A program made the translations under genes and the position numbers. From the NCBI GenBank assembly GCA_963082975.1, contig OY720350.1:39053851-39117850 (forward strand): a stretch of 64,000 nucleotides of DNA. The letters are read 5' to 3'. Below are positions 1-64,000 of this stretch, in pieces. The notes beneath the pieces were generated by a model. It made no database searches. It was not told the origin of the DNA and worked only from the letters and a program-made list of their open reading frames with translations. Positions within the stretch are counted from its first letter, which is position 1. Every line of letters begins with the position of its first letter. Source of the stretch: Labia minor (taxonomy: Eukaryota > Arthropoda > Insecta > Dermaptera > Spongiphoridae).

Positions 1-61
1 CCATTTCATTTAAGAGACAAGGAATTCAAAATGTCACGGGCATATTGACTTCCCCTCGTAT
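1..61. mobile_element. mariner-II terminal fragment
   Basis: About 60 bases matching, with small changes, the outer end of the mariner-like copy at 31948-32391. Shared are the stretch reading TTCAAAA.GTCACGG and the terminal motif TTGAC.TCCCCTCGTA, which abuts a TA dinucleotide as expected for a mariner target site. The rest of the element, if present, lies left of the window. No coding sequence is visible. Confidence 0.5.
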
Positions 62-113
62 ATATATTGGTTAAATAAAATATATTTACCTACATAAAAA
101 TAAAATAAAAAAA

Positions 114-727
114 AATAAGTTGACCTGTGGCCAGGTCCGAACCGACCGACGGTTTGAAGTAAATTAATTTCCAGCTACAGAAACAATTTCAAATAATTTT
201 AATATATCTATTAATGTAATAAAAACAGATAGGCATATAACATAAATATTTTTAATTTTATTTTATTTATAATATACATGTAAGACTAGGCTGTGTCGTC
301 ATGAATGGCTGGATGACGTCATATAATTTTAAATTAAGAAAAAACTAATAAAGATGATTTTTCTCGAGGATTAAACCAATACAAAGTGCATGATTCGTGG
401 TGATATGTAAAAAATCTCCTCATGTGAAATTTGGTGCGAAAATAACCCTTACCTTCCTATCGTCGATCGCTAATACTACCACTTCTGTTTTCCTTGCACC
501 AAAAGTTGATCAATTCATCCTACTGATGCATTAAGTAAATATACCAAATTTCATCAAACTCCGTTGAGCCGTTTAAGCTGTACACATCTATACGGACGGA
601 CAGACATCATGCTACAAATACTTTTTTCTGTTAAGAAAATGCTTGATTCGTGGAGATATGTAAAAATCTCCACATGTGAAATTTGGTGAGAAAACAATAC
701 CTTCTTTACTACCATCGGTCGATAATT
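114..727 (-). mobile_element. Helentron-like family C element, copy C1
   Basis: Full-length non-autonomous element read on the minus strand. Its 5' end (right side, near 715-727) carries the ACCGACCGA-type motif, here partly decayed. Its 3' end (left side) has the complementary subterminal motif followed by the stem-loop GACCTG-GCCA-CAGGTC and AACTTAT. The internal GGACGGACAG tract near 593-606 is a shortened form of the GTCC microsatellite. Conserved blocks are ACATGTGGAGATTTTTACAT, the core GATGAAATTTGGTAT and TGACGTCAT. No open frame of note. Assignment to Helentron-like elements rests on architecture, not on a transposase. Confidence 0.8.
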
Positions 728-1655
728 ATATGTTAATATGTATAAGTTGATCTAAAAAAAACATCGATTTGTTAAATTAGATTAGATAAATGTTAATGTT
801 AATATATAAAAATGAAAAATAATTTTCAAAATGCATTTTTTATATACTAAATGTTTTATATTTCTATTTTAATGATTTAATTATCCTTGATTTTTTTAGT
901 TTATTTTTTAATTCCAAAAACAAACTAGGCAGGTTATAGATGAAGAATTGCATGTCTATCACGACAACAAAATTGCAAATCATAAACATTTCAATTTTAT
1001 TATAATTACTTAACTATACAATGGTTAGTTCTTACGCCAATTGAATTTTTTTCATTGATCGTAATTTCGATCAAAATTAATTTAAATGTCATAAACGAAA
1101 TAGACCGGCCATGAATCATTATCCGATTTGTACATGATAATGATGCAATTTAATTTAATTAATTGTTTTCTATATAATCCTTTTATCTCTCCCTTTCTAT
1201 CTCCGCTCTCTGTTCAGGTATTTAATAAATCTCTTTGGTGTATTCAATCATAAAAAAAAAGAAAAGAAAAACAAAAATGAGAATAAATTTGTTGGCCAAT
1301 TACGAATAATATTAATTCACATTATCATTGATGGTATTTTCGTGATCATAAACAACGAATTTAGTCATAAAATAAAAATTACAAAATATTTACATACCTA
1401 TAAAGCGATGATGACAATTTTATTACATAAATTATAATAATTATTTTGCAAACTTTCCTTCCATAAAATAATAAAATATTTTATCGTTTTTCGCAAGGGT
1501 TTAAACCCAAAAAATAAGATTTAAACTTAAAATTTAGATTAACATACTTAATATATTATTTAGAGATAATTATTGAAAAAAGTATCTTAATAAAAATTGA
1601 AATTTACTCAGGTAGCATATATTATTGATCAGGTTTGTAGTCCAATGGTTCAATT
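728..1655. other. AT-rich spacer, no gene seen
   Basis: Very AT-rich sequence with scattered short poly-A and poly-T runs. I see no conserved frame, no splice-bounded exon and no recognisable repeat end. Confidence 0.6.
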
Positions 1656-1660
1656 AGATT

Positions 1661-1938
1661 TTCTTCTTCTTAAGGTGCTGTCTCCCTTTCGGAGTTTGGC
1701 TATTATCATTGCTAGGATAGCCTTAGAAGGTGCCCAGCCATGATAATTTTTCTTGGGAATGCGGTGGTTTCCCGTTGCCTTCCGCATGTATAGAACCAGG
1801 AACTGACAGTTCCTGGAGCCGGAGGCAGCTGATGTTAAATTTAATTTTATTAGAAAAATTTGTTCTTAGTTGGAATCGAACGCCAACTTCTTGTGTAGAA
1901 AATTGCTATGCTACACGCTCGGCTAGCTGCCTCCTTAA
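1661..1938 (-). mobile_element. tRNA-derived SINE, minus strand
   Basis: On the minus strand the unit starts with a tRNA-like head. A box A-like TAGCCGAGCGTG lies at 1914-1925 and a box B-like CGTTCGATTCC at 1872-1882, with a plausible pol III spacing of about 40 bases. A GC-richer body follows, containing a short inverted repeat GGAACTG/CAGTTCC. The unit ends in a simple AAGAAGAAGAA tail at 1661-1671, a typical SINE tail. The 70-residue frame across it on the plus strand is fortuitous. It could instead be a decayed true tRNA gene fused to another repeat, but the body and tail favour a SINE. Confidence 0.6.
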
Positions 1939-1940
1939 TT

Positions 1941-3035
1941 AGATTTTAGAATTATTAATTATTTCAAATAAATGCAAATGCTAAATTGAAATAATCCTAA
2001 AAATCAATAAAATTAAAAATATATTATTTACCTAAAATTTTATAAGTTTTTATTAAATACTTAATCTATAAAAAAAATCAAATTGTTTTTTTTATTAAAT
2101 AAACATTATAATTATAATAATTTATATAAACACTAAGGATATTAAGTTAGTATTGGATTTTATACTAATTTACTATGTTATATGATTTGAATTTATTAAA
2201 AAAAATATAATATTATATATAATTTATAAACGATTAGGAGAATCGATATCTTTCTTTTTTTGATTGGATTAGGTATGAATACGTTCATTGTGCTTAAATC
2301 CCCCAACCTCTTTCTCCAGATCTCGTTTCACTCTCAAAATAAGAAAAAAGTTAAATAAAAGTTTTGTTCAAAAAAATAAAGATAATTTTTAAGTAAAAAA
2401 ATATAGTAATATGAGTCAGTTATTTTTGTTTGGAAAAACAAAAAACTAAATATATAAATAATAATGATGACTTAATCAATTTTAAATTTTATTTGTGCAT
2501 TTATTTATTCTTTGTGGTTTATGATATGTGTTTATTTATATATATAATTTTGTTTATTAAGCATATATTTTTATATTTATTTTATTATAGAATTTGATAG
2601 ATTATTTTATTTATAGTTTTTTAAATTTGTTTTTTATATAAACTTGGCTATAAAATTACATTATTTTTTAATATAAAGGTATTTGTAAAATCCAATATAT
2701 ACATATATATATATTTAAACTTTCGGTAATCTTTTTGAAATCCAAAGAACTATAGATTCAAGTGAATTAATTGTACCTATACAGTGGCGATTTTCATAAC
2801 ATTTAAAAAATAAGAAAAATAACTAACTTACTTACCATTGATAAATAAAAGTAAAGTCTTATTCTAAGTTAAGATAAAAAGGAAAAAATAAAATAATGAA
2901 ATGTTACTATAACAATATTAAATGTATTATTCAATTTAAATAGGCCTTTATCTGGTATATCACATATTTAAAAATTGACCAATGTAAAAAGATTAAAATA
3001 CTTATTTTCATTCAATTTGTTAAAATAAGTCTTTT
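1941..3035. other. AT-rich spacer, no gene seen
   Basis: Low-complexity AT-rich DNA with several TATA microsatellite stretches, for example near 2700-2715. No exon or repeat end was recognised. Confidence 0.6.
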
Positions 3036-3631
3036 TACTATCTCGCCAGAGATAGTATTGCGATCATGAAAATTTTCGATGTTGAGATTTTGATGTTTTT
3101 ATACGTTTTGAAGGTTCCTGAATCATTTTCACTAAGGTTGAGAAAAATGTCTGTGTGTGTGTGTGTGTGTATGTATGTAGACAAGGTTACGCAAAAATGG
3201 TTTGAGCTAGAATGATGAAATTTGGTACATGGACATTATTCAAAATTCATAGTTTTCTATCAACTTTTGAGAAATGTAGCTCAACCGGAAGAGGGTCATT
3301 ACCTACAACGTTTTGATTTTTTTTCCTCTAAAGTGACCGTAAAAATAAAAATATATGTTTGATAATTTTTCACATGATTAATAATTGTATAAAACTGCTA
3401 TATATAGAATTTCAGCTTGATTGAATTGCTAAAATTACCAGAATTAATTTTTTAACACTGCAAATCTCACGCGCCAACACGTGCCATGGTGCCATCAATA
3501 AAAAGCCATACATGCGCTGGTTTAATATTTATTATTTATAATTTATAATTAATTAAATTTAATTTAAATATAATATATTATGTTATTTAATCCAATTCAA
3601 ATTGCGAGATAGTCGAGTGGAGACACTCCAG
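3036..3631 (+). mobile_element. Helentron-like family A element, copy A1
   Basis: Intact copy. The 5' end ACTATCTCGCCAGAGATAGT is itself a small hairpin. The complementary motif GCGAGATAGT sits about 15-20 bases before the 3' end. The 3' end forms the stem-loop TGGAG-ACA-CTCCA. A (TG)n microsatellite lies at about 3150-3170, followed by GTATGTATGT. Core motifs are GATGAAATTTGGTAC (about 3215) and AACCGGAAGAGG (about 3283). No coding capacity. This is a good reference copy for the family. Confidence 0.85.
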
Positions 3632-3683
3632 CTAATTTAAATATATTATCAAAGCCAAATAATTTATTTTATGCTAAAAAAAT

Positions 3684-4292
3684 TGGGGAGTGTCCTCCCC
3701 TAGACTTTCCCGCATATAAATAGGTAATTAGGTTATTATTATTATTATGTTTTAACAACAATAAATATAAACAAACTAATTAATTTAAATTATAAAGTAA
3801 AATGGTTTAACACTATTATATATTTTTATAATTTACACCTAACGCTACTTGTATAGGTAAAATGTCACTTCCGGTAGTCAGATCATGATGAAATTTGGTA
3901 TCTGAATTTTTTTCATATTTTTAAATCTATTTACAAAATAGGAAGCAAATATCTCGAAGCAAACTGGTACTTTACTTGAAAGGTAAACGCAACCAGTGTA
4001 GTACCAGGTAAAGGTAAAGTACCACTTCCGGTTAACCGATTTTGACGAAATTTTGATAGAAATCTACAAACTGTGAATAATATCGGTGTACCAAATTTCG
4101 AAGTCCTAGCTTGATTAGTTTTTGAGTAAATTTGCTCACAGACATTACATACATACATACACACAGATATAATTCGAAAAATGGTATTTTCCGACTCAGG
4201 GAGGTCTAAAACGTCAAGATCTATCGAAATCTCGAAGTCGAAATTTTTGACGATTCCAATACTTCCCTTATACGAAGTATGCGGGAAAGTAA
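3684..4292 (-). mobile_element. Helentron-like family B element, copy B1
   Basis: Minus-strand copy only about 50 bases after A1. Its 5' end (right side) reads ACTTTCCCGCATACTTCG. The complementary subterminal motif TATGCGGGAAAGT and the 3' stem-loop GGGAG-GACA-CTCCC are at the left side, 3684-3718. A short GTAT microsatellite lies near 4147-4165. The core CGAAATTTGGTAC ... AACCGGAAGTGG is homologous in layout to family A. The 122-residue frame on the minus strand is just the element read through and has no family resemblance. Confidence 0.85.
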
Positions 4293-4299
4293 AAAACAT

Positions 4300-5935
4300 T
4301 TAGTTTGAATTTAGAAGCAAGTTATGCCGGTTGCCTTCATTCAAGGGGCTCCCATCAACTCAGTCAGTAAGTCGGCGCCCAAGAGTTATTGCGCACTATC
4401 TACTTGTCAATATTGAACCGGTGAGTGAGATTTCTATTCAAATAAGCCATATTAATTATTTATAATGTCTATTTGTAAATGTCATATTTAATAGAAGGAT
4501 AAAATAAATTAAATATAAAGATTATGTAAAATTTTTTATATATGTGAAATTAATTTTATATTTATATGTGTCTATAATTCATTTAAAACACAATTTAATT
4601 TATTTTATATTGTAAGATATAAATAGGTAATTAAAATATAAAAAAACAAAACAATAAAGAAAATTTATTCAGTTAAATTTATAAATTATTTCTAAATGAA
4701 AGCAATATATATGAAAACAAAAATATGAAAGTATTTAGTAGTAAACTATACTAAAATCTATTTAATTTTATATTACTATATATATTCATAACTTTACTCA
4801 TTTAGATAAATATACTTAAATTCACATAGTATAGACTATGGCTATATTTTATAGATAACAAGTTAATAACCATTGGATATAGATTTAATTATAGTTATTA
4901 AATCAATTGGAAATTACAGTCTTTAACTTATAATTTATTTTTATTTAATGTTTTTCTTGAATATTTAACGTTAGTTTTTCAAAATTTTATTCTAATTAAT
5001 TTTCTTTTCAGTAATAAAATATTTAATTTTTTAATTTTTCATTTCAACTCTATGATTAAACAAAAATTATCTATCCAATTTTGTGTGTCAAATTTCAAAT
5101 TTTGAAAATAAAAACAATTAATCAATTAATGATTTAGGTATTTAAAATCTTTTTTAAACTGCTTGAACTAATTGTGCCCATAATTATGAAAGTGATCTAA
5201 CTCATATATTTCTTTTTTCGAGATATTTAATGAATTGCATTTGAATAAATTAAAAAATATTTTTACATTATGCTACATTTTAATTTATAATTTTCTTAGT
5301 TTTGATTAATGGAAAATTATTATGAATTTTGTGTGAATTTTACACGAAAATGTTGTTTTTAAAGCTTGAATTGACTTAGATCATTTTCAAAATTAACTGA
5401 ATGCCCTATAAATGACTTAAAGCAATAAAGAACTATGAGTTTTATTTGAAATAATAACTTTAATGAAATAATTCATGTACATTTATTAATTATTTTTAAA
5501 AAGTTTTTTATCGAAAATGTATTTCTTCTTCTACACTTTTCTATCATTTCATAATAATGTTCTGGGTTGTTTTTTTATTTTCATTAATATCAACTCCAAA
5601 TCACGGTCATTCGGTAGAGCAAAAGAAAATTCAATTTATATTAGTTTCAGGCTTCCTAAAAATCATCTTTGTGAGTTTTTTATCACGGCAATTTTAAATG
5701 AAGTCGACGTATTTTCTTTGTACATATATTACCACTTGGTAGTTTAAAATTTATATTATTTAGTTTAATTTCATTTATTTATTTTTTATTATTATTTAAA
5801 TTATTTTATTTATTTTTATTTTTATATTTTAAATTACTTTATTTATTTAAATTATTTATTCAGTTATTAATTTCTTTATTATTTTAATTTATTTTATTTA
5901 ATTAATTTGTTAATTTGACTGTTAATATTTGTTAC
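4300..5935. other. AT-rich spacer, no gene seen
   Basis: A short GC-richer piece at 4315-4425 is followed by long AT-rich sequence with TTTATTTATT-type repeats at 5755-5930. The 76-codon frame near 5517 is Phe/Tyr/Ile-rich, as expected by chance at this composition. No gene is supported. Confidence 0.6.
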
Positions 5936-5939
5936 AATT

Positions 5940-6312
5940 TTATTTATTGGAATTAATTTTGGGGAAATTATTGTTGTAGAGTTCACGGTTTTCCTCTTGG
6001 TTATACAGTTGACGGCGCCTTTCGGATCGGATGATCCTAGTATTTATTCGTCCAGGTGAGATGTCAGAGTTAAGGCACTGGCGTTGATCTCGAAGTCCTG
6101 GGAAGTTGTGGTGTGTGGTACTTGAAAGCTTAGGCCTAGTGGTGGGTTTACTTTCTGCTTCTTGCAAATTTTCGACGTCTCGAAGTTCCTCAGGTCCCGT
6201 CGATTACTAATTTACCAAAGCGGAAATTTCCACCCGATACAATAAAAACTTAAAAAAAGTTAATGGTTTATTTACCGTTTGTAACGACTACCGACTCTGC
6301 GCCAATTATGTA
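5940..6312 (-). mobile_element. probable Gypsy-type LTR retrotransposon leader and gag start remnant
   Basis: A GC-richer island. On the minus strand it opens with TGGCGCAGAGTCGGTAG (about 6287-6305), which resembles the primer-binding site used by 17.6/297-type Gypsy elements (TGGCGCAGTCGGTAG, recalled from family knowledge), with two extra bases. A leader of roughly 150 bases follows, then an Arg/Asn/Gln-rich open frame of 75 codons down to about 5940 that could be the start of a gag-like protein. The LTR expected just right of 6312 is not recognisable, because family B copy B2 begins at 6336. No protease or polymerase is present. The call is tentative. Confidence 0.4.
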
Positions 6313-6335
6313 TAAAATAAATTTAATAAATTTTT

Positions 6336-6469
6336 TACTTTCCCGCATACTTCGTATAAGGGAAGTATTGGAATCGTCAAAAATTTCGACTTCGAGATTT
6401 CGATAAATCTTGACGTTTTAGACCTCCCTGAGTCGGAAAATACCATTTTTCGAATTATGTCTGTGTGTG

Positions 6470-6522
<53 letters not shown>

Positions 6523-6957
6523 TGTCTGTGAGCAAATTTACTCAAAAACTAATCAAGCTAGGACTTCGAAATTTGGTACACCGATATTATTCACAGTTTG
6601 TAGATTTCTATCAAAACTTCGTCAAAATCGGTTAACCGGAAGTGGTACTTTACCTACACTGGTTGCGTTTACCTTTCAAGTAAAGTACCAGTTTGCTTCG
6701 AGATATTTGCTTCCTATTTTGTAAAATATGAAAAAAATCCAGATACCAAATTTCATCATGATCTGACTACCGGAAGTGACATTTTACTTATACAAGTAGC
6801 GTTAGGTGTAAATTATAAATATATATAATAGTGTTAAACCATTTTACTTTATAATTTAAATTAATTAGTTTGTTTATTTTTATTGTTGTTAAAACATAAT
6901 AATAATAAGCTAATTACCTATTTATATGCGGGAAAGTCTAGGGGAGGACACTCCCGA
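6336..6957 (+). mobile_element. Helentron-like family B element, copy B2
   Basis: Near-identical inverted partner of copy B1 two kilobases away. The 5' end is ACTTTCCCGCATACTTCG. A long (GTAT)n array at about 6470-6520 is expanded relative to B1 and B3. The core CGAAATTTGGTAC is at about 6567 and AACCGGAAGTGG near 6634. The subterminal TATGCGGGAAAGT and stem-loop GGGAG-GACA-CTCCC end the element. Open frames across it on both strands come from the repeat array and are not genes. Confidence 0.85.
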
Positions 6958-7745
6958 ATTTTTAAGAATCAAAATCAGGAGTTTTTTCGTTAGATTAATT
7001 ACAATTCAAAAAGAGAATGTAAAAATCATATTCCAGCTGACTACATCTCGTCTAACTACTGAATGAACAACTACTGACTGAACATGGTGACTGCTTCTTA
7101 TTTATTTATTTATTTATAATTTTTATTTCCCGTTTCCCGGGAAAAAAACAAATTATTTTTCATGCTGATTATGATGCCGATTCCGAAATCTTTGTTTGTT
7201 AACTGAAATAGTCGTAATAAATATAAAATACAAGTGTACATACATAGATTTGTCTTTGATATATTTTTTTTTCTTTTTCTTTCTTTCTCTCCATTTAAAT
7301 TTTCTTTATAATTTTTCTATATTTTTGAGTTTTTTTACAGTGAACTCTGGCAGATGGCAATTGCCATTGCCAAATTATTTTGTATTTAACTTTTTTTGTA
7401 TATATATATAGTTATATATCTGCACGTGTAATAGAAATTGGCATAACTTATAATGTCAATCAACTTTTAGACTTAAAATTCGATTTCACAAGCTTGAGTT
7501 AATTCCCATACCTGACCACTTGGTAAGGTTCCTATATGAAATGGTTCTTGAACAGGTAACAATAATAAAATACACTATTGTACTTGACCATTTGGAAAGA
7601 GAGTAATTCTTGAAACTAACCCCTCTTCATCACCTACCTCTTAACTTAAATTAATATAAATAAGCTGTCGTTGAGACCGAGTAAGGTAAAGACATAATTA
7701 TATTTTTTGATAAATAAATAAATATTATTATTTATTTATTCAAGA
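6958..7745. other. spacer, no gene seen
   Basis: Mixed AT-rich sequence with a CT-rich stretch at 7262-7290 and tandem AATAAATAAA-like tracts at 7705-7740. The latter may belong to the 3' tail of the adjacent LINE fragment. No gene is supported. Confidence 0.5.
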
Positions 7746-8032
7746 TATATATATATTCAAACATTCTGTATGTTGTTTCAGTCCACCTTTTTAGTGGTGA
7801 TAAAAAAAATAGCAAAAACATCCAAATCACAGACTTCACTATCAGTTTTCCATCTTTTTAGATACATACAGTAAAGAAAAACTAAAATAAGAAAAACAAA
7901 ATACAAAAAAATGCCAAAAAATAAATAAATCGAACATAAGTAATGAAAAAATAAAAATAAAAAGGAATAACGAATCGTTACTCCTCTAATATGAAGGATC
8001 TCCGTTTTAGGCGACATTTCCCTGATTGCCTC
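7746..8032 (-). mobile_element. LINE 3' end fragment, minus strand
   Basis: Read on the minus strand this matches, with gaps, the 3' untranslated part of the LINE at 40910-42066. Shared are TTTGTATTTTGTTTTTCTTA, ATCTAAAAAGATG.AAAACTGATA, GGATGTTTTTGCTATTTTTT and a final TCTTGAATAAA tail. The tail ends in TAAA-type repeats near 7735-7745. The 79-codon frame in this segment is not a host gene. It is a dead fragment of a non-LTR retrotransposon. Confidence 0.6.
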
Positions 8033-8039
8033 TCGTTTC

Positions 8040-8724
8040 TAAAATGTTATTTTCTAAACAAGTAAAAGAAAATAATTATGTTTATGTTATATTTTGATGA
8101 TTATATATTATATCTTACTATATTGTTTTATTTTTCAATTAAATTTATTTTATTTTTTTGCAAAAACAACATTTATTTATATTAATTTTTTCGTAATATT
8201 TTTACGATTTTCTCCTCAAATTTATTATTTTTTAAAATTTTTAAATTTTTCCCGGGAACGAAAATAATCCGGGAAAAATTACCCTTTAAACAGATCTCAC
8301 GGGTGTTGTGTGCAGAGTGTCATCTCAGCATTTTGCTCTGTCTGGGAATTCTATTCATATTATTATCAAGATATGTATTTATCTCTTAATGATAATTTAT
8401 AAAAACAAATATCTTGTTACAATTGTATGAATACATGTGAACGTGTGTGGATATGACTTTTATTATCTTTCTGATCTTCAAAGTAGTCAGTTTATTATTT
8501 ACGATATTTTAAAAACAATTTCATTCTTTAATTGATATTTAATTGAAATAATAATTAAAAAATATCTTATTTCAAATAGAATATTGAATAAATATGATCT
8601 AATATTATATTAATTAAAATGATGACTTTTAGCATAAATTATAATATACATTAAATGATTATTATAAATAAAAATAAATATATTTCACGAATGAGCAAAG
8701 AGACTGTCTTCCGTCATATTCATT
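8040..8724. other. AT-rich spacer, no gene seen
   Basis: AT-rich sequence with one GC-richer piece at 8250-8345 (CCCGGGAACG, TCTCACGGGTGTTGTG). It has no recognisable frame or repeat end. Confidence 0.5.
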
Positions 8725-9316
8725 ACTATCTCGCCAGAGATAGTAGTGCTATCACGAAAATTTTCGATGTTGAGATTTTGATGGTTTTATACGTTTTGAA
8801 GGTTCCTGAATCATTTTCACTAAGGTTGAGAAAATTGTCTGTGTGTGTGTGTGTATGTATGTAACCAAGATTACGCAAAAACGGTTTGAGCTAGAATGAT
8901 GAAATTTGGTACATGAGCATTATTCAAAATTCTATCAACTTTTGAGAAATGTAGCTCAACCGGAAGAGGGCCATTACCTACAACGATTTGATTTTTTTTC
9001 TTCTAAAGTGACCGTAAAAATAAAGATATATGTTTGATAATTTTTCACATGATTAATAATTGTACAAAACTGCTATATCTAGAATTTCAGCTTGATTGAC
9101 TCGTTGAAAGTACCAGAATTAATATTTTAACTCTGTAAATCTCACGCGCCAACACGTGATGTGGTGCCATCAACAAAGAGCCAAACATGCGCTGATTCAA
9201 TAAATATTATTTATTAATTTTAATTTATAATTTAATTAATTTAATTTTTATTTAAATTAATATATGTTATTTAATCCAATTCAAATTTGCGAGATAGTCG
9301 AATGGAGACACTCCAG
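8725..9316 (+). mobile_element. Helentron-like family A element, copy A2
   Basis: Full-length copy. It has the 5' hairpin ACTATCTCGCCAGAGATAGT, the microsatellite TGTGTGTGTGTGTATGTATG at about 8838-8862, the core GATGAAATTTGGTAC and AACCGGAAGAGG, the subterminal GCGAGATAGT and the 3' stem-loop TGGAG-ACA-CTCCA. Compared with A1 it has lost about 15 bases in the core, just after the TTATTCAAAATTC stretch. Confidence 0.85.
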
Positions 9317-9451
9317 ATTTTTTTTTTATTAGTTTTGTGTTCATCATTTTTTTCATATTTAAAATATTTCAAGTCATTCAAGTGAAATCAAAAGTTATGT
9401 AATTAGTACATTATTAAACTTAAATAACAATTGAATATTTTATATTATTTA

Positions 9452-9489
<38 letters not shown>

Positions 9490-10550
9490 TATATAGGATC
9501 AAATATTTTATCAAGGTAATTTGAATATTTTTTTTCATTTTGAAATGGAAATCGAGTTATTTTATTTAATATATCTCTACCATCAAAAATATAACACAGA
9601 TATATATGAATGCTACATTTATCAAATCGATTAATTCCATAAAACAAAATATTGAGAAAAAGAAGAATACAGTACATATTGTTTTATAAAATCCTTGCTT
9701 AATTTTAAATTCAAATAGATGATGTAGGCTGTATTCCTATAGATGTGTCTTTTCTCTAATGTAATTTGGAAAGATTAAAATAAAAGATATCGTTTTTTTA
9801 CAATTTTTCCATGATTAATGGAGTTAAATAATTCAGCAGATGTTGGAAAATAAGTCCAATTCAATCTTGAATCTGTTTTTATTATATGAAAACTTCATTA
9901 TACACATTTGTTATTACGATTACAGCTTAAACTTCATAAAGTTTAAGGCAGAAATCTGTCAATAAATAAATAAATAAAATAAATTAGATTTGTTGTTAAA
10001 AATTTTAACAAATCCATCATTACCTGTTGTTCTCCTAATGACTTCTATTTCAAATACAATCTATATTATTAAACAATTTACTATTATTGCGTTAAAATGA
10101 ATATCAATTAAAAGACTAGAATATCTTTATAAAATCATATTAGTAGAATAATATGTTGTTATAATATAGAGAAAGAGTATATTTATCATAGATAATGTTA
10201 TTTAACTAAACGTTTATTAAGATTTCCATTCAAGTATTGAGTTAATCTAATTGGCTTATGATATAAACTATTTACTTTTCATTGGCCAAAATAAAAATTT
10301 CCATTTAGTGGTATTAATTTATATTATCAGAGAACTAGTTTTTGAATAGAAACAAATTGGAATTAAATAAGCGGTATGAGTGTGAGGATGACATTAAAAA
10401 ATAAAAAAAAATTCAAAAAGAAGATTAAGTGTCAATGTTAAGATAGGAATGTTGAACTCTTGAAATAAAAATATTATATATATATATACATATATATATA
10501 GTCGAGTACGGACGTGTGCCGGTTTCAGGATTGCCCAGGATCAGGCCCCC
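9317..10550. other. AT-rich spacer with (TA)n tract
   Basis: Contains a (TA)n microsatellite at about 9458-9484 and AT-rich unique-looking DNA. A 62-codon minus-strand frame near 9489-9677 is Ile/Phe/Tyr-rich and unsupported. No exon was recognised. Confidence 0.55.
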
Positions 10551-10757
10551 TAAACTCTATTGTTCTCCGTGAAACAAAGTTTTGGCGCCATTTGGTTATG
10601 CTGGCATTCGAAAATATAATAAAAAATCGGGCTTAGGTGTGTGTGTTGTCTTTGCAAATACCAAACACACAAGTCCGATTTTTTTTTTCAATTAGTTACT
10701 GCCAGTATTCGCATGGTGGCGCCAAAAACTTTGTTTCATCGAGAACAATAGAGTTTA
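10551..10757. repeat. foldback (inverted repeat) element of about 207 bp
   Basis: Two arms of roughly 95-100 bases face each other around a short centre near 10650-10665. The left arm begins TAAACTCTATTGTTCTC and the right arm ends with its complement. Shared inside are TGAAACAAAGTTTT, GGCGCCA, the AATCGG near the centre, and the GTGTGTGTTG/CAACACACAC-like centre. The arms are imperfect, so this is an old palindrome. It resembles a foldback or MITE-type element. No target duplication was found by eye. Confidence 0.65.
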
Positions 10758-10904
10758 GTAGTCTGTTAGATGGTCTGTGCCCAGGATTGTTCGGACCTCT
10801 ACAGCAACTCAGTGAGTACAAAACCACCCAACCTAGCAACCCAAAATCCCGATATTAATCCTTGGTCACACAGACTAAGACCCAGAATCCCAAAAATATT
10901 CCCA

Positions 10905-11062
10905 CCTAAATAATCTCTTGAAAAAAATCTTAAAATGGGTGCCGAAACGTCAAGAAAACAATCTCACAAAAATACGTGATTATATCCCTGATAAATCTGA
11001 TAGTAATAATAACAATAACATTCACGGAAACCTAAACCAACATATAATGTATATATATTATA
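10905..11062 (+). mobile_element. retroelement 3' tail, possibly Penelope-like
   Basis: Shares GGGTGCCGAAACGTCAAG, a CACAAAAATACGTGA-like stretch, TATCCCTGA and an AATAATAATAAC tail with the segment at 21985-22110. The GCCGAAACGT signature is common in 3' regions of Penelope-like retroelements as I know them. Only the tail is present and there is no coding sequence. Low certainty about the class, better certainty that the two segments are related. Confidence 0.4.
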
Positions 11063-13200
11063 TACATGTTGTCGCTTAAATTTTAATACCAGAATGATTT
11101 GATCTAGTAATATGGTTAATTGATAACATAATATGTTAATAGTAAAAACATTTAATATTTTATTTTTTATTCACAATTAAAACATAATATTTCAATTTTA
11201 TCTTAAAGTAATTATTGTTTGAGTTATAATAAATCAAAACTTATTATTAAAAAACACTAAGAGTTTATACAAGTTTTATTTTAACTTTTAGAGTTAATTT
11301 ATTTAAAATATGTTTATATTTAATCTTAAACACAATTGTTAAAATATCAGTGAGAGTCAGGAATAATTTAAATTGAAAGGTTAATTATTAAAGAAAATAT
11401 GGAACCTTGAAGTTGGTTGAATTCACTAAGCTCTTGATATAAAACCTTGAGCAACACATCCAACCACTAATGATGAAGCTATTGAAACACATTCACAAAT
11501 CAAAAAAGTTAATACAGCTTTAAAAGCAAATAAAAATAATAAAATTCCTTATCAATGGAATATAATTAATAGTAATAATTTGAGTATTTTGTTTCCTTAG
11601 TAATGGAAAATGGAGTAAGTAAGTCAGTCGAGGAGTAACTAAATTTGAGGAGAGGTATGTCTCCTTTTCAAAAGAAGTTAAGTAAGTGATTAGTAGGGAA
11701 GTGAGTGTTGGGGAAAACATTTCATGCGGCAACAAAACATATATTGTAGGAAATTTTAATAAAAATGTTTGTTTTGTTGATATTAAATAAAAGGTTTATT
11801 CTGAAAAGATGGCGCTCACATCCGAGCAGCATTGCGTCCAATTGTCAAAGAACGGAACAAGTCCCTTGCGGAGGTTTTTATAACCTTGCTCAGGACAAGT
11901 GAATCCAGTTGAGCCAATCACAGACGAGAACGCATTTATATTAAATATTTAATTAGTAGAACTTATATTTAGATTAAGATTAATATATTAATATATGTTA
12001 ATAAATAAACCCTATTGTAATAACATTTATGTATTAATTAGTATAATAGAGTAATAGTAAAATAGTAAATGAGCGACAAGATTGAATATGCCTAGCTACT
12101 ATTTAAAAACGGACATGTATCGATATTCAATCAGTTATGACCAAGCCTTCATTATGTTATAATGAGTTATGCTATTGGTTATGCTCACGTTTATGTTAAG
12201 CAAGCATTTTATGTTTAATGAATTTGTTACATTTATGTAATATTTTATTAAAAGGATTTATGCATCCAATTTATTGAATTATAATTTATGAAGATCTACC
12301 TTTAAAGAAGATAAAAGAAGAAAGAAGAAAAAAAAATATTTTCCTTCAATATATATATATATATATAATTTATTATTATTATATTCATTTAAAATTCAAT
12401 TTAATTTTAAATTTAAATTTTATTTTCTAACAAATTTTTTTACAAGCATACTAGAACACTATGTATAAATGATTAATAATTTATTGATTGCTTGGGTTGT
12501 TTACATTTTCCTGAATATTATTATATAAATGTATTTACAAATTTCTGTTTGTACACCGTTTATAAACACAATCAATTTATTAACCTCTAACATACATATA
12601 TCTAATATATGCAAAAAATCTTGAAAATATTTTTTTTTCTTTGAAAACCCGAAATGATTTATGAAATGTTCTTTTTCTTTAGTGGAAAGAATCTCTCTTT
12701 ACCAACACGTCAATGATTACAAACATATATTCCAGCGATATACAAAACAAAGGCATATATATATGATCACCCCATTTTTAATACATTAAAGAGAGATAGG
12801 AAAAAAATACAAGGCAAAAAAAAACTTTTATTCTTTGCCTCTTTTTGTAACATGATCTGATTTATTTGTTTTGAAGAAAATAGTATTTCCTTTTAATTTA
12901 TTAGCCTATGTGACAATTTCTCAGTTGAACATTTTTTTAATATCATTGGTCTCTATTCTTAATTCTATACTTAAATTAATATATAATAAATATGGATTAT
13001 GATTTACTTTTTAGTTAGCATGATAATGTGATGTCTTACAACCTTACAACCTTTATTAAATGGTCTTCGTTTTGAAGTCTCTATACATTAAATTATTTTA
13101 TTTATTTAAAATAAAAAAAAAACTTCTGACTTTTATACATCCTACGCAACTCCTATCAACTCAGTTATATTAATTAGGAGTCCTATGATCTGTAGAACTG
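11063..13200. other. spacer, no gene seen
   Basis: Mostly AT-rich. A GC-richer stretch at 11805-11935 (near GATGGCGCTCACATCCGAGC) looks like part of an unidentified repeat or a conserved element. A (TA)n run sits near 12350-12366. No splice-bounded coding segment was recognised. Confidence 0.5.
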
Positions 13201-13204
13201 GTTC

Positions 13205-13400
13205 TATCAACCTTTACCTTTTTTTTCTTGTTCGAAGGCTCTAATTTTTAGAAGCTTCCCAATTTTGATCCCGCAGGCTGTGATGACTCCGTCCCATAGG
13301 TCCCAGCTAGAGAAATTCGCTTGCCAGACCCGGGACTTTAACTCAGGACCACGAGAATGTGAGCCAGCTACGCTAACCTCTTACCCTGTGGTGCCTTCAA
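13205..13400 (-). mobile_element. tRNA-derived SINE, minus strand (second family)
   Basis: Minus strand shows a perfect box A, TAGCGTAGCTGG (13364-13375, consensus TRGCNNAGYNGG), and a degraded box B, GAGTTAAAGTCCC (13332-13344). A GC-rich body follows with GGGACCTATGGGACGGAGTC, and an A-rich end lies near 13210-13225. The 63-codon plus-strand frame over it is fortuitous. The box A match and dense GC content against the AT-rich background support a pol III-type retroposon. The body differs from the element at 1661-1938. Confidence 0.55.
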
Positions 13401-14353
13401 AACAATTAAGGGACAACCCGGGTATTATATTTATTTATAATAGATTATTTATTTAAGAATATAAAGATTAATAGGTATATGTAAAATCAAAATTTTTAAA
13501 TTCCAAGGTCATTTTAATTGATTTTTTAATTCTTCATCTTTCCGATTTTTAACCAATGATTTGTTTCTTGATCAAATTCAATGAATTAACACATGTTGGA
13601 AAAAAATCAATTTTCAAAACATAAAAATATTAGAAAAAGTAAATAATATTTAGTTTTGTGCAACACATTTATGTATTTATTGGTTTTGTCTTTAAAATTA
13701 TAATACTTTTATTTCATAATATATAATTTATTCTGTATTTATATCGATTGGAACTCGTGACTCTATTAAATTAAGAAGGAAGGGTAATTTATACACTAAT
13801 CTATTCCATGTCTATTGTAATCCTTCTATATTATAATAACATTTTAATATAATACTCATAATGCATAAATTTTAATTTCCTATTAATTATTGTAAGAAAT
13901 AATTACTAAATTAATGCATTAAATTGAATTTAGACTATTTATATATTATTTCTTTGTCAATCTTGCTTATGATTTCGTTTGGTAATCAATTTTTTTTTTA
14001 TTTTTTTATGTTTAATATTTACTTTTAATTTATAAATGTACTTTTTTGAGAGAATATAACCTCTTGCGGTGTTATTATATAAAGTGGTTTTGCATTTAAT
14101 ATATTATTCAAAGAAAACAAATAAAAAAAAAATTTAATTTAAAAGGATAATCAATGATATGTATGAATATATATGAATGCCGTTTTTCCCAGTTTTAATA
14201 TATAACATTAATTTATTTAAAATTGCAATTTTTTATAAATAACTATAGTGGATGAAAGATGATGGACATCGAGAGAAGATTAAATTAAATTAATGAACAA
14301 AAAGTAATAAAAAAATTTGTTATGTTAATAAAATTTATTAATTTAAAGTATAT
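13401..14353. other. AT-rich spacer, no gene seen
   Basis: AT-rich sequence with poly-T tracts (about 13990) and no recognisable frame or repeat boundary. Confidence 0.55.
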
Positions 14354-14372
14354 ATTCATTTTATTGGAATTT
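14354..14372. repeat. 19-bp target-site duplication, left copy
   Basis: ATTCATTTTATTGGAATTT, identical to 14624-14642 on the other side of the 251-bp insertion. It defines the insertion boundaries and shows the insertion is fairly recent. Confidence 0.8.
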
Positions 14373-14623
14373 TGTAAATTAAACCACATATTGATATTTG
14401 TTATTGTAAATTTATTCAAAAAATACAAAAAATATACACTACAAACAAGTCACTGGACGCTCGAACAGTGCAGTCGCTTGATAACGATTGCAGAAGTAGC
14501 AATCGAAACGTTGTGTATATGTTTGTATTTTTTGAATAAATTTACAATAACAAATATCAATATGTGGTTTAAAATACAAAATTCCGTTATAAATAAAAAC
14601 AACCACCAAGGCTTTAATTATTT
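14373..14623 (+). mobile_element. 251-bp Penelope-like insertion with 19-bp target duplication
   Basis: Bounded by identical 19-bp direct repeats, ATTCATTTTATTGGAATTT, at 14354-14372 and 14624-14642. Inside, arms at about 14378-14440 and 14512-14575 are inverted copies of each other, sharing CCACATATTGATATTTGTTA and AAATTTATTCAAAAAATACA. The central part contains the hairpin CGATTGC-AGAAGTA-GCAATCG followed by AAACGTTG, which is close to a hammerhead-ribozyme core (see findings). The element ends in a run of AAATAAAAAC-type sequence. Inverted partial copies and a tail with a GAAACGT signature fit Penelope-like retroelements. The 113-codon frame spanning the unit is accidental. Confidence 0.6.
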
Positions 14624-14642
14624 ATTCATTTTATTGGAATTT
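14624..14642. repeat. 19-bp target-site duplication, right copy
   Basis: Identical to 14354-14372. Together they bracket the 251-bp Penelope-like insertion. Confidence 0.8.
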
Positions 14643-14934
14643 AGTCTATTAACGTTGGTCTAATTTCTATAGGTTTTATTAAAAATGCTTTTTACTTTTT
14701 AAATATAATTTTAATATTTATCAATAAATATAATTGAGTAATTTCACGTTCCAATTTTATTAAAATTATTCGGATATATTCTAAAAAGAGGGGGAAGTTT
14801 TAAGCGTAAATGGCTATTGAAATAATTCTATGATTAATATTGGAAATGAAAATGAAAAAAAAAAAAAAAAATTGTTTTCTTCTTTGTGCCGATCTGTACT
14901 TTCCTTTCGATAAAAGATATTTCAAATCTGCAAT

Positions 14935-15040
14935 TGAGTGCGTGTTTACATTCCGAGTGGTTTTTGTGAGTGGCAAGGTGTGGGTGTTGAGTCGAGTGTA
15001 GGCGGAATTGACCGAGCGAGTCCGATTAGTTCAGTTGGAG
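14935..15040 (+). promoter_or_regulatory. candidate promoter of the Popdc gene
   Basis: The AT-rich background switches abruptly to GC- and CpG-rich sequence at about 14935. An arthropod-type initiator TCAGTT occurs at 15031-15036, which would place the start site at A15033. No convincing TATA box lies 25-35 bases upstream and no clear DPE lies downstream. The GTGAGT-like repeats (GTGAGTGGC, GTGTGGGTGTTGAGTCG) are unexplained. The call is inferred from position before a consensus splice donor and upstream of the Popdc coding exons. Confidence 0.35.
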
Positions 15041-15227
15041 GCTTCTAGCCGGGCGAGCAGCAGCCACTTGGCAAGAGTGACGCATGCCAGTTGACGTATC
15101 GGTTCCCCTGTCCCTCACCATTCACTCACGAGCACGAGCGAACATCGAAACATTGCTTCACGTGAGACACGTGGACCCCGATCCGAGGGCTCGACCAGGA
15201 TGCCAGCCGGGGGAGAGAGATTAGATG
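15033..15227 (+). other. candidate non-coding first exon (5' UTR), probably of Popdc
   Basis: A GC-rich island of about 200 bases ends in the consensus splice donor GATG|GTGAGT (exon end at 15227). It is the only such island upstream of the Popdc coding exons on the same strand. An ATG at 15200 opens a frame (MPAGGERLD) that crosses into the donor. If the exon is joined to the acceptor at 30467/30468, the frame continues as GGT TGT TGA and stops, so this would be a short upstream ORF rather than the protein start. It could instead belong to a different transcript, since linkage to Popdc is inferred from order and splice signals only. Confidence 0.45.
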
Positions 15228-15624
15228 GTGAGTTAGTCTGTCACTCTCTCGTTTCGTTTATTGATTGCACACGCCAACCCTTAACATCTCGAAACACCTT
15301 CCGCATTCATAAGTCCAAGAAAGACGGCAACGGGAATCCCACAAAATCAAAATTTCCCAAATCACTCATCCACTCGAGGAATTATTATGAAATTGGAATT
15401 TTATTCGTCAAACTTGCGTGAAATCAGTTTCTAAGTTAAGACATCAATAATTAATCTAATAATAATACAAATATTATATGCTTATTAGGTTTCACTTTAG
15501 AAATACATATTATTTATAAAAAAAAAAATTAATTTGTTCACTATTTATTTTTTTAATCACTTATAGCTATATACTTGTTCATATGAAAAGTTGAAAACAT
15601 TTATTAAATTTTACATAGTAAATT
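15228..15624. other. start of putative intron 1
   Basis: Sequence after the donor at 15228. The first 200 bases stay moderately GC-rich (frame of 73 codons without family resemblance), then decay to the AT-rich background. No further exon was recognised. Confidence 0.45.
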
Positions 15625-16045
15625 TTTACTATTGAGATCACAAAAACTTTCGATGTCGAAATGTTGATGTTTTTACTCGTTTTCAAGGCCCCTGAGTCAT
15701 TTTCAATAAGGTTAAAAAAAATTGTGTGTGTGTGTAGACAAGATTACGCAAAAACGTACGTACGTCAAAATTCGTAGTTTTCTATCAACTTTGAGAAATG
15801 TAGCTCATTCAGAAGAGGACTATTACTTATCACCTTTACATTTTTTTCCTCTAAACTGACCGTAAAAATTAAGTTATATGTTTGTTAGTTTTTCACATAA
15901 TTAAAAATTGTATAAAACTGCTATATATAGAATTTCAGCTTGATTGAATCGCTGAAAGTACCGAAATTAATTTTTTAAATTTTGACTTAAATTAAAAAAA
16001 ATTTGAAATAATCCAATTCAAATTTGGTAGTTAGTCGAGGAGATT
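15625..16045 (+). mobile_element. degraded family A element, copy A3
   Basis: Recognisable by AAAACTTTCGATGTCGAAAT, TTTCAATAAGGTT, a short GTGTGTGTGTG microsatellite near 15724, TTTTCTATCAACTTTGAGAA, CTGCTATATATAGAATTTCA and a remnant TAGTCGAGGAGA 3' end. The region normally holding GATGAAATTTGGTAC is deleted, and so is much of the AT-rich 3' part. This is the most diverged A copy, which suggests the family amplified over a long time. Confidence 0.7.
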
Positions 16046-16059
16046 TTTTTATTTCTATT

Positions 16060-16103
<44 letters not shown>

Positions 16104-17839
16104 TTGCCTACAATTAATTTTAATAATTAATTAAACCAAATATTTCAAAAAATTTCCTATTTTTTTATAATTCTAATTTATATTATCTATTTATAATTCA
16201 AGATATTGTTATTTATGTAACCTAATTCTATTCTAAAATTTATAGTTGATATTAGATGTAACGTGATTTATAGCTACATATATATATATAATCTTTTTTA
16301 TTTAATAATAACTACGTATTATTTCCAGTCGAATTAATGTACTATCATTGATTCTTATAATAATTATTTAAATATTATCTAATTTCATGGGAAATAATAT
16401 ATCCTTCAAATTTATCAATATCTAAGTTTAAAAAAATAAAATAAATTAAAATAAAAAATTCTATGAGCATTTCTATTAAAAAAAAGTTTGTTTACAATGC
16501 TGATAAGAATAAATTGAAAAAGAAAAGAAAATTAAAAAAAATAAAAATAAAAAAATTATTATTGATATATATATATAGATTTAAATTAAGAGAAATTATA
16601 AAAAAAAACCTTAAATTATCAATTTATCAATTTGAAAAAAAAATATATATTTATATATATATAAATATATCATTACATATATATTTGTTTTGAAGAATAT
16701 GATAAATGATTTTAAGAAAAAATAAATATTTAAAAAATGAAAAAAAAAAACTGTTTAATTATTTATAATTATTTAAGGTATAATTTGTGAAAATATCAAT
16801 CCCATTTATTTTTAATAAATTCATTAATATGGTATGATATGCATAGGAGAAAACGATTTTTCCCCCATTTGAAATATTTCTAATTCTGATAAACGCATAA
16901 AGTGATTTTTTCTCAATCTCTTTTACGTTCCAAATTCATTTTATTCCTTCTTGGAAATCAGAAGATAATATTTGTTAGGAAAGCGAGAAACTGTTGTTAT
17001 GCTGATTTTCATCCAAAAAATTGTTGAATTGCAATGCGCGCTGTCATGGAGTCGGCATAATTCAGGTTTAGAGTTTCTCTTTCATTTCATTTTGGAATAA
17101 ATTCAACAGAAAAAATGATTTAAATTTTGAAAATGCTCACCTTAAATATCCTAATGAACTTGCTCCTGTTTTTTTTTATAGGCATAAATGTTTCTTTTCC
17201 CGATTTAAAGCCTCTTATATTAATAATAATAATAATAATTTTTTCCCCTGGCCCTTAATTTTGACCATTTTAAATTATATAAAAAAAAATAGTCACTAAA
17301 TGTTTTTTTTTAAATAACTTTATTATGATATTGAATATTATAAACAAGGAATTTAATGCACGTATTATGTTAATAAAAATATAAAGTTTAAGATTTAAAT
17401 GAACTAATGATTGGTAACGAAAATTATTATTACATTAGTTAGGACGAATTATGGTGGTTATCTTATTAAAAAGCATTTTTATGAGTATATCTATCTTTAA
17501 GTAATTAAATAAATAAGTAATATAAAGAAAAAAAGAAATATCATCAACTTATTTTACAGGCTGTAAAAGGACCCACCCTCATCTTATAAAATTAAAATGA
17601 ATACATATTGAAGCTAATGACCAAATCAACATTGGAAATTACTGTGTAGAACAACATATTTTTATGATGATTCTATAAACTTTTTTCAAAAAAATGAACA
17701 AATGAAATACATCAATAATTGGTTTGGTTTAATTCGAATGGGAGTGGGAAAAATTAGTAAAAAGTTTGTTGACAGGGAAACTGATTGGAAAACCACCATA
17801 TATGAACACTGAGTTAATATAAATATATATTTATATATT
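16046..17839. other. AT-rich intronic DNA, no gene seen
   Basis: Contains a (TA)n tract at about 16070-16100 and lysine-rich chance frames in poly-A sequence near 16463. A somewhat less biased stretch lies at 16830-17270 (for example TGCAATGCGCGCTGTCATGG near 17030) that I cannot assign. It could be a single-copy intronic regulatory element. Confidence 0.5.
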
Positions 17840-17844
17840 ATAGA

Positions 17845-18225
17845 AGTAGAGACGTCCACATTTGGATGGAGGTTTTAAAGCTGAAAAGGAATCTAATTAC
17901 TGTGACCAAGAACTTTTGAATTCACTAACGCTATAGAAATAGATAATTATAATTATTTTAAAATTTTCTCAATATATTTTATAATTATTTTATTTTTTGT
18001 GACTAAATTGGGTGAGAAAGACTAACAAGAAACTTGTTTGTAGGGTGGCCAATTTACAAGCAGTCAGTTGGTAGATCAAAAACGTGAAAGGTAAACATAA
18101 AAAAGAGACATTTAGGAATTAGGATGGATGGAGTTGGATGGAGGTAGCTCTGGATGATTGGAGGAATATAGTTGTTGCTGTTCCGTAGGACCCCGGAGAT
18201 AGATACGAGGGTAGGCCAATAACTC
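17845..18225 (+). pseudogene. LINE reverse-transcriptase C-terminal remnant
   Basis: Broken pieces, on the plus strand, resemble the region after the reverse transcriptase of RTE/Jockey-type LINEs. They include GRP..KQSVGR (near 18042), a KKRHLGI stretch, and a W.EVALDDWRNIVVAA-like tail (about 18135-18180) that needs frame changes. The region ends with GACCCCGGAGATAG-like sequence near 18190. It is dead and short. Similarity is to a pattern I know (a W..A.DR..WR motif ending such proteins), not to an alignment. Confidence 0.4.
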
Positions 18226-18883
18226 TTTATGAAACATTATTTATTTTTATAGATATTTCAATGGATCGCTAGAAGGTATAGAAGAAATATAATTGAATTA
18301 TAATTAATTAATTGTAATTAATTAACGATTAATCACTTTTAGTAACTAACTCCTTTTGTATTGCTCCGATTAATTTTTTTTCAACGGATTTTGAAACATA
18401 AATATTGATTTCAGAATAGATTTTCATTTTGAACGTATTTAAAAATATTTCATAGCATTAAAATTAATGATGAATTCTTATTAATCAGTTGTATCGCCAA
18501 TGAGGAGGGGTTTCTTCCCCTCAGATGGTATAGAGAAAATAGAAAGGAAACAAAACAATAGAATAACCTTTTTTTTATGAAGACAATACATATATATTTA
18601 TAAAATATACATTTATATATATATTAATTTATATATTTATATATATACATTTATAAAATCTCATATTAATAAAAATTATTTATTTATAAATATAATATAA
18701 TATTTATTATTCAATAATAACATTTACTTATCATAAATGCATAAAATCAATTTTGGAAGATTAATATATTTTTTTGTTTTATTCAATTTGTGTAAATTTT
18801 CGAATAACTTCATCTTTTTCTCATTCATTTCTCTTGTTATATTAAATAAATTTATCATATTAAAATTGCATTAAAAAGAATAA

Positions 18884-19498
18884 AATAATATAAATATAAA
18901 AATTTTATAAAATAACGTTTTTCCAATGGACTAAAAAGAATAAAATAATTTTTCTATAAGCCTGACCAAAAGTTTATGGATGAATTGCTTCATATTCAAC
19001 TAAAAACGTTTGGCGCATTTAGTTATATGCAATTAACTTCCTTTATAGAGCTATAATTCTTATATATATACTAAGAAACATACCACACTAAAATACTTAA
19101 TTAATAAGTAACACTATTTCTTCAAATATAATCAACCATTTTGAATTTGATTGATGCTATGTAAATTTAATAAACATTCTTTTAAATTTTGATACATACT
19201 TTGATATAAGTATATTACAGTGAAAAATAATAAAAGATTAATTTCTTAGCTCTTAAACTATCAATTTTATTCCATGATAAAAAATTTTATCAGTTTATAT
19301 GTTTAATAAAATTTTTATTATTACAAAAATTTGACTTGATTGTTCATATAAATAAATTAAACTAAATGCGCCCAAAGTTTTTCGTTGAATATGAAGCAAT
19401 TAATCCATTAACTTCGGCAGGCTTATAGAAAAATTATTTTATTCTTTTTAGTCCATTGGAAAAACGTTATTTTATAAAATTTTTATATTTATATTATT
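18884..19498. mobile_element. long terminal-inverted-repeat element, family D copy D1
   Basis: A DNA element of about 615 bp whose ends are long inverted repeats of about 140 bases. The left arm at 18884-19025 and right arm at 19360-19498 share AATAATATAAATATAAAAAT, AAAATAACGTTTTTCCAATG, GACTAAAAAGAATAAAATAA, TATAAGCCTG and GAATATGAAGCAATT (in complement). The centre has no open frame. A second copy is at 49353-50004 and a fragment at about 42715-42900, so this is a dispersed MITE-like family of unknown superfamily. Confidence 0.75.
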
Positions 19499-20757
19499 CT
19501 CAGTAATACCTTCAATTCATCCCGAGTTTAATCCTAACCATTTTTTATAATAACTCTCTGGAAACCAAATTAATCCGGACTATCTCAATTCTATGTCCAA
19601 TTCTCCTATCCATTTCAATAATTAACAAGAAGGGACTAAATTTTGCTATCAACCTCTGGGCTCATTAGTTATATTTATATATATAGAGGTAAATAGGCAT
19701 AACATATAGATAAGGTATGATATATATTATATATTGGTAAATATATGTAAAATTATTAACGTTCTTCCTTTGTATTTACAATTTTATTCGTAGACAGAGG
19801 ATTTTGTCCCCCTCTTCATTCCCAAATAAAATAGAATGATCCCACTCTTGTCAATCTAATCAATGTAGACCGAAATTGTCTATTCTATATCGAAATATCT
19901 TGTTTTTATCCATTTATTTGACATATAAACGACCATTTTTTTTAAAAGATATTTTATAGAGATGTAGATGGTAAATAAAATCGATAAACAATTTGTCCAA
20001 CACTCTAACGTAATAGATTATCATTATAAATCTTGTTTTGTATAAGAAAACTAATATAACTTTGAAATGAAGTAAAAAAAAGGAACATTTTATGAATAAC
20101 GATTTCTATATAATAAAGTTGAGATCTACTGATATGAATTGAATTATTTATTTATATGAATTTAAATACTATAATATAAATAAATAGTTGATTTAGTTTC
20201 GAGAAATTTTATCAGACTAACTTAAAGTTGTCACGATATTTAACAAATGAACGTACATGATTTATTTCAAGTTTGAAATCATAATAATTATAACTAACTA
20301 AACTTGGGTTTACATATTTGCCCGTGGATATATTATTTTATATACTTTTGAATATTTTTGTAAATATAGTAATACATATTTATTATATTATTTTAATTTA
20401 CACAAAAATCACCATAAAGTAGTTGCTAATCTTAAATCTGTGTATTTAAGGTTTGTGTATTTATTATGAAAAGTAAATATTTGTCTTTGCTTTGCAAAAA
20501 TTAAATCTATGTTATTTTATTTTAAAACTGGTTGCATGGTTTAGAAATACACGCTGGTTTTATTTGATTTTCTTTTGGGAAAAGTTAAATTATAAATGAA
20601 ATTTCGATTTAAATTGAGTTGGATTGATTTGAACTCATGACAGGCGATGGTGTATAGGAAGTTGATTTCAGGGTTTATAAACAGAGTAATTGATAAATTT
20701 ATTGAGATATGGAGCTATTTTTACCCATAATGCAATTTTTACCTTGTTTTTAATTTT
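19499..20757. other. AT-rich intronic DNA, no gene seen
   Basis: No exon or repeat boundary was recognised. Mild increases of GC content occur at 19500-19660 and 20560-20660. Confidence 0.5.
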
Positions 20758-20873
20758 TACTATCTCGCCAGAGATAGTATTGCGATCACGAAAATTTTCG
20801 ATGTTGAGATTTTGATGTTTTTATACGTTTTGAAGGTTCCTGAATCATTTTCACTAAGGTTGAGAAAAATGTC

Positions 20874-20905
<32 letters not shown>

Positions 20906-21387
20906 TATATGTGTATGTGTGTGTGTATGTATGTAGGCAAGATTACGCAAAAACGGTTTGAGCTAGAATGATGAAATTTGGTACATGTACATTATTCAAA
21001 ATTCATAGTTTTCTATCAACTTTTGAGAAATGTAGCTCAACCGGAAGAGGGTCATTACCTACAACGTTTTGATTTTTTTTCCTCTAAAGTGACCGTAAAA
21101 ATAAAGATATATGTTTGATAATTTTTCACATGATTAATAATTGTATAAAACTGCTATATATAGAATTTCAGCTTGATTGATTCGCTGAAATTACCAGAAT
21201 TAAATTTTTAACACTGCAAATCTCACGCGCCAACACGTGACGTGGTGCCATCAACAAAAAGCCAAACATGCGCTGGTTTAATATTTATTATTTATAATTT
21301 ATAATTAATTAAATTTAATTTAAATATAATATATTATGTTATTTAATCCAATTCAAATTGCGAGATAGTCGAGTGGAGACACTCCAG
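20758..21387 (+). mobile_element. Helentron-like family A element, copy A4
   Basis: Full-length and close to A1 throughout. The microsatellite at 20873-20935 is the longest (TG)n of the family, interrupted by GTATATGTGTATGTG. The 5' hairpin, the core GATGAAATTTGGTAC, AACCGGAAGAGG, the subterminal GCGAGATAGT and the stem-loop TGGAG-ACA-CTCCA are all present. Confidence 0.85.
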
Positions 21388-22348
21388 CTAATTTTTTATT
21401 GTATACACTTTCCTTAATAATGAATAAATAGCTTATAACATATACATTTTTTAATTAATAATAATTTAATTTTTAGGTATATTTTTTTTTTATTTTTCGG
21501 TACTTTAGTTATTTGAATATTTCTACTTGTTGTCTATAATAAAAATAATATTATAAAATTATAATTATACATAATTTTATAAAAATTCAGACGAATTGAA
21601 ACGGAACATTTATGGTTGTTTATAAATATTTTATTGACGGATTATTAACTGTTTTTATTTTAATTAATACAACATTGAAAAATAATTACGGCATAACTAT
21701 AGATAACATTAGATGCTAGGAAATATATTGTAGGTATAATAAAATATATTTATAATATTTCGAGAATCAATATTTTATATATTTTATAAGTTATGCTAAT
21801 TCAAATTAATATTAATTAAATTTCGTATTTTTTAAGTTTGATTTTAATTTGTTTATTCTTATAAAGAAGGGATTATAAAATACCTACATGTCGATGCTAC
21901 TACCTATTCGTCTTCAGATGTAGCATATTATTTAAAATTAATATTAAATAAATATAAAAAAAATTTCCCCCCTAAAAAATTAACTTGAAAATGGCATTAA
22001 AATGGGCACCGAAACGTTGAGATCCAAATCTTACATAAACACGTGAAAATAACCCTGAAAAATTATTATTCATAATAAAAACTTTCTCGGAGGCGTAAAT
22101 GAACATATATATATAATATATGTAATTATGATTGAAAATAACTCATTATAGTTTCCAGAAATATCTAACAATCAGATGAAATGAAAACTTCTTATGTAAA
22201 TGACAGTGAATTTTTTTTATAAATTTAAATTAATTTTTTTAATGGGGTAAATGTATATAGATAAAAATTAAATACCTTTTAGGAAATTTGTATAGACAAA
22301 TCTAATTTGAAAAATTATAATACTCCACTTTAATATTATAAAAAAAAT
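21388..22348. other. AT-rich intronic DNA with a retroelement tail
   Basis: Apart from the tail at 21985-22110 (listed separately), this is AT-rich sequence without a recognisable frame. Confidence 0.5.
21985..22110 (+). mobile_element. retroelement 3' tail, possibly Penelope-like
   Basis: Related to 10905-11062 by AAAATGGGCACCGAAACGTT, TCTTACATAAACACGTGA, TAACCCTGAAAAA and an AATAATAAAAAC end. It is only the tail of an element, without coding sequence. Confidence 0.4.
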
Positions 22349-22593
22349 CTGGAGTGTCTCTACTCGACTATCTCGCAAATTTGAATTGGATTAATTAACA
22401 TATATTATATTTAAATAAAATTTAATTAATTATAAATTATAAATTAAAATTAATAAATATATATTAAACCACCGCATGTTTGGCTCTTTGTTGATGGCAC
22501 CACGTTACGTGCTGGCGCGTAACGAATAAAAACATCAAAATCTCGACATCGAAAATTTTCGTGATCGCAATACTATTTCTGGGGAGATAGTAA
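22349..22593 (-). mobile_element. internally deleted family A element, copy A5
   Basis: Minus-strand copy with both ends: the 3' stem-loop side at 22349-22375 and the 5' hairpin side at 22570-22592. About 350 internal bases are missing, including the microsatellite and the core. The deletion joins the region after TGGCGCGT directly to AAAAACATCAAAATCTCGAC. A solo pair of ends like this would look like a MITE. Confidence 0.75.
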
Positions 22594-23568
22594 TAATAAA
22601 ATGAAAAATATTTAATTTTGAGGCAATGCATATTTATTTATATTTATTATAAATTTGATTCAAATCACGAGCAAAACTTCAATTATTATTATTATTATTA
22701 TTAGCTGTATTAATTAAAAATAATTTATACTATCTATTATATTATATTCATTTAATGCATATGAACATTAGATTTTTTGTGTAAATTTATAAGGAGTTGA
22801 TTTACATTTAAGAAATAAAAAAAAAAAACAAAATAAAAAAAACAAGATGTGATCTCCCAAATTAATGCACCCCACTACGTTCACTGATTTTTGTATGCCC
22901 GACCCATCGTCTCCAACCCTTCCGTTTCTTACCTTCTTTGTAACTTAATCCGTCTTTTCCCCTCCACTTTTCTACCTCTTCATAAATATTTAGATTCATT
23001 CACTTGACTTGTTCTTTTCTTTTTTTTTATTTTTATTTTTATTTTTATTCATTTTATTCAAAGCGTTATTTGAGAATCTCGTTATTTTCAATCTCCTCAC
23101 TTTCCATACTCAAATGAGCAGACCAATAGCGAAGGGCCGATAATAATCAACGAAGTGCTTTTTATTTTCCCAGCCCAATTTCTCTTCTCTCCAAAAGACA
23201 AGATAATCAAATAAATGATATAAAATAAATCTTTTTTTTTTAATTATTTTTTTTTTTTTATTTTTGTATAAATGTATCATGAAATTACTTAATCTTGGAA
23301 TGGAAATGATTTTGAAATCTCTTGTTTAATTAAATACAAATGCATGAGTGACATTTCGACTTTAGAGAGTCACATTGAATGGTTCAGGCTCAGTTCGTTG
23401 TGTCGTGACCCAGAAACGATTCGCTTCACTCTCCGTTTGACAATCATTTTCCTTTCTTACTGTATTTTTTTTATTTATTTATTTCAATAAATATTCTTGA
23501 AATAAACTAGAGAATAAATTGTAAATTTTTTTTTTAATCGAAATTTATTTTTAAAGTTAAAACATTTT
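22594..23568. other. intronic DNA with a GC-richer single-copy-looking block
   Basis: The block at about 22850-23180 and 23340-23450 is less AT-biased than its surroundings (CCCGACCCATCGTCTCCAAC, CGAAGGGCCGATAATAATCA). No frame longer than chance and no repeat match in this window. It is a candidate for conserved intronic regulatory sequence. Confidence 0.4.
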
Positions 23569-23670
23569 TACTATCTCGTCAGATTTTTCAGAATTTTCGA
23601 TGTTGAGATTTTGATGTTTTTATACGTTTTGAAGGTTCCTGAATCATTTTCACTAATGTTGAGAAAAATG

Positions 23671-23731
<61 letters not shown>

Positions 23732-24192
23732 ATGTATGTAACCAAGATTACACAAAAACGGTTTGAGCTAGAATGATGAAATTTGGTACATGGACATTAT
23801 TCAAAATTCGTAGTTTTCTATCAACTTTTGAGAAATGTAGCTCAACCGGAAGAGGGTCATTACTTACAACGTTTTGATTTTTTTTCCTCTAAAGTGACCG
23901 TAAAAATAAAGATATATGTTTGATAATTTTTCACATGATTAATAATTGTATAAAACTGCTATATATAGAATTTCAGCTTGATTGATTCGCTGAAATTACC
24001 AGAATTAATTTTTTAACACTGCAAATCTCACGCGCCAACACGTGACGTGGTGTCATTAACAAAAAGCAAAACATGCGCTGGTTTAATATTTATTATTTAT
24101 AATTTATAATTAATTAAATTTAATTTAAATATAATATATTATGTTATTTAATCCTATTCAAATTGCGAGATAGTCGACTGGAGACACTCCAG
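23569..24192 (+). mobile_element. Helentron-like family A element, copy A6
   Basis: Full-length, but the 5' hairpin has changed (ACTATCTCGTCAGATTTTTC). The microsatellite is a compound tract, (TA)n at 23673-23714 then (TG)n to about 23731. The core, subterminal GCGAGATAGT and 3' stem-loop TGGAG-ACA-CTCCA are intact. Confidence 0.85.
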
Positions 24193-25180
24193 TTTATTTA
24201 TTTTCAATTCAAAATTTCCAAGTTATTCGATAATTTAGTATTCTATATTCACGATCCATTTCCGGTATGCGTTTTTTTACATTTCTTCACGTTTCAGGTC
24301 CTTTCGATTTCCAAAAAGTGGCTTTCCCGTTGATCTGTGTTCGATTTTATGCCCTACCCCAACTCTTAAACTTACTTTTCTTAACTTTCACGTTAAATAT
24401 TAAAATATAATTTTTGTTTATTTTTTGTGTGTTGTGAACCAGAGACCTAAATTTTAATAGTTTAATATCTTACTACTCAACTAAGCGTATGCATTATATA
24501 ATATATTATAATCATTATATTTTGAAATAATTAATATTATACTAATTATATATATATTAAAAATATTTATGGGGATTACATTAATTGTAATCAATTTTAA
24601 TTTTCAGGGTCCGAAATAAATTTGTTTAACTGAAAATGCAATGTTGCTAGATCAATATAATTCATATTCATTTCTTAAAACAGAGTTTCATATCTTGTGA
24701 AACAACTTCTCACCATTATTGTTCAAAGTCTCAAGATGTAAGAAGATATGTAAATCATTTGTTGAAAATGAATATGAATTAAATTATTCTACTGCATTCG
24801 GTTAACCAACTTTTGAAATATTATCTTACAATTATATATAAATATACAAAAATAATTTTTAAATACTTAAAACTCCAAATATACATTTTTAAAAACATAT
24901 AAATAAATTTTTTTATGAAATCTCTCTAAATGTAATACTCATCTTTTAATTTAGAAAGTTTAATTTTGTAAGTTATTAATTAATATCACATTAAACAAGG
25001 TCTATATTTTTTGAAAATTATTAAACTTGTCAAAGAGTTGAGAAATTCTTCTTTATTATGAATTTAAATTAGGAAAAGGAGTTATTTTTTAAATTCTCTG
25101 TCGAAAATAATTCTAAAGTACATGCAGTTTAGCTTTATAAAAAATTTAGGAGGTAACTCAAATTTTATTTAAGACTTACT
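24193..25180. other. AT-rich intronic DNA, no gene seen
   Basis: A moderately GC-richer segment at 24240-24370 is followed by AT-rich sequence. No exon was recognised. Confidence 0.5.
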
Positions 25181-25580
25181 TACAATACATAATCTCCATC
25201 AACACTGATACATTTCTCATAACGGTGTTCTAAATAATTTAATTAATTAATAAATTATTTATTTAATTAATTAAATTTGATTTAATTTAATTTAAGGCTC
25301 ATCAACAGTTATGAATCGACGCAAAAATTCGTTTAGATTAAGAATACAGCGCCAAATTGTCGTTAGAAATGGTTTTTCGAAGCAATTTTTGGTCTAACGT
25401 TAGGAAATGCGGCACCCACGTTGCACACAGCTTTCCATATTCAAATGGTTTTGCAAAATATTTCGCACACGTTCAGCTGACATCGTACAGGTCTCAATTA
25501 TCTTGAATTGCGAAAAATAAAACAAAAAAAAAAAATTGAAAAACATCGTTTTTCTTGGTTAGGTCAGACCACCCTCGTAC
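25181..25580 (-). pseudogene. mariner-I transposase remnant, minus strand
   Basis: Internally deleted mariner relic related to the copies at 37238-37672, 43961-44398 and 50986-51432. On the minus strand are pieces of the transposase linker region: a start reading SAERVR.IL..HLNME, a segment with ASKNHF, then NPNEFLRRFITVDE-like residues immediately before the first catalytic-aspartate region (mariners read VTGDE or VTVDE here). The outer end on the right keeps ACCACCCTCGTA, but the inverted repeat is shortened. The opposite end is missing or unrecognisable. Confidence 0.65.
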
Positions 25581-26650
25581 ATTACTTTTTAAAATATGTA
25601 CTATCGATGTTAATGATTTATTTTCCAAAAAAAGTCGTTAGCATTGGTTGTTTTTTAAGTCTTAAATCTATTACTCAAAATCTTCCTTTTGAATCGTTGA
25701 TTTTATATACATACCTAAAACTTTCCAGTAACTTTACCTATTCTATAAATACCATATAAACCGTATAAAAGGAAAATTTAAACTTTTATCATTACGGTTA
25801 TATTAAGTAAATGAAAGTAAAAAATTAAATTTCCAACTGCTTTGTTCATTTATATTAAGAGAACTAATAATTTATTATTGTTCTTCTTTCTTCTGACAAT
25901 TACATCTTATTTTTTTTCTTTTCCCAATGGAGAACATCTGGTGAGTACGTGAGGTGACCCAAAGGAGATAGGAGCATAACTTCTTCTTTTATGCCAACCC
26001 TTAGAAGAACTTTCTCTTCTACTCCAGAATTATATCAACATGTAGTTCAATATAATTATTTTTAAAAAAGTTCATGTCTATCACAAATAATTCACATCTT
26101 TATATCTATCTATTTATCCCGCACAATAATTCTAAGTCGCAACACTTCTTCAAAAGTTTGAATTCTTCTTCTAATTCTTTTTCTTTTCTATTTCTTTAAT
26201 ATCTGATTTTATACTTTACATTTCTTCATGTAATTTTTATCCTGAATTTAGTAAAGTAACTATAAGAAAAATTAAGTTATCTAAAAAATTTGACGAAAAT
26301 ACAAATTACTATTGTATTGAATATGTCTAAATTTTGACGTTTGGGATACTGGGTTTGTATATCAGACAAGAGATGTTTACTCCCTTGATGACCCTTGATG
26401 ATCTACTCGTAAGGGGCAGAGTTAATTAGAAAACCACCCCAAGGGACAGAACACTTGAATCCATTAATATTTCTAATCAATCTCCTACATTTCCATAATC
26501 TATTATTCTAAATCACTATCAACAATTTATAAACCCTTTTAATAATACAATATTGAATAATAATGATATAATATTTAAGGATACAATTTTAAAACTATAT
26601 ATAGATACATACTTAATGATCCTCCTTGGGTTTCTACCCAATATTAACTT
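25581..26650. other. AT-rich intronic DNA, no gene seen
   Basis: Contains a short tandem echo CCCTTGATGACCCTTGATGA at 26382-26401. No exon was recognised. Confidence 0.5.
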
Positions 26651-27183
26651 ATTCGGAAAGTAATTTTGTTTTTTTCACCTGAGAATTTAATTATATTTTT
26701 TCTAACACAACTTCACACTTAAGCCGCATAATAATTATATGTTTTGCGAGCTGATATAGTAATGGCTGTGTACCAAACTGTTCACTTGAGTCTACGTACT
26801 AGTTTTATGATTGGTGCCCTTTTAAATTTGAGAGCAAAAAGTAGCATTTACGTCATATTTAACATTTTTCTTATAGAAAACGTAAAAAGTTATCCAAGCC
26901 AGAAAGAAAATAACGTATGTGTATGGAGAAGGTGTTTGACAGTGCCAGAACTGGTTTGCAAAATTTTGATGTCGAAGATGTACCACATACTGAAAGGCTG
27001 GTTAAAGATGATAAAGACACAATAAAGACATTTGTTGAGTTTTTGAACGGTAAAACCTTTGATTCAAATGAAGAGATTAAAAAAATCATCTGGATCAGTT
27101 TTTTTACCAGCAAATATTTATTTATTATACGAAAATTGTCTTTCAGTTTTACAAAAAACAAAAACGAAATTACTTTCTGAACA
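26651..27183 (+). pseudogene. mariner-III element, internally deleted
   Basis: Ends are inverted repeats: left TTCGGAAAGTAATTTTGTTT (26652) and right AAACGAAATTACTTTCTGAA (27162-27182), a mariner-type terminus. Inside, two overlapping frames preserve parts of the transposase. A stretch reads NFDVEDVPHTERLVKDDKD at about 26963-27018, corresponding to the F.LED.PR.GRP..VD block between the two helix-turn-helix motifs. The end of the internal frame resembles the extreme C-terminal part (W..FF.SK...) of the protein. The catalytic core (D,D,D) is missing, so the copy is non-functional. A frameshift separates the N-terminal part. Confidence 0.65.
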
Positions 27184-28148
27184 ATCTATTGATATACTTT
27201 ATTAGGTTTATATTTTTAGTGACTGAAACAAATTTTTATTTATAAAACAAATCTAATTTAGTGACTCTACTGATTCCGTAAGATCTTGTTAGCGCAGCAA
27301 CGAACCAAAACCTCCAATCTTCATTTCTAACTTCTTATACATCTCCTACATTCTTCCGTTATATTGTAAGCCCTCTGGTGTCTTAGTTTGTTTACCAACT
27401 GATCGTTTATCAATTTCGTTCTTTATATGGAAAACTTCGTCTTAGCTAATCTTTCTTCACTCTTTCGAGTCACCTCAATTGAATGACTATGTTTAATTGT
27501 ATATATCGTAGAAGACATGTAATATCTCGTTTTACAATTTTCTCCTTTCTTCTATAATCTCATTCTTATTTTTTGGTTAATAAATGTTACGAAGAATTTT
27601 TTTCTCAAATACTTTGAAACAATTATTTATAATCATATTAGAATTAACAGAACTATAATTTAATTATTATTCATTTTAATAATATATAATTTTTTTTCAA
27701 TTCACACTCATCCCCTATTTCTTAAAGTTATTTTTAAAGATATTTTCTTGTTTTTTTTGTGTTTTTAAACTTGCAAGATATATTAAAAGTTTCTATTGGG
27801 GAATCAGAAGCTTTTAATGGTGGTTTCCTGAATAATAACGTTAAGGTTGGTCGATCACAAACACAGGAGAAAAACAATGGAAAAAACTTTCTCTTACTCC
27901 AGTTCCTAGATCAATTCCATTATAATTAAAAATTTACAATATTTTTTATTTGAACATGCAATTAAGGAGAAAATGAAAAAAAAAAATTTAAAAATGGAAT
28001 TGGTTGGTAGTTTTTCAATTTCACCCCATTTGGATACTTATAATGAATTTATTACTAAATCGGAGAAATCGATATATTGCAGATAATTCAAAGCGGTTTT
28101 TCTACTATTTGATCGTTGAATTTTCATTCTTTAAGTAATATTAATTTT
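27184..28148. other. intronic DNA, no gene seen
   Basis: A less AT-biased segment at 27255-27570 contains no recognisable frame or splice-bounded exon. The rest is AT-rich. Confidence 0.5.
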
Positions 28149-28764
28149 TACTATTTCGCCAGAGATAGTATTATTGCGATCACGAAAATTTTCGATATCG
28201 AGATTTTGCTGTTTTTCTACGTTTTGAAGGTCCCTGAGTCATTTTCATTAAGGTTGAGAAAAATGTCTCTGTGTGTGTATGTGTGTATGTAGACAAGATT
28301 ACGCAAAAACGGTTTGAGCTAGAATAATGAAATTTGGTACATGGGCATTTTTCAAAATGCGCAATTTTCTATCAACTTTTGAGAAATGTAGCTCATCCGG
28401 AAGTGGGTCATTTCCTACCACGTGTTGTGTTTTGATTTTATTTTCTTCTAAACTGACCGTAAAAATAAAGATATATGTTTTAAAGTTTTTCACATGGTTA
28501 AAAATTGTAAAAAAACTGCTATATATAAAATTTCAGTTGATTGAATCGCTGTAAGTACCGGAATTAATTTTTTAACACATTGACTGGCAATCACGCGCCA
28601 GCACGTGACGTGGTGCCATTAATAAAGAGTCAAACACGCGCTGGTTTAATAAATATTATTTATTAATTTTAATTTATAATTTAATTAATTATATTTAATT
28701 TAAATATAATATATGTTATTTAATTCAATTCTAATTCCGAGATAGTCGAATGGAGACACTCCAG
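28149..28764 (+). mobile_element. Helentron-like family A element, copy A7
   Basis: Full-length but diverged subfamily. It reads CCCTGAGTCATTTTCATTAAGG and AATAATGAAATTTGGTACATGG (given here in part), with ATCCGGAAGTGGG in place of AACCGGAAGAGGG. The microsatellite is short (TGTGTGTATGTGTGTATG). The 3' end keeps CGAGATAGTC and TGGAG-ACA-CTCCA. The CCGGAAGTGG form is the one seen in families B and C. Confidence 0.8.
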
Positions 28765-29683
28765 ATTTTTTTTATTTTATTTTTTATTATTAGATGAAAA
28801 ATAATTTATTCAACCAACTAATGATAGATAAATAACAAGTGAGGTAGAATTAGCAAAATAAATATTTGAATTCCAAACACATTTGAATTTAAAATTTGAC
28901 ATATAATTGGGTTGTGCAGTATGAAATATGGAAACGTTATAAATTATATCATAAATGATTAATCATTCTTTCTTATACATATTGAATATATAATTATAGT
29001 AATTTCTACTGAAAATAGAATAAGTAGAGAGTATAGTTTTGAAATATATTGTCCCCATTTCTCTAATCTAAACATTCCATAACTCTATCATATTATTATT
29101 ATTTAAATATATTTATGATAAAGGTAAATAAATAATTCATTCACTATATCGATTAATTACAATTTATAATTTTTAAATAATTATTATTTATAATAGGAAA
29201 AAGTTTATAATATATTTCTGATATTCAATTTATTTATTTACAATTAAACCAAAAGTGGATATCAGTGGTAAAATGCTGAATTACAGAACATGAGGATGAG
29301 GAAGTTCAAACTTTACCAAGTTCACAAAAATTTTAAATATATTATATTGTAATGTAATGAAATAAACATAAATAAATATGCAAACTAGCTAATTCGTCGT
29401 TAGTCGCTAGTCAATATATATAAAACAAAAGCAATTATATATTAATTACATACATATTATATATATTATTAATTTGATGCTAGGTTAACTATTTAAATTC
29501 CAGAATATAGATATTGGATATATTGGACTGTAATGTAAATAATTAATTAGTGAATTAAATTGTATTCAATTTACAAAACTAAAATGTTGATAATTTTATT
29601 GATAAATAATTATATAAATATTATCCCAATTATCAATCATTGTAAAATAATATCTCGTTTTTTCCACCACAGAATTTATTATA
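28765..29683. other. AT-rich intronic DNA, no gene seen
   Basis: No exon, repeat end or conserved frame was recognised. Confidence 0.55.
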
Positions 29684-29930
29684 TTATCCGTCGATCTCAA
29701 TGCCTCTAATGAACTCGAAAAGGCAGCAACCACCCCTCTCCTGAGCTACAACCATCCCACTCTTATTTTCTTCAAACTCTCTTACGTCCCTTTCTACATT
29801 GTGTGCCCACCACCTCGTCCATTGTCTTCCAACCGGTCGTTTCCCAATCGGTCTCCCCAAAAATAGATGTTTCACCAGGCCTTCTTCTCCCATTCTTGCC
29901 ACGTCTCCTGCTCATAGCAACCTTCTCGCT
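29684..29930 (-). pseudogene. LINE reverse-transcriptase C-terminal fragment, minus strand
   Basis: A 72-codon open frame on the minus strand reads HLFLGRPIGKRPVGRQ, then RWW.HNVERDVRE, then VVAQERGG. This matches the well-known end of arthropod non-LTR endonuclease-reverse transcriptases (W.GHV.RM....V......GRP.GKR..GRP..RW.D.V..D.......W...A.DR..WR). It is a 5'-truncated fragment that lost its upstream polymerase. It directly abuts a family A fragment at 29934, so one has probably integrated into, or been joined with, the other. Confidence 0.65.
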
Positions 29931-29933
29931 TTT

Positions 29934-30001
29934 TACTATCTCGCCAGAAATAGTATTGCGATCACGAAAATTCCGTGTACCAATTTTCATTATTCTAGTT
30001 C
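29934..30001 (+). mobile_element. rearranged family A head fragment
   Basis: The first about 40 bases of family A (ACTATCTCGCCAGAAATAGT, ATTGCGATCACGAAAATT) are followed, in inverted orientation, by a piece of the core (CCGTGTACCAATTTTCATTA, TTCTAGTTCAA). A deletion plus inversion has joined the 5' end to the reverse complement of the core. Confidence 0.65.
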
Positions 30002-30002
30002 A

Positions 30003-30060
30003 AGTGTGACCAACCCGCGACCCTCGGGCCGCATTCGGCCCGCCGTGAAAAATTGTGGGG
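30003..30060. mobile_element. hAT-type terminal fragment
   Basis: GTGTGACCAACCCGCGACCC followed by GGGCCGCATTCGGCCCGCCG resembles the widespread hAT (Charlie-like) terminus, whose consensus I know as CAGTG.GGCCAACCCGCGGC. It is GC-rich in an AT-rich setting. Only one end is visible, with no partner and no transposase. Identification is by motif only. Confidence 0.45.
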
Positions 30061-30467
30061 CCCGTCAGTTAACTTTATATTTCTTTTGTAACTTTTCTTT
30101 CTCGTCTATATATTCAAAAACAAAGAATATAATTGAAATAATTATAATTAATTCATTTTGTTTTATTTAAAATATGTCCTACAATTTTTAAACTACATAT
30201 TTGATTCCATAAAAAGGAAGAAAAAAGTTAGAAATAAGAGTATGTAGATTTAAAAAAGTTAAGTGAAAAAAAAAGAAAAACACATTTCACATTAGATAGG
30301 ACTTATTATTATTATTACAAGTGTTTTTTTAACGACTATACATTTGATTATCTCTTCGGGTCATACCATTGAATTAGCCCTTCTCGTTTCAAATTCATTT
30401 CCATATCCACAATCGTCACTCATCTCCATTTCATTTGCTAATATTGATATTTGGTTTATGTTTGCAG
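30061..30467. other. end of putative intron 1
   Basis: AT-rich sequence ending in the polypyrimidine-poor acceptor TTTATGTTTGCAG at 30455-30467. No other feature was recognised. Confidence 0.5.
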
Positions 30468-30604
30468 GTTGTTGACCGTGGCCCAGTGACCAGCCACGGC
30501 TGTAGCCGATGTTGACGCTCGAGTTGTTGCCCTTGTTAGTGTTGAGCTAGTGCGTATGTGTGTGGCCAGTGACAGTGACAGTGCGCGATGAGGAGTGTCG
30601 AGTG
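30468..30604 (+). other. Popdc 5' UTR part of the first coding exon
   Basis: GC-rich stretch between the acceptor TTTGCAG (ending 30467) and the ATG at 30605. All three frames contain stops. Short upstream frames are present, for example an ATG at 30509 and another at 30556 (MCVASDSDSAR, then stop), so translation may be damped by upstream ORFs. The exon could also begin at a different site, since the acceptor is assigned by consensus only. Confidence 0.5.
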
Positions 30605-30757
30605 ATGCTGGCCGCTATGGTGGAGGACGGCGCGGCCGATGCCGGTGTAGGCGATCCAGCCGATCACTGGCACGCCAACGCCTCCAGTAACGTGTCCGTG
30701 TTCGAGGCCAGCCAGCACTGCATCGCTTGGAGACCCGTCAACCATGTCTATTTCCAG
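30605..30757 (+). CDS. Popdc: Popeye domain-containing protein, first coding exon (residues 1-51)
   Basis: Encodes the extracellular N-terminus of a Popeye-domain protein (Popdc/BVES family). These are three-pass membrane proteins whose cytosolic Popeye domain binds cAMP in animals studied. The exon gives MLAAMVEDG..., two overlapping glycosylation sequons, NAS (residues 25-27) and NVS (29-31), then SQHCIAWRPVNHVYFQ. It ends at the donor CAG|GTAGGT in phase 0. N-glycosylation sites before the first membrane segment are typical of the family. I chose ATG 30605, the first ATG in this frame after the last upstream stop. ATG 30617 has a better Kozak context and would remove four residues. The frame joins without shift to the exon at 51926. 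The identification rests mainly on that second exon. Confidence 0.8.
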
Positions 30758-30998
30758 GTAGGTGGCAAATGACACCTTCTCTTCCAAATTGGGATTAGCT
30801 AGGAATAAAAAAAAAGAATTTTTATTGATTTGTTCATTTGAAATTATTGATTAGTTTTATAAAACAAATCGGGAATTGGATCTTTCTAGGATCAAATATC
30901 TTTTTCAAATTACTATTAACAATTAAAACATATTTAGATATAAAATATAATATTTTTGATGGGAACCACGAGTTACAAAACAAAATCTGGATTTATTT
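30758..30998. other. start of Popdc intron 2
   Basis: Begins with the donor GTAGGT. AT-rich, without other recognised features. Confidence 0.6.
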
Positions 30999-31550
30999 TT
31001 ACTTTCCCGCATACTTCGTATAAGGGAAGTATTGGAATCATCAAAAATTTCGACTTCGAGATGTCGATAGATCTTGACGTTTTAGACCTCCCTGAGTCGG
31101 AAAATACCATTTTTCGAATTATGTCTGTGTGTGTGTGTATGTATGGATGTATGGATGTATGTAATGTTTGTCAGTGAGCAAATTTACTCAGAAACTAATC
31201 AAGCTAGGACTTCGAAATTTGGTACACCGATATTATTCACAGTTTGTAGATTTTTATCTAAATTTCGTCAAAATCGGTTAACCGGAAGTGGTACTTTACC
31301 TACACTGGTTGCGTTTATCTTTCAAGTAAAGTACCAGTTTGCTTCGAGATATTTGCTTCCTATTTTGTATATAGATTTAAAAATATGAAAAAAATTCAGA
31401 TACCAAATTTCATCATGATCTGACTACCGGAAGTGAAAAATGTCACTTTACCATTTTATAATACTTTATAATTTAAATTAATTAGTTTGTTTATTTTTAT
31501 TGTTGTTAATTATTTATATGCGGGAAAGTCTAGGGGAGGACACTCCCGAT
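30999..31550 (+). mobile_element. Helentron-like family B element, copy B3
   Basis: The 5' end is ACTTTCCCGCATACTTCG. The microsatellite is TGTGTGTGTATGTATGGATG (about 31128). The core CGAAATTTGGTAC and AACCGGAAGTGG are present. The 3' end TATGCGGGAAAGT is followed by stem-loop GGGAG-GACA-CTCCC. Compared with B1 and B2 it lacks part of the region before the 3' end, including the GTAGCGTTAGGTGTAAATTA stretch. Confidence 0.85.
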
Positions 31551-31947
31551 TTTTTTTATTTTTTTTTTTCCATTGAAATTTTTTTTTATTTTTAATATTC
31601 CTTTATATTCTAATATTTCTCTTCATCCTTTCTACTTTATTTTATTTTACAATCGTAAAATTATTTCATTTTGAATAAATTAGAAAGTGCAATTATTTTG
31701 ATTAGATAGTTTTTTTTCTATATTATTGTCTTGTTTTTATTTTTGGAGAGAGATATGTCTGAGATAAAGTGACAAAATTTGATAACAAACTAAACAAAAA
31801 AATATCTAATAATAAATAATTTATTAATAATTAAAAAAAATGAAAACATATCTGAGGACAATTTAAACAAAACTGAAAATGATTTGCAATAATGTCTCGA
31901 AATTTTTATAAAAAACGAATTTGTATTAAAAATACTAAGGTAGGTTT
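31551..31947. other. AT-rich intronic DNA, no gene seen
   Basis: Poly-T and AT-rich sequence without recognisable features. Confidence 0.55.
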
Positions 31948-32391
31948 GAATGAAACACATGTTTTTGGATAAAAAATTATTTTATTTTTCAACCTAGTCT
32001 TCTTTGAGCTCTATACACTTCTTCCAACGATTCTCCAATTTTTTAATTCCTTCCAAAAAATAAGATTGTTCGAGGACATCAAAATAGGTATTTATTTGTG
32101 AGATGATTTCTTCAGCTTTGAAAACAAGAAATAGTCAGTCGCTAAATCCGGCGAATTGGGCGGATGAGGGAGTAATTGTATCACAATTCATGGATTTACA
32201 TAGAAATTCACTTTTTTCCATTTTTCTTCTCAAATCAAAAGGTAGTCTGTTATTAAGGGAGTCAAATAATAACTAAAAATTTTGACAGAATTCAGCTGAT
32301 TGTTGCTTGCTGACAGAAGAAGTGTTGCGATTTCATTAAAGGGACAAGACATTCAAAAAGTCACGGACTTATTGACCTCCCCTCGTACAAA
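31948..32391 (-). pseudogene. mariner-II transposase C-terminal remnant, minus strand
   Basis: On the minus strand, broken frames give a PHPP.SPDLA-like segment (the block holding the last catalytic aspartate in mariners) and then EEIISQINTYFDVLEQ, SYFLEGIKKLENRWKKCIEL and a VEK end, the classic mariner C-terminus. The right end carries the inverted repeat GTCACGG.CTTATTGACC and CCCCTCGTA. The N-terminal two thirds of the protein is missing. Frameshifts and stops make it non-functional. Confidence 0.75.
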
Positions 32392-34089
32392 TACAATCAC
32401 ATATCCACAATAAATTAGAGTAAAAACATTTCATTGAAAAAATTCGAAACTTAATAAAACTAAATAACCAAATATTTTTAATTAAAATTCTATTGGACAT
32501 CCCTTAAAAAGAATAGATAAATTATATAATATTTATATAATATTTAATTTAACCATTCATATTTAATATTTTATTTTATATTCTAGTTTGAAATATGTAA
32601 ATTATGGTTCTGTATTTAGAGCATCTAGGCACTGTTTCGGGGTCTGTTAACAAGTATAACGTTACGCACTTAATTTTACAATACTTGGTGTATGAATTAA
32701 AGTCATAAAATTGTCAAAAAATTCATCATCACTATAAATTTATTATTATAAATTAGTTAATATTTATTTTAATTATTATAAATTAAATAGTGCAATTATA
32801 AATAGAGAAATTTCTTTAAAAAATTATAAAATACAAACTGAAATAATAAATATAGTATAATGAATGCGAGGAGCCGAAACAAAGGAGGGGAATTCAATTA
32901 TGTATGCAAAATGCCTAACATTATAATAATATTAGCGTAAGTAGAAAACACATAAAATTTAGATTAGTAACAGGGTTTTTTTTTTATTCTCAATATAATC
33001 GATTTACATTATAAACATAAACAGTTTATTTATTATTTTTCTTCGCAAAATATAAAAATCAATTATTTTCATTTTTATTTAAATTAATATAACATAAATC
33101 ATACAATTTTATGGTTAAAATTATTTTTTTAATAAATTAACAAGAGAGTTAGAATATTGCTTATATAATTATATTTTCAATTATTAATATTTTATTAAAA
33201 AGTAATACAACTTTAATAATTTTATTTGATTTTGATTTTAATTGAATTTTTTTTTATATTATATAAATTTCTGAGATCCCTAATATTGTTTAAAAAAATT
33301 TTATTAAAAAATACAATACTCAAAACGTTTGATTTTATCTTCTTATAAAAAACCTGTCTTATAATAATTTTAATTAAAAATCCTCTGTCTAATCAAACTG
33401 TTCTTCTGTTGGCATTAATAAGTTTTCAATAATCTTTCAAATGAAATTGCATCAGGTGAACCTGACAGACACAATCTTCCATTCTTATCACTTCTAATCA
33501 TCTCTCTCGGTTTTCCTATTCCAGGTAAAAAAAAACAATTTTATATAATTACAACCTATTATATAATATTTTTATATTATTTTATTTATTTAGTTACAAT
33601 TTATAATCAAATTCTATTCCATTGAGAGTAATCGAAGCGAAATTATTAAATAAAATCATTTGATTTATTGAAAAAAAAAATAAATGAATAAAACAATTTA
33701 TTATATACTATATTTAATAGTGGATGTCTGATTTTCTATTCAGTTGTTCCCACAAATTGGGCCCAAAATTAGTTAATCATAAGTCATCTCATGCTCTCGG
33801 GGCTCGTAGAACTACCTCCAAATTTGTGAGTCATTCTCTCATTAACGAACCCTAAACTCAGAGTATTTTTTATTGTAAGGTTGTGATGATTACGTTAAGT
33901 GTTTATTCATTTTTTTTATAATCTGAATGTTTCTAAAGAAACTTATTTTTTTCTCATTCTATATTATTTATTTAACTTTCATAATCAGGAATAACCCACT
34001 CAAATTAAGTTATGAAAATATAAGATAAAATATATATTAATAGTTTGGCTATTAAATAACGAGACTGCTTACAAAAAATTGTTTAATTA
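32392..34089. other. AT-rich intronic DNA, no gene seen
   Basis: Mostly AT-rich. A less biased block at 33380-33530 ends in a splice-acceptor-like TTTTCCTATTCCAG followed immediately by GTAAAA, a zero-length-exon look-alike with no coding potential. Another GC-richer piece lies at 33720-33880. Confidence 0.5.
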
Positions 34090-34094
34090 AAAAA

Positions 34095-34690
34095 ATTATG
34101 GTACAATCGAACTTTCCCCCTCAATATACTCGACACACACCGCTTCATCCTTTTTTTCCACTGCTCAAAGCAGTGTTCGAAGTCGTTTTTTGTTAGGCCT
34201 TTCAGAAGCTCCGCCGTTTGTCTTTTCACCTCTTCCATCGACTCGAATCGGCTTCCCTTTAGTGCGGACTTGATTTTCGGAAACAGATAGAAGTCGCTAG
34301 ATCAGGGGAGTAAGGAGAGTGTTCCAGCACTGAAGTTGAAATGGAAACAGGACGGCCCGGACGCTGGTCATCTTCGGTGCTCTCTCGACCCTCAGAAAAT
34401 CTTTTGTGCCCTCAAAGACACGCGCACGTTATAAAGAACTCTCACCGTAATCCTCTTTTAATAATTTATATCACTCGGTCGGGGTTGATACGTTGTTCGT
34501 GTTTTTCGTCACACATCGTTTTCGGCGTAGGAACAAAAACACGTTTATTTTAAACCGGTACAGAAAAAAACTACTTCACCGCCTGACATGTGTTCTCGTA
34601 CTGGAATAGTAGACTTTTCCAGCTGTACAACAGTGCATTAGGTTCCCGCCTTCCCTCTCCGGGAGGCCGTATATATGAGTGCATATTGAC
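34095..34690 (-). pseudogene. mariner-IV element, internally deleted, minus strand
   Basis: GC-richer than its surroundings, so less decayed. On the minus strand the N-terminal part has a helix-turn-helix-adjacent segment resembling VFEGTKDFL.G.E..EDDQR and PGRPVS (about 34350-34420, two frames). It is fused directly to the C-terminal part, SDFYLFPKIKSALKG, then RFESMEEVKRQTAELLKGL, NDFEHCFEQWKKRM and RCV (34120-34310). The middle of the catalytic domain is deleted, joining the PGRP.S region to H.PYSPDLA. It is a third mariner lineage, distinct from copies I and II. Terminal repeats are not clear. Confidence 0.75.
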
Positions 34691-35290
34691 CTCTCAAAAA
34701 TGTGTGCATTAATAGACAATCAATCGACATAATGAGTCTCCATGATTGCTTCTCTTTTTCTATTTTGATTCAGAAAGAAGAATGAGCTATTAAATTCTTC
34801 TTTTATATTATATTTTAATTTTTATCCCCTTTGATAATAATTTTGACTTGATAAGCCCCTTTACTGCATGATAATAAGCGTTTCCCGATTGCAATCTCGC
34901 CTTAAATTCTTTTCGAATATTATTATCCTTCGTGATTACAGAACCTAAGTATTTAAATTTTAACTAAAGTTAGATTCATTAGTAAAATATAAATGGTGAT
35001 AGTGATTTAAGTAAAATTGAATATTATTAATTTCGAATAATATGCTTATCTTTCAGCTAGATATTATTTTAAATTACACTTTTAGTTTCATTTTAATTTA
35101 ATGAAAATTGTTGTAAGTTTGTAATAACCTTGATTATGAAAACTTCCATCATAATTTGTAGAAAATATTAATATTAAAAAATTTTACTTGAATAAAATAT
35201 AAAATTTTATTAAAATTTATCTTTATATAAATATATATATATATATATCATATTCTTCATGTCCTAGCATAATTTATTAAAGCTGAAACA
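34691..35290. other. AT-rich intronic DNA, no gene seen
   Basis: AT-rich with a (TA)n tract at about 35228-35248. No gene is supported. Confidence 0.55.
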
Positions 35291-35617
35291 AATATAAAAT
35301 TTATTAAACATTTCAGCACTCTGTGCTATATATTTAATACACATAATATAAATTATATATTTATACGTAATAATAATATTTAATATTTAAATAAATTAAA
35401 ATAAGCAAAACATTTTTATTTATTTATTTAAATTAAAATCAAAATCTTAAATCATATAATAATATTTTCTTAAACTATTTAATCACTAATGAGTTTGATT
35501 TCACATTATAGTTTGTTCCCTTAGGTTTCCCCTTCTTATTCCTCTCAACCTTTAATCAATTAATATCAATAATTAAATATGCATTAATTCATTATATTTA
35601 TTTGTATTTAAATTTAA
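35291..35617. repeat. left arm of a long inverted repeat (about 325 bp)
   Basis: Matches the complement of 37766-38091 over its whole length with scattered differences. Landmarks are AACATTTCAGCACTCTGTG, AAATTAAAATCAAAATCTTA, ATCACTAATGAGTTTGATTT and CTTAGGTTTCCCCTTCTTAT. A partial third copy of the ATCACTAATGAGTTTGATTT block follows at 35655-35700. It may be a dispersed repeat present in two orientations, or the arms of one 2.8-kb element. Confidence 0.75.
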
Positions 35618-35738
35618 TAATAATATTTACCTCAAAAATAAACTTAAACTGATGATCACTAATGAGTTTGATTTAATAAAATAGTTCGTTTCATTTCCAC
35701 CTTCCTTCATGCCATCCTTTAGATGTTTAGATTACATT

Positions 35739-36184
35739 CAGCTGGATGACGTCATATAATTTTAATTTAGAAAAAACTAATAAAGATGATTTTTCTCGAG
35801 TATAAAACCAATGCAAAGTGAATGATTCGTGATGATATGTAAAAAATCTCCTCATGTGAAATTTGGTATGAAAATAACCCTTTCCTTCCTATCGTCGATC
35901 GCTAATACTACCACTTCCGGTTTCCGGATTTGCACCAAAAGTTGATCAATTCATCCCACTGATGCATTAAGTAAATATACCAAATTTCATCAAAATCCTT
36001 TCAGCCGTTCAGGCTGTACACATCTATACGGACAGACGGACGGACGTACGGACGGACAGACATCATGTTAAAAATACTTTTTTCTGTTAAGAAAATGCAT
36101 GATTCGTGGAGATATGTAAAAATCTCCACATGTGAAATTTGGTGTGAAAACAATACCTCCCTTACTATCGTCGGTCGGTAAAAA
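35739..36184 (-). mobile_element. 3'-truncated family C element, copy C2
   Basis: Minus-strand copy with an intact 5' end (ACCGACCGACGATAGTAAGG side at about 36160-36182) and GGACGGACGT-type microsatellite at about 36030-36060. The left boundary falls in the TGACGTCAT block, so the 3' stem-loop and subterminal motif are missing. The core (complement of GATGAAATTTGGTAT and CCGGAAGTGG) is present. Confidence 0.8.
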
Positions 36185-37237
36185 TTTTAGAAACATAATA
36201 TAAATTCAATTTGGTACGTTAATAATAAACTTTTTAATGAAAAATTGAAAAATTATTTTTAGAAATTATAAAATTATCAGTATTTTCTCTTCTAGGCATA
36301 TTCTCAAATTAATACATCCTTTGATAGTATTGAATAAAACGTTTATATAATAATAATAATTATAATAATATATTTAATTAATACTTTGATACAGTTAATA
36401 AATTTAAATTATATTTAATTTTAATTAATTAACTTTTTCAATTGATATATTTTTGTATAGTGAATTTCCTAAAAAAATAATTTTTCAACTTGAATGATTA
36501 AAGGAACTAAAATTGGATTACACACATTCTGATGCCGGTCCATCATTTTCTAATCATCCATTCTATTCACGTTTAATTTAACATTCAAAATGTTGAAGAG
36601 TGAACAGTCCCATAATGGCAAATAGAATTCAATGTCCCATTCCTGCATACTGACGGTGATTATTTAAAGTTTATGTAAATAAATTACACAATCTAAAAAA
36701 AAGAGATATGAAGATATGTAATTGTAATTTATATTTAAACATAATTTCTTTTTAATTACTGGATAATTTTCTTTTAAAAAATGAGATCAACAATAACTAA
36801 ATATAAAATATAAATAAATAAAAATATTTCCTTGCGGATCAGAGGCTTTATGTCGAATTAAATGAGACTAAAATAAAAAATATTAATCCAAATTTCATTT
36901 GGTTAGTGAAAATCTGAATTTTAATATATTAACTCAACGTATAGGAATTTTACAGTCATCATCCATATACATTTTTAATATTCTAATTTAATCATTTTGA
37001 TTTGTTAAATAATAAAATGTGCATTTTAAAAGAAATATGTATATTCTACTTATAATCAACAAAGATGAAAAGTTAAATAAATATATAATATATAGCAAAT
37101 ATTATTCTTATTTGAAATTATAAAATGAGAATATAAAAATTTACTATTTTTTCAGTTATTATTATTATCTCATTTATTAGGATTGTTATTTAATATACAA
37201 TACCAGGAGCTACGTAGTAAGAAAAGAGAGCTTCTTT
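36185..37237. other. AT-rich intronic DNA, no gene seen
   Basis: Loop region of the 325-bp inverted repeat. AT-rich, without recognisable frames. Confidence 0.5.
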
Positions 37238-37672
37238 ACGAGGGAGGTTAGAAAAATTTCCGACCTGACCAAGAAAAATGATGTTTTTTTAATTTTTTTT
37301 TTTTTTTTTGCTATATTTTTCAACAAAATCTCCATTAACACTGATACATTTCTCATAACGGTGTTCTAATTCATTTAATTAATTTAATAAATTAATAAAT
37401 TATTTAATTAATTAATTAAATTGGATTTAATTTAATTTTAGTCTCATCAACAATTATGAATCGACGCAAAAATTCGTTTGGATTACGCCTACAGCGCCAA
37501 ATTGTCGTTAGAAATGGTTTTTCGATGCAATTTTTGGTTTTGCAAAATATTTCGCACACGTTCAGCTGACATCGTACAGGTCTCAATTGAATTTTGAAAA
37601 ATAAAACAAAAAAAAAATTGAAAAACATCGTTTTTCTTGGTCAGGTCGGAAACTTTTCAGACCACCCTCGTA
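37238..37672 (-). mobile_element. mariner-I deletion derivative, minus strand
   Basis: About 435 bp bounded by inverted repeats: TACGAGGG.GGT...AA and TTTCCGACCTGACCAAGAAA at the left, the complement at the right, next to TA. On the minus strand a 70-codon frame ends in RRNPNEFLRRF.IVDE, the segment just before the first catalytic aspartate of mariner transposases. The rest of the gene is deleted. A poly-A/TTAATTAA tract replaces the missing core, as in the sister copies. Confidence 0.7.
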
Positions 37673-37765
37673 TAAATAAATCTTAAATTTTCAACTTTCT
37701 TCACCGAAATGGGCATTAAAAAATTTTCATAAATATTTTTTTTTTTGAATGAATTAATAGATAGT

Positions 37766-38091
37766 TTAAATTTATATATAAATAAATATAGTGAATTAAT
37801 GCATATTTAATTATTGACATTAATTGATTAAAGGTTGAGAGGAATAAGAAGGGGAAACCTAAGGGAACGAACTATACTGTAAAATCAAACTCATTAGTGA
37901 TTAAATCGTTTAAGAAAAGATTATTATATGATTTAAGATTTTGATTTTAATTTAAATAAATAAATAAAAATGTTTTGTTTATTTTAATTTATTTAAATAT
38001 TAAATATTATTATTACATATAAATATATAATTTATATTATGTATTATATATATAACACAGAGTGCTGAAATGTTTATTAAATTTTATATTT
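37766..38091. repeat. right arm of a long inverted repeat (about 325 bp)
   Basis: Inverted partner of 35291-35617, with CACAGAGTGCTGAAATGTTT at its right end and AAATCAAACTCATTAGTGAT in the middle. In a Popdc pre-mRNA the two arms could pair around a 2.1-kb loop. Confidence 0.75.
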
Positions 38092-38269
38092 CTAAAAGTT
38101 TAAATTTTATTCATATCCCAATAATAAAATTTTATTTAATTATTTTGATAGAAATTGAATATAGACATACTTATTTTTTATTTTATTTTTTTTTATACAA
38201 TTTTCATCAATCTTACTATTATACATATGTTGATATATAATAAATGGTGTTCTTAATTTATCACTAATG

Positions 38270-38395
38270 TATGTATAACTATACTCGATAACGATAGCAG
38301 AATAAGCAATCGAAACGTTGCACGTTTTTTTAACTCAATAAATAAATTATACAAGTACAAGTATGTGGCCTTTTAATAAAAATCCTATTAATAAT
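38270..38395 (+). mobile_element. Penelope-like 3' fragment, second copy
   Basis: Matches the centre and right part of 14373-14623: CTCGATAACGATAGCAGAAT, AAGCAATCGAAACGTTG, AATAAATAAATTATACAAG, AGTATGTGGCCTTTTAATAA, then AAAATCC. The hairpin is less perfect (CGATAGC against GCAATCG) and the inverted left arm is absent. Confidence 0.5.
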
Positions 38396-40810
38396 TGTCT
38401 ATATTATTATATATATATATAAAGATAATTGATTTATTTTCTGAAAAATGTTTTCGTATATATTACTAAAAATAAAATTACTAATTTTAGTCATTTGTAT
38501 GTTCAAAAACAAAATTACAATTTTAAACAACGTAAAATCAATCTTCAATCAATTTGCATATATTTTTTACTAGAATATTATTAGGTATTTTAATTCAATT
38601 TTTTTAATCAGTACACTCTTCAGGAAAGAAAAGCCCGAATTAGACTCTGGGACAGGTAAAAAAGAAGATCGCTTTGGAAGGATAAAATTAGACTGGGGCA
38701 GAGGTAGAATACGATCAATAGGATATCCAGGCTAGCAATACAAATTTATAAAATTTAATCACTTTTGTTAGAGATCAAAAATAAAGACAAAAAAAAAATT
38801 GTTTATTTTTCTTTTTACTGATTTTTATTAATTCACAACACAAATATTCTCGAATTCGATTTCTTTTGTATATCTTAGTCGTCAAAGTTTGCACTGGCCA
38901 TGAATATCAATTAATCTTTGTTTATTTATTTAGTAATTTGTTCATTTTCTTAAAAAAGTTTGATCTATGTTTGATAGTGAGTAAAAAGTATTTAAAACTA
39001 CACATTACAATCATAGTTTTTTTTTTTTTGTAGTAACTTTTGAAATATCCTCCATTTTTTTTTCTTTCTTTTTCTTTTCTTTTATGGATCGTATTATGAA
39101 TGGGACATGAAAAATGAGGTCGTCCTTTTGCCAACTTGGCTGAGTTGGCGATCGGCCAACCACCGTAACCGGATCAAGAGCAAAACAAAAAACTCTTTTA
39201 GGGAAAACATTTCCTACTCCAATCCTGAAACTTAGCCACATTGGTATGGAATGTAGGAAGGAAAGACCGATTCACAGCCAGACTAGAAAATTACTATATT
39301 CATTATCACACTCTCTTTCTTCCTAACAAATAATTAATTTTATTTTTTTCTTCCCTTATCTCTTGTAATCTATTTTAGTGTCATTACTTAGGTAAAAAAA
39401 GATAGGGAAGTAGCTCAGATCTCTAAAGAAAAAACTAATGAAAAACATTAAAAATATAGTTATTATTTTATTAATTTTTTTTTCTTAATGTTAAAATCAT
39501 TTATAACGTCCTATTATACATGAAGTTTATAATTTTCATTAATTAATATTAATCTTTAAACATAATTACATATAATTATAATAATATAATTAAAAAATTA
39601 ATTTCAAATTTATATTTTAAAATAAATCTACATATTTATCTTTTTTTTTTTGGGGGGGGGGCATAAACAATTGTTAGAAAATGGAAATTTTTGGATAAAC
39701 ACCTGTGATCGTACGAATGAAAATGATTCAGAGGTTCCGTGCGTGGAGTTAATGAAAATGGGGCGAAAAATAGGGAATAGCAATTATATAGTAAATTATT
39801 ATTATAATAATAGTAAATTAAATTAATCTGAATAAATTTTGACCTTGTGTGGTTCCAGCGATATTTTATGTAAAAATGTGGTAAATATGAAAAATTATAA
39901 CTGGATAAGAATAGTGAACTTCTTTTTGGAAAATTGAAAGGGACCCGACTAACAAAAATATAATAATAAAGAAAGAAATGAAAATTGTAACTGGATTAAA
40001 ATAGAGGTTTTAAATCATAAAAAAAATGGGGTTTGATTTGATATGATAAAATATACAATTTAATAAAAAAAATAAAGGAAAATAATAATATGAAAAAAAT
40101 TAATTATAATAATTGATACAAAGAGAAATTTCCGCTGGCAAAAAACAGCAAAACCTAGTGAAAATTTAGTTATTAAAATATTTATAGTGATGGGATTGGA
40201 ATTGTGTAATGAATTGAAAAGCAAATTAATCTTGCCAAATAGGCCCTTTGTATAGTAAATCGAAAGTAAGAGTTACTCTTATAAAGAGAGAGAAATTAAT
40301 TTTAAATAAAATTAATTTCAAATATTATAGCTAAACGATAATTATACCCCCGTAATGAGACTCAGACTTGTGCACTATAAGGTGGCTAAAACATGAAAGA
40401 GACCGAGAACCCAGCTGAATTATGAAAATAAGAAGTGGAGGTTTAATTCAGAAATTCCAACCTCTGAAAGTTCTCTTTGCTTTTTTGAAAATTACATAAT
40501 TCATTATTTTTTTGCGATGATAAAATTTATTAAATCCTTATTCATTATACAAATTAATTTATACAAATTAGTATTCTAAATAAAAATATATAAAATCAAA
40601 AAGGGGTGGAAAAAATTCGAAATTTGATAAAAAACATGTTCGAGCCATACTAGAACCATTTAACATTTATAAATTATGGACTTATGTTTTTTAATTTTTA
40701 TAATTTTACTTTCTTATTCACAAAAGTGCTTGACAACAACAACCCCATTTCTCCAATCATCCATTTAAAAATGAAATAATTTAGACTGATGATTACTTTG
40801 AATGATTTAT
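38396..40810. other. intronic DNA, no gene seen
   Basis: AT-rich with a G-rich slip (GGGGGGGGG near 39652). A less biased block at 39090-39250 (GGCGATCGGCCAACCACCGT) and another at 40330-40470 cannot be assigned to a family. They may be single-copy intronic regulatory DNA. Confidence 0.45.
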
Positions 40811-40909
40811 AATTTAATTGTGAAAATAATTTTATTCCCTATATATGTAAGTACGAAATTTAGTAAAATTTAGTAAAATAAAAAATATAAAAATATGCTT
40901 TCACAAAAG
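40811..40909. repeat. long target-site duplication, left copy (about 99 bp)
   Basis: Starts AATTTAATTGTGAAAATAAT and ends ATGCTTTCACAAAAG. It recurs at 42067-42170 with a few differences. It flanks the LINE fragment 40910-42066 exactly, so it is best read as an unusually long duplication made at insertion. Confidence 0.75.
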
Positions 40910-41128
40910 ACCAGGGTCAATTGTGCAAAATTTGTAACATGCAAGAGAGTGGACCTAGGCCACCTTTTACTACGCTGCCCAATATATGACCACTTGAGAA
41001 ACCATTTCTTAAAGAAAAATAACTTTATTTATTTGTTTATTTATTTATTTTCTCTTTTTTGTTGTGTTTTGTTTTTTTTTCTAATTTTTTTTGCATTATG
41101 TTCGATTTATTTTTTTTTTGTCATTTTT

Positions 41129-41160
41129 ACCGACCGACGATAGTAAGGGAGGTATTGTTT
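41129..41160 (+). mobile_element. solo family C 5' end
   Basis: Only the first about 32 bases of family C (ACCGACCGACGATAGTAAGG, GAGGTATTGTT) sit in the LINE 3' UTR. The LINE sequence continues directly on both sides, as comparison with 7746-8032 shows. Confidence 0.7.
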
Positions 41161-41307
41161 TTTTTGTATTTTGTTTTTCTTATTTTGGTTTTTCTTTTCT
41201 GTATATATCTAAAAAGATGTAAAACTGATACTCTGGGTCTATGATTGTGTGTGTCATCAATTAGAGACATGTTGATTACGGAGTGTCAGTTTTTATGTAA
41301 ATATGTC

Positions 41308-41946
41308 CGACCGACGATAGTAAGGGAGGTATTGTTTTCACACCAAATTTCACATGTGGAGATTTTTACATATCTCCACGAATCATGCATTTTCTTAACA
41401 CAAAAAAGTATTTTTAGCATGATGTCTGTCCGTCCGTCCGTCCATCTGTCCGTCCGTCCGTATAGATGTGCACAGCCTGAACGGCTCAACGGATTTTGAT
41501 GAAATTTGGTATATTTACTTAATGCATCAGTAGGATGAATTGATCAACTTTTGGTGCAAATCCGGAAACCGGAAGTGATAGAATTAGTGATCGACGTTAG
41601 GAAGGGAAGGGTTATTTTAGCACCAAATTTCACATGAGGAGATTTTTTTATATATCACCATTGTATTGGTTTTATCCTCGAGAAACATCATCTTTATTAG
41701 TTTTTTGTCAATTTGAAATTATATGACGTCATCCAACCATTCATGACGTCACAACCTGGTCTTACATATATTATAAATAAAATAAAATTAAAAATATTTA
41801 TGTTATATTTATATCTGTTTTTTATTACATTAATAGATATATTTAAATTATTTGAAATTCTTTCTGTAGCTGGAAATTAATTTACTTCAAACCGTCGGTC
41901 GGTTCGGACATGGCCACAGGTCAACTTATTTTATTTTGATTTTGTT
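41308..41946 (+). mobile_element. Helentron-like family C element, copy C3
   Basis: Full-length. The 5' end is CCGACCGACGATAGTAAGGG, the microsatellite (GTCC)n with one ATCT interruption at about 41428-41460, the core GATGAAATTTGGTAT at about 41498 and CCGGAAGTGATAG near 41570. The subterminal CCGTCGGTCGGTTCGGAC and stem-loop (here GACATG-GCCA-CAGGTC, one mismatch) are followed by AACTTA. It is nested in the LINE, 150 bases after the solo 5' end of the same family. Confidence 0.85.
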
Positions 41947-42066
41947 TGCTTTTTGGATGTTTTTGCTATTTTTTTTGTCACCACCCAAATGAGGTGGACC
42001 GAAATAACATAAGAATGATTGTATATATATTTCTTGAATAAATGATGATGAATGATGATGATGATG

Positions 42067-42170
42067 AATTTAATTGTGAAAATAATTTTATTCCCTATAT
42101 ATGTAAGTACGAAATTTCGTAAAGTTTTTGAAATAAAATAAAAAAATGAAAAAATATGCTTTCACAAAAG
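42067..42170. repeat. long target-site duplication, right copy (about 104 bp)
   Basis: Partner of 40811-40909. Both copies share TTCCCTATATATGTAAGTAC and ATGCTTTCACAAAAG and differ in the A-rich middle. Confidence 0.75.
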
Positions 42171-42714
42171 TGTGGTAATGCATGCAAGTCTTCTAAAATA
42201 GCCGTTTCACCTCATCTTCCCTGAAAAATCATTTACGTTCACCAAAAATTATCTGTTGTAATAAAATTGTCCGGCAAAATCGGTTTTATATGATTTCAAA
42301 CGCTTTATACTTTCTTGGCAACTTCTCAATTTCCAGATTCAATGTCAATATGTGTTGCATCCACCTCATGAAAAGCTTTTTTCATTTCTAAATCCACATT
42401 TAATATTATATTTGATGTGCTTCTTCATCTAATGTAAGATCCTTATGAACTTTTTTATTTTTTTTTAAATTTTTATTCGAACTGGTGTTGTCATTTTTGC
42501 TTCATTTCGCAAAGTTTTCAAATGACCCACTTATAAGTTATTTAAAAAAATATTATTACTTATGTTCCCTTAGTGAATAGTTGAACTATATAGCGTATTT
42601 ATAATAAATCTCAGCACAATTGATAGGATCGTTTTTAAATATTAATTCGATGAGCTCAACTGGGAAGTAGACAACCAGCAATACTGGAACTAGACTCAAA
42701 AATCAAGTGGCCTA
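42171..42714. other. intronic DNA, no gene seen
   Basis: A less AT-biased block at 42171-42440 could be a decayed reading frame on the minus strand, but no motif is recognisable. Left unassigned. Confidence 0.4.
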
Positions 42715-42900
42715 TACTTTTCCTCTATTTCTAAATCAAATAGAATATGTAAATTTAAGAAAATCATTATCCTTTTAAAATTTTGTAAATACTAAGATAT
42801 TACATTGAGAAATAATAAAAAAATAATTTCTTTGCTCTTAAAGTGTCAATTTTACATAAAATTAAATATTTAAACTTATTAAATAGATAGAATACCCTCT
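42715..42900. mobile_element. family D internal fragment
   Basis: Shares AATATGTAAATTTAAGAAAA, ATTACATTGAGAAATAATAA and TAATTTCTTTGCTCTTAAA with the interiors of D1 and D2. Both long inverted ends are missing, so this is a partial copy. Confidence 0.45.
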
Positions 42901-43309
42901 AACAAATAAATAAATATAATCCAGACAATTTCAATAGAACGTTATTTAAATATTTATATTAAAATATTTTTAAAAATCTAACAAAATTAAATCAAGTGAA
43001 ATTTCACCCAAAAGAAGATTTTTTTCTCTCATTGCACCTATTTTGTTGGAAATCAGTCTAATTTATATTAACATTTCTGATTTCTTTTTTAATTTAATTA
43101 CGGAGTTAATTATTTTATATAGAGTATATGTTATTGAAAAATACCCACACTTCACAACGGTGAAATACTGTCAAAAATATTTATTTAATAAGTAATAATT
43201 AATATCTTTTATTATTTTCTCATACATCTCTTATATAAATATATATATATATATATATATAACCATAGGAAGTTATCGACAACGAAGAGAGATATAACCA
43301 TAATTATCT
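42901..43309. other. AT-rich intronic DNA with (TA)n tract
   Basis: Contains a (TA)n run at about 43238-43261. No gene is supported. Confidence 0.5.
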
Positions 43310-43848
43310 TTAATTTATATATATATATATATATAAAGTTGGTGTTTTTTTAATTTTCCGTCTCTTTAATGAAATCGCAACACTGCTCCTGTCAACAGGC
43401 AACAATCAGCTGAATTCTGTCGAAATTTGAACTAGCTGGGTCTTTTAGTTTTTGTTTGACACCCATCAATACCAGACCACCTCGTGATTTGAGAAGAAAA
43501 TGGAAAAAGTGAATTTCCATGAAAATCCATGAATTTGGATACGAATTGCTTCCTCATCCGCCCTATTCCTCGGATTTAGCCCCGAGAGATTTTCTTGTTT
43601 AGAAACCAGAAGATATAGCTCGACAGAAAGATATTTGACTCCAACGATGAAATCATCTTACAAACAAATACCTTTTTTGATGTCCTCGTCAAATCTTATT
43701 TTTTGAAAGGAATAAAAAAAATTGGAGAAACGTTGGACGAAGTGTACAGAGCTCAATGGAGACTGCGTTGATAAATAAAATATTGTTTTTTTTCAAAAAA
43801 TGTGTTTCATTCAAAAAGTCACGGACTTATTGACCTGACATCGTATAC
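43310..43848 (+). pseudogene. mariner-II transposase remnant, plus strand
   Basis: Plus-strand relic. Frameshifted segments give a PYSSDLAPRDFL-type block (about 43560-43592, last catalytic aspartate region of mariners), then DEIILQTNTFFDVL, SYFLKGIKKIGE and a KCTEL-like end. The right end has the inverted repeat CATTCAAAAAGTCACGGACT followed by TATTGACCTGACATCGTA. The left end, preceded by a TATATA tract, lacks the matching repeat. Several stops make it inactive. Its left 250 bases recur inside family A copy A8. Confidence 0.7.
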
Positions 43849-43960
43849 ATATTAAAGTATGTCTGTTTTCTGTTTATCAGTACGTCATTCATTTTGATAC
43901 GTTTCTGTTTGGTACATAGGTCAACTCATCTTCCTTAACCCCGTAGTGCTATTTATATAT

Positions 43961-44398
43961 ACGAGGGTGGTCTGAAAAGTTTCCGCCCTGACCAAGAAAA
44001 ACGATGTTTTTCAATTTTTTTTTGTTTTATTTTTCAAAATTCAAGATAGCTGAGACCTGTACGATGTCAGCTGAACGTGTGCGAAATATTTTGCAAAGCC
44101 ATTTGAATATGGAAAGCTGTGTGCAATGTGGGTGCCGCATTTCCTAACCATTTCTAACGACAATTTGGCGCTGTAGGCGTAATCCAAACGAATTTTTGCA
44201 TCGATTCATAACTGTTGATGAGACTTAAATTAAATTAAATCAAATTTAATTAATTAATTAATTAATTAAATTAATTAGAACACCGTTATGAGAAATGTAT
44301 CAGTGTTGATGGAGATTATGTTGAAAAATATAGCAAAAAAAAATTTAAAAACATCGATTTTCTTGGTCAGGTCGGAAACTTTTCATCCCACCCTCGTT
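43961..44398 (+). mobile_element. mariner-I deletion derivative, plus strand
   Basis: Bounded by inverted repeats beginning ACGAGGGTGGTCTGAAAAGT next to TA. Inside is ATGTCAGCTGAACGTGTGCG (SAERVR...) and then NPNEF-type sequence with frameshifts, then a TTAATTAA tract replacing the lost catalytic core. Right terminus ends AACTTTTCATCCCACCCTCG. Orientation is opposite to the copy at 37238. Confidence 0.7.
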
Positions 44399-45399
44399 AG
44401 AGGTTATCGATAATTGAGTTATATTAATAATATAAACTTGTATCTATGTAATTTTAAGTATGTACGAGTATTAATATTCTTATAAAATCAATAATAAAAA
44501 AATCTCAAAGGCTATAAATAAAAATATTGAAAAATCTATTTTTTTTAAATATTGCTTTTAAAAAAATTAGATATTTAATGGACAATTTCCTTTGTTTTAT
44601 TTATTTAATGATTATTGATGTAATATAAACATTATCTAAATTGACTAAGTATAGATTGTAGAACAGAGACTTTAATTATGGACTGATTTATTACATAGAT
44701 AAAAGGATCAGATATCGTAATAATTGAATTCGTTCAGATTATTCTAATTCTAATTAATGATTATTTTATAATATGAATAAATTTAATTAATTAGTTTTGC
44801 ATCCCTTGTGTATAGACATTTTTCTATTTCCCCATTTTAATTTATTTATTTAATGCTTTTAGACAGTAATTGTTTGAGGGCAGATGGTATTAATCGCTGA
44901 GAGAATCATAAACTGTTCTGTAGTATACATAATATTAGACAAATAATATAAAAGAATATTAATTTAATCTAAAAAAGAGATTTATTGGTAATAGGAAGGG
45001 AGATAAAATGGCGTAGTGTAAACTCACACAAAAGCCGTAGCTAAATATGTTCCCATCTTATTGGGTAGGTGAAAAATTACTTGAATCTATCAATTTCTCT
45101 TCTGATTTATAATCAACTCGCTCTCTCCCTCTCTTTCTGTTTTCTATGAATACTTCTAATGAATGAAAGTACAGGGAAGCGGATAATCGGATAAATTCAA
45201 TTGAATGATGAACTATAAATAAAATGACCCGGAATAATATTGATCTTTCCCTTGATTTATTTTTACCTTTCTCCTAGTCTGCTGATATGTATTCAACGAT
45301 CTGGGCCTCTCAATTCGCTTTGCTTTACATCTCCACATGGCAGATTTTATAGATTAATATATTAAAAGGATTATTTAATGGTATATTTATATTTATCCA
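44399..45399. other. intronic DNA, no gene seen
   Basis: AT-rich, with a less biased block at 45030-45340 (CTCTCTCCCTCTCTTTCTGT and following) lacking a recognised frame. Confidence 0.5.
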
Positions 45400-45442
45400 T
45401 TTTTATTATTCTCGCCTGAGATAGGATTGCGATCACAAAAAT
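45400..45442 (+). mobile_element. family A 5'-end fragment
   Basis: TTATTCTCGCCTGAGATAGG, ATTGCGATCACAAAAATT: the first about 40 bases of family A with the same CTCGCCTGAG variant as copy A8, which starts 115 bases downstream. It looks like a duplicated or solo 5' end. Confidence 0.65.
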
Positions 45443-45516
45443 TTATATTATTAATTATTATTACAAATTTATTTATTAAAACAATTCAGTTAAATAATGA
45501 TACCAGTGAAAATTGT

Positions 45517-45638
45517 ATTTTTACTATTCTCGCCTGAGATAGTATTGCGATCACGAAAATTTTTGATGTTGAGATTTTGATGTTTTTATACGTTTTGAAG
45601 GTCCCTGAATCATTTTCACTAAGGTTGAGAAAAATGTC

Positions 45639-45672
<34 letters not shown>

Positions 45673-46324
45673 ACAAGATTATTCAAAAAACGGTTTGAGC
45701 TAGAATAATGAAAATTGCTACACGGGCATTATTCAAAATTCGTAGTTTTCTATTAACTTTAATTTACATATATATATATAAAGTTGATGTTTTTTTAATT
45801 TTCCGTCTCTTTTTAATGAAATCGCAACACTGCTTCTGTAAACAGGCAACAATCAGCTGAATTCTGTCGAAATTTGAACTAGCTGGGTCTTTTAGTTTTT
45901 GTTTGACATCCATCAATACCAGACGACCTCGTGATTTGAGAAGAAAATGGAAAAAAGTGAATTTCCATGAAAATCCATGAATTTGGATACGAATTGCTTC
46001 CTATTTTTTTTCACTAAACTGACCGTAAAAATAAATATATGTTTGAAAGTTTTTCACATTATTAAAAATTGTATAAAACTGCTATATATAAAATTTCAGT
46101 TGATTGCATTACTGAAAGTACCGGAATTAATATTTTAACACTGCAAATCACGCGCCAGCACGTGACGTGGTTCCATCAACAAAGAGCCAAGAACGCGCTA
46201 TTTTAATAAATATTATTTATTAATTTTAATTTATAATTTAATTAATTAAATTTAATTTAAATATAATATATATGTTTATTAACCCAAATCATTTTTGCGA
46301 GATACTCGAATGGAGACACTCCAG
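45517..46324 (+). mobile_element. family A element with mariner segment inside, copy A8
   Basis: The 5' end ACTATTCTCGCCTGAGATAG, microsatellite (about 45643-45671), and the core AATGAAAATTGCTAC are family A. At about 45760 the sequence switches to mariner-II DNA (to 46003), then returns at TCACTAAACTGACCGTAAAA and runs to the 3' stem-loop TGGAG-ACA-CTCCA. About 55 bases of family A sequence, including the AACCGGAAGAGG motif, are missing at the switch, so this is a replacement rather than a clean insertion. Confidence 0.75.
45760..46003 (+). mobile_element. mariner-II segment inside A8
   Basis: Almost identical to 43313-43557, including the TATATATA run and AAAGTTG.TGTTTTTTTAA at its left and GGATACGAATTGCTTCCT at its right. 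Neither end is a mariner terminus and there is no TA duplication. Confidence 0.75.
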
Positions 46325-46555
46325 ATTTTTTTTAAATACCTACATTCAAAAATTAATAAATCAAAAAAATTCTTATTTTATTATATATATATATTCATAT
46401 TGATAGTTTAATATTCATTCATAAACAGTTATGAATTGTTCAACAAATACCACTTTCTCTTATTCACGTTTGTAATGATAAATCATTGTGATTTATTAAA
46501 CAATAAATTAAATTTTAATCTAATCCATATAAATGTAATTTATTGTATTTTTATT

Positions 46556-46589
<34 letters not shown>

Positions 46590-47760
46590 ATTATTCTTCT
46601 TGTAATATAACATACCTACTTATTAATTCTAACTTAATAAGAAAAATTATATTTGAATCAAGGTAGTTGTGATTTTTATTTATAAGGACAAATAAATAAA
46701 TCTAAAAACAAGAGGAAAAAAAATAACTTCCCAAAATGAAACAATCATCAACGTGTGTGGTGCGCGATACAAGAGAAAATATTATTTAAAAATATTAATT
46801 AATTGACTGAATTAAAATCACTCATAAATATAGAAAAAAATCTTGAGAGTTAGTAAAAAATAATTTAAAACAGAATCCAAAATACTCATTATATGTACAT
46901 TATTGATAATAAATTTTATACTATACGGGGGAAGCTCCCTCCTATTCCACATATTTTAAATTGGGGGAGGGGGGAATGATAATTATTGACTATTAATTTT
47001 CAATCTTTCAAAATTCGCGATAAATACCCCTCATCGAGTTTAAGTTATCGTAAAAATAATTTTTTTATGAATATTATAAAAAAAACATTCAAATATACTA
47101 TAGTAGTATTTTTATATTTTACGCAATTTATAAAATGTAAATCTAACTATGTTAAAACATTTATGATTTGTAGGACAAATTTTTTCTCTTTTTCACTTCT
47201 ATCCCTCTTTCTATTACCATTGAACAATTTATTTAATAATTTCTTTTTATCTTTTTTCTCAATTGGTATACATAAAAAAATGATATCAACACAAAAAAAC
47301 TTACAAATCGATTTCCTTAATAAATCAATCTATATATAATATCTATAATTATTAAATTGAGAGAAATCAATGAGGACTTTTGTTATAGTATAATATAACA
47401 AATAATGGATGAAAAATTGTGTTTCTTAATTAAAAATGAATAAATAAAAACAATAAATTGTTTGTTTTATTTTTATGAGCAAATATTTTTTATTGAATTG
47501 ATTTGTTGGTTTAAAAGCCTAAATTGGAATTGATTAGATGAGATTGAGGGAGCTAATGGAATTTTTAACCCATTATCTTTACTAAGATTGCATTTATATA
47601 ATGTCCTGTCAATAAGTTTCAATAATAATTATAATTAAAGGGAAATCACATATGATCACCTCAAACTGTTATTTAATCTGATTGCTAACTACAGGGTTTT
47701 CAAATTTCTAATTTTTATTTTATGTATATATTTGGCTATTTTTTCAATATTTGATCTAAT
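46325..47760. other. AT-rich intronic DNA, no gene seen
   Basis: Contains (TA)n at about 46559-46588 and a G-rich piece GGGGGAGGGGGGAATGATAA at 46963-46982. Frames near 46436 and 46986-47339 are Phe/Ile/Asn/Lys-rich and have no recognised domain. I do not call them genes. Confidence 0.5.
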
Positions 47761-47768
47761 GTTATGAT

Positions 47769-48665
47769 TAGGGCTCGGATTCCGCCCTATTTGACATTTT
47801 TAATTTAGGTCAATATGATATGTATACGTTTCATAAAATTCTGAATAAAAGAAGAGGTATTTGTTAGTGCCTATATTGCCTATTTTGGCTGATTCTGGGT
47901 TTTAGTGCATATTTCATCTATAAATGTCTTTTTTAGTGCCTATTTTAAGTTCAAATAGCCAATTTTTGGGTTAGGGAAAGGGCGGCAAAATTATTCTCGC
48001 ACCCGGGCGACATATACCCTAGGAACGAACAAGCAATGCCGAAACCAATATCAACACTTATTTTGGCAGTGGATAATAATGTTCTAATCTAATTTGGCAT
48101 CGGATTTAGCATATATAAAATGTAATTTTAATAATATCCCTGTAACCATTACAGCATTAGAAGCAAAAAATCTCTCTTTGATTGTGAGTCTGTCAAAATA
48201 TTCCAGAAATTTCAAGAAAATATAAAAAAAGCACCTGATCCTATTGCCTTCGATCTCACTAAAAAAATTGAGAAAATAATAAAGCGGAATCCTGATTGGA
48301 CAATAATAGAAAGAACAGCCAGAAATTTAGGAGGGTTTAGTTGTACAGAAGAAGAAAATTTAACACCATCTGAAATGACCAAAAAATTTAGTCTATTAAC
48401 CTTTTGTGAATTTGAAAGCATATTTTCAATATATAAAACAATTCTTTCAGATAATAGAGCATAGGTTCCTAAACATTTTTGTGTCGAAGACCCCTTGCCA
48501 TGTTTATCGGTTTTGGGTAGACCCCTTAAATTGATTTTGATTTTTTATAAAAAAATTTTACCCTTTTTTTAGAGCCTTATTCAGTTTTTGAAGTTTCTTT
48601 GTTTTTAAAATGCCTTTTTAAGTGCCTATTTTAATAATTTTTAGTGTCTATAAATCCGAGCCCTA
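47769..48665 (+). mobile_element. hAT element, internally deleted, with transposase C-terminal remnant
   Basis: Inverted ends TAGGGCTCGGATT (47769-47781) and its complement (ending 48665) are flanked by 8-bp direct repeats GTTATGAT (47761-47768) and ATTATGAT (48666-48673), as expected for hAT. At 48165-48465 the plus strand encodes a frame with KIFQKFQENIKKAP, then SEMTKKFSLLTFCEFESIFS and YKTILSDNRA. This resembles the C-terminal dimerisation region of hAT transposases (..P..SCDVERSFS.YK.IL.DNR). The copied motif AGTGCCTATTTT recurs near both ends. A second hAT-like terminus (GGTTCCTAAACATTTTTGTG) lies at 48466. The element is non-autonomous. Confidence 0.75.
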
Positions 48666-48673
48666 ATTATGAT

Positions 48674-49352
48674 ATATTTTAATAAAATATTAAAAATTTG
48701 TTTGAGTTTTATATAATTAGGATTATTATTAATATAATAATAATAATAATAGTGCTGAGTAAGTGTAACAAATCGGATAATAATAATAAATAAATAATAA
48801 ATTATTATTTCAAAATAAAGACATGTCTGTAAACCAAAGCATTAATGTCTGATTTATACGTTAGCGTCATCCGTTTCATAAATAATAAATAATTAGCTGG
48901 AAAAAATAAATATAATAAATTAAATATAAATTACATAAATGAAAACTATCATCCAAAAATAATAAATTAATTCAATAAATAATTATAAATAAATACTGAA
49001 CCTAGGGGGAACTTTAAAAATTCTACTCCTGACTTTAGACTATAGTAAATAAATAAATAAATGTAAACTAATATAAATCATCGGCATCAGATAAGCAAAC
49101 TGGACTAACAAACAAAGTTTTCTTTTAAAACCGATTGATGCTCTATAATCTATATCAATCAACATGTCAACAAATTATAAATTCTATTTAAGTGACTGTA
49201 AAGGAGCACCCTCGGACTAGTCTAGTATAAATAAATAAATTTAACCTAATATAAATGATTGGTTTCAGACAACAAACAACTCTAATGATATAGTCATGAA
49301 CTAGAGGATTTATTATTGAGAGACAACCTGTTGGAAAAAAAATAAAAATAGT
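48674..49352. other. AT-rich intronic DNA with a diverged direct duplication
   Basis: Segments at about 49037-49110 and 49216-49285 share an AAATAAATAAAT tract, ACTAATATAAAT/CCTAATATAAAT and a CAGA.AA.CAAAC.. pattern, so they may be two tandem tails of the same retroelement. No gene is supported. Confidence 0.4.
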
Positions 49353-50004
49353 AATTAAAATATAAAAAAAATTATAAAACGTTTTCTCGTGGACTAAAAA
49401 GAATAAAATAATTTTTCTGTAAGCCTAACTAATTCTATGATTGAAATGCTTCATATTCAACAAAAAATGTTTGGCGTATGTAATTTTATTTATTTTTATG
49501 ATATATCAATTCAAATTTTTGTAATAATAAAAATTTAATAATAATAATAATTTTTGTAATAATAAATATTTGATTAAAATCAAAAACTGATAAATTATTT
49601 TTATTATGCAATAGAATTGGAAATTTAAGAGCAAAGAAATTAATATTTTGTTATTTCTCACTGTAAAATCATAGTATGTAACAAATTATAAAAGAATAAT
49701 TATTTTCTTAAATTTACATATTCTCAAACATTTTTGTACAGTTAATTACACTACAAGAAATTTGTTACTTGTTAAAGTGTTTTAGTGTAGTATATATATA
49801 TATATATATATAAAATATAGCTCTATAAAATAATTTAATAGCATAGAAATAACAGAAGTAGAAAATAATACATGCACACGACGTTTTTTGTTTTATATGA
49901 GGCAATTCAATCATAGACTTTATCAGGCTTATAGAAAAATTAATTTATTCTTTTTAGACCACGGTAAAACGCTGTTTTATAAATTTGTTTTTATATTTTA
50001 ATTA
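49353..50004. mobile_element. long terminal-inverted-repeat element, family D copy D2
   Basis: The left arm has CGTTTTCTCGTGGACTAAAA, AGAATAAAATAATTTTTCTG, TAAGCCTAAC and CTTCATATTCAACAAAAAAT. The right arm is its complement at 49885-50004. The interior shares CAATAGAATTGG, AGAGCAAAGAAATTAA and a (TA)n tract with D1 in inverted order. No coding sequence. Confidence 0.75.
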
Positions 50005-50306
50005 TTTTATACATTTTAGTATAATTTTACAATCAATATTATTTCACAATTGATTCATAGTACCGATTTAAACTATTCAACTTCCATCTCCGCCTGGACG
50101 AGGGATTTTCTCTAATGGCGGAAACAAATAACAAAAAAACGTGTTTTTCACATTCCCTTTGAAGGCAAACCACTCCCTACTTCCTCGACCTGATTAATAA
50201 AAATTCATCTCTAATTTTAAACTATAAAATATTTTTAATTATTTTCAAAATGGATATCCATCTTGAAATCAATATTTATGCTTGAGTTGGCATTGCAAAA
50301 AAAATG

Positions 50307-50732
50307 TGGAGTGTCTCCACTCGACTATCTCGCAAATTTAAATTGGATTAAATAACATACTTATATTATATTTAAATTAAATTTAATTAATTATAAATTA
50401 TAAATTAAAATTAATAAATAATATATATTAAACCAGCGCGACTAATTGTTGATGACATCAAGTCACGTGCTGGCGGGTGATTGGCAGTCAACGTGCTAAA
50501 AAATTTAAAAAATTAATTCCGGTACTTTCAGCGATTCAAACTAGGTGAAATTCTATATATAGCAGTTTTATAGAGATTAGAGGAAAAAACTGAAAACGTG
50601 GTAGGTAATGAGCCTCTTTCAGATGAGCTACATTTCTCAAAAGTTGATAGAAAACTAGGAGTGTTGAATAATGCCCGTGTACCAAATTTAATTATTCTAG
50701 CTCAAACCGTTTTTTCTTAATCTTGACTACAT

Positions 50733-50764
<32 letters not shown>

Positions 50765-50876
50765 TTCTCAACCTTAGTGAAAATGACTCAGGGACCTTCA
50801 AAACGTATAGAATCATCAAAATCTCGACATCAAAAATTTTCATGATCGCAATACTATCTCTTCGGAGATAGTAAAA
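50307..50876 (-). mobile_element. Helentron-like family A element, copy A9
   Basis: Minus strand. The 3' stem-loop side TGGAGTGTCTCCACTCGACT is at 50307, the microsatellite (CACACACATATATATATATA) at about 50732-50763, and the 5' hairpin side at 50850-50875. Some internal loss occurs in the region after CTATATATAGCAGTTTTAT, where the TTTTTCACATGATTAA block is missing. Confidence 0.8.
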
Positions 50877-50985
50877 AATTAAACGCACCAAAACTAAAGG
50901 AGTTAACTGTATTCGCTAATTAAATTTAATAGATTGATTATAATTTAATTATTTATATTTCGTCCATACCTTCTAGGGACCTATT

Positions 50986-51432
50986 TACGAGGGTGGTCTG
51001 AAAAGTTTCCGTCCTTACCAAGAAAAACTGTTTTTCAATTTTTTTTTTTTTTGTTTTATTTTTCAAAATTCAAGATAGCTGAGACCTGTACGATGTCAGC
51101 TGAACGTGTGCGAAATATTTTGCAAAACCATATGAATATGGAAAGCTGTGTGCAATGTGGGTGCCGCATTTCCTAACGTTAGACCAAAAATTGCTTCGAA
51201 AAACCATTTCTAACATTTTGGCGCTGTAGGCGTAATCCAAACGAATTTTTGCGTCGATTAATAACTGTTGATGAGACTTAAATTTAATTAAATCAAATTT
51301 AATTAATTAATTAAATTAATTACAACACCTTTATGAGAAATTTATCAGTGTTGATGGATTATGTTGCAAAAAAAAAATTGAAAAACATCGTTTTTCTTGG
51401 TCAGGTCGGAAACTTTTCAGACCACCCTCGTA
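50986..51432 (+). mobile_element. mariner-I deletion derivative, plus strand
   Basis: The best preserved copy of the type. Ends TACGAGGGTGGTCTGAAAAG and complement are adjacent to TA. It contains ATGTCAGCTGAACGTGTGCG, then GTTAGACCAAAAATTGCTTC (which other copies lost or shortened) and an NPNEF-like segment, then the TTAATTAA tract. The catalytic core is gone. Confidence 0.75.
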
Positions 51433-51925
51433 TATATCTACAAAAAAATTTATAAGTCTAGCTCATTATAAAGTTGCTAAAAAATCGATTTCAATTTTTC
51501 ATTAAGCGACCAGATAGACAGACATCAGGTGAAGTTAATAAAATCGTTGTAATAAAATGATGAAAAAACGGGATAAATACTATGGTATGAGATAGATATG
51601 TATAATTAAAAATAACATTCTTATTACTGTATTATTTTATATAAAGGTTTTTCTATTTAATATTGAAGTATTATTTTTATTCTATGAAAATAGGTAAATA
51701 ATTTTTTCTTTTCTTTAAAAATAGATTTTTAATTTACTTTATAATATAATCTAATATGCTTATAACGACTGATATTTAGGTCAATTTTGTTTTATTTGAC
51801 TATTGGATTCAGTCAGTCAATACCAAAAAAAAACTTAATATTAAAATAATCAATTTTTATTGATATTTATTAAAATATCCCTATGAATGTTTACTTAGTA
51901 AACAACTCCATGTGTCTGTTCTCAG
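51433..51925. other. end of Popdc intron 2
   Basis: AT-rich sequence leading to the acceptor TGTGTCTGTTCTCAG (51911-51925). No other feature was recognised. Confidence 0.65.
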
Positions 51926-52162
51926 CTGGCTAATACGTTCTTCCTGCTCTCGTATCTGGCACCGGGAGGGTCGTACGGACTGCTTTATCTAAGATGTACT
52001 TTACTTGTGGGCTGTGCTTTTATGGCTGGTTGGGGGCTCGCGGTACTCTGCTCCTATGACGCCTTCGTATGGAATGCTGCCTTTGTTTTCATCAATTTGG
52101 TGTACGTGTGCGTTTTGCTTTATCATCTACGACCTGTCAAGTTCTCCAAAGAAGTCGAAGAA
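51926..52162 (+). CDS. Popdc: Popeye domain-containing protein, second coding exon (residues 52-130)
   Basis: Phase 0 exon of 79 codons between the acceptor CTCAG and the donor GAA|GTAAGA. It encodes LANTFFLLSYLAPGGSYGLL (membrane segment 1), LRCTLLVGCAFMAGWGLAVL (segment 2), the loop CSYDAFVW, NAAFVFINLVYVCVLLYHL (segment 3) and RPVKFSKEVEE. The LxN.xFLLSYLAP opening, the FxWNxAFVxxNL block and HLRPVKF are hallmarks of Popdc/BVES proteins, and RPVKF begins the cytosolic Popeye domain. The cAMP-pocket motifs (DSPE and FQVT in vertebrate members) lie in later exons outside this window, so binding cannot be judged. In animals the family acts in membrane trafficking, adhesion and excitability of muscle. 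Codon use is GC-richer than the surroundings, as expected for a constrained exon. Confidence 0.9.
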
Positions 52163-52280
52163 GTAAGAATCTTCAAAAAAATTTCAATATTTTTTTTTAA
52201 ATTATTTTTATTATTTTAATTACTTTATAAAAAAAAACAATCATATTAGATAATTTAAATAAAATCGATTAATAAAATAA
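52163..52280. other. start of Popdc intron 3
   Basis: Begins GTAAGA. AT-rich. The next coding exon was not found before 64000. Confidence 0.6.
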
Positions 52281-52636
52281 TTAATTAAAAAAAATTAAGT
52301 TACAGTATTTTATTTATAAATGCACTAAAAACTAGAAAATAATTTTTCACTTTAACAGCAATGGTCTAGATACTTTGAATAAAGAGCCTAATTAAAATGA
52401 ATTAGTTAATTAATTTTCTGGGGATCTCTCAAATAAAACGCTTGCATTTAATTTTTAATTTTGTCACCATTTTTAATTTAAATGCAAGCGTTTTATTTGA
52501 GAGATTAATTGAGTAATTCATTTTAATTAGGCTCTTTATTCAAATTATCTAGACCATTGTTGTTGAAGTGAAAAATTATTTTCTAGTTTTTAGTCCATTT
52601 ATAAATAAAACACTGTAACTTAATTTTTTTTTAATT
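52281..52636. repeat. long near-perfect hairpin in Popdc intron 3
   Basis: Arms 52281-52460 and 52471-52636 are complementary, with few mismatches and one small unpaired insert (about 12 bases) in the left arm. Landmarks are TTAAGTTACAGTATTTTATT, AATAATTTTTCACTT, CAATGGTCTAGATA, GAGCCTAATTAAAATGAATT and AATAAAACGCTTGCATTTAA with complements in reverse order. The loop is only about 10 bases. It starts about 120 bases after the exon donor. Confidence 0.85.
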
Positions 52637-53634
52637 ATTTATTTTATTTTTAATTTTTTAGTAAATAAATTTTTAAGGTTTTAAGTTTTATTTGAATATA
52701 CTTTGAGATTATAAATGATATTTAATGATGGGTTAAAATTTATTAATTAAATTATTAATTAATTAATTAATTACGAAAATGAAAACTTTATTTCATATTC
52801 ATGTATTGTCATCCAAATCTGAAAAGTGTGCAAAGTTTTAGTTCGATTGGTCATCTGCAACTGTGTTAAAAATGAGTTACTAGATTTGAACCATACAGAC
52901 AACCAAGCAAGTTAAATAAAACCCTGAAATAAAAATTAAAAATTTCATAATTTAGATATAAATATATATAATTCCAGAATTCATCTTCTTTTTTTAATAA
53001 TTTGATTTTATATATTATATAACTTTTTTGTAGTATTTTGAATAAATCCGATTGGATTTATTTTATTTGATACTCCTATATTTTAAATTAATTCATTGAC
53101 AATTTGAATACATTGACAAAACATTATTATATTATTTATTTAACTTGATAAATCGAATAAGAAAAAAATAGTTAATTCAACAGTTCTAGTTGACCGTTCG
53201 ATTTTATCAAATAAAAATAAGGAGAATTAATTTGATGGTGAATTGTTTTTATTGATTTTGAGTTATTATCGGCTTAAACACCAATAATCAAGTGTCCTCA
53301 TTATTTTATATTGAAAATAAACAAAAATCATAATATATATTAAATAAATATTATTGAAATATAAAGATTGTAAAAAAATGTGTTAAAATAAATCTATTAA
53401 ATAAATACTTAGGGAAGAAGGAAAATATTTTTTTAAATACTTTGTTAGAAGATTTATAATAACAGGAATTCAATGACCATTTCTTTAAATAATTTATTTT
53501 TTATTTTCAATACAATAATTGAAAAATGTGTCCAAAAATAGGCCTAAGCCATTTTCATTCAACTTCGTTTACTCATAAATTATATATTTTTTTTTTATTC
53601 AAAACATTAAACATTATTTAAAATAAATTAAAAA
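52637..53634. other. AT-rich intronic DNA, no gene seen
   Basis: AT-rich. No repeat boundary or exon was recognised. Confidence 0.55.
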
Positions 53635-54021
53635 TCTTATAAATAAAATGAATCGCAAAATGTGTTGGCAACCACATCACTCAATAACGCCTGGACCAAT
53701 TTTGACAATTATTTTTCTAAAATGTTCGTTGAAGTCCAAGGATGGTTTTTACGGTGAGAAAAAATTGAATAATTACCGGGAAAACCCTAAAAACAGCCCT
53801 TTTTCCCATACATATTTTTCAATATTATGCAATATGTACATAAAAAAAATTACTATTTTTCAATATTACTGATTATAATTAAAATATATTTTACAAGAAA
53901 ACAAATAAATGTCTTTTCAACTTATACTGATTGAAACAAAATAGATGAAAACCTTTTACATACACACTTTCAACCAAATACTATGTATCGTAGCCCCCGT
54001 CTAGGTATGAAGAGCAGCTAG
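53635..54021 (+). mobile_element. canonical non-autonomous Helitron, short copy
   Basis: 5' end TCTTATAAATAAAATGAATC (TC start after an A) and 3' end AGAGCAGCTAG (CTAG before a T), the A|T insertion and TC/CTRR termini of Helitrons. It includes CGCAAAATGTGTTGGCAACC and GGACCAATTTTGACAATTAT, sequences I recognise from insect Helitron 5' regions. The 3' part (TTTCAACCAAATACTATGTA, AGCCCCCGTCTAGGTATGAA) matches the larger Helitron ending at 58030. The 3' hairpin is shortened here. The 74-codon frame is accidental. Confidence 0.75.
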
Positions 54022-54614
54022 TAAAATAATAAAAATATTTATTTTCATCAGTAATTCAATTTTCATTTTTGAACAATTTACTTAAAATGTTCATTAACTC
54101 TTTTATTTATAAAAACTAGTTATAATATTAATGTTAATAACAAATTGTCCTATACTTGATGCAGAAATAATTTAGCAGTAATATTTTTTTAATGATAATC
54201 AAAATATATCAAAAATATATTAAATAAAATAGGAAAATACTCACTTAATTAATAATATTAAATTAAATTAATTATCGAATGAAATAAATTTTTAATGGAT
54301 TATCCTATAAATATATAATTTGATTTTTTTCAATTTGGGTGTTTTATAGATAGCCCGATAATAGGATAAGAGAGCGCCATAAATTCTTCTTATATGAGAG
54401 TGGAACCCATAATGAAAATGATTAGAAAAAGAATGAGAAAATAACGAATGACTTTATATATATATATATATATGATTTTTGTGCTCTTCATCTGAATTTG
54501 AACACGAGGGATCGATTCTCTCCAACCTCTATAAATTTTGCATTAAATTTAACATAATTTATAATGATATAAAAGGATAAAATTGTATTTATGAAACTAT
54601 AATATAAAAAAAAT
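54022..54614. other. AT-rich intronic DNA, no gene seen
   Basis: Contains a (TA)n tract at about 54455-54472 and no recognised exon. Confidence 0.55.
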
Positions 54615-55193
54615 CTGGAGTGTCTCCACTCGACGAACTCGCAAATTTAAATTGGATTATATTTAAATTAAATTATAAATTAAAAATAATAAATAATTTG
54701 TATTTTGGCTGTTTGTTGATGGCACCTCGGCACGTGCTGGCGCGTGATTGCCAGTCAACGTGTTAAAAAATTATAATTCCGGTACTTTCAGCAAATCATT
54801 CAAGCTGGAATTCTATATATAGAAGTTTTATACAATTTTTAATCATGTGAAAAACTATCAAACATATATCTTTATTTTTACGGTCACTTTAGAGGAAAAA
54901 AATCAAAACGTTGCAGGTAATGGACCCTCTTCCGGTTGAGCTACATTTCTCAAAAGTTGATAGAAAACTACGAATTTTGAATAATGCCCGTATACCAAAT
55001 TTCATGACACTAGCTCAAACCGTTTTTGCGTAATCTTGTCTACATACATAACACACACACACACACACACATACACACCCACCCACACAGACATTTTTCG
55101 CAAACTTAGTGAAAATGACTCAGTGACCATCAAAACGTATAAAAACATCAAAGTCTCTACATCGGAAATTTTAATCTGGCGAGATAGTAAAAA
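54615..55193 (-). mobile_element. Helentron-like family A element, copy A10
   Basis: Minus strand. The 3' side is CTGGAGTGTCTCCACTCGAC at 54615, the core (complement of GAAATTTGGTATACGG) at about 54990, and the microsatellite (AC)n at 55050-55075 with CCCACCCACACAG. The 5' side has lost the TATCTCG hairpin half beyond ATTTTAATCTGGCGAGATAG (at 55169-55188). The subterminal region reads GACGAACTCGC (variant). Confidence 0.8.
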
Positions 55194-55985
55194 AATTCAT
55201 ATATATTTCAACAATTATTATAAAATAGATATAAGATCTAGATATCTAGATAATTCAAAAAAAGTAATATCATTTTATTTTTATTTTTTTTTAATTTTTT
55301 AATTTAGAAATATTAATATTATAATTTATTAAAAATATTTTTTTTAACTTAATAGTAAAAAAAATTTTCATAAAAACTAATATAAAATATTTATAAGAAA
55401 TAAAAAGTAATAAATAAACGTTAGTTTATTTATATATTTCATATTTGGACAATACTCACAATAAAATAGTATTATTATTTTATAAGTTTGTTTTGGTGAA
55501 TAAAAGTTAAGTTGAAAGAAACCAATTAAAACTATCATCAAAAGACGATGTCACAAACAAATAGATGAGTTATTTTGTTTTACAATACTTTATACAAAAG
55601 TTCACACAAAATTTTTATAGAAAATTATGTTGATTGTCCTTTTTGATAAACTTTTTGACAAAGAATATTATTTCATTTCATTCTTGGTTAGAAAATAACA
55701 TTCTGTTCTGACATTTAATATTATCTCTATTTCTCTCTCGTCTGTCAGTGATTTTGCTTTATACCTTGAATTTGACAAGCCTAAAAGTTAGAAGCAAATA
55801 TACTAAATGTATGTATATGAACTCTCATCGCATTGCTACAAACGTCTACACTCCTGTATATGTAATTCTATCTTTTTATGTGGGAGTCATCTATTTACTC
55901 TTCTTTGCTTTAAAGTACATTGAATTAATTATATTCGATAACAAATATTATACTTACTAATTTTCATTTTCACTTAATTGATTAA
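55194..55985. other. AT-rich intronic DNA, no gene seen
   Basis: A 70-codon frame near 55748 has no recognised domain. The stretch is otherwise AT-rich. Confidence 0.5.
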
Positions 55986-58030
55986 TCTATATATATAAAG
56001 GAGACTGTTTGTATGTATGTATGTATGTAATTCGTTTACTTTTTTGCTGTCATAGTTTAATATGTTAAAATGTAAGTTATTTACATTTTAACATAAAATA
56101 GAAAATATATTATTTAAGGATTAAAGAATAAAAATAGAAAGTAAATTAGTGAATATTTTAAAAATTAGACAATTTGTGGAAATTGAAATAACTAAGAAAT
56201 GAGAGGTGGAGGGGATGAGGAGAGAGGTGAGAGTGTGTGTGAGCGGGAGAGAGAGAGATTTAAAGTTTATATATAGTTCTCCGTGTTGTTCATTCAAGAG
56301 CCAGGCGTGGCCCACTGACTGGCGGACTCATTTTACACAATGTATATAACTAGCAATCAAAGAATTATTATAAATTTTAACTTTTTATTTTAAATTCTAA
56401 TATTCAAATATCATTTCAATTAAATAATTTATTCTAAAAGTTCTCATTTTAATTAATATAATAAAATATTTAAATCATATTTAACTTAAATTATTTTGTA
56501 TTTATTCTTTCCATATTTGAATAGGTACTTCTTTTATTTTAAGGGAGGGAATTAACTATGATCTAAAAAAATTAATAAATGAACTTAATAATAAAAAATC
56601 AAATAAATCCATTAATTTAAATTAATACTATTAATGAATGTATATATTGTTAATTTATCTTTAGTTTTATCAATACTTTTATACCGTTAATTTTTATAAA
56701 TTAATTTTTATAAATTGTCTCAAGTCTCTAACTTTGCATTTTCTCTAATTTTATTATAATTAAAAATATTCAATAAAAATCAAACAATGAAATTAAAATA
56801 TCGAAATGAAATGATCAAGAAATATTATACTCTATTATAACATATACAATACTTATAAACTATAGGCGGAGGAAATATTAGACGATATCATTGCGGGTTC
56901 ATGCCAAATCGATCAACATTAATTAAGATATTTTCATTATGACAGATATTAAAAAAACCGCGAATTCAATATCTCTGTTCACTAATTATTTGTAGACTTT
57001 AGTAAAACCTACGCATGACTCAATAGATCCGGATAAACTTTTTCAAATTTTGATCTTAAAATTTATCTTGAAGGTAGTAAAGAAAGAGTAAGATGTGGAA
57101 ATCAATTGTAAAATATTAGGTGACCCAGACGACTTAAATATAATAGGAGATTCGGCAATTGCAATTACAGATAGCGAGGAAAAATTAATCGAGGTAGGAA
57201 AAGAGATGAGGTTTGAAATTAATAATGATAAATAAATATATTTAGAAACAAACAGGAGCAGTATTAACATACAAAATGTAGAATTTGAATATGTAGAAAA
57301 ATTGAATGTAATCACGAAGGATAATAATATTTGAGAAGAATTGAAATCGAAGTTGCAATCGGAAAACGCCTGTTATCATGCAGTAAAGAGGCTTATCTCA
57401 TCAAAATTATTATAAAAGGGAATGAAAATTAAAATATATAAAACAATTATTTTGTCTGTTGTATTATATGAGTGTTAGACATGGTCTATGATCTTTGGAG
57501 ATGAGAGTGGATTCAGAGAATAGGATTCTCCCCAGCATTTATGGGCCAAAGAAAGATGAGTACATCAGGGAATGACGTACGAGAGATGGAACAGAGGCTC
57601 AGGATAAGGACACTTGGAGAAATGTGGTTGTAGCTGCCAAGAACTTTCGAGTACCGTTGAGCCACGCATGGTCTATGACCCTGGGAGATGAGAGTAGATT
57701 CAGATTATTCTTTCCAGCATTTATTGGCCAAAGAAAGATGAGGTCACCGGGGACACTTGGAGAAATGTGGTTGTAGCTGCCAAGAACTTTCGAGTAGATA
57801 GATATAACATATTCAATAATAATATATATAATTAATTTACTAAATAAATTAAAATATATTTTAAATAATCACACAATAAGAAATGAATGTTTTATGTTAT
57901 ACATTGTTTGAAACAAAATGGATGAAAACCTTTTACTACTTTCAACCAAATACTATGTACCACTCGGGGGTACAGGGGGCGGAGCCCCCGTCTAGATGTG
58001 AAGAGCGACGAAGGAGCTCTGAGCAGCTAG
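55986..58030 (+). mobile_element. canonical Helitron of about 2 kb carrying a LINE fragment
   Basis: The 5' end TCTATATATATAAAGGAGAC follows an A and leads into GTTTGTATGTATGTATG, a typical insect Helitron start. The 3' end has a GC-rich hairpin (GGGGGC-GGAG-CCCCC, 57973-57988), a second hairpin AGAGC...GCTCT, and the terminus GAGCAGCTAG before a T. The 3' 120 bases match the short Helitron at 53635-54021. No Rep/helicase is present. A decayed RTE-like LINE piece lies at 56868-57800. Capture of that piece by the Helitron, or later insertion of the LINE into it, cannot be told apart here. Confidence 0.65.
56868..57800 (+). pseudogene. RTE-like LINE reverse-transcriptase remnant with duplicated 3' end
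   Basis: Broken plus-strand frames follow the order of an RTE-type endonuclease-reverse transcriptase: YHCGFMPNRST (56890-56922, fingers region), then IAITDSEEKLIEVGKEMRFE and INNDK (57160-57230, after the YADD palm motif, which is lost), then QNVEFEYVEKLNVI (57274-57312) and CYHAVKRLISSKLL, KIYKTIILSVVLYEC (57370-57475, the Y.T.I.PV.LYG..TW block). The following stretch, beginning WSMIFGDESGF, occurs twice (about 57478-57655 and 57666-57797). Stops and frameshifts show it is dead. Confidence 0.7.
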
Positions 58031-58184
58031 TTATTCATAAAAATAAACTCGGCTTTGTGACAGTTTTAAAATATTTTAGACTGACAGTGAATAATTTAAA
58101 GCTTTTTGGATTCTACAGGCAAATAATTTTTTTTTATTTTAATTTTTAGTTAAATATAGACAAAAATATTTATTATCGTTTTTT
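58031..58184. other. AT-rich intronic DNA
   Basis: Spacer between the Helitron end and copy A11. No feature was recognised. Confidence 0.5.
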
Positions 58185-59592
58185 TACTATCTCGCCAGAA
58201 ATTGTATTGCGATCGCGAAAATTTTCGATGTCGAGATTTTGATGTTTTTATACGTTTTGAAGGTCCCTGAGTCATTTTCACTAAGGTTGAGAAAAATGTC
58301 TGTGTGTGTGTATATATGGGTGAGTATGTAGACAAGATTATGCAAAAACAGTTTGAGCTAGAATAATGAAATTTGGTATACGGGCATTATTCAAAATTCG
58401 TAGTTTTCTATCAACTTTTGAGAAATGTAGCTCAACCGGAAGAGGGTTATTACCTACAAAGTTTTGATTTTTTACCGACCGACGTTAGTAAGGGAGGTAT
58501 TGTTTTCACACCAAATTTCACATGTGGAGATTTTTACATATCTCCACGAATCATGCATTTTCTTAACAGAAAAAAGTATTTTTAGCATGATGTCTGTCCG
58601 TCCGTCCGTCTGTCCGTCCGTCCGTATAGATGTGTACAGCCTGAACGGCTCAACCGATTTTGATGAAATCTGGTATATTTACTTAATGCATCAGTGGGAT
58701 GAATTGATCAACTTTTGGTGCAAATCCGGAAACCGGAAGTGGTAGTAATAGCGATCGACGATAGGAAGGGAAGGGTTATTTTCACACCAAATTTCACATG
58801 AGGAGATTTTTTTATATATCACCACGAATCATGCACTTTGTATTGGTTTTATCCTCGAGAAAATCATATTTATTAGTTTTTTCTTGATTTAAAATTATAT
58901 GACGTCATCCAGCCATTCATGACGTCACAGCCTGGTCTTGCATATATATTATAAATAAAATAAAATTAAACATGTTTATATTTATTATTTATGTATCCAT
59001 ATCTGTTTTTTATTACATTAATAGATATATTAAAATTATTTGAAATTGTTTCTGTAGCTGCTAATTAATCTACTTCAAACCGTCGGTCGGTTCGGACCTG
59101 GCCACAGGTCAACTTATTTCCTCTAAAGAGACCGTAAAAATAAAGATATATGTTTGAAAGTTTTTCACTTTATTAAAAATTGTACAAAACTGCTATATAT
59201 AGAATTTCAGCTTGATTGAATAGCTAAAAGTACCAGAATTAATTTTCAAAATTCAAAATTCGAAGTTTTCTAAATGTAGTTCATCAGGAAAAGGGTCATT
59301 ACCTACAACGTTTTGATTTTTTTCCTCTAAAGTGACACTAAAAATAAAGATATATATTTACAAGTTTTTCACATGATTAAAACTTCTATATATAGAATTT
59401 TAGCTTAATTGAATCGCTGATAGTACCGGAATTTTTTAACACGTGGTGCCATCAACAAATGCCAAACACGCGCTGGTTTAATAAATAATATTTATTAATT
59501 TTAATTTATAATTAATTAAATTTAATTTAAATATAATATATGTTATTTAATCCAATTCAAATTTGCGAGATAGTCGAATAGAGCCACTCCAG
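58185..59592 (+). mobile_element. family A element A11, interrupted by family C
   Basis: The 5' end ACTATCTCGCCAGAAATTGT, microsatellite GTGTGTGTGTATATATGGGT and core AATGAAATTTGGTATACGGG are followed by AACCGGAAGAGGG. Family C copy C4 sits at 58472-59116 in the TTTTGATTTTTTTCCTCT run, so the insertion was between T residues. After it, family A resumes at TTTCCTCTAAAGAGACCGTA. A direct partial duplication follows at about 59240-59400 (AAAATTCGAAGTTTTCTAAA, then a second GTTTTGATTTTTTTCCTCTA). The 3' end is TAGTCGAATAGAGCCACTCC (stem broken by changes). Confidence 0.8.
58472..59116 (+). mobile_element. Helentron-like family C element, copy C4 (nested in A11)
   Basis: Full length with clean boundaries: 5' ACCGACCGACGTTAGTAAGG, microsatellite (GTCC)n at about 58595-58623, core GATGAAATCTGGTAT, CCGGAAGTGGTAG, two TGACGTCA(T/C) motifs, subterminal CCGTCGGTCGGTTCGGAC, and stem-loop GACCTG-GCCA-CAGGTC then AACTTA. 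Because the host element is known, this copy defines the family C ends. Confidence 0.9.
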
Positions 59593-61000
59593 ATTTTTTC
59601 TTTTGAATATAATTAAGTAATAGCAATTAATTATTAATTATTATTTTATTGATAATGATATTAAATCTTAAAATTGATTGAATTTTTAATTAATATTACA
59701 AAAATATCAATTATAATAAATAATAATATATTTCAATTTCAACATTGTCATTTTCGGAAGGATAATGTCACATTACAATATCAAAGCCAAACACTGACAT
59801 CGATTAGAGAGTATAGCTATGTTTAATAAAATCTTTTCAATCTTTATTTTTTAACATTTTAAAATTTTGAAAATTTAAAAATTTATATTATTTAATCAAT
59901 AAACTAATGTTAAGAGAACTTTTTATGACAATAATAAATTATGGAAGCGCATTTCAGTCGAATGGAAAATAATTTAAAAACATTAAATATTGGTGTGTGT
60001 TAACTGGCGGAAAAGATGGACGACAAAAGTGCTGCTTGAGGGTGGTTAGGGAGTAGAATGTTAGGACCGTTAAGTAACTTTAACTTTTAATCTCCTTTTA
60101 TGGCTGTTTAAACAAAACTACCATCGAGTTTATAGGAATGAAATTGTCTTTAGTTAAATAAACTTTTTCCTCTTTTTTTTTAAGTTAAAACAATTATTAC
60201 AATATTGGTGAAAGGATTTTTTTTTCTCTACATTTCTTCACCATCATTTTATTTTTTCCTTTGTGCAAATATATATATATGTATATATACTTTTAAAATT
60301 CAATATAGACTAATTCTCAACTTCTAATTTATGTACATGAATAAATATGAACATTTTTCAATAAAAAACGAAGTTAATAAAAAACAAAAAAACAAAAAAC
60401 AAAAATACATTCAAAAAGTCACAAATTGAAATTAAAATAAAATGTTTTATTTTACATTTCAATAAAATAAGCAAAAGTGAGTTAAGAAATTTTCTTATAA
60501 ATCGATAATTTTCTTATAACCAAAGAATATATAAATTAGGTAAATCAATAAAAAATATATTAATTTTTATAAATTAATCATTAGGTTTTTTTTATAAACT
60601 GGTATAAAATATACATTTTTTAAAGACAATTTTGAGAAATTTAATTTAATATGAAATTTAAATATTACAATTTGTAAATGTATATTTTGTTTAATATTAT
60701 GAAATGAGTTCATAACTAATAAACGGGTCAGCAAGGGTGTAAGAAAACGTTTACCAATAATGAGGTCAACATCAAAAAGGGATATTCTGTTTGGCAAATG
60801 TTTCCAATTGAATTGAATAATAAAAATCAATATAGAGCGAGGGAATAGAAAAAAGTTGAACTATTCTTTAATAGAATAAGATATGAAAAATACATAAATA
60901 AATATTTATTTAGAGTTCAAAGAATAACGTAAAATGTTAAATGTAAATAATATTAAGAATGCTGTGAAAATTCGAAAAAGCTAAGTAGTATTTTTGTTAT
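59593..61000. other. AT-rich intronic DNA, no gene seen
   Basis: Contains A-rich tract AAAAACAAAAAAACAAAAAA at about 60381-60400 and a less biased piece at 59990-60080. The minus-strand frame at 60567-60830 has no recognised domain. Confidence 0.5.
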
Positions 61001-61620
61001 TTTTACCGACCGACGATAGTAAGGGAGGTTATGTTTTCACTCCAAATTTCACATGTGGAGATTTTTACATATCTCCACGAATCATGCATTTTCTTAACAA
61101 AAAATGTATTTTTAGCATGATGTCTGTCCGTCCGTCCGTCTGTCCGTTTGTCCGTCCGTATAGATGTGTACAGCCTGAACGGCTCAACCGATTTACTTAA
61201 TGCATCAGTGGGATGAATTGATCAACTTTTGGTGCAAATCCGGAAACCGGAAGTGGTAGTATTAGCGATCGACGATAGGAAGGGAAGGGTTATTTTCACA
61301 CCAAATTTCACACGAGGAGATTTTTTATATATCACTACGAATCATGCACTTTGTATTGGTTTTATCCTCTGGAAAATCATATTTATTAGTTTTTTCTTGA
61401 TTTAAAATTATATGACGTCGTCCAGCCATTCATGACGTCACAGCCTGGTCTTGCATATATATTATAAATAAAATAAAATTAAAAATATTTATGTTATATC
61501 CATATCTGTTTTTTATTGCATTAATAGATATATTAAAATTATTTGAAATTGTTTCTGTAGCTGGAAATTAATTTGCTTCAAACTGTCGGTCGGTTCGGAC
61601 CTGGCCACAGGTCAACTTAT
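61001..61620 (+). mobile_element. Helentron-like family C element, copy C5
   Basis: Full length: 5' ACCGACCGACGATAGTAAGG, microsatellite with GTTTGTCC interruption at about 61120-61150, CCGGAAGTGGTAG, subterminal TGTCGGTCGGTTCGGAC and stem-loop GACCTG-GCCA-CAGGTC. It has lost the GATGAAATTTGGTAT block between the CAACCGATTT and ACTTAATGCA motifs (about 19 bases). Confidence 0.85.
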
Positions 61621-61625
61621 CATTT

Positions 61626-61672
61626 ATGAGTGAAGTCCGTTAAATAAAGGTCCGCTATATCGAGCTTTTACT
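61626..61672 (-). mobile_element. pogo/Tigger-like terminal fragment
   Basis: On the minus strand, CAGTAAAAGCTCGATATAGC, GGACCTTTATTTAACGGACT resembles the end of pogo/Tigger-type Tc1-mariner relatives (C.GTA...CTCG.TATA.CGG). One end only, directly after copy C5. Identification is by motif recall. Confidence 0.35.
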
Positions 61673-62344
61673 GTATTAGATATATATTATGATTATAAAA
61701 TATTAATTATTATTTATTGCATTAATCCAAATAAATATAAAAATACAATATAATGCATTGACAATAAAAAAACTATTGAATTTTAATACACAACTCCAGC
61801 AAATAATAATAATATTAATAAAATTCTACATTTGATTCAGTAGAATTGGCCTTGATTATTCAATATCATAATCATTTCTATAAATAATTTTACAATTTTT
61901 CAATAATAAGGTTTAGATTAACCTGTAAAAATTACGCATGGTACTCCCCTCTTTTCCCAAATTTGATTTGGAAAAAAGAGGCAACAGTCCCTTAGCACTG
62001 TCTGAATTTGATTCAGAAATGCTACAATTAAAAATAAAATCTCGATTAAAAATAAACTGATTATTCGAAATTTATACTTTTTTTATAAAATTTAACTAAA
62101 TCACTAGCACCATCTATTATTTTTTTAAATCATAAATTTAAGGATTCAACTTTCCAGTATTTACTCCATTTTTGGTTTCTAATATATTTTCATAATTATA
62201 TTAATATATCTACTCAAATAATAAAATTATTATTAATGAAAAATCATTTAAAAATTCTATTAATGTATAAAAAAAAATAATCTAATTAATTGATTGATAT
62301 TCTATTTTTATTTCATATTAGCTTTTAGATTAAATTAAATTATA
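61673..62344. other. AT-rich intronic DNA with a small hairpin
   Basis: At 61951-61981 CCTCTTTTCCCAAAT pairs imperfectly with ATTTGGAAAAAAGAGG. A CTGAATTTGATTCAG palindrome follows at 62002-62016. No gene was recognised. Confidence 0.45.
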
Positions 62345-62948
62345 TATTGTTTTCACACCAAATTTCACATGTGGAGATTTTTACATATCTCCACGAATCA
62401 AGCATTTTCTTAACAGAAAAAAAATATTTTTAGTATGATGTCTGTCCGTCCGTCCGTACGTCCGTATAGATGTGTACAGGTTGAACGGCTCAACCGATTT
62501 TGATGAAATTTGGTATATTTACTTAATGCATCAGTGGGATGAATTGATCAACTTTTGGTGCAAATCCGGAAACCGGAAGTGGTAGTATAAGCGATCGACG
62601 ATAGGAAGTGTAGGGTTATTTTCAAACCAAATTTCACATGAGGAGATTTTTTTATATATCACCACGAATCATGCACTTTGTATTGGTTTTATCCTCGGGA
62701 AAATCATATTTATTATTTTTTTCTTGATTTAAAATTATATGACGTCATCCAGCCATTCATGACGTCACAGCCTCATATATTATAAATAAAATAAAATTAA
62801 AAATGTTTATATTTATTATTTATGGATCCATATCTGATTTTTATTACATTAATAGATATATTAAAATTATTTGAAATTGTTTCTGTAGCTGGAAATTAAT
62901 TTACTTCAAACCGTCGGTCGGTTCGGACCTGGCCACAGGTCAACTTAT
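62345..62948 (+). mobile_element. 5'-truncated family C element, copy C6
   Basis: Starts at TATTGTTTTCACACCAAATT, so the first about 30 bases (terminal motif) are missing. It has the microsatellite GTCCGTCCGTCCGTACGTCC (about 62442), core GATGAAATTTGGTAT, CCGGAAGTGGTAG, subterminal CCGTCGGTCGGTTCGGAC and stem-loop GACCTG-GCCA-CAGGTC. The missing piece is almost the same length as the solo 5' end at 41129-41160. Confidence 0.85.
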
Positions 62949-63135
62949 TTTCTTTATTCAGAAATCGAATATGTATATACAGGGTGCTTTATAAAGAACT
63001 TTAAAAAAATTCTTTTTTACATCATTTATGAATCATTTATATTTAATTATAATTTTATTTTTATCATTATTTATTCTATTCTTTAATTTGTTGATGTTTG
63101 TCTCCTCGAGTTATGTAGCTCATGATATCACTTTT
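62949..63135. other. short spacer
   Basis: Includes TACAGGGTGCTTTATAAAG at 62979-62997, a motif often seen at transposon ends, but no partner was found. Confidence 0.4.
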
Positions 63136-63430
63136 TTTACGTATTGCGATCATTTTGATGTTTTTATACGTCCCTGAGTCACTAAGGTTGAGAAAAATGT
63201 CTGGGTGCGTGTGTGTGTGTGTGTGTAAGTTTTTGATAGTTTTGATAGTTTTTCACATGATTAAAAATAGTATAAAACTGCTATATATAGAATTTCACCT
63301 TGATTGAATAAAAGTACCGGAATTAATTTTTTACACTGCAAATCACGCGCCAGCATGTGGTGCCATCAACAAAGAGCCAAACACGCTCTGGATTATTACA
63401 TATTATTTATTAATTTTAATTTATAATTTA
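63136..63430 (+). mobile_element. degraded family A element, copy A12
   Basis: Family A pieces in order with internal losses: ATTGCGATCATTTTGATGTT, TTTATACGTCCCTGAGTCAC, AAGGTTGAGAAAAATGTCTG, microsatellite at about 63207-63227, then TTTTTCACATGATTAAAAA, CTGCTATATATAGAATTTCA, CACGCGCCAGCATGTGGTGC and TTAATTTATAATTTATAA. The core and both termini are missing. The 3' side stops at 63430 where an unrelated segment starts. Confidence 0.7.
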
Positions 63431-63800
63431 TAACTAGGGTGACCCAGCCAGTAGTTGAACAAATAAAGCCAGTTTACTACGGATCCTGTTGTAAATTCTA
63501 TACTATTAGCCGTAAAACTAAGCTAATGGATTTTTAACAAAGCTTTATTATTGTAGTTATTAAAAAAAATATTAAACAGTGCTTAACTGAAAAATAAAAA
63601 GCAAAAAAAGATTCACAACATTTTTTATGATTTTATCCCAGTGGTTGAACAGACATGTCCAGTTTTTGAACGCTCGATATTCCAGTAATTGAACACCCGT
63701 TATTTCATAGTTTTTTTTTATTTTAAGTTTAGGTGCACATCCAAAACGACTTAACAAATATCTAAGCCTATAGCTTGAGCACTCATAACACAATACAAGG
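63431..63800. repeat. unassigned segment with four CCAGTNNTTGAAC motifs
   Basis: The motif CCAGTNNTTGAAC occurs at about 63446 (AG), 63639 (GG), 63659 (TT) and 63682 (AA). It begins with AGGGTGACCCAG after the broken family A copy. It could be an end of an unidentified transposon with subterminal repeats. A 73-codon minus-strand frame over it has no recognised domain. Confidence 0.4.
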
Positions 63801-63836
63801 CTGATTCACATTCCAAACATTGCTCAATGTTTAAAT

Positions 63837-63837
<1 letters not shown>

Positions 63838-63868
<31 letters not shown>

Positions 63869-64000
63869 ATATATTTATTTATTTATTTATTTCAAACAAA
63901 CACCAATCGGCAATATACACATAAGATACAAAATTAAAAATATTTTTAAAATTTTTTAAACTTTTGATACGAAATTGCTTTGGGACCAGATTCCTGGTTT
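63838..64000. repeat. AAT and TTTA microsatellites at the window end
   Basis: (ATA)n of about nine units at 63840-63868 and (TTTA)n at 63873-63891, then AT-rich sequence to the edge. No exon was seen. Confidence 0.6.

Follow-up and report, generated by a model that had tools for sequence, protein, structure and literature searches.

Why do three families of short, non-coding repeats, lying side by side in one stretch of the Labia minor genome, share a single layout, and from what did they arise? The window analysed here is the whole 64-kb stretch C9:39053851-39117850 of a 604-Mb genome in 71 contigs; it is 26% G+C, and complete open frames of at least 160 aa are absent from it. An earlier note on this DNA had described the repeats, here called A, B and C, as sequence-distinct families of Helentron-like architecture, and had attributed them to a long-lived radiation driven by one autonomous Helentron lineage. 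We conclude with high confidence that A, B and C are three HINE families, that is, non-autonomous derivatives of Helentrons. The class assignment is borne out by Rep/helicase elements that carry the same ends as A and B, and by insertion into T-runs at four empty sites, while the proposed descent from one lineage fares less well.

Copies and terminal anatomy of the three families

Matches to A, B and C (E up to 1e-8) make up 18.0% of the window. Family A is represented by a complete copy at 3036..3631 (+), where the T-run goes on in the 3' direction after CTA, by further copies at 8724..9316 (+), 20758..21387 (+), 28149..28764 (+) and 50307..50873 (-), and by an older one at 45522..46324 (+). 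The A copy at 22349..22592 (-) has an internal deletion and is matched by A 1-72 and 434-596; the matches at 23592..24192 (+) and 54615..55172 (-) begin at A positions 36 and 34, respectively; and the copy at 58185..59592 (+) is interrupted by the reference copy of family C (58472..59116, +), which is nested within it. Other C copies lie at 116..725 (-), 41304..41928 (+) and 61003..61619 (+), together with a 5' part (C 1-442) at 35741..36181 (-) and a copy at 62345..62947 (+) whose match begins at C position 27. Family B has its reference copy at 6336..6957 (+), a second copy at 3686..4291 (-) and a third, informative one at 31000..31549 (+), discussed below. Genome-wide, the exact 3' terminus occurs 16,414 times for A (28-mer), 2,642 times for B (29-mer) and 15,027 times for C (33-mer); since perfect ends alone were counted, copies ending in this way number at least as many. 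The reversed patterns of all three termini gave 0 matches in the whole genome, and viral contigs contain 0 exact 3' ends of each family.

The ends and motifs previously described for A, B and C all lie where they had been placed. In each family the 5' word recurs as its exact reverse complement near the 3' end, over 10 bp in A, 13 bp in B and 11 bp in C, and this repeat sits inside the 3' end, as had been claimed, by 18, 20 and 25 nt. Dinucleotide shuffles produced an equal or longer match in 2/2000 cases for A, 0/2000 for B and 1/2000 for C. The rule for naming HINE and Helentron families uses subterminal inverted repeats of at least 11 identical bp (PMC4067079); B and C reach this length, and the A repeat is one bp below it. 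The 3' stem-loops are likewise present, with stems of 5 bp (A), 5 bp (B) and 6 bp (C). Taken singly the stems are weak evidence, since many shuffles equal them (500, 436 and 119 of 2000 for A, B and C), but stem and repeat combined were found in 1/2000 shuffles for A and in 0/2000 for B and for C, and the stem-loops belong to 3' termini that are present exactly in thousands of copies. Each family also has the microsatellite that had been reported, not in the central location given for it but in the 5' third (~110-190 of roughly 600), where it begins after an identical ATGTCTG in A, B and C.

Insertion between Ts at paralogous empty sites

Empty sites were sought among the loci examined with the joined flanks of 33 B, 19 A and 11 C copy rows, 63 in all; the rows were used without de-duplication, and copies from the window recur in L001 and L039. 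Junction-spanning matches came from 5 of the 63 rows, but one of these (A in L002) had matched the locus it came from. With that row set aside, four paralogous empty sites remain. At the first, C entered an A copy, and 8 Ts (7 in one subject) became 6+3. B entered an A copy at the second (L060), where 5 Ts became 5+5, and other sequence at the third, where 7 Ts became 6+5 and the A-run of the flank has two extra As. At the fourth, A entered another repeated sequence, and 5 Ts became 2+5. None of the four sites shows non-T bases duplicated as a target site, so that the expected insertion between Ts, with no target duplication beyond the Ts themselves, held throughout. T-run counts on the 5' side were left unused because one or two of those Ts belonged to the query, which biased them. 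Thomas and Pritham, in their work on HINEs, assign the Ts to the element and describe their number as variable (PMC4067079).

These sites also bear on whether A, B and C could instead be cut-and-paste MITEs, with terminal inverted repeats and a target duplication. Such a reading would suit short, AT-rich, non-coding repeats with thousands of copies and with inverted repeats of 10-13 bp near both ends, and the L060 site, where a 5-T run is seen as 5+5 Ts, has a MITE-like appearance. However, the 3' repeat is set back 18-25 nt from the end and is not terminal, the surplus Ts vary between sites (1, 2, 4 and 5), so that a fixed duplication is absent, and the full-length parents described below code for Rep/helicase. 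We therefore regard a MITE origin as extremely improbable.

Helentrons with the ends of families A and B

A Rep/helicase element with matching ends, which the earlier note had proposed as a check, was found for A and for B; for C the correspondence extends to the 5' half only. The partner of family A, Helentron-A, lies at C1:47874778-47862613 on the minus strand and measures 12,166 bp from A 5' match to A 3' match. Its A 5' end starts directly behind TTTTT with ACTATCTCG, and matches A 1-143 at 98%, A 112-488 at 94% and A 279-518 at 93%. The Rep locus (C1:47868109) has the longest open frame among the Helitron_like_N matches and is of GSPH type; the frame of 2,181 aa holds DUF6570, Helitron_like_N and PIF1 (Pfam PF14214, PF05970, DUF6570). 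Its Rep motif, ERVEFQMRGSPHEH, has the Helentron-type S, and motif 2 reads VEFQMRGSPHEH. In the second Rep signature, which precedes motif 2 (F/Y, w/l/y/k, R), the A and B partners both have Y-E-R, in which the outer letters fit and the middle one does not. After the helicase come weak hits for an endonuclease (PF14529, 3e-4), in the expected place, and for a Ulp1-type protease (PF02902, 0.003), each of them below its Pfam cut-off; in the literature searched, 'Helentron' was not found together with 'Ulp1'. On the 3' side, the last 37 bp of A are present at 100%, 1.2 kb downstream of the Rep locus. Helentron-A has also received later insertions, namely a high-copy ~720-bp repeat in its 3' leader and a piece of the C 5' end.

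A second copy of Helentron-A (C1:44694181) is 99.2% identical over the final 249 bp, and the sequence flanking it diverges right after the A end. This copy is without the A 5' half, and the match begins ~0.8 kb inside. At another locus (L081), an A-like 5' end comes directly behind the 3' leader of Helentron-A; going by this arrangement, Helentron-A could owe its A 3' terminus to an A element that was inserted and later deleted. The A end lies in the stretch upstream of the Helentron-A Rep (L088).

The partner of family B, Helentron-B (C1:44706631-44692854), has B-like ends and Rep/helicase pieces in a broken ORF. It adjoins or encloses the second copy of Helentron-A, and its protein is 57-60% identical to the A protein. 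The 5' end starts behind TTT with ACTTTCCCGCATA, and matches B 1-161 at 90.9% and B 153-557 at 94.5%. Its broken frames encode Rep (motif 2 VEFQQRGSPHEH), a PIF1 helicase and then an endonuclease match (PF03372, 3e-5) that is in the expected place and slightly below the Pfam cut-off. Past the enclosed Helentron-A, the 3' end corresponds to B 580-622, the last 43 bp, at 98%. A related arrangement is seen at L082, which has B sequence and a C insertion, and whose final ~1 kb, ending as B does, matches that of Helentron-B at 85%.

These comparisons show what the A and B families retain of two different Helentrons: ~520-560 bp from the 5' end and, from the 3' end, ~40 bp comprising repeat and stem-loop, with the coding region of each parent deleted. 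One junction can be read to the base. The B copy at 31000..31549 is a plain internal deletion of Helentron-B, in which GTTGTTAATTATTTAT of the parent runs directly into ATGCGGGAAAG and the joint is the 7-mer TATTTAT common to both. This direct junction occurs as 1 exact case in the loci examined and the main form as 32; in the main form, the two halves are separated by ~25 extra bp that match neither half of Helentron-B.

For family C, the partner is traced in part, by the 5' half alone: its first 540 bp run into a Helentron Rep locus. C is followed to position 540, and then by the same non-C sequence, at both C1:47872894, which starts from C 1 and lies within Helentron-A, and C1:55785600, which is read from C 282 and has, downstream of it, Rep matches that share 40-51% identity with the A protein. 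Of the 1,901 bases of the post-C stretch, 1,001 are matched at a third place, C5:80763455.

Rep types in the genome

A search of the genome for Helitron_like_N returned 104 matches, fragments counted. Rep motif 2 distinguishes canonical Helitrons (GLPH) from Helentrons (GSPH; PMC4067079). Among 30 Rep loci typed in this way, 22 are GLPH, four are GSPH (L034-L037) and four have no motif under the pattern used.

Canonical Helitrons have a 5' TC, a 3' CTRR and insertion between A and T as their hallmarks. Derivation of A, B and C from such elements would agree with the GLPH-type Reps in this genome, several of which have long open frames, and with 9 of 19 A rows, in which CTAA directly follows the CTCCAG of the 3' stem. 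Yet CTRR after the 3' stem is missing from 10/19 A rows, from 21 listed of the 33 B rows and from 11/11 C rows, the 5' TC is absent, and no A, B or C terminus is tied to a GLPH-type Rep within the 30 Rep loci and their 1.5-kb flanks. The probability that these are canonical Helitron derivatives is accordingly very small, and the HINE assignment is the one we retain. The sole exact A, B or C termini among the 30 loci are in L033, upstream of its Rep piece, and the regions upstream of five further Rep loci (L083-L087) contain one end, of C, in L084. A GSPH element represented by L034-L037 and L069-L071 was considered as a partner and rejected, as its 9.9 kb is without any A, B or C match; these copies are nearly identical and have no endonuclease, and in one of them a 1,785-aa frame stops after the helicase.

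Shared 5' regions and separate autonomous partners

The description of the families as sequence-distinct does not hold, as A, B and C show homology over their first ~250 bp. With the microsatellite excised, local alignment of this region scored 67.5 for A-B (z = 32), 31.0 for B-C (z = 12) and 24.0 for A-C (z = 7). Shuffles averaged 10.9-11.7 and peaked at 19.5-20.5, and 0 of 500 reached any observed score. The homologous 5' regions and the common ATGTCTG therefore make A, B and C branches of one old family, within which the terminal motifs have turned over. We also considered whether the 5' region might conceal a coding frame. The A-B mismatches per phase (10/7/4 and 18/17/14) are spread too evenly to show a clear excess at third positions, and the region thus reads as non-coding.

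Common ancestry of the 5' regions could mean that a single autonomous Helentron lineage radiated in this genome and yielded all three families, and the domain order common to the A and B partners would agree with this. Comparison of the B partner with 120 of the 473 proteins from a search with the A protein nevertheless places its Rep region nearer to proteins of the spider Araneus ventricosus (75.6% identity) and the snail Physella acuta (72.2%) than to the A partner (58%). The best relatives of the A partner among the matches listed (62%) are from the same two animals (P0001 and P0002, respectively), and the Araneus protein, which carries PF14529, is the closest listed relative of both partners. 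A 34-row tree, computed on 477 of 540 columns for the A and B partners and the 32 best listed proteins with enough overlap, joins B to the Araneus and Physella proteins at 100/99 and makes A their sister in a four-row clade supported at 99/96. That clade, which unites both partners, is again in keeping with a single lineage, but an enforced A+B clade is 42 log-units worse and is rejected at p-AU 0.015, a moderate value that draws on ~430 residues and on database rows from the A-protein search alone.

By this topology, the A and B partners were already separate when the B lineage divided among these animals. The proposed radiation is accordingly not upheld for the A and B partners, though deeper common descent stands in the homology of the 5' regions, and we consider it improbable that one lineage radiating in this genome produced A, B and C. 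Families of one genome can thus match in architecture and yet depend on separate autonomous lineages, of which one here is closely related to elements of a spider and a snail. Such closeness between the spider and snail proteins suggests possible horizontal transfer.

Comparison with known HINEs

A, B and C resemble the HINEs described from the mite Metaseiulus occidentalis and from Culex in their subterminal inverted repeats, 3' palindrome and microsatellites, in T-rich insertion sites with an unchanged target and variable terminal Ts, and in being deletion derivatives of Rep/helicase/endonuclease elements of the same genome (PMC4067079). They differ from the mite HINEs in the position of the 3' repeat, which is 18-25 nt plus the Ts from the end here and 38-60 nt in the mite (PMC4067079). 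They are unlike both mite and Culex HINEs in that HINE and parent share ~40 bp at the 3' end but >500 bp at the 5' end, and in that two of the three families have >15,000 exact 3' ends. The mite Helentron is further described as having a second ORF for an RPA-like protein (PMC4067079). By description, the high copy number likens these families to Drosophila DINE-1/INE-1, as does the 5' subterminal repeat of A, which opens an inverted repeat, ACTATCTC-GCCA-GAGATAGT (PMC4067079). Likewise by description, they recall the non-autonomous Helentrons of the Pacific oyster in their genome-wide dispersal and tandem repeats, the oyster elements carrying satellite-like arrays (PMC7492417).

A proposed model of mobilization and retained ends

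The anatomy of the families, read together with the model for the class, would fit a process in which HINEs provide the ends in cis and are copied as single strands by rolling-circle replication. The Rep/helicase of an autonomous Helentron would recognise the 5' region and the 3' repeat and stem-loop; Rep would nick, copy from the 5' region and halt at the repeat and stem-loop. Copies would then enter between Ts, and the four empty sites do show entry into T-runs. New HINEs would arise through deletion between short direct repeats. In both parent-offspring pairs, >500 bp is kept at the 5' end as against ~40 bp at the 3' end, which points to unequal cis-requirements, and the short 3' and long 5' common ends form a concrete candidate for the minimal substrate of Helentron transposition. 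For two abundant repeat families, what had been a visual resemblance has become a tested parent-offspring link, with one junction resolved to the base.

A broader reading joins four elements: that each family arose by deletion from its own Helentron, that the retained ends report cis-requirements, that the 5' part may have a shared regulatory role, and that the B lineage was transferred horizontally. As a whole we hold it tentatively and think it rather less likely than a reading in which some element fails. If it were true, the geometry of the families, with the ~40 bp retained 3' taken from A and B alone, would read out a requirement for a long 5' region but for no more than a very short terminator at the 3' end; the 5' region would have stayed homologous across lineages despite turned-over terminal motifs; and horizontal transfer would have brought the B lineage into this genome, in keeping with its relatives in a spider and a snail. 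Some ~34,000 dispersed copies could then also bear a common regulatory element. The 5' part may have served as the promoter of the Rep gene, which is a guess on our side. It contains the word CCGGAAG, which we take to be the core of ETS-factor sites, in all three families: in 15/19 rows of A, 33/33 of B and 6/11 of C.

Features of the A Helentron and the HINE families

The A Helentron, the 12,166-bp Rep/helicase element on contig C1 that carries the ends of HINE family A, has in its 3' leader a repeat of about 720 bp (within C1:47862599-47863949) that closes with an AAG/AAT-rich tail and recurs at 39 other scored places with 87-94% identity. This repeat looks like a retroposed element. At a further locus (C1:7258100-7258700, L081), the leader is followed by an A-like 5' end, in the position that the A 3' end occupies in the Helentron. 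The second A Helentron, which sits inside the broken Rep/helicase element with family B ends (the B Helentron), begins about 0.8 kb into the A Helentron sequence and is missing its 5' end; its start (C1:44700600-44701650, L076) is immediately preceded by the B Helentron's endonuclease frame.

Three A copies on contig C4 (C4:69747548, 69762373 and 69777197) score identically and follow one another at intervals of about 14,825 bp, a pattern suggestive of recent segmental duplication in tandem. In the C reference copy (window 58472-59116), the first 90 bp are present again at positions 278-368 with 85% identity, and this inner copy could possibly be a spare 5' end.

Other Rep-encoding elements

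A Rep/helicase element with the Helentron-type Rep motif 2, GSPH, occurs at C9:34493500-34503400 and other places (L034-L037 and L069-L071), its copies sharing 99.7-99.9% identity across 3,378 bp. One copy has a 1,785-aa frame that stops after the helicase, and the element lacks the endonuclease. An upstream stretch of about 290 bp is common to this element and the C-type Helentron locus, a Rep locus continuing from a C 5' half, at 93-94%. Seven equal-scoring matches to a canonical-type Helitron Rep are spread over five contigs (L015-L021), with open frames of 1,537-1,652 aa; among the proteins listed, their best match, at 68%, belongs to a snail, Biomphalaria glabrata.
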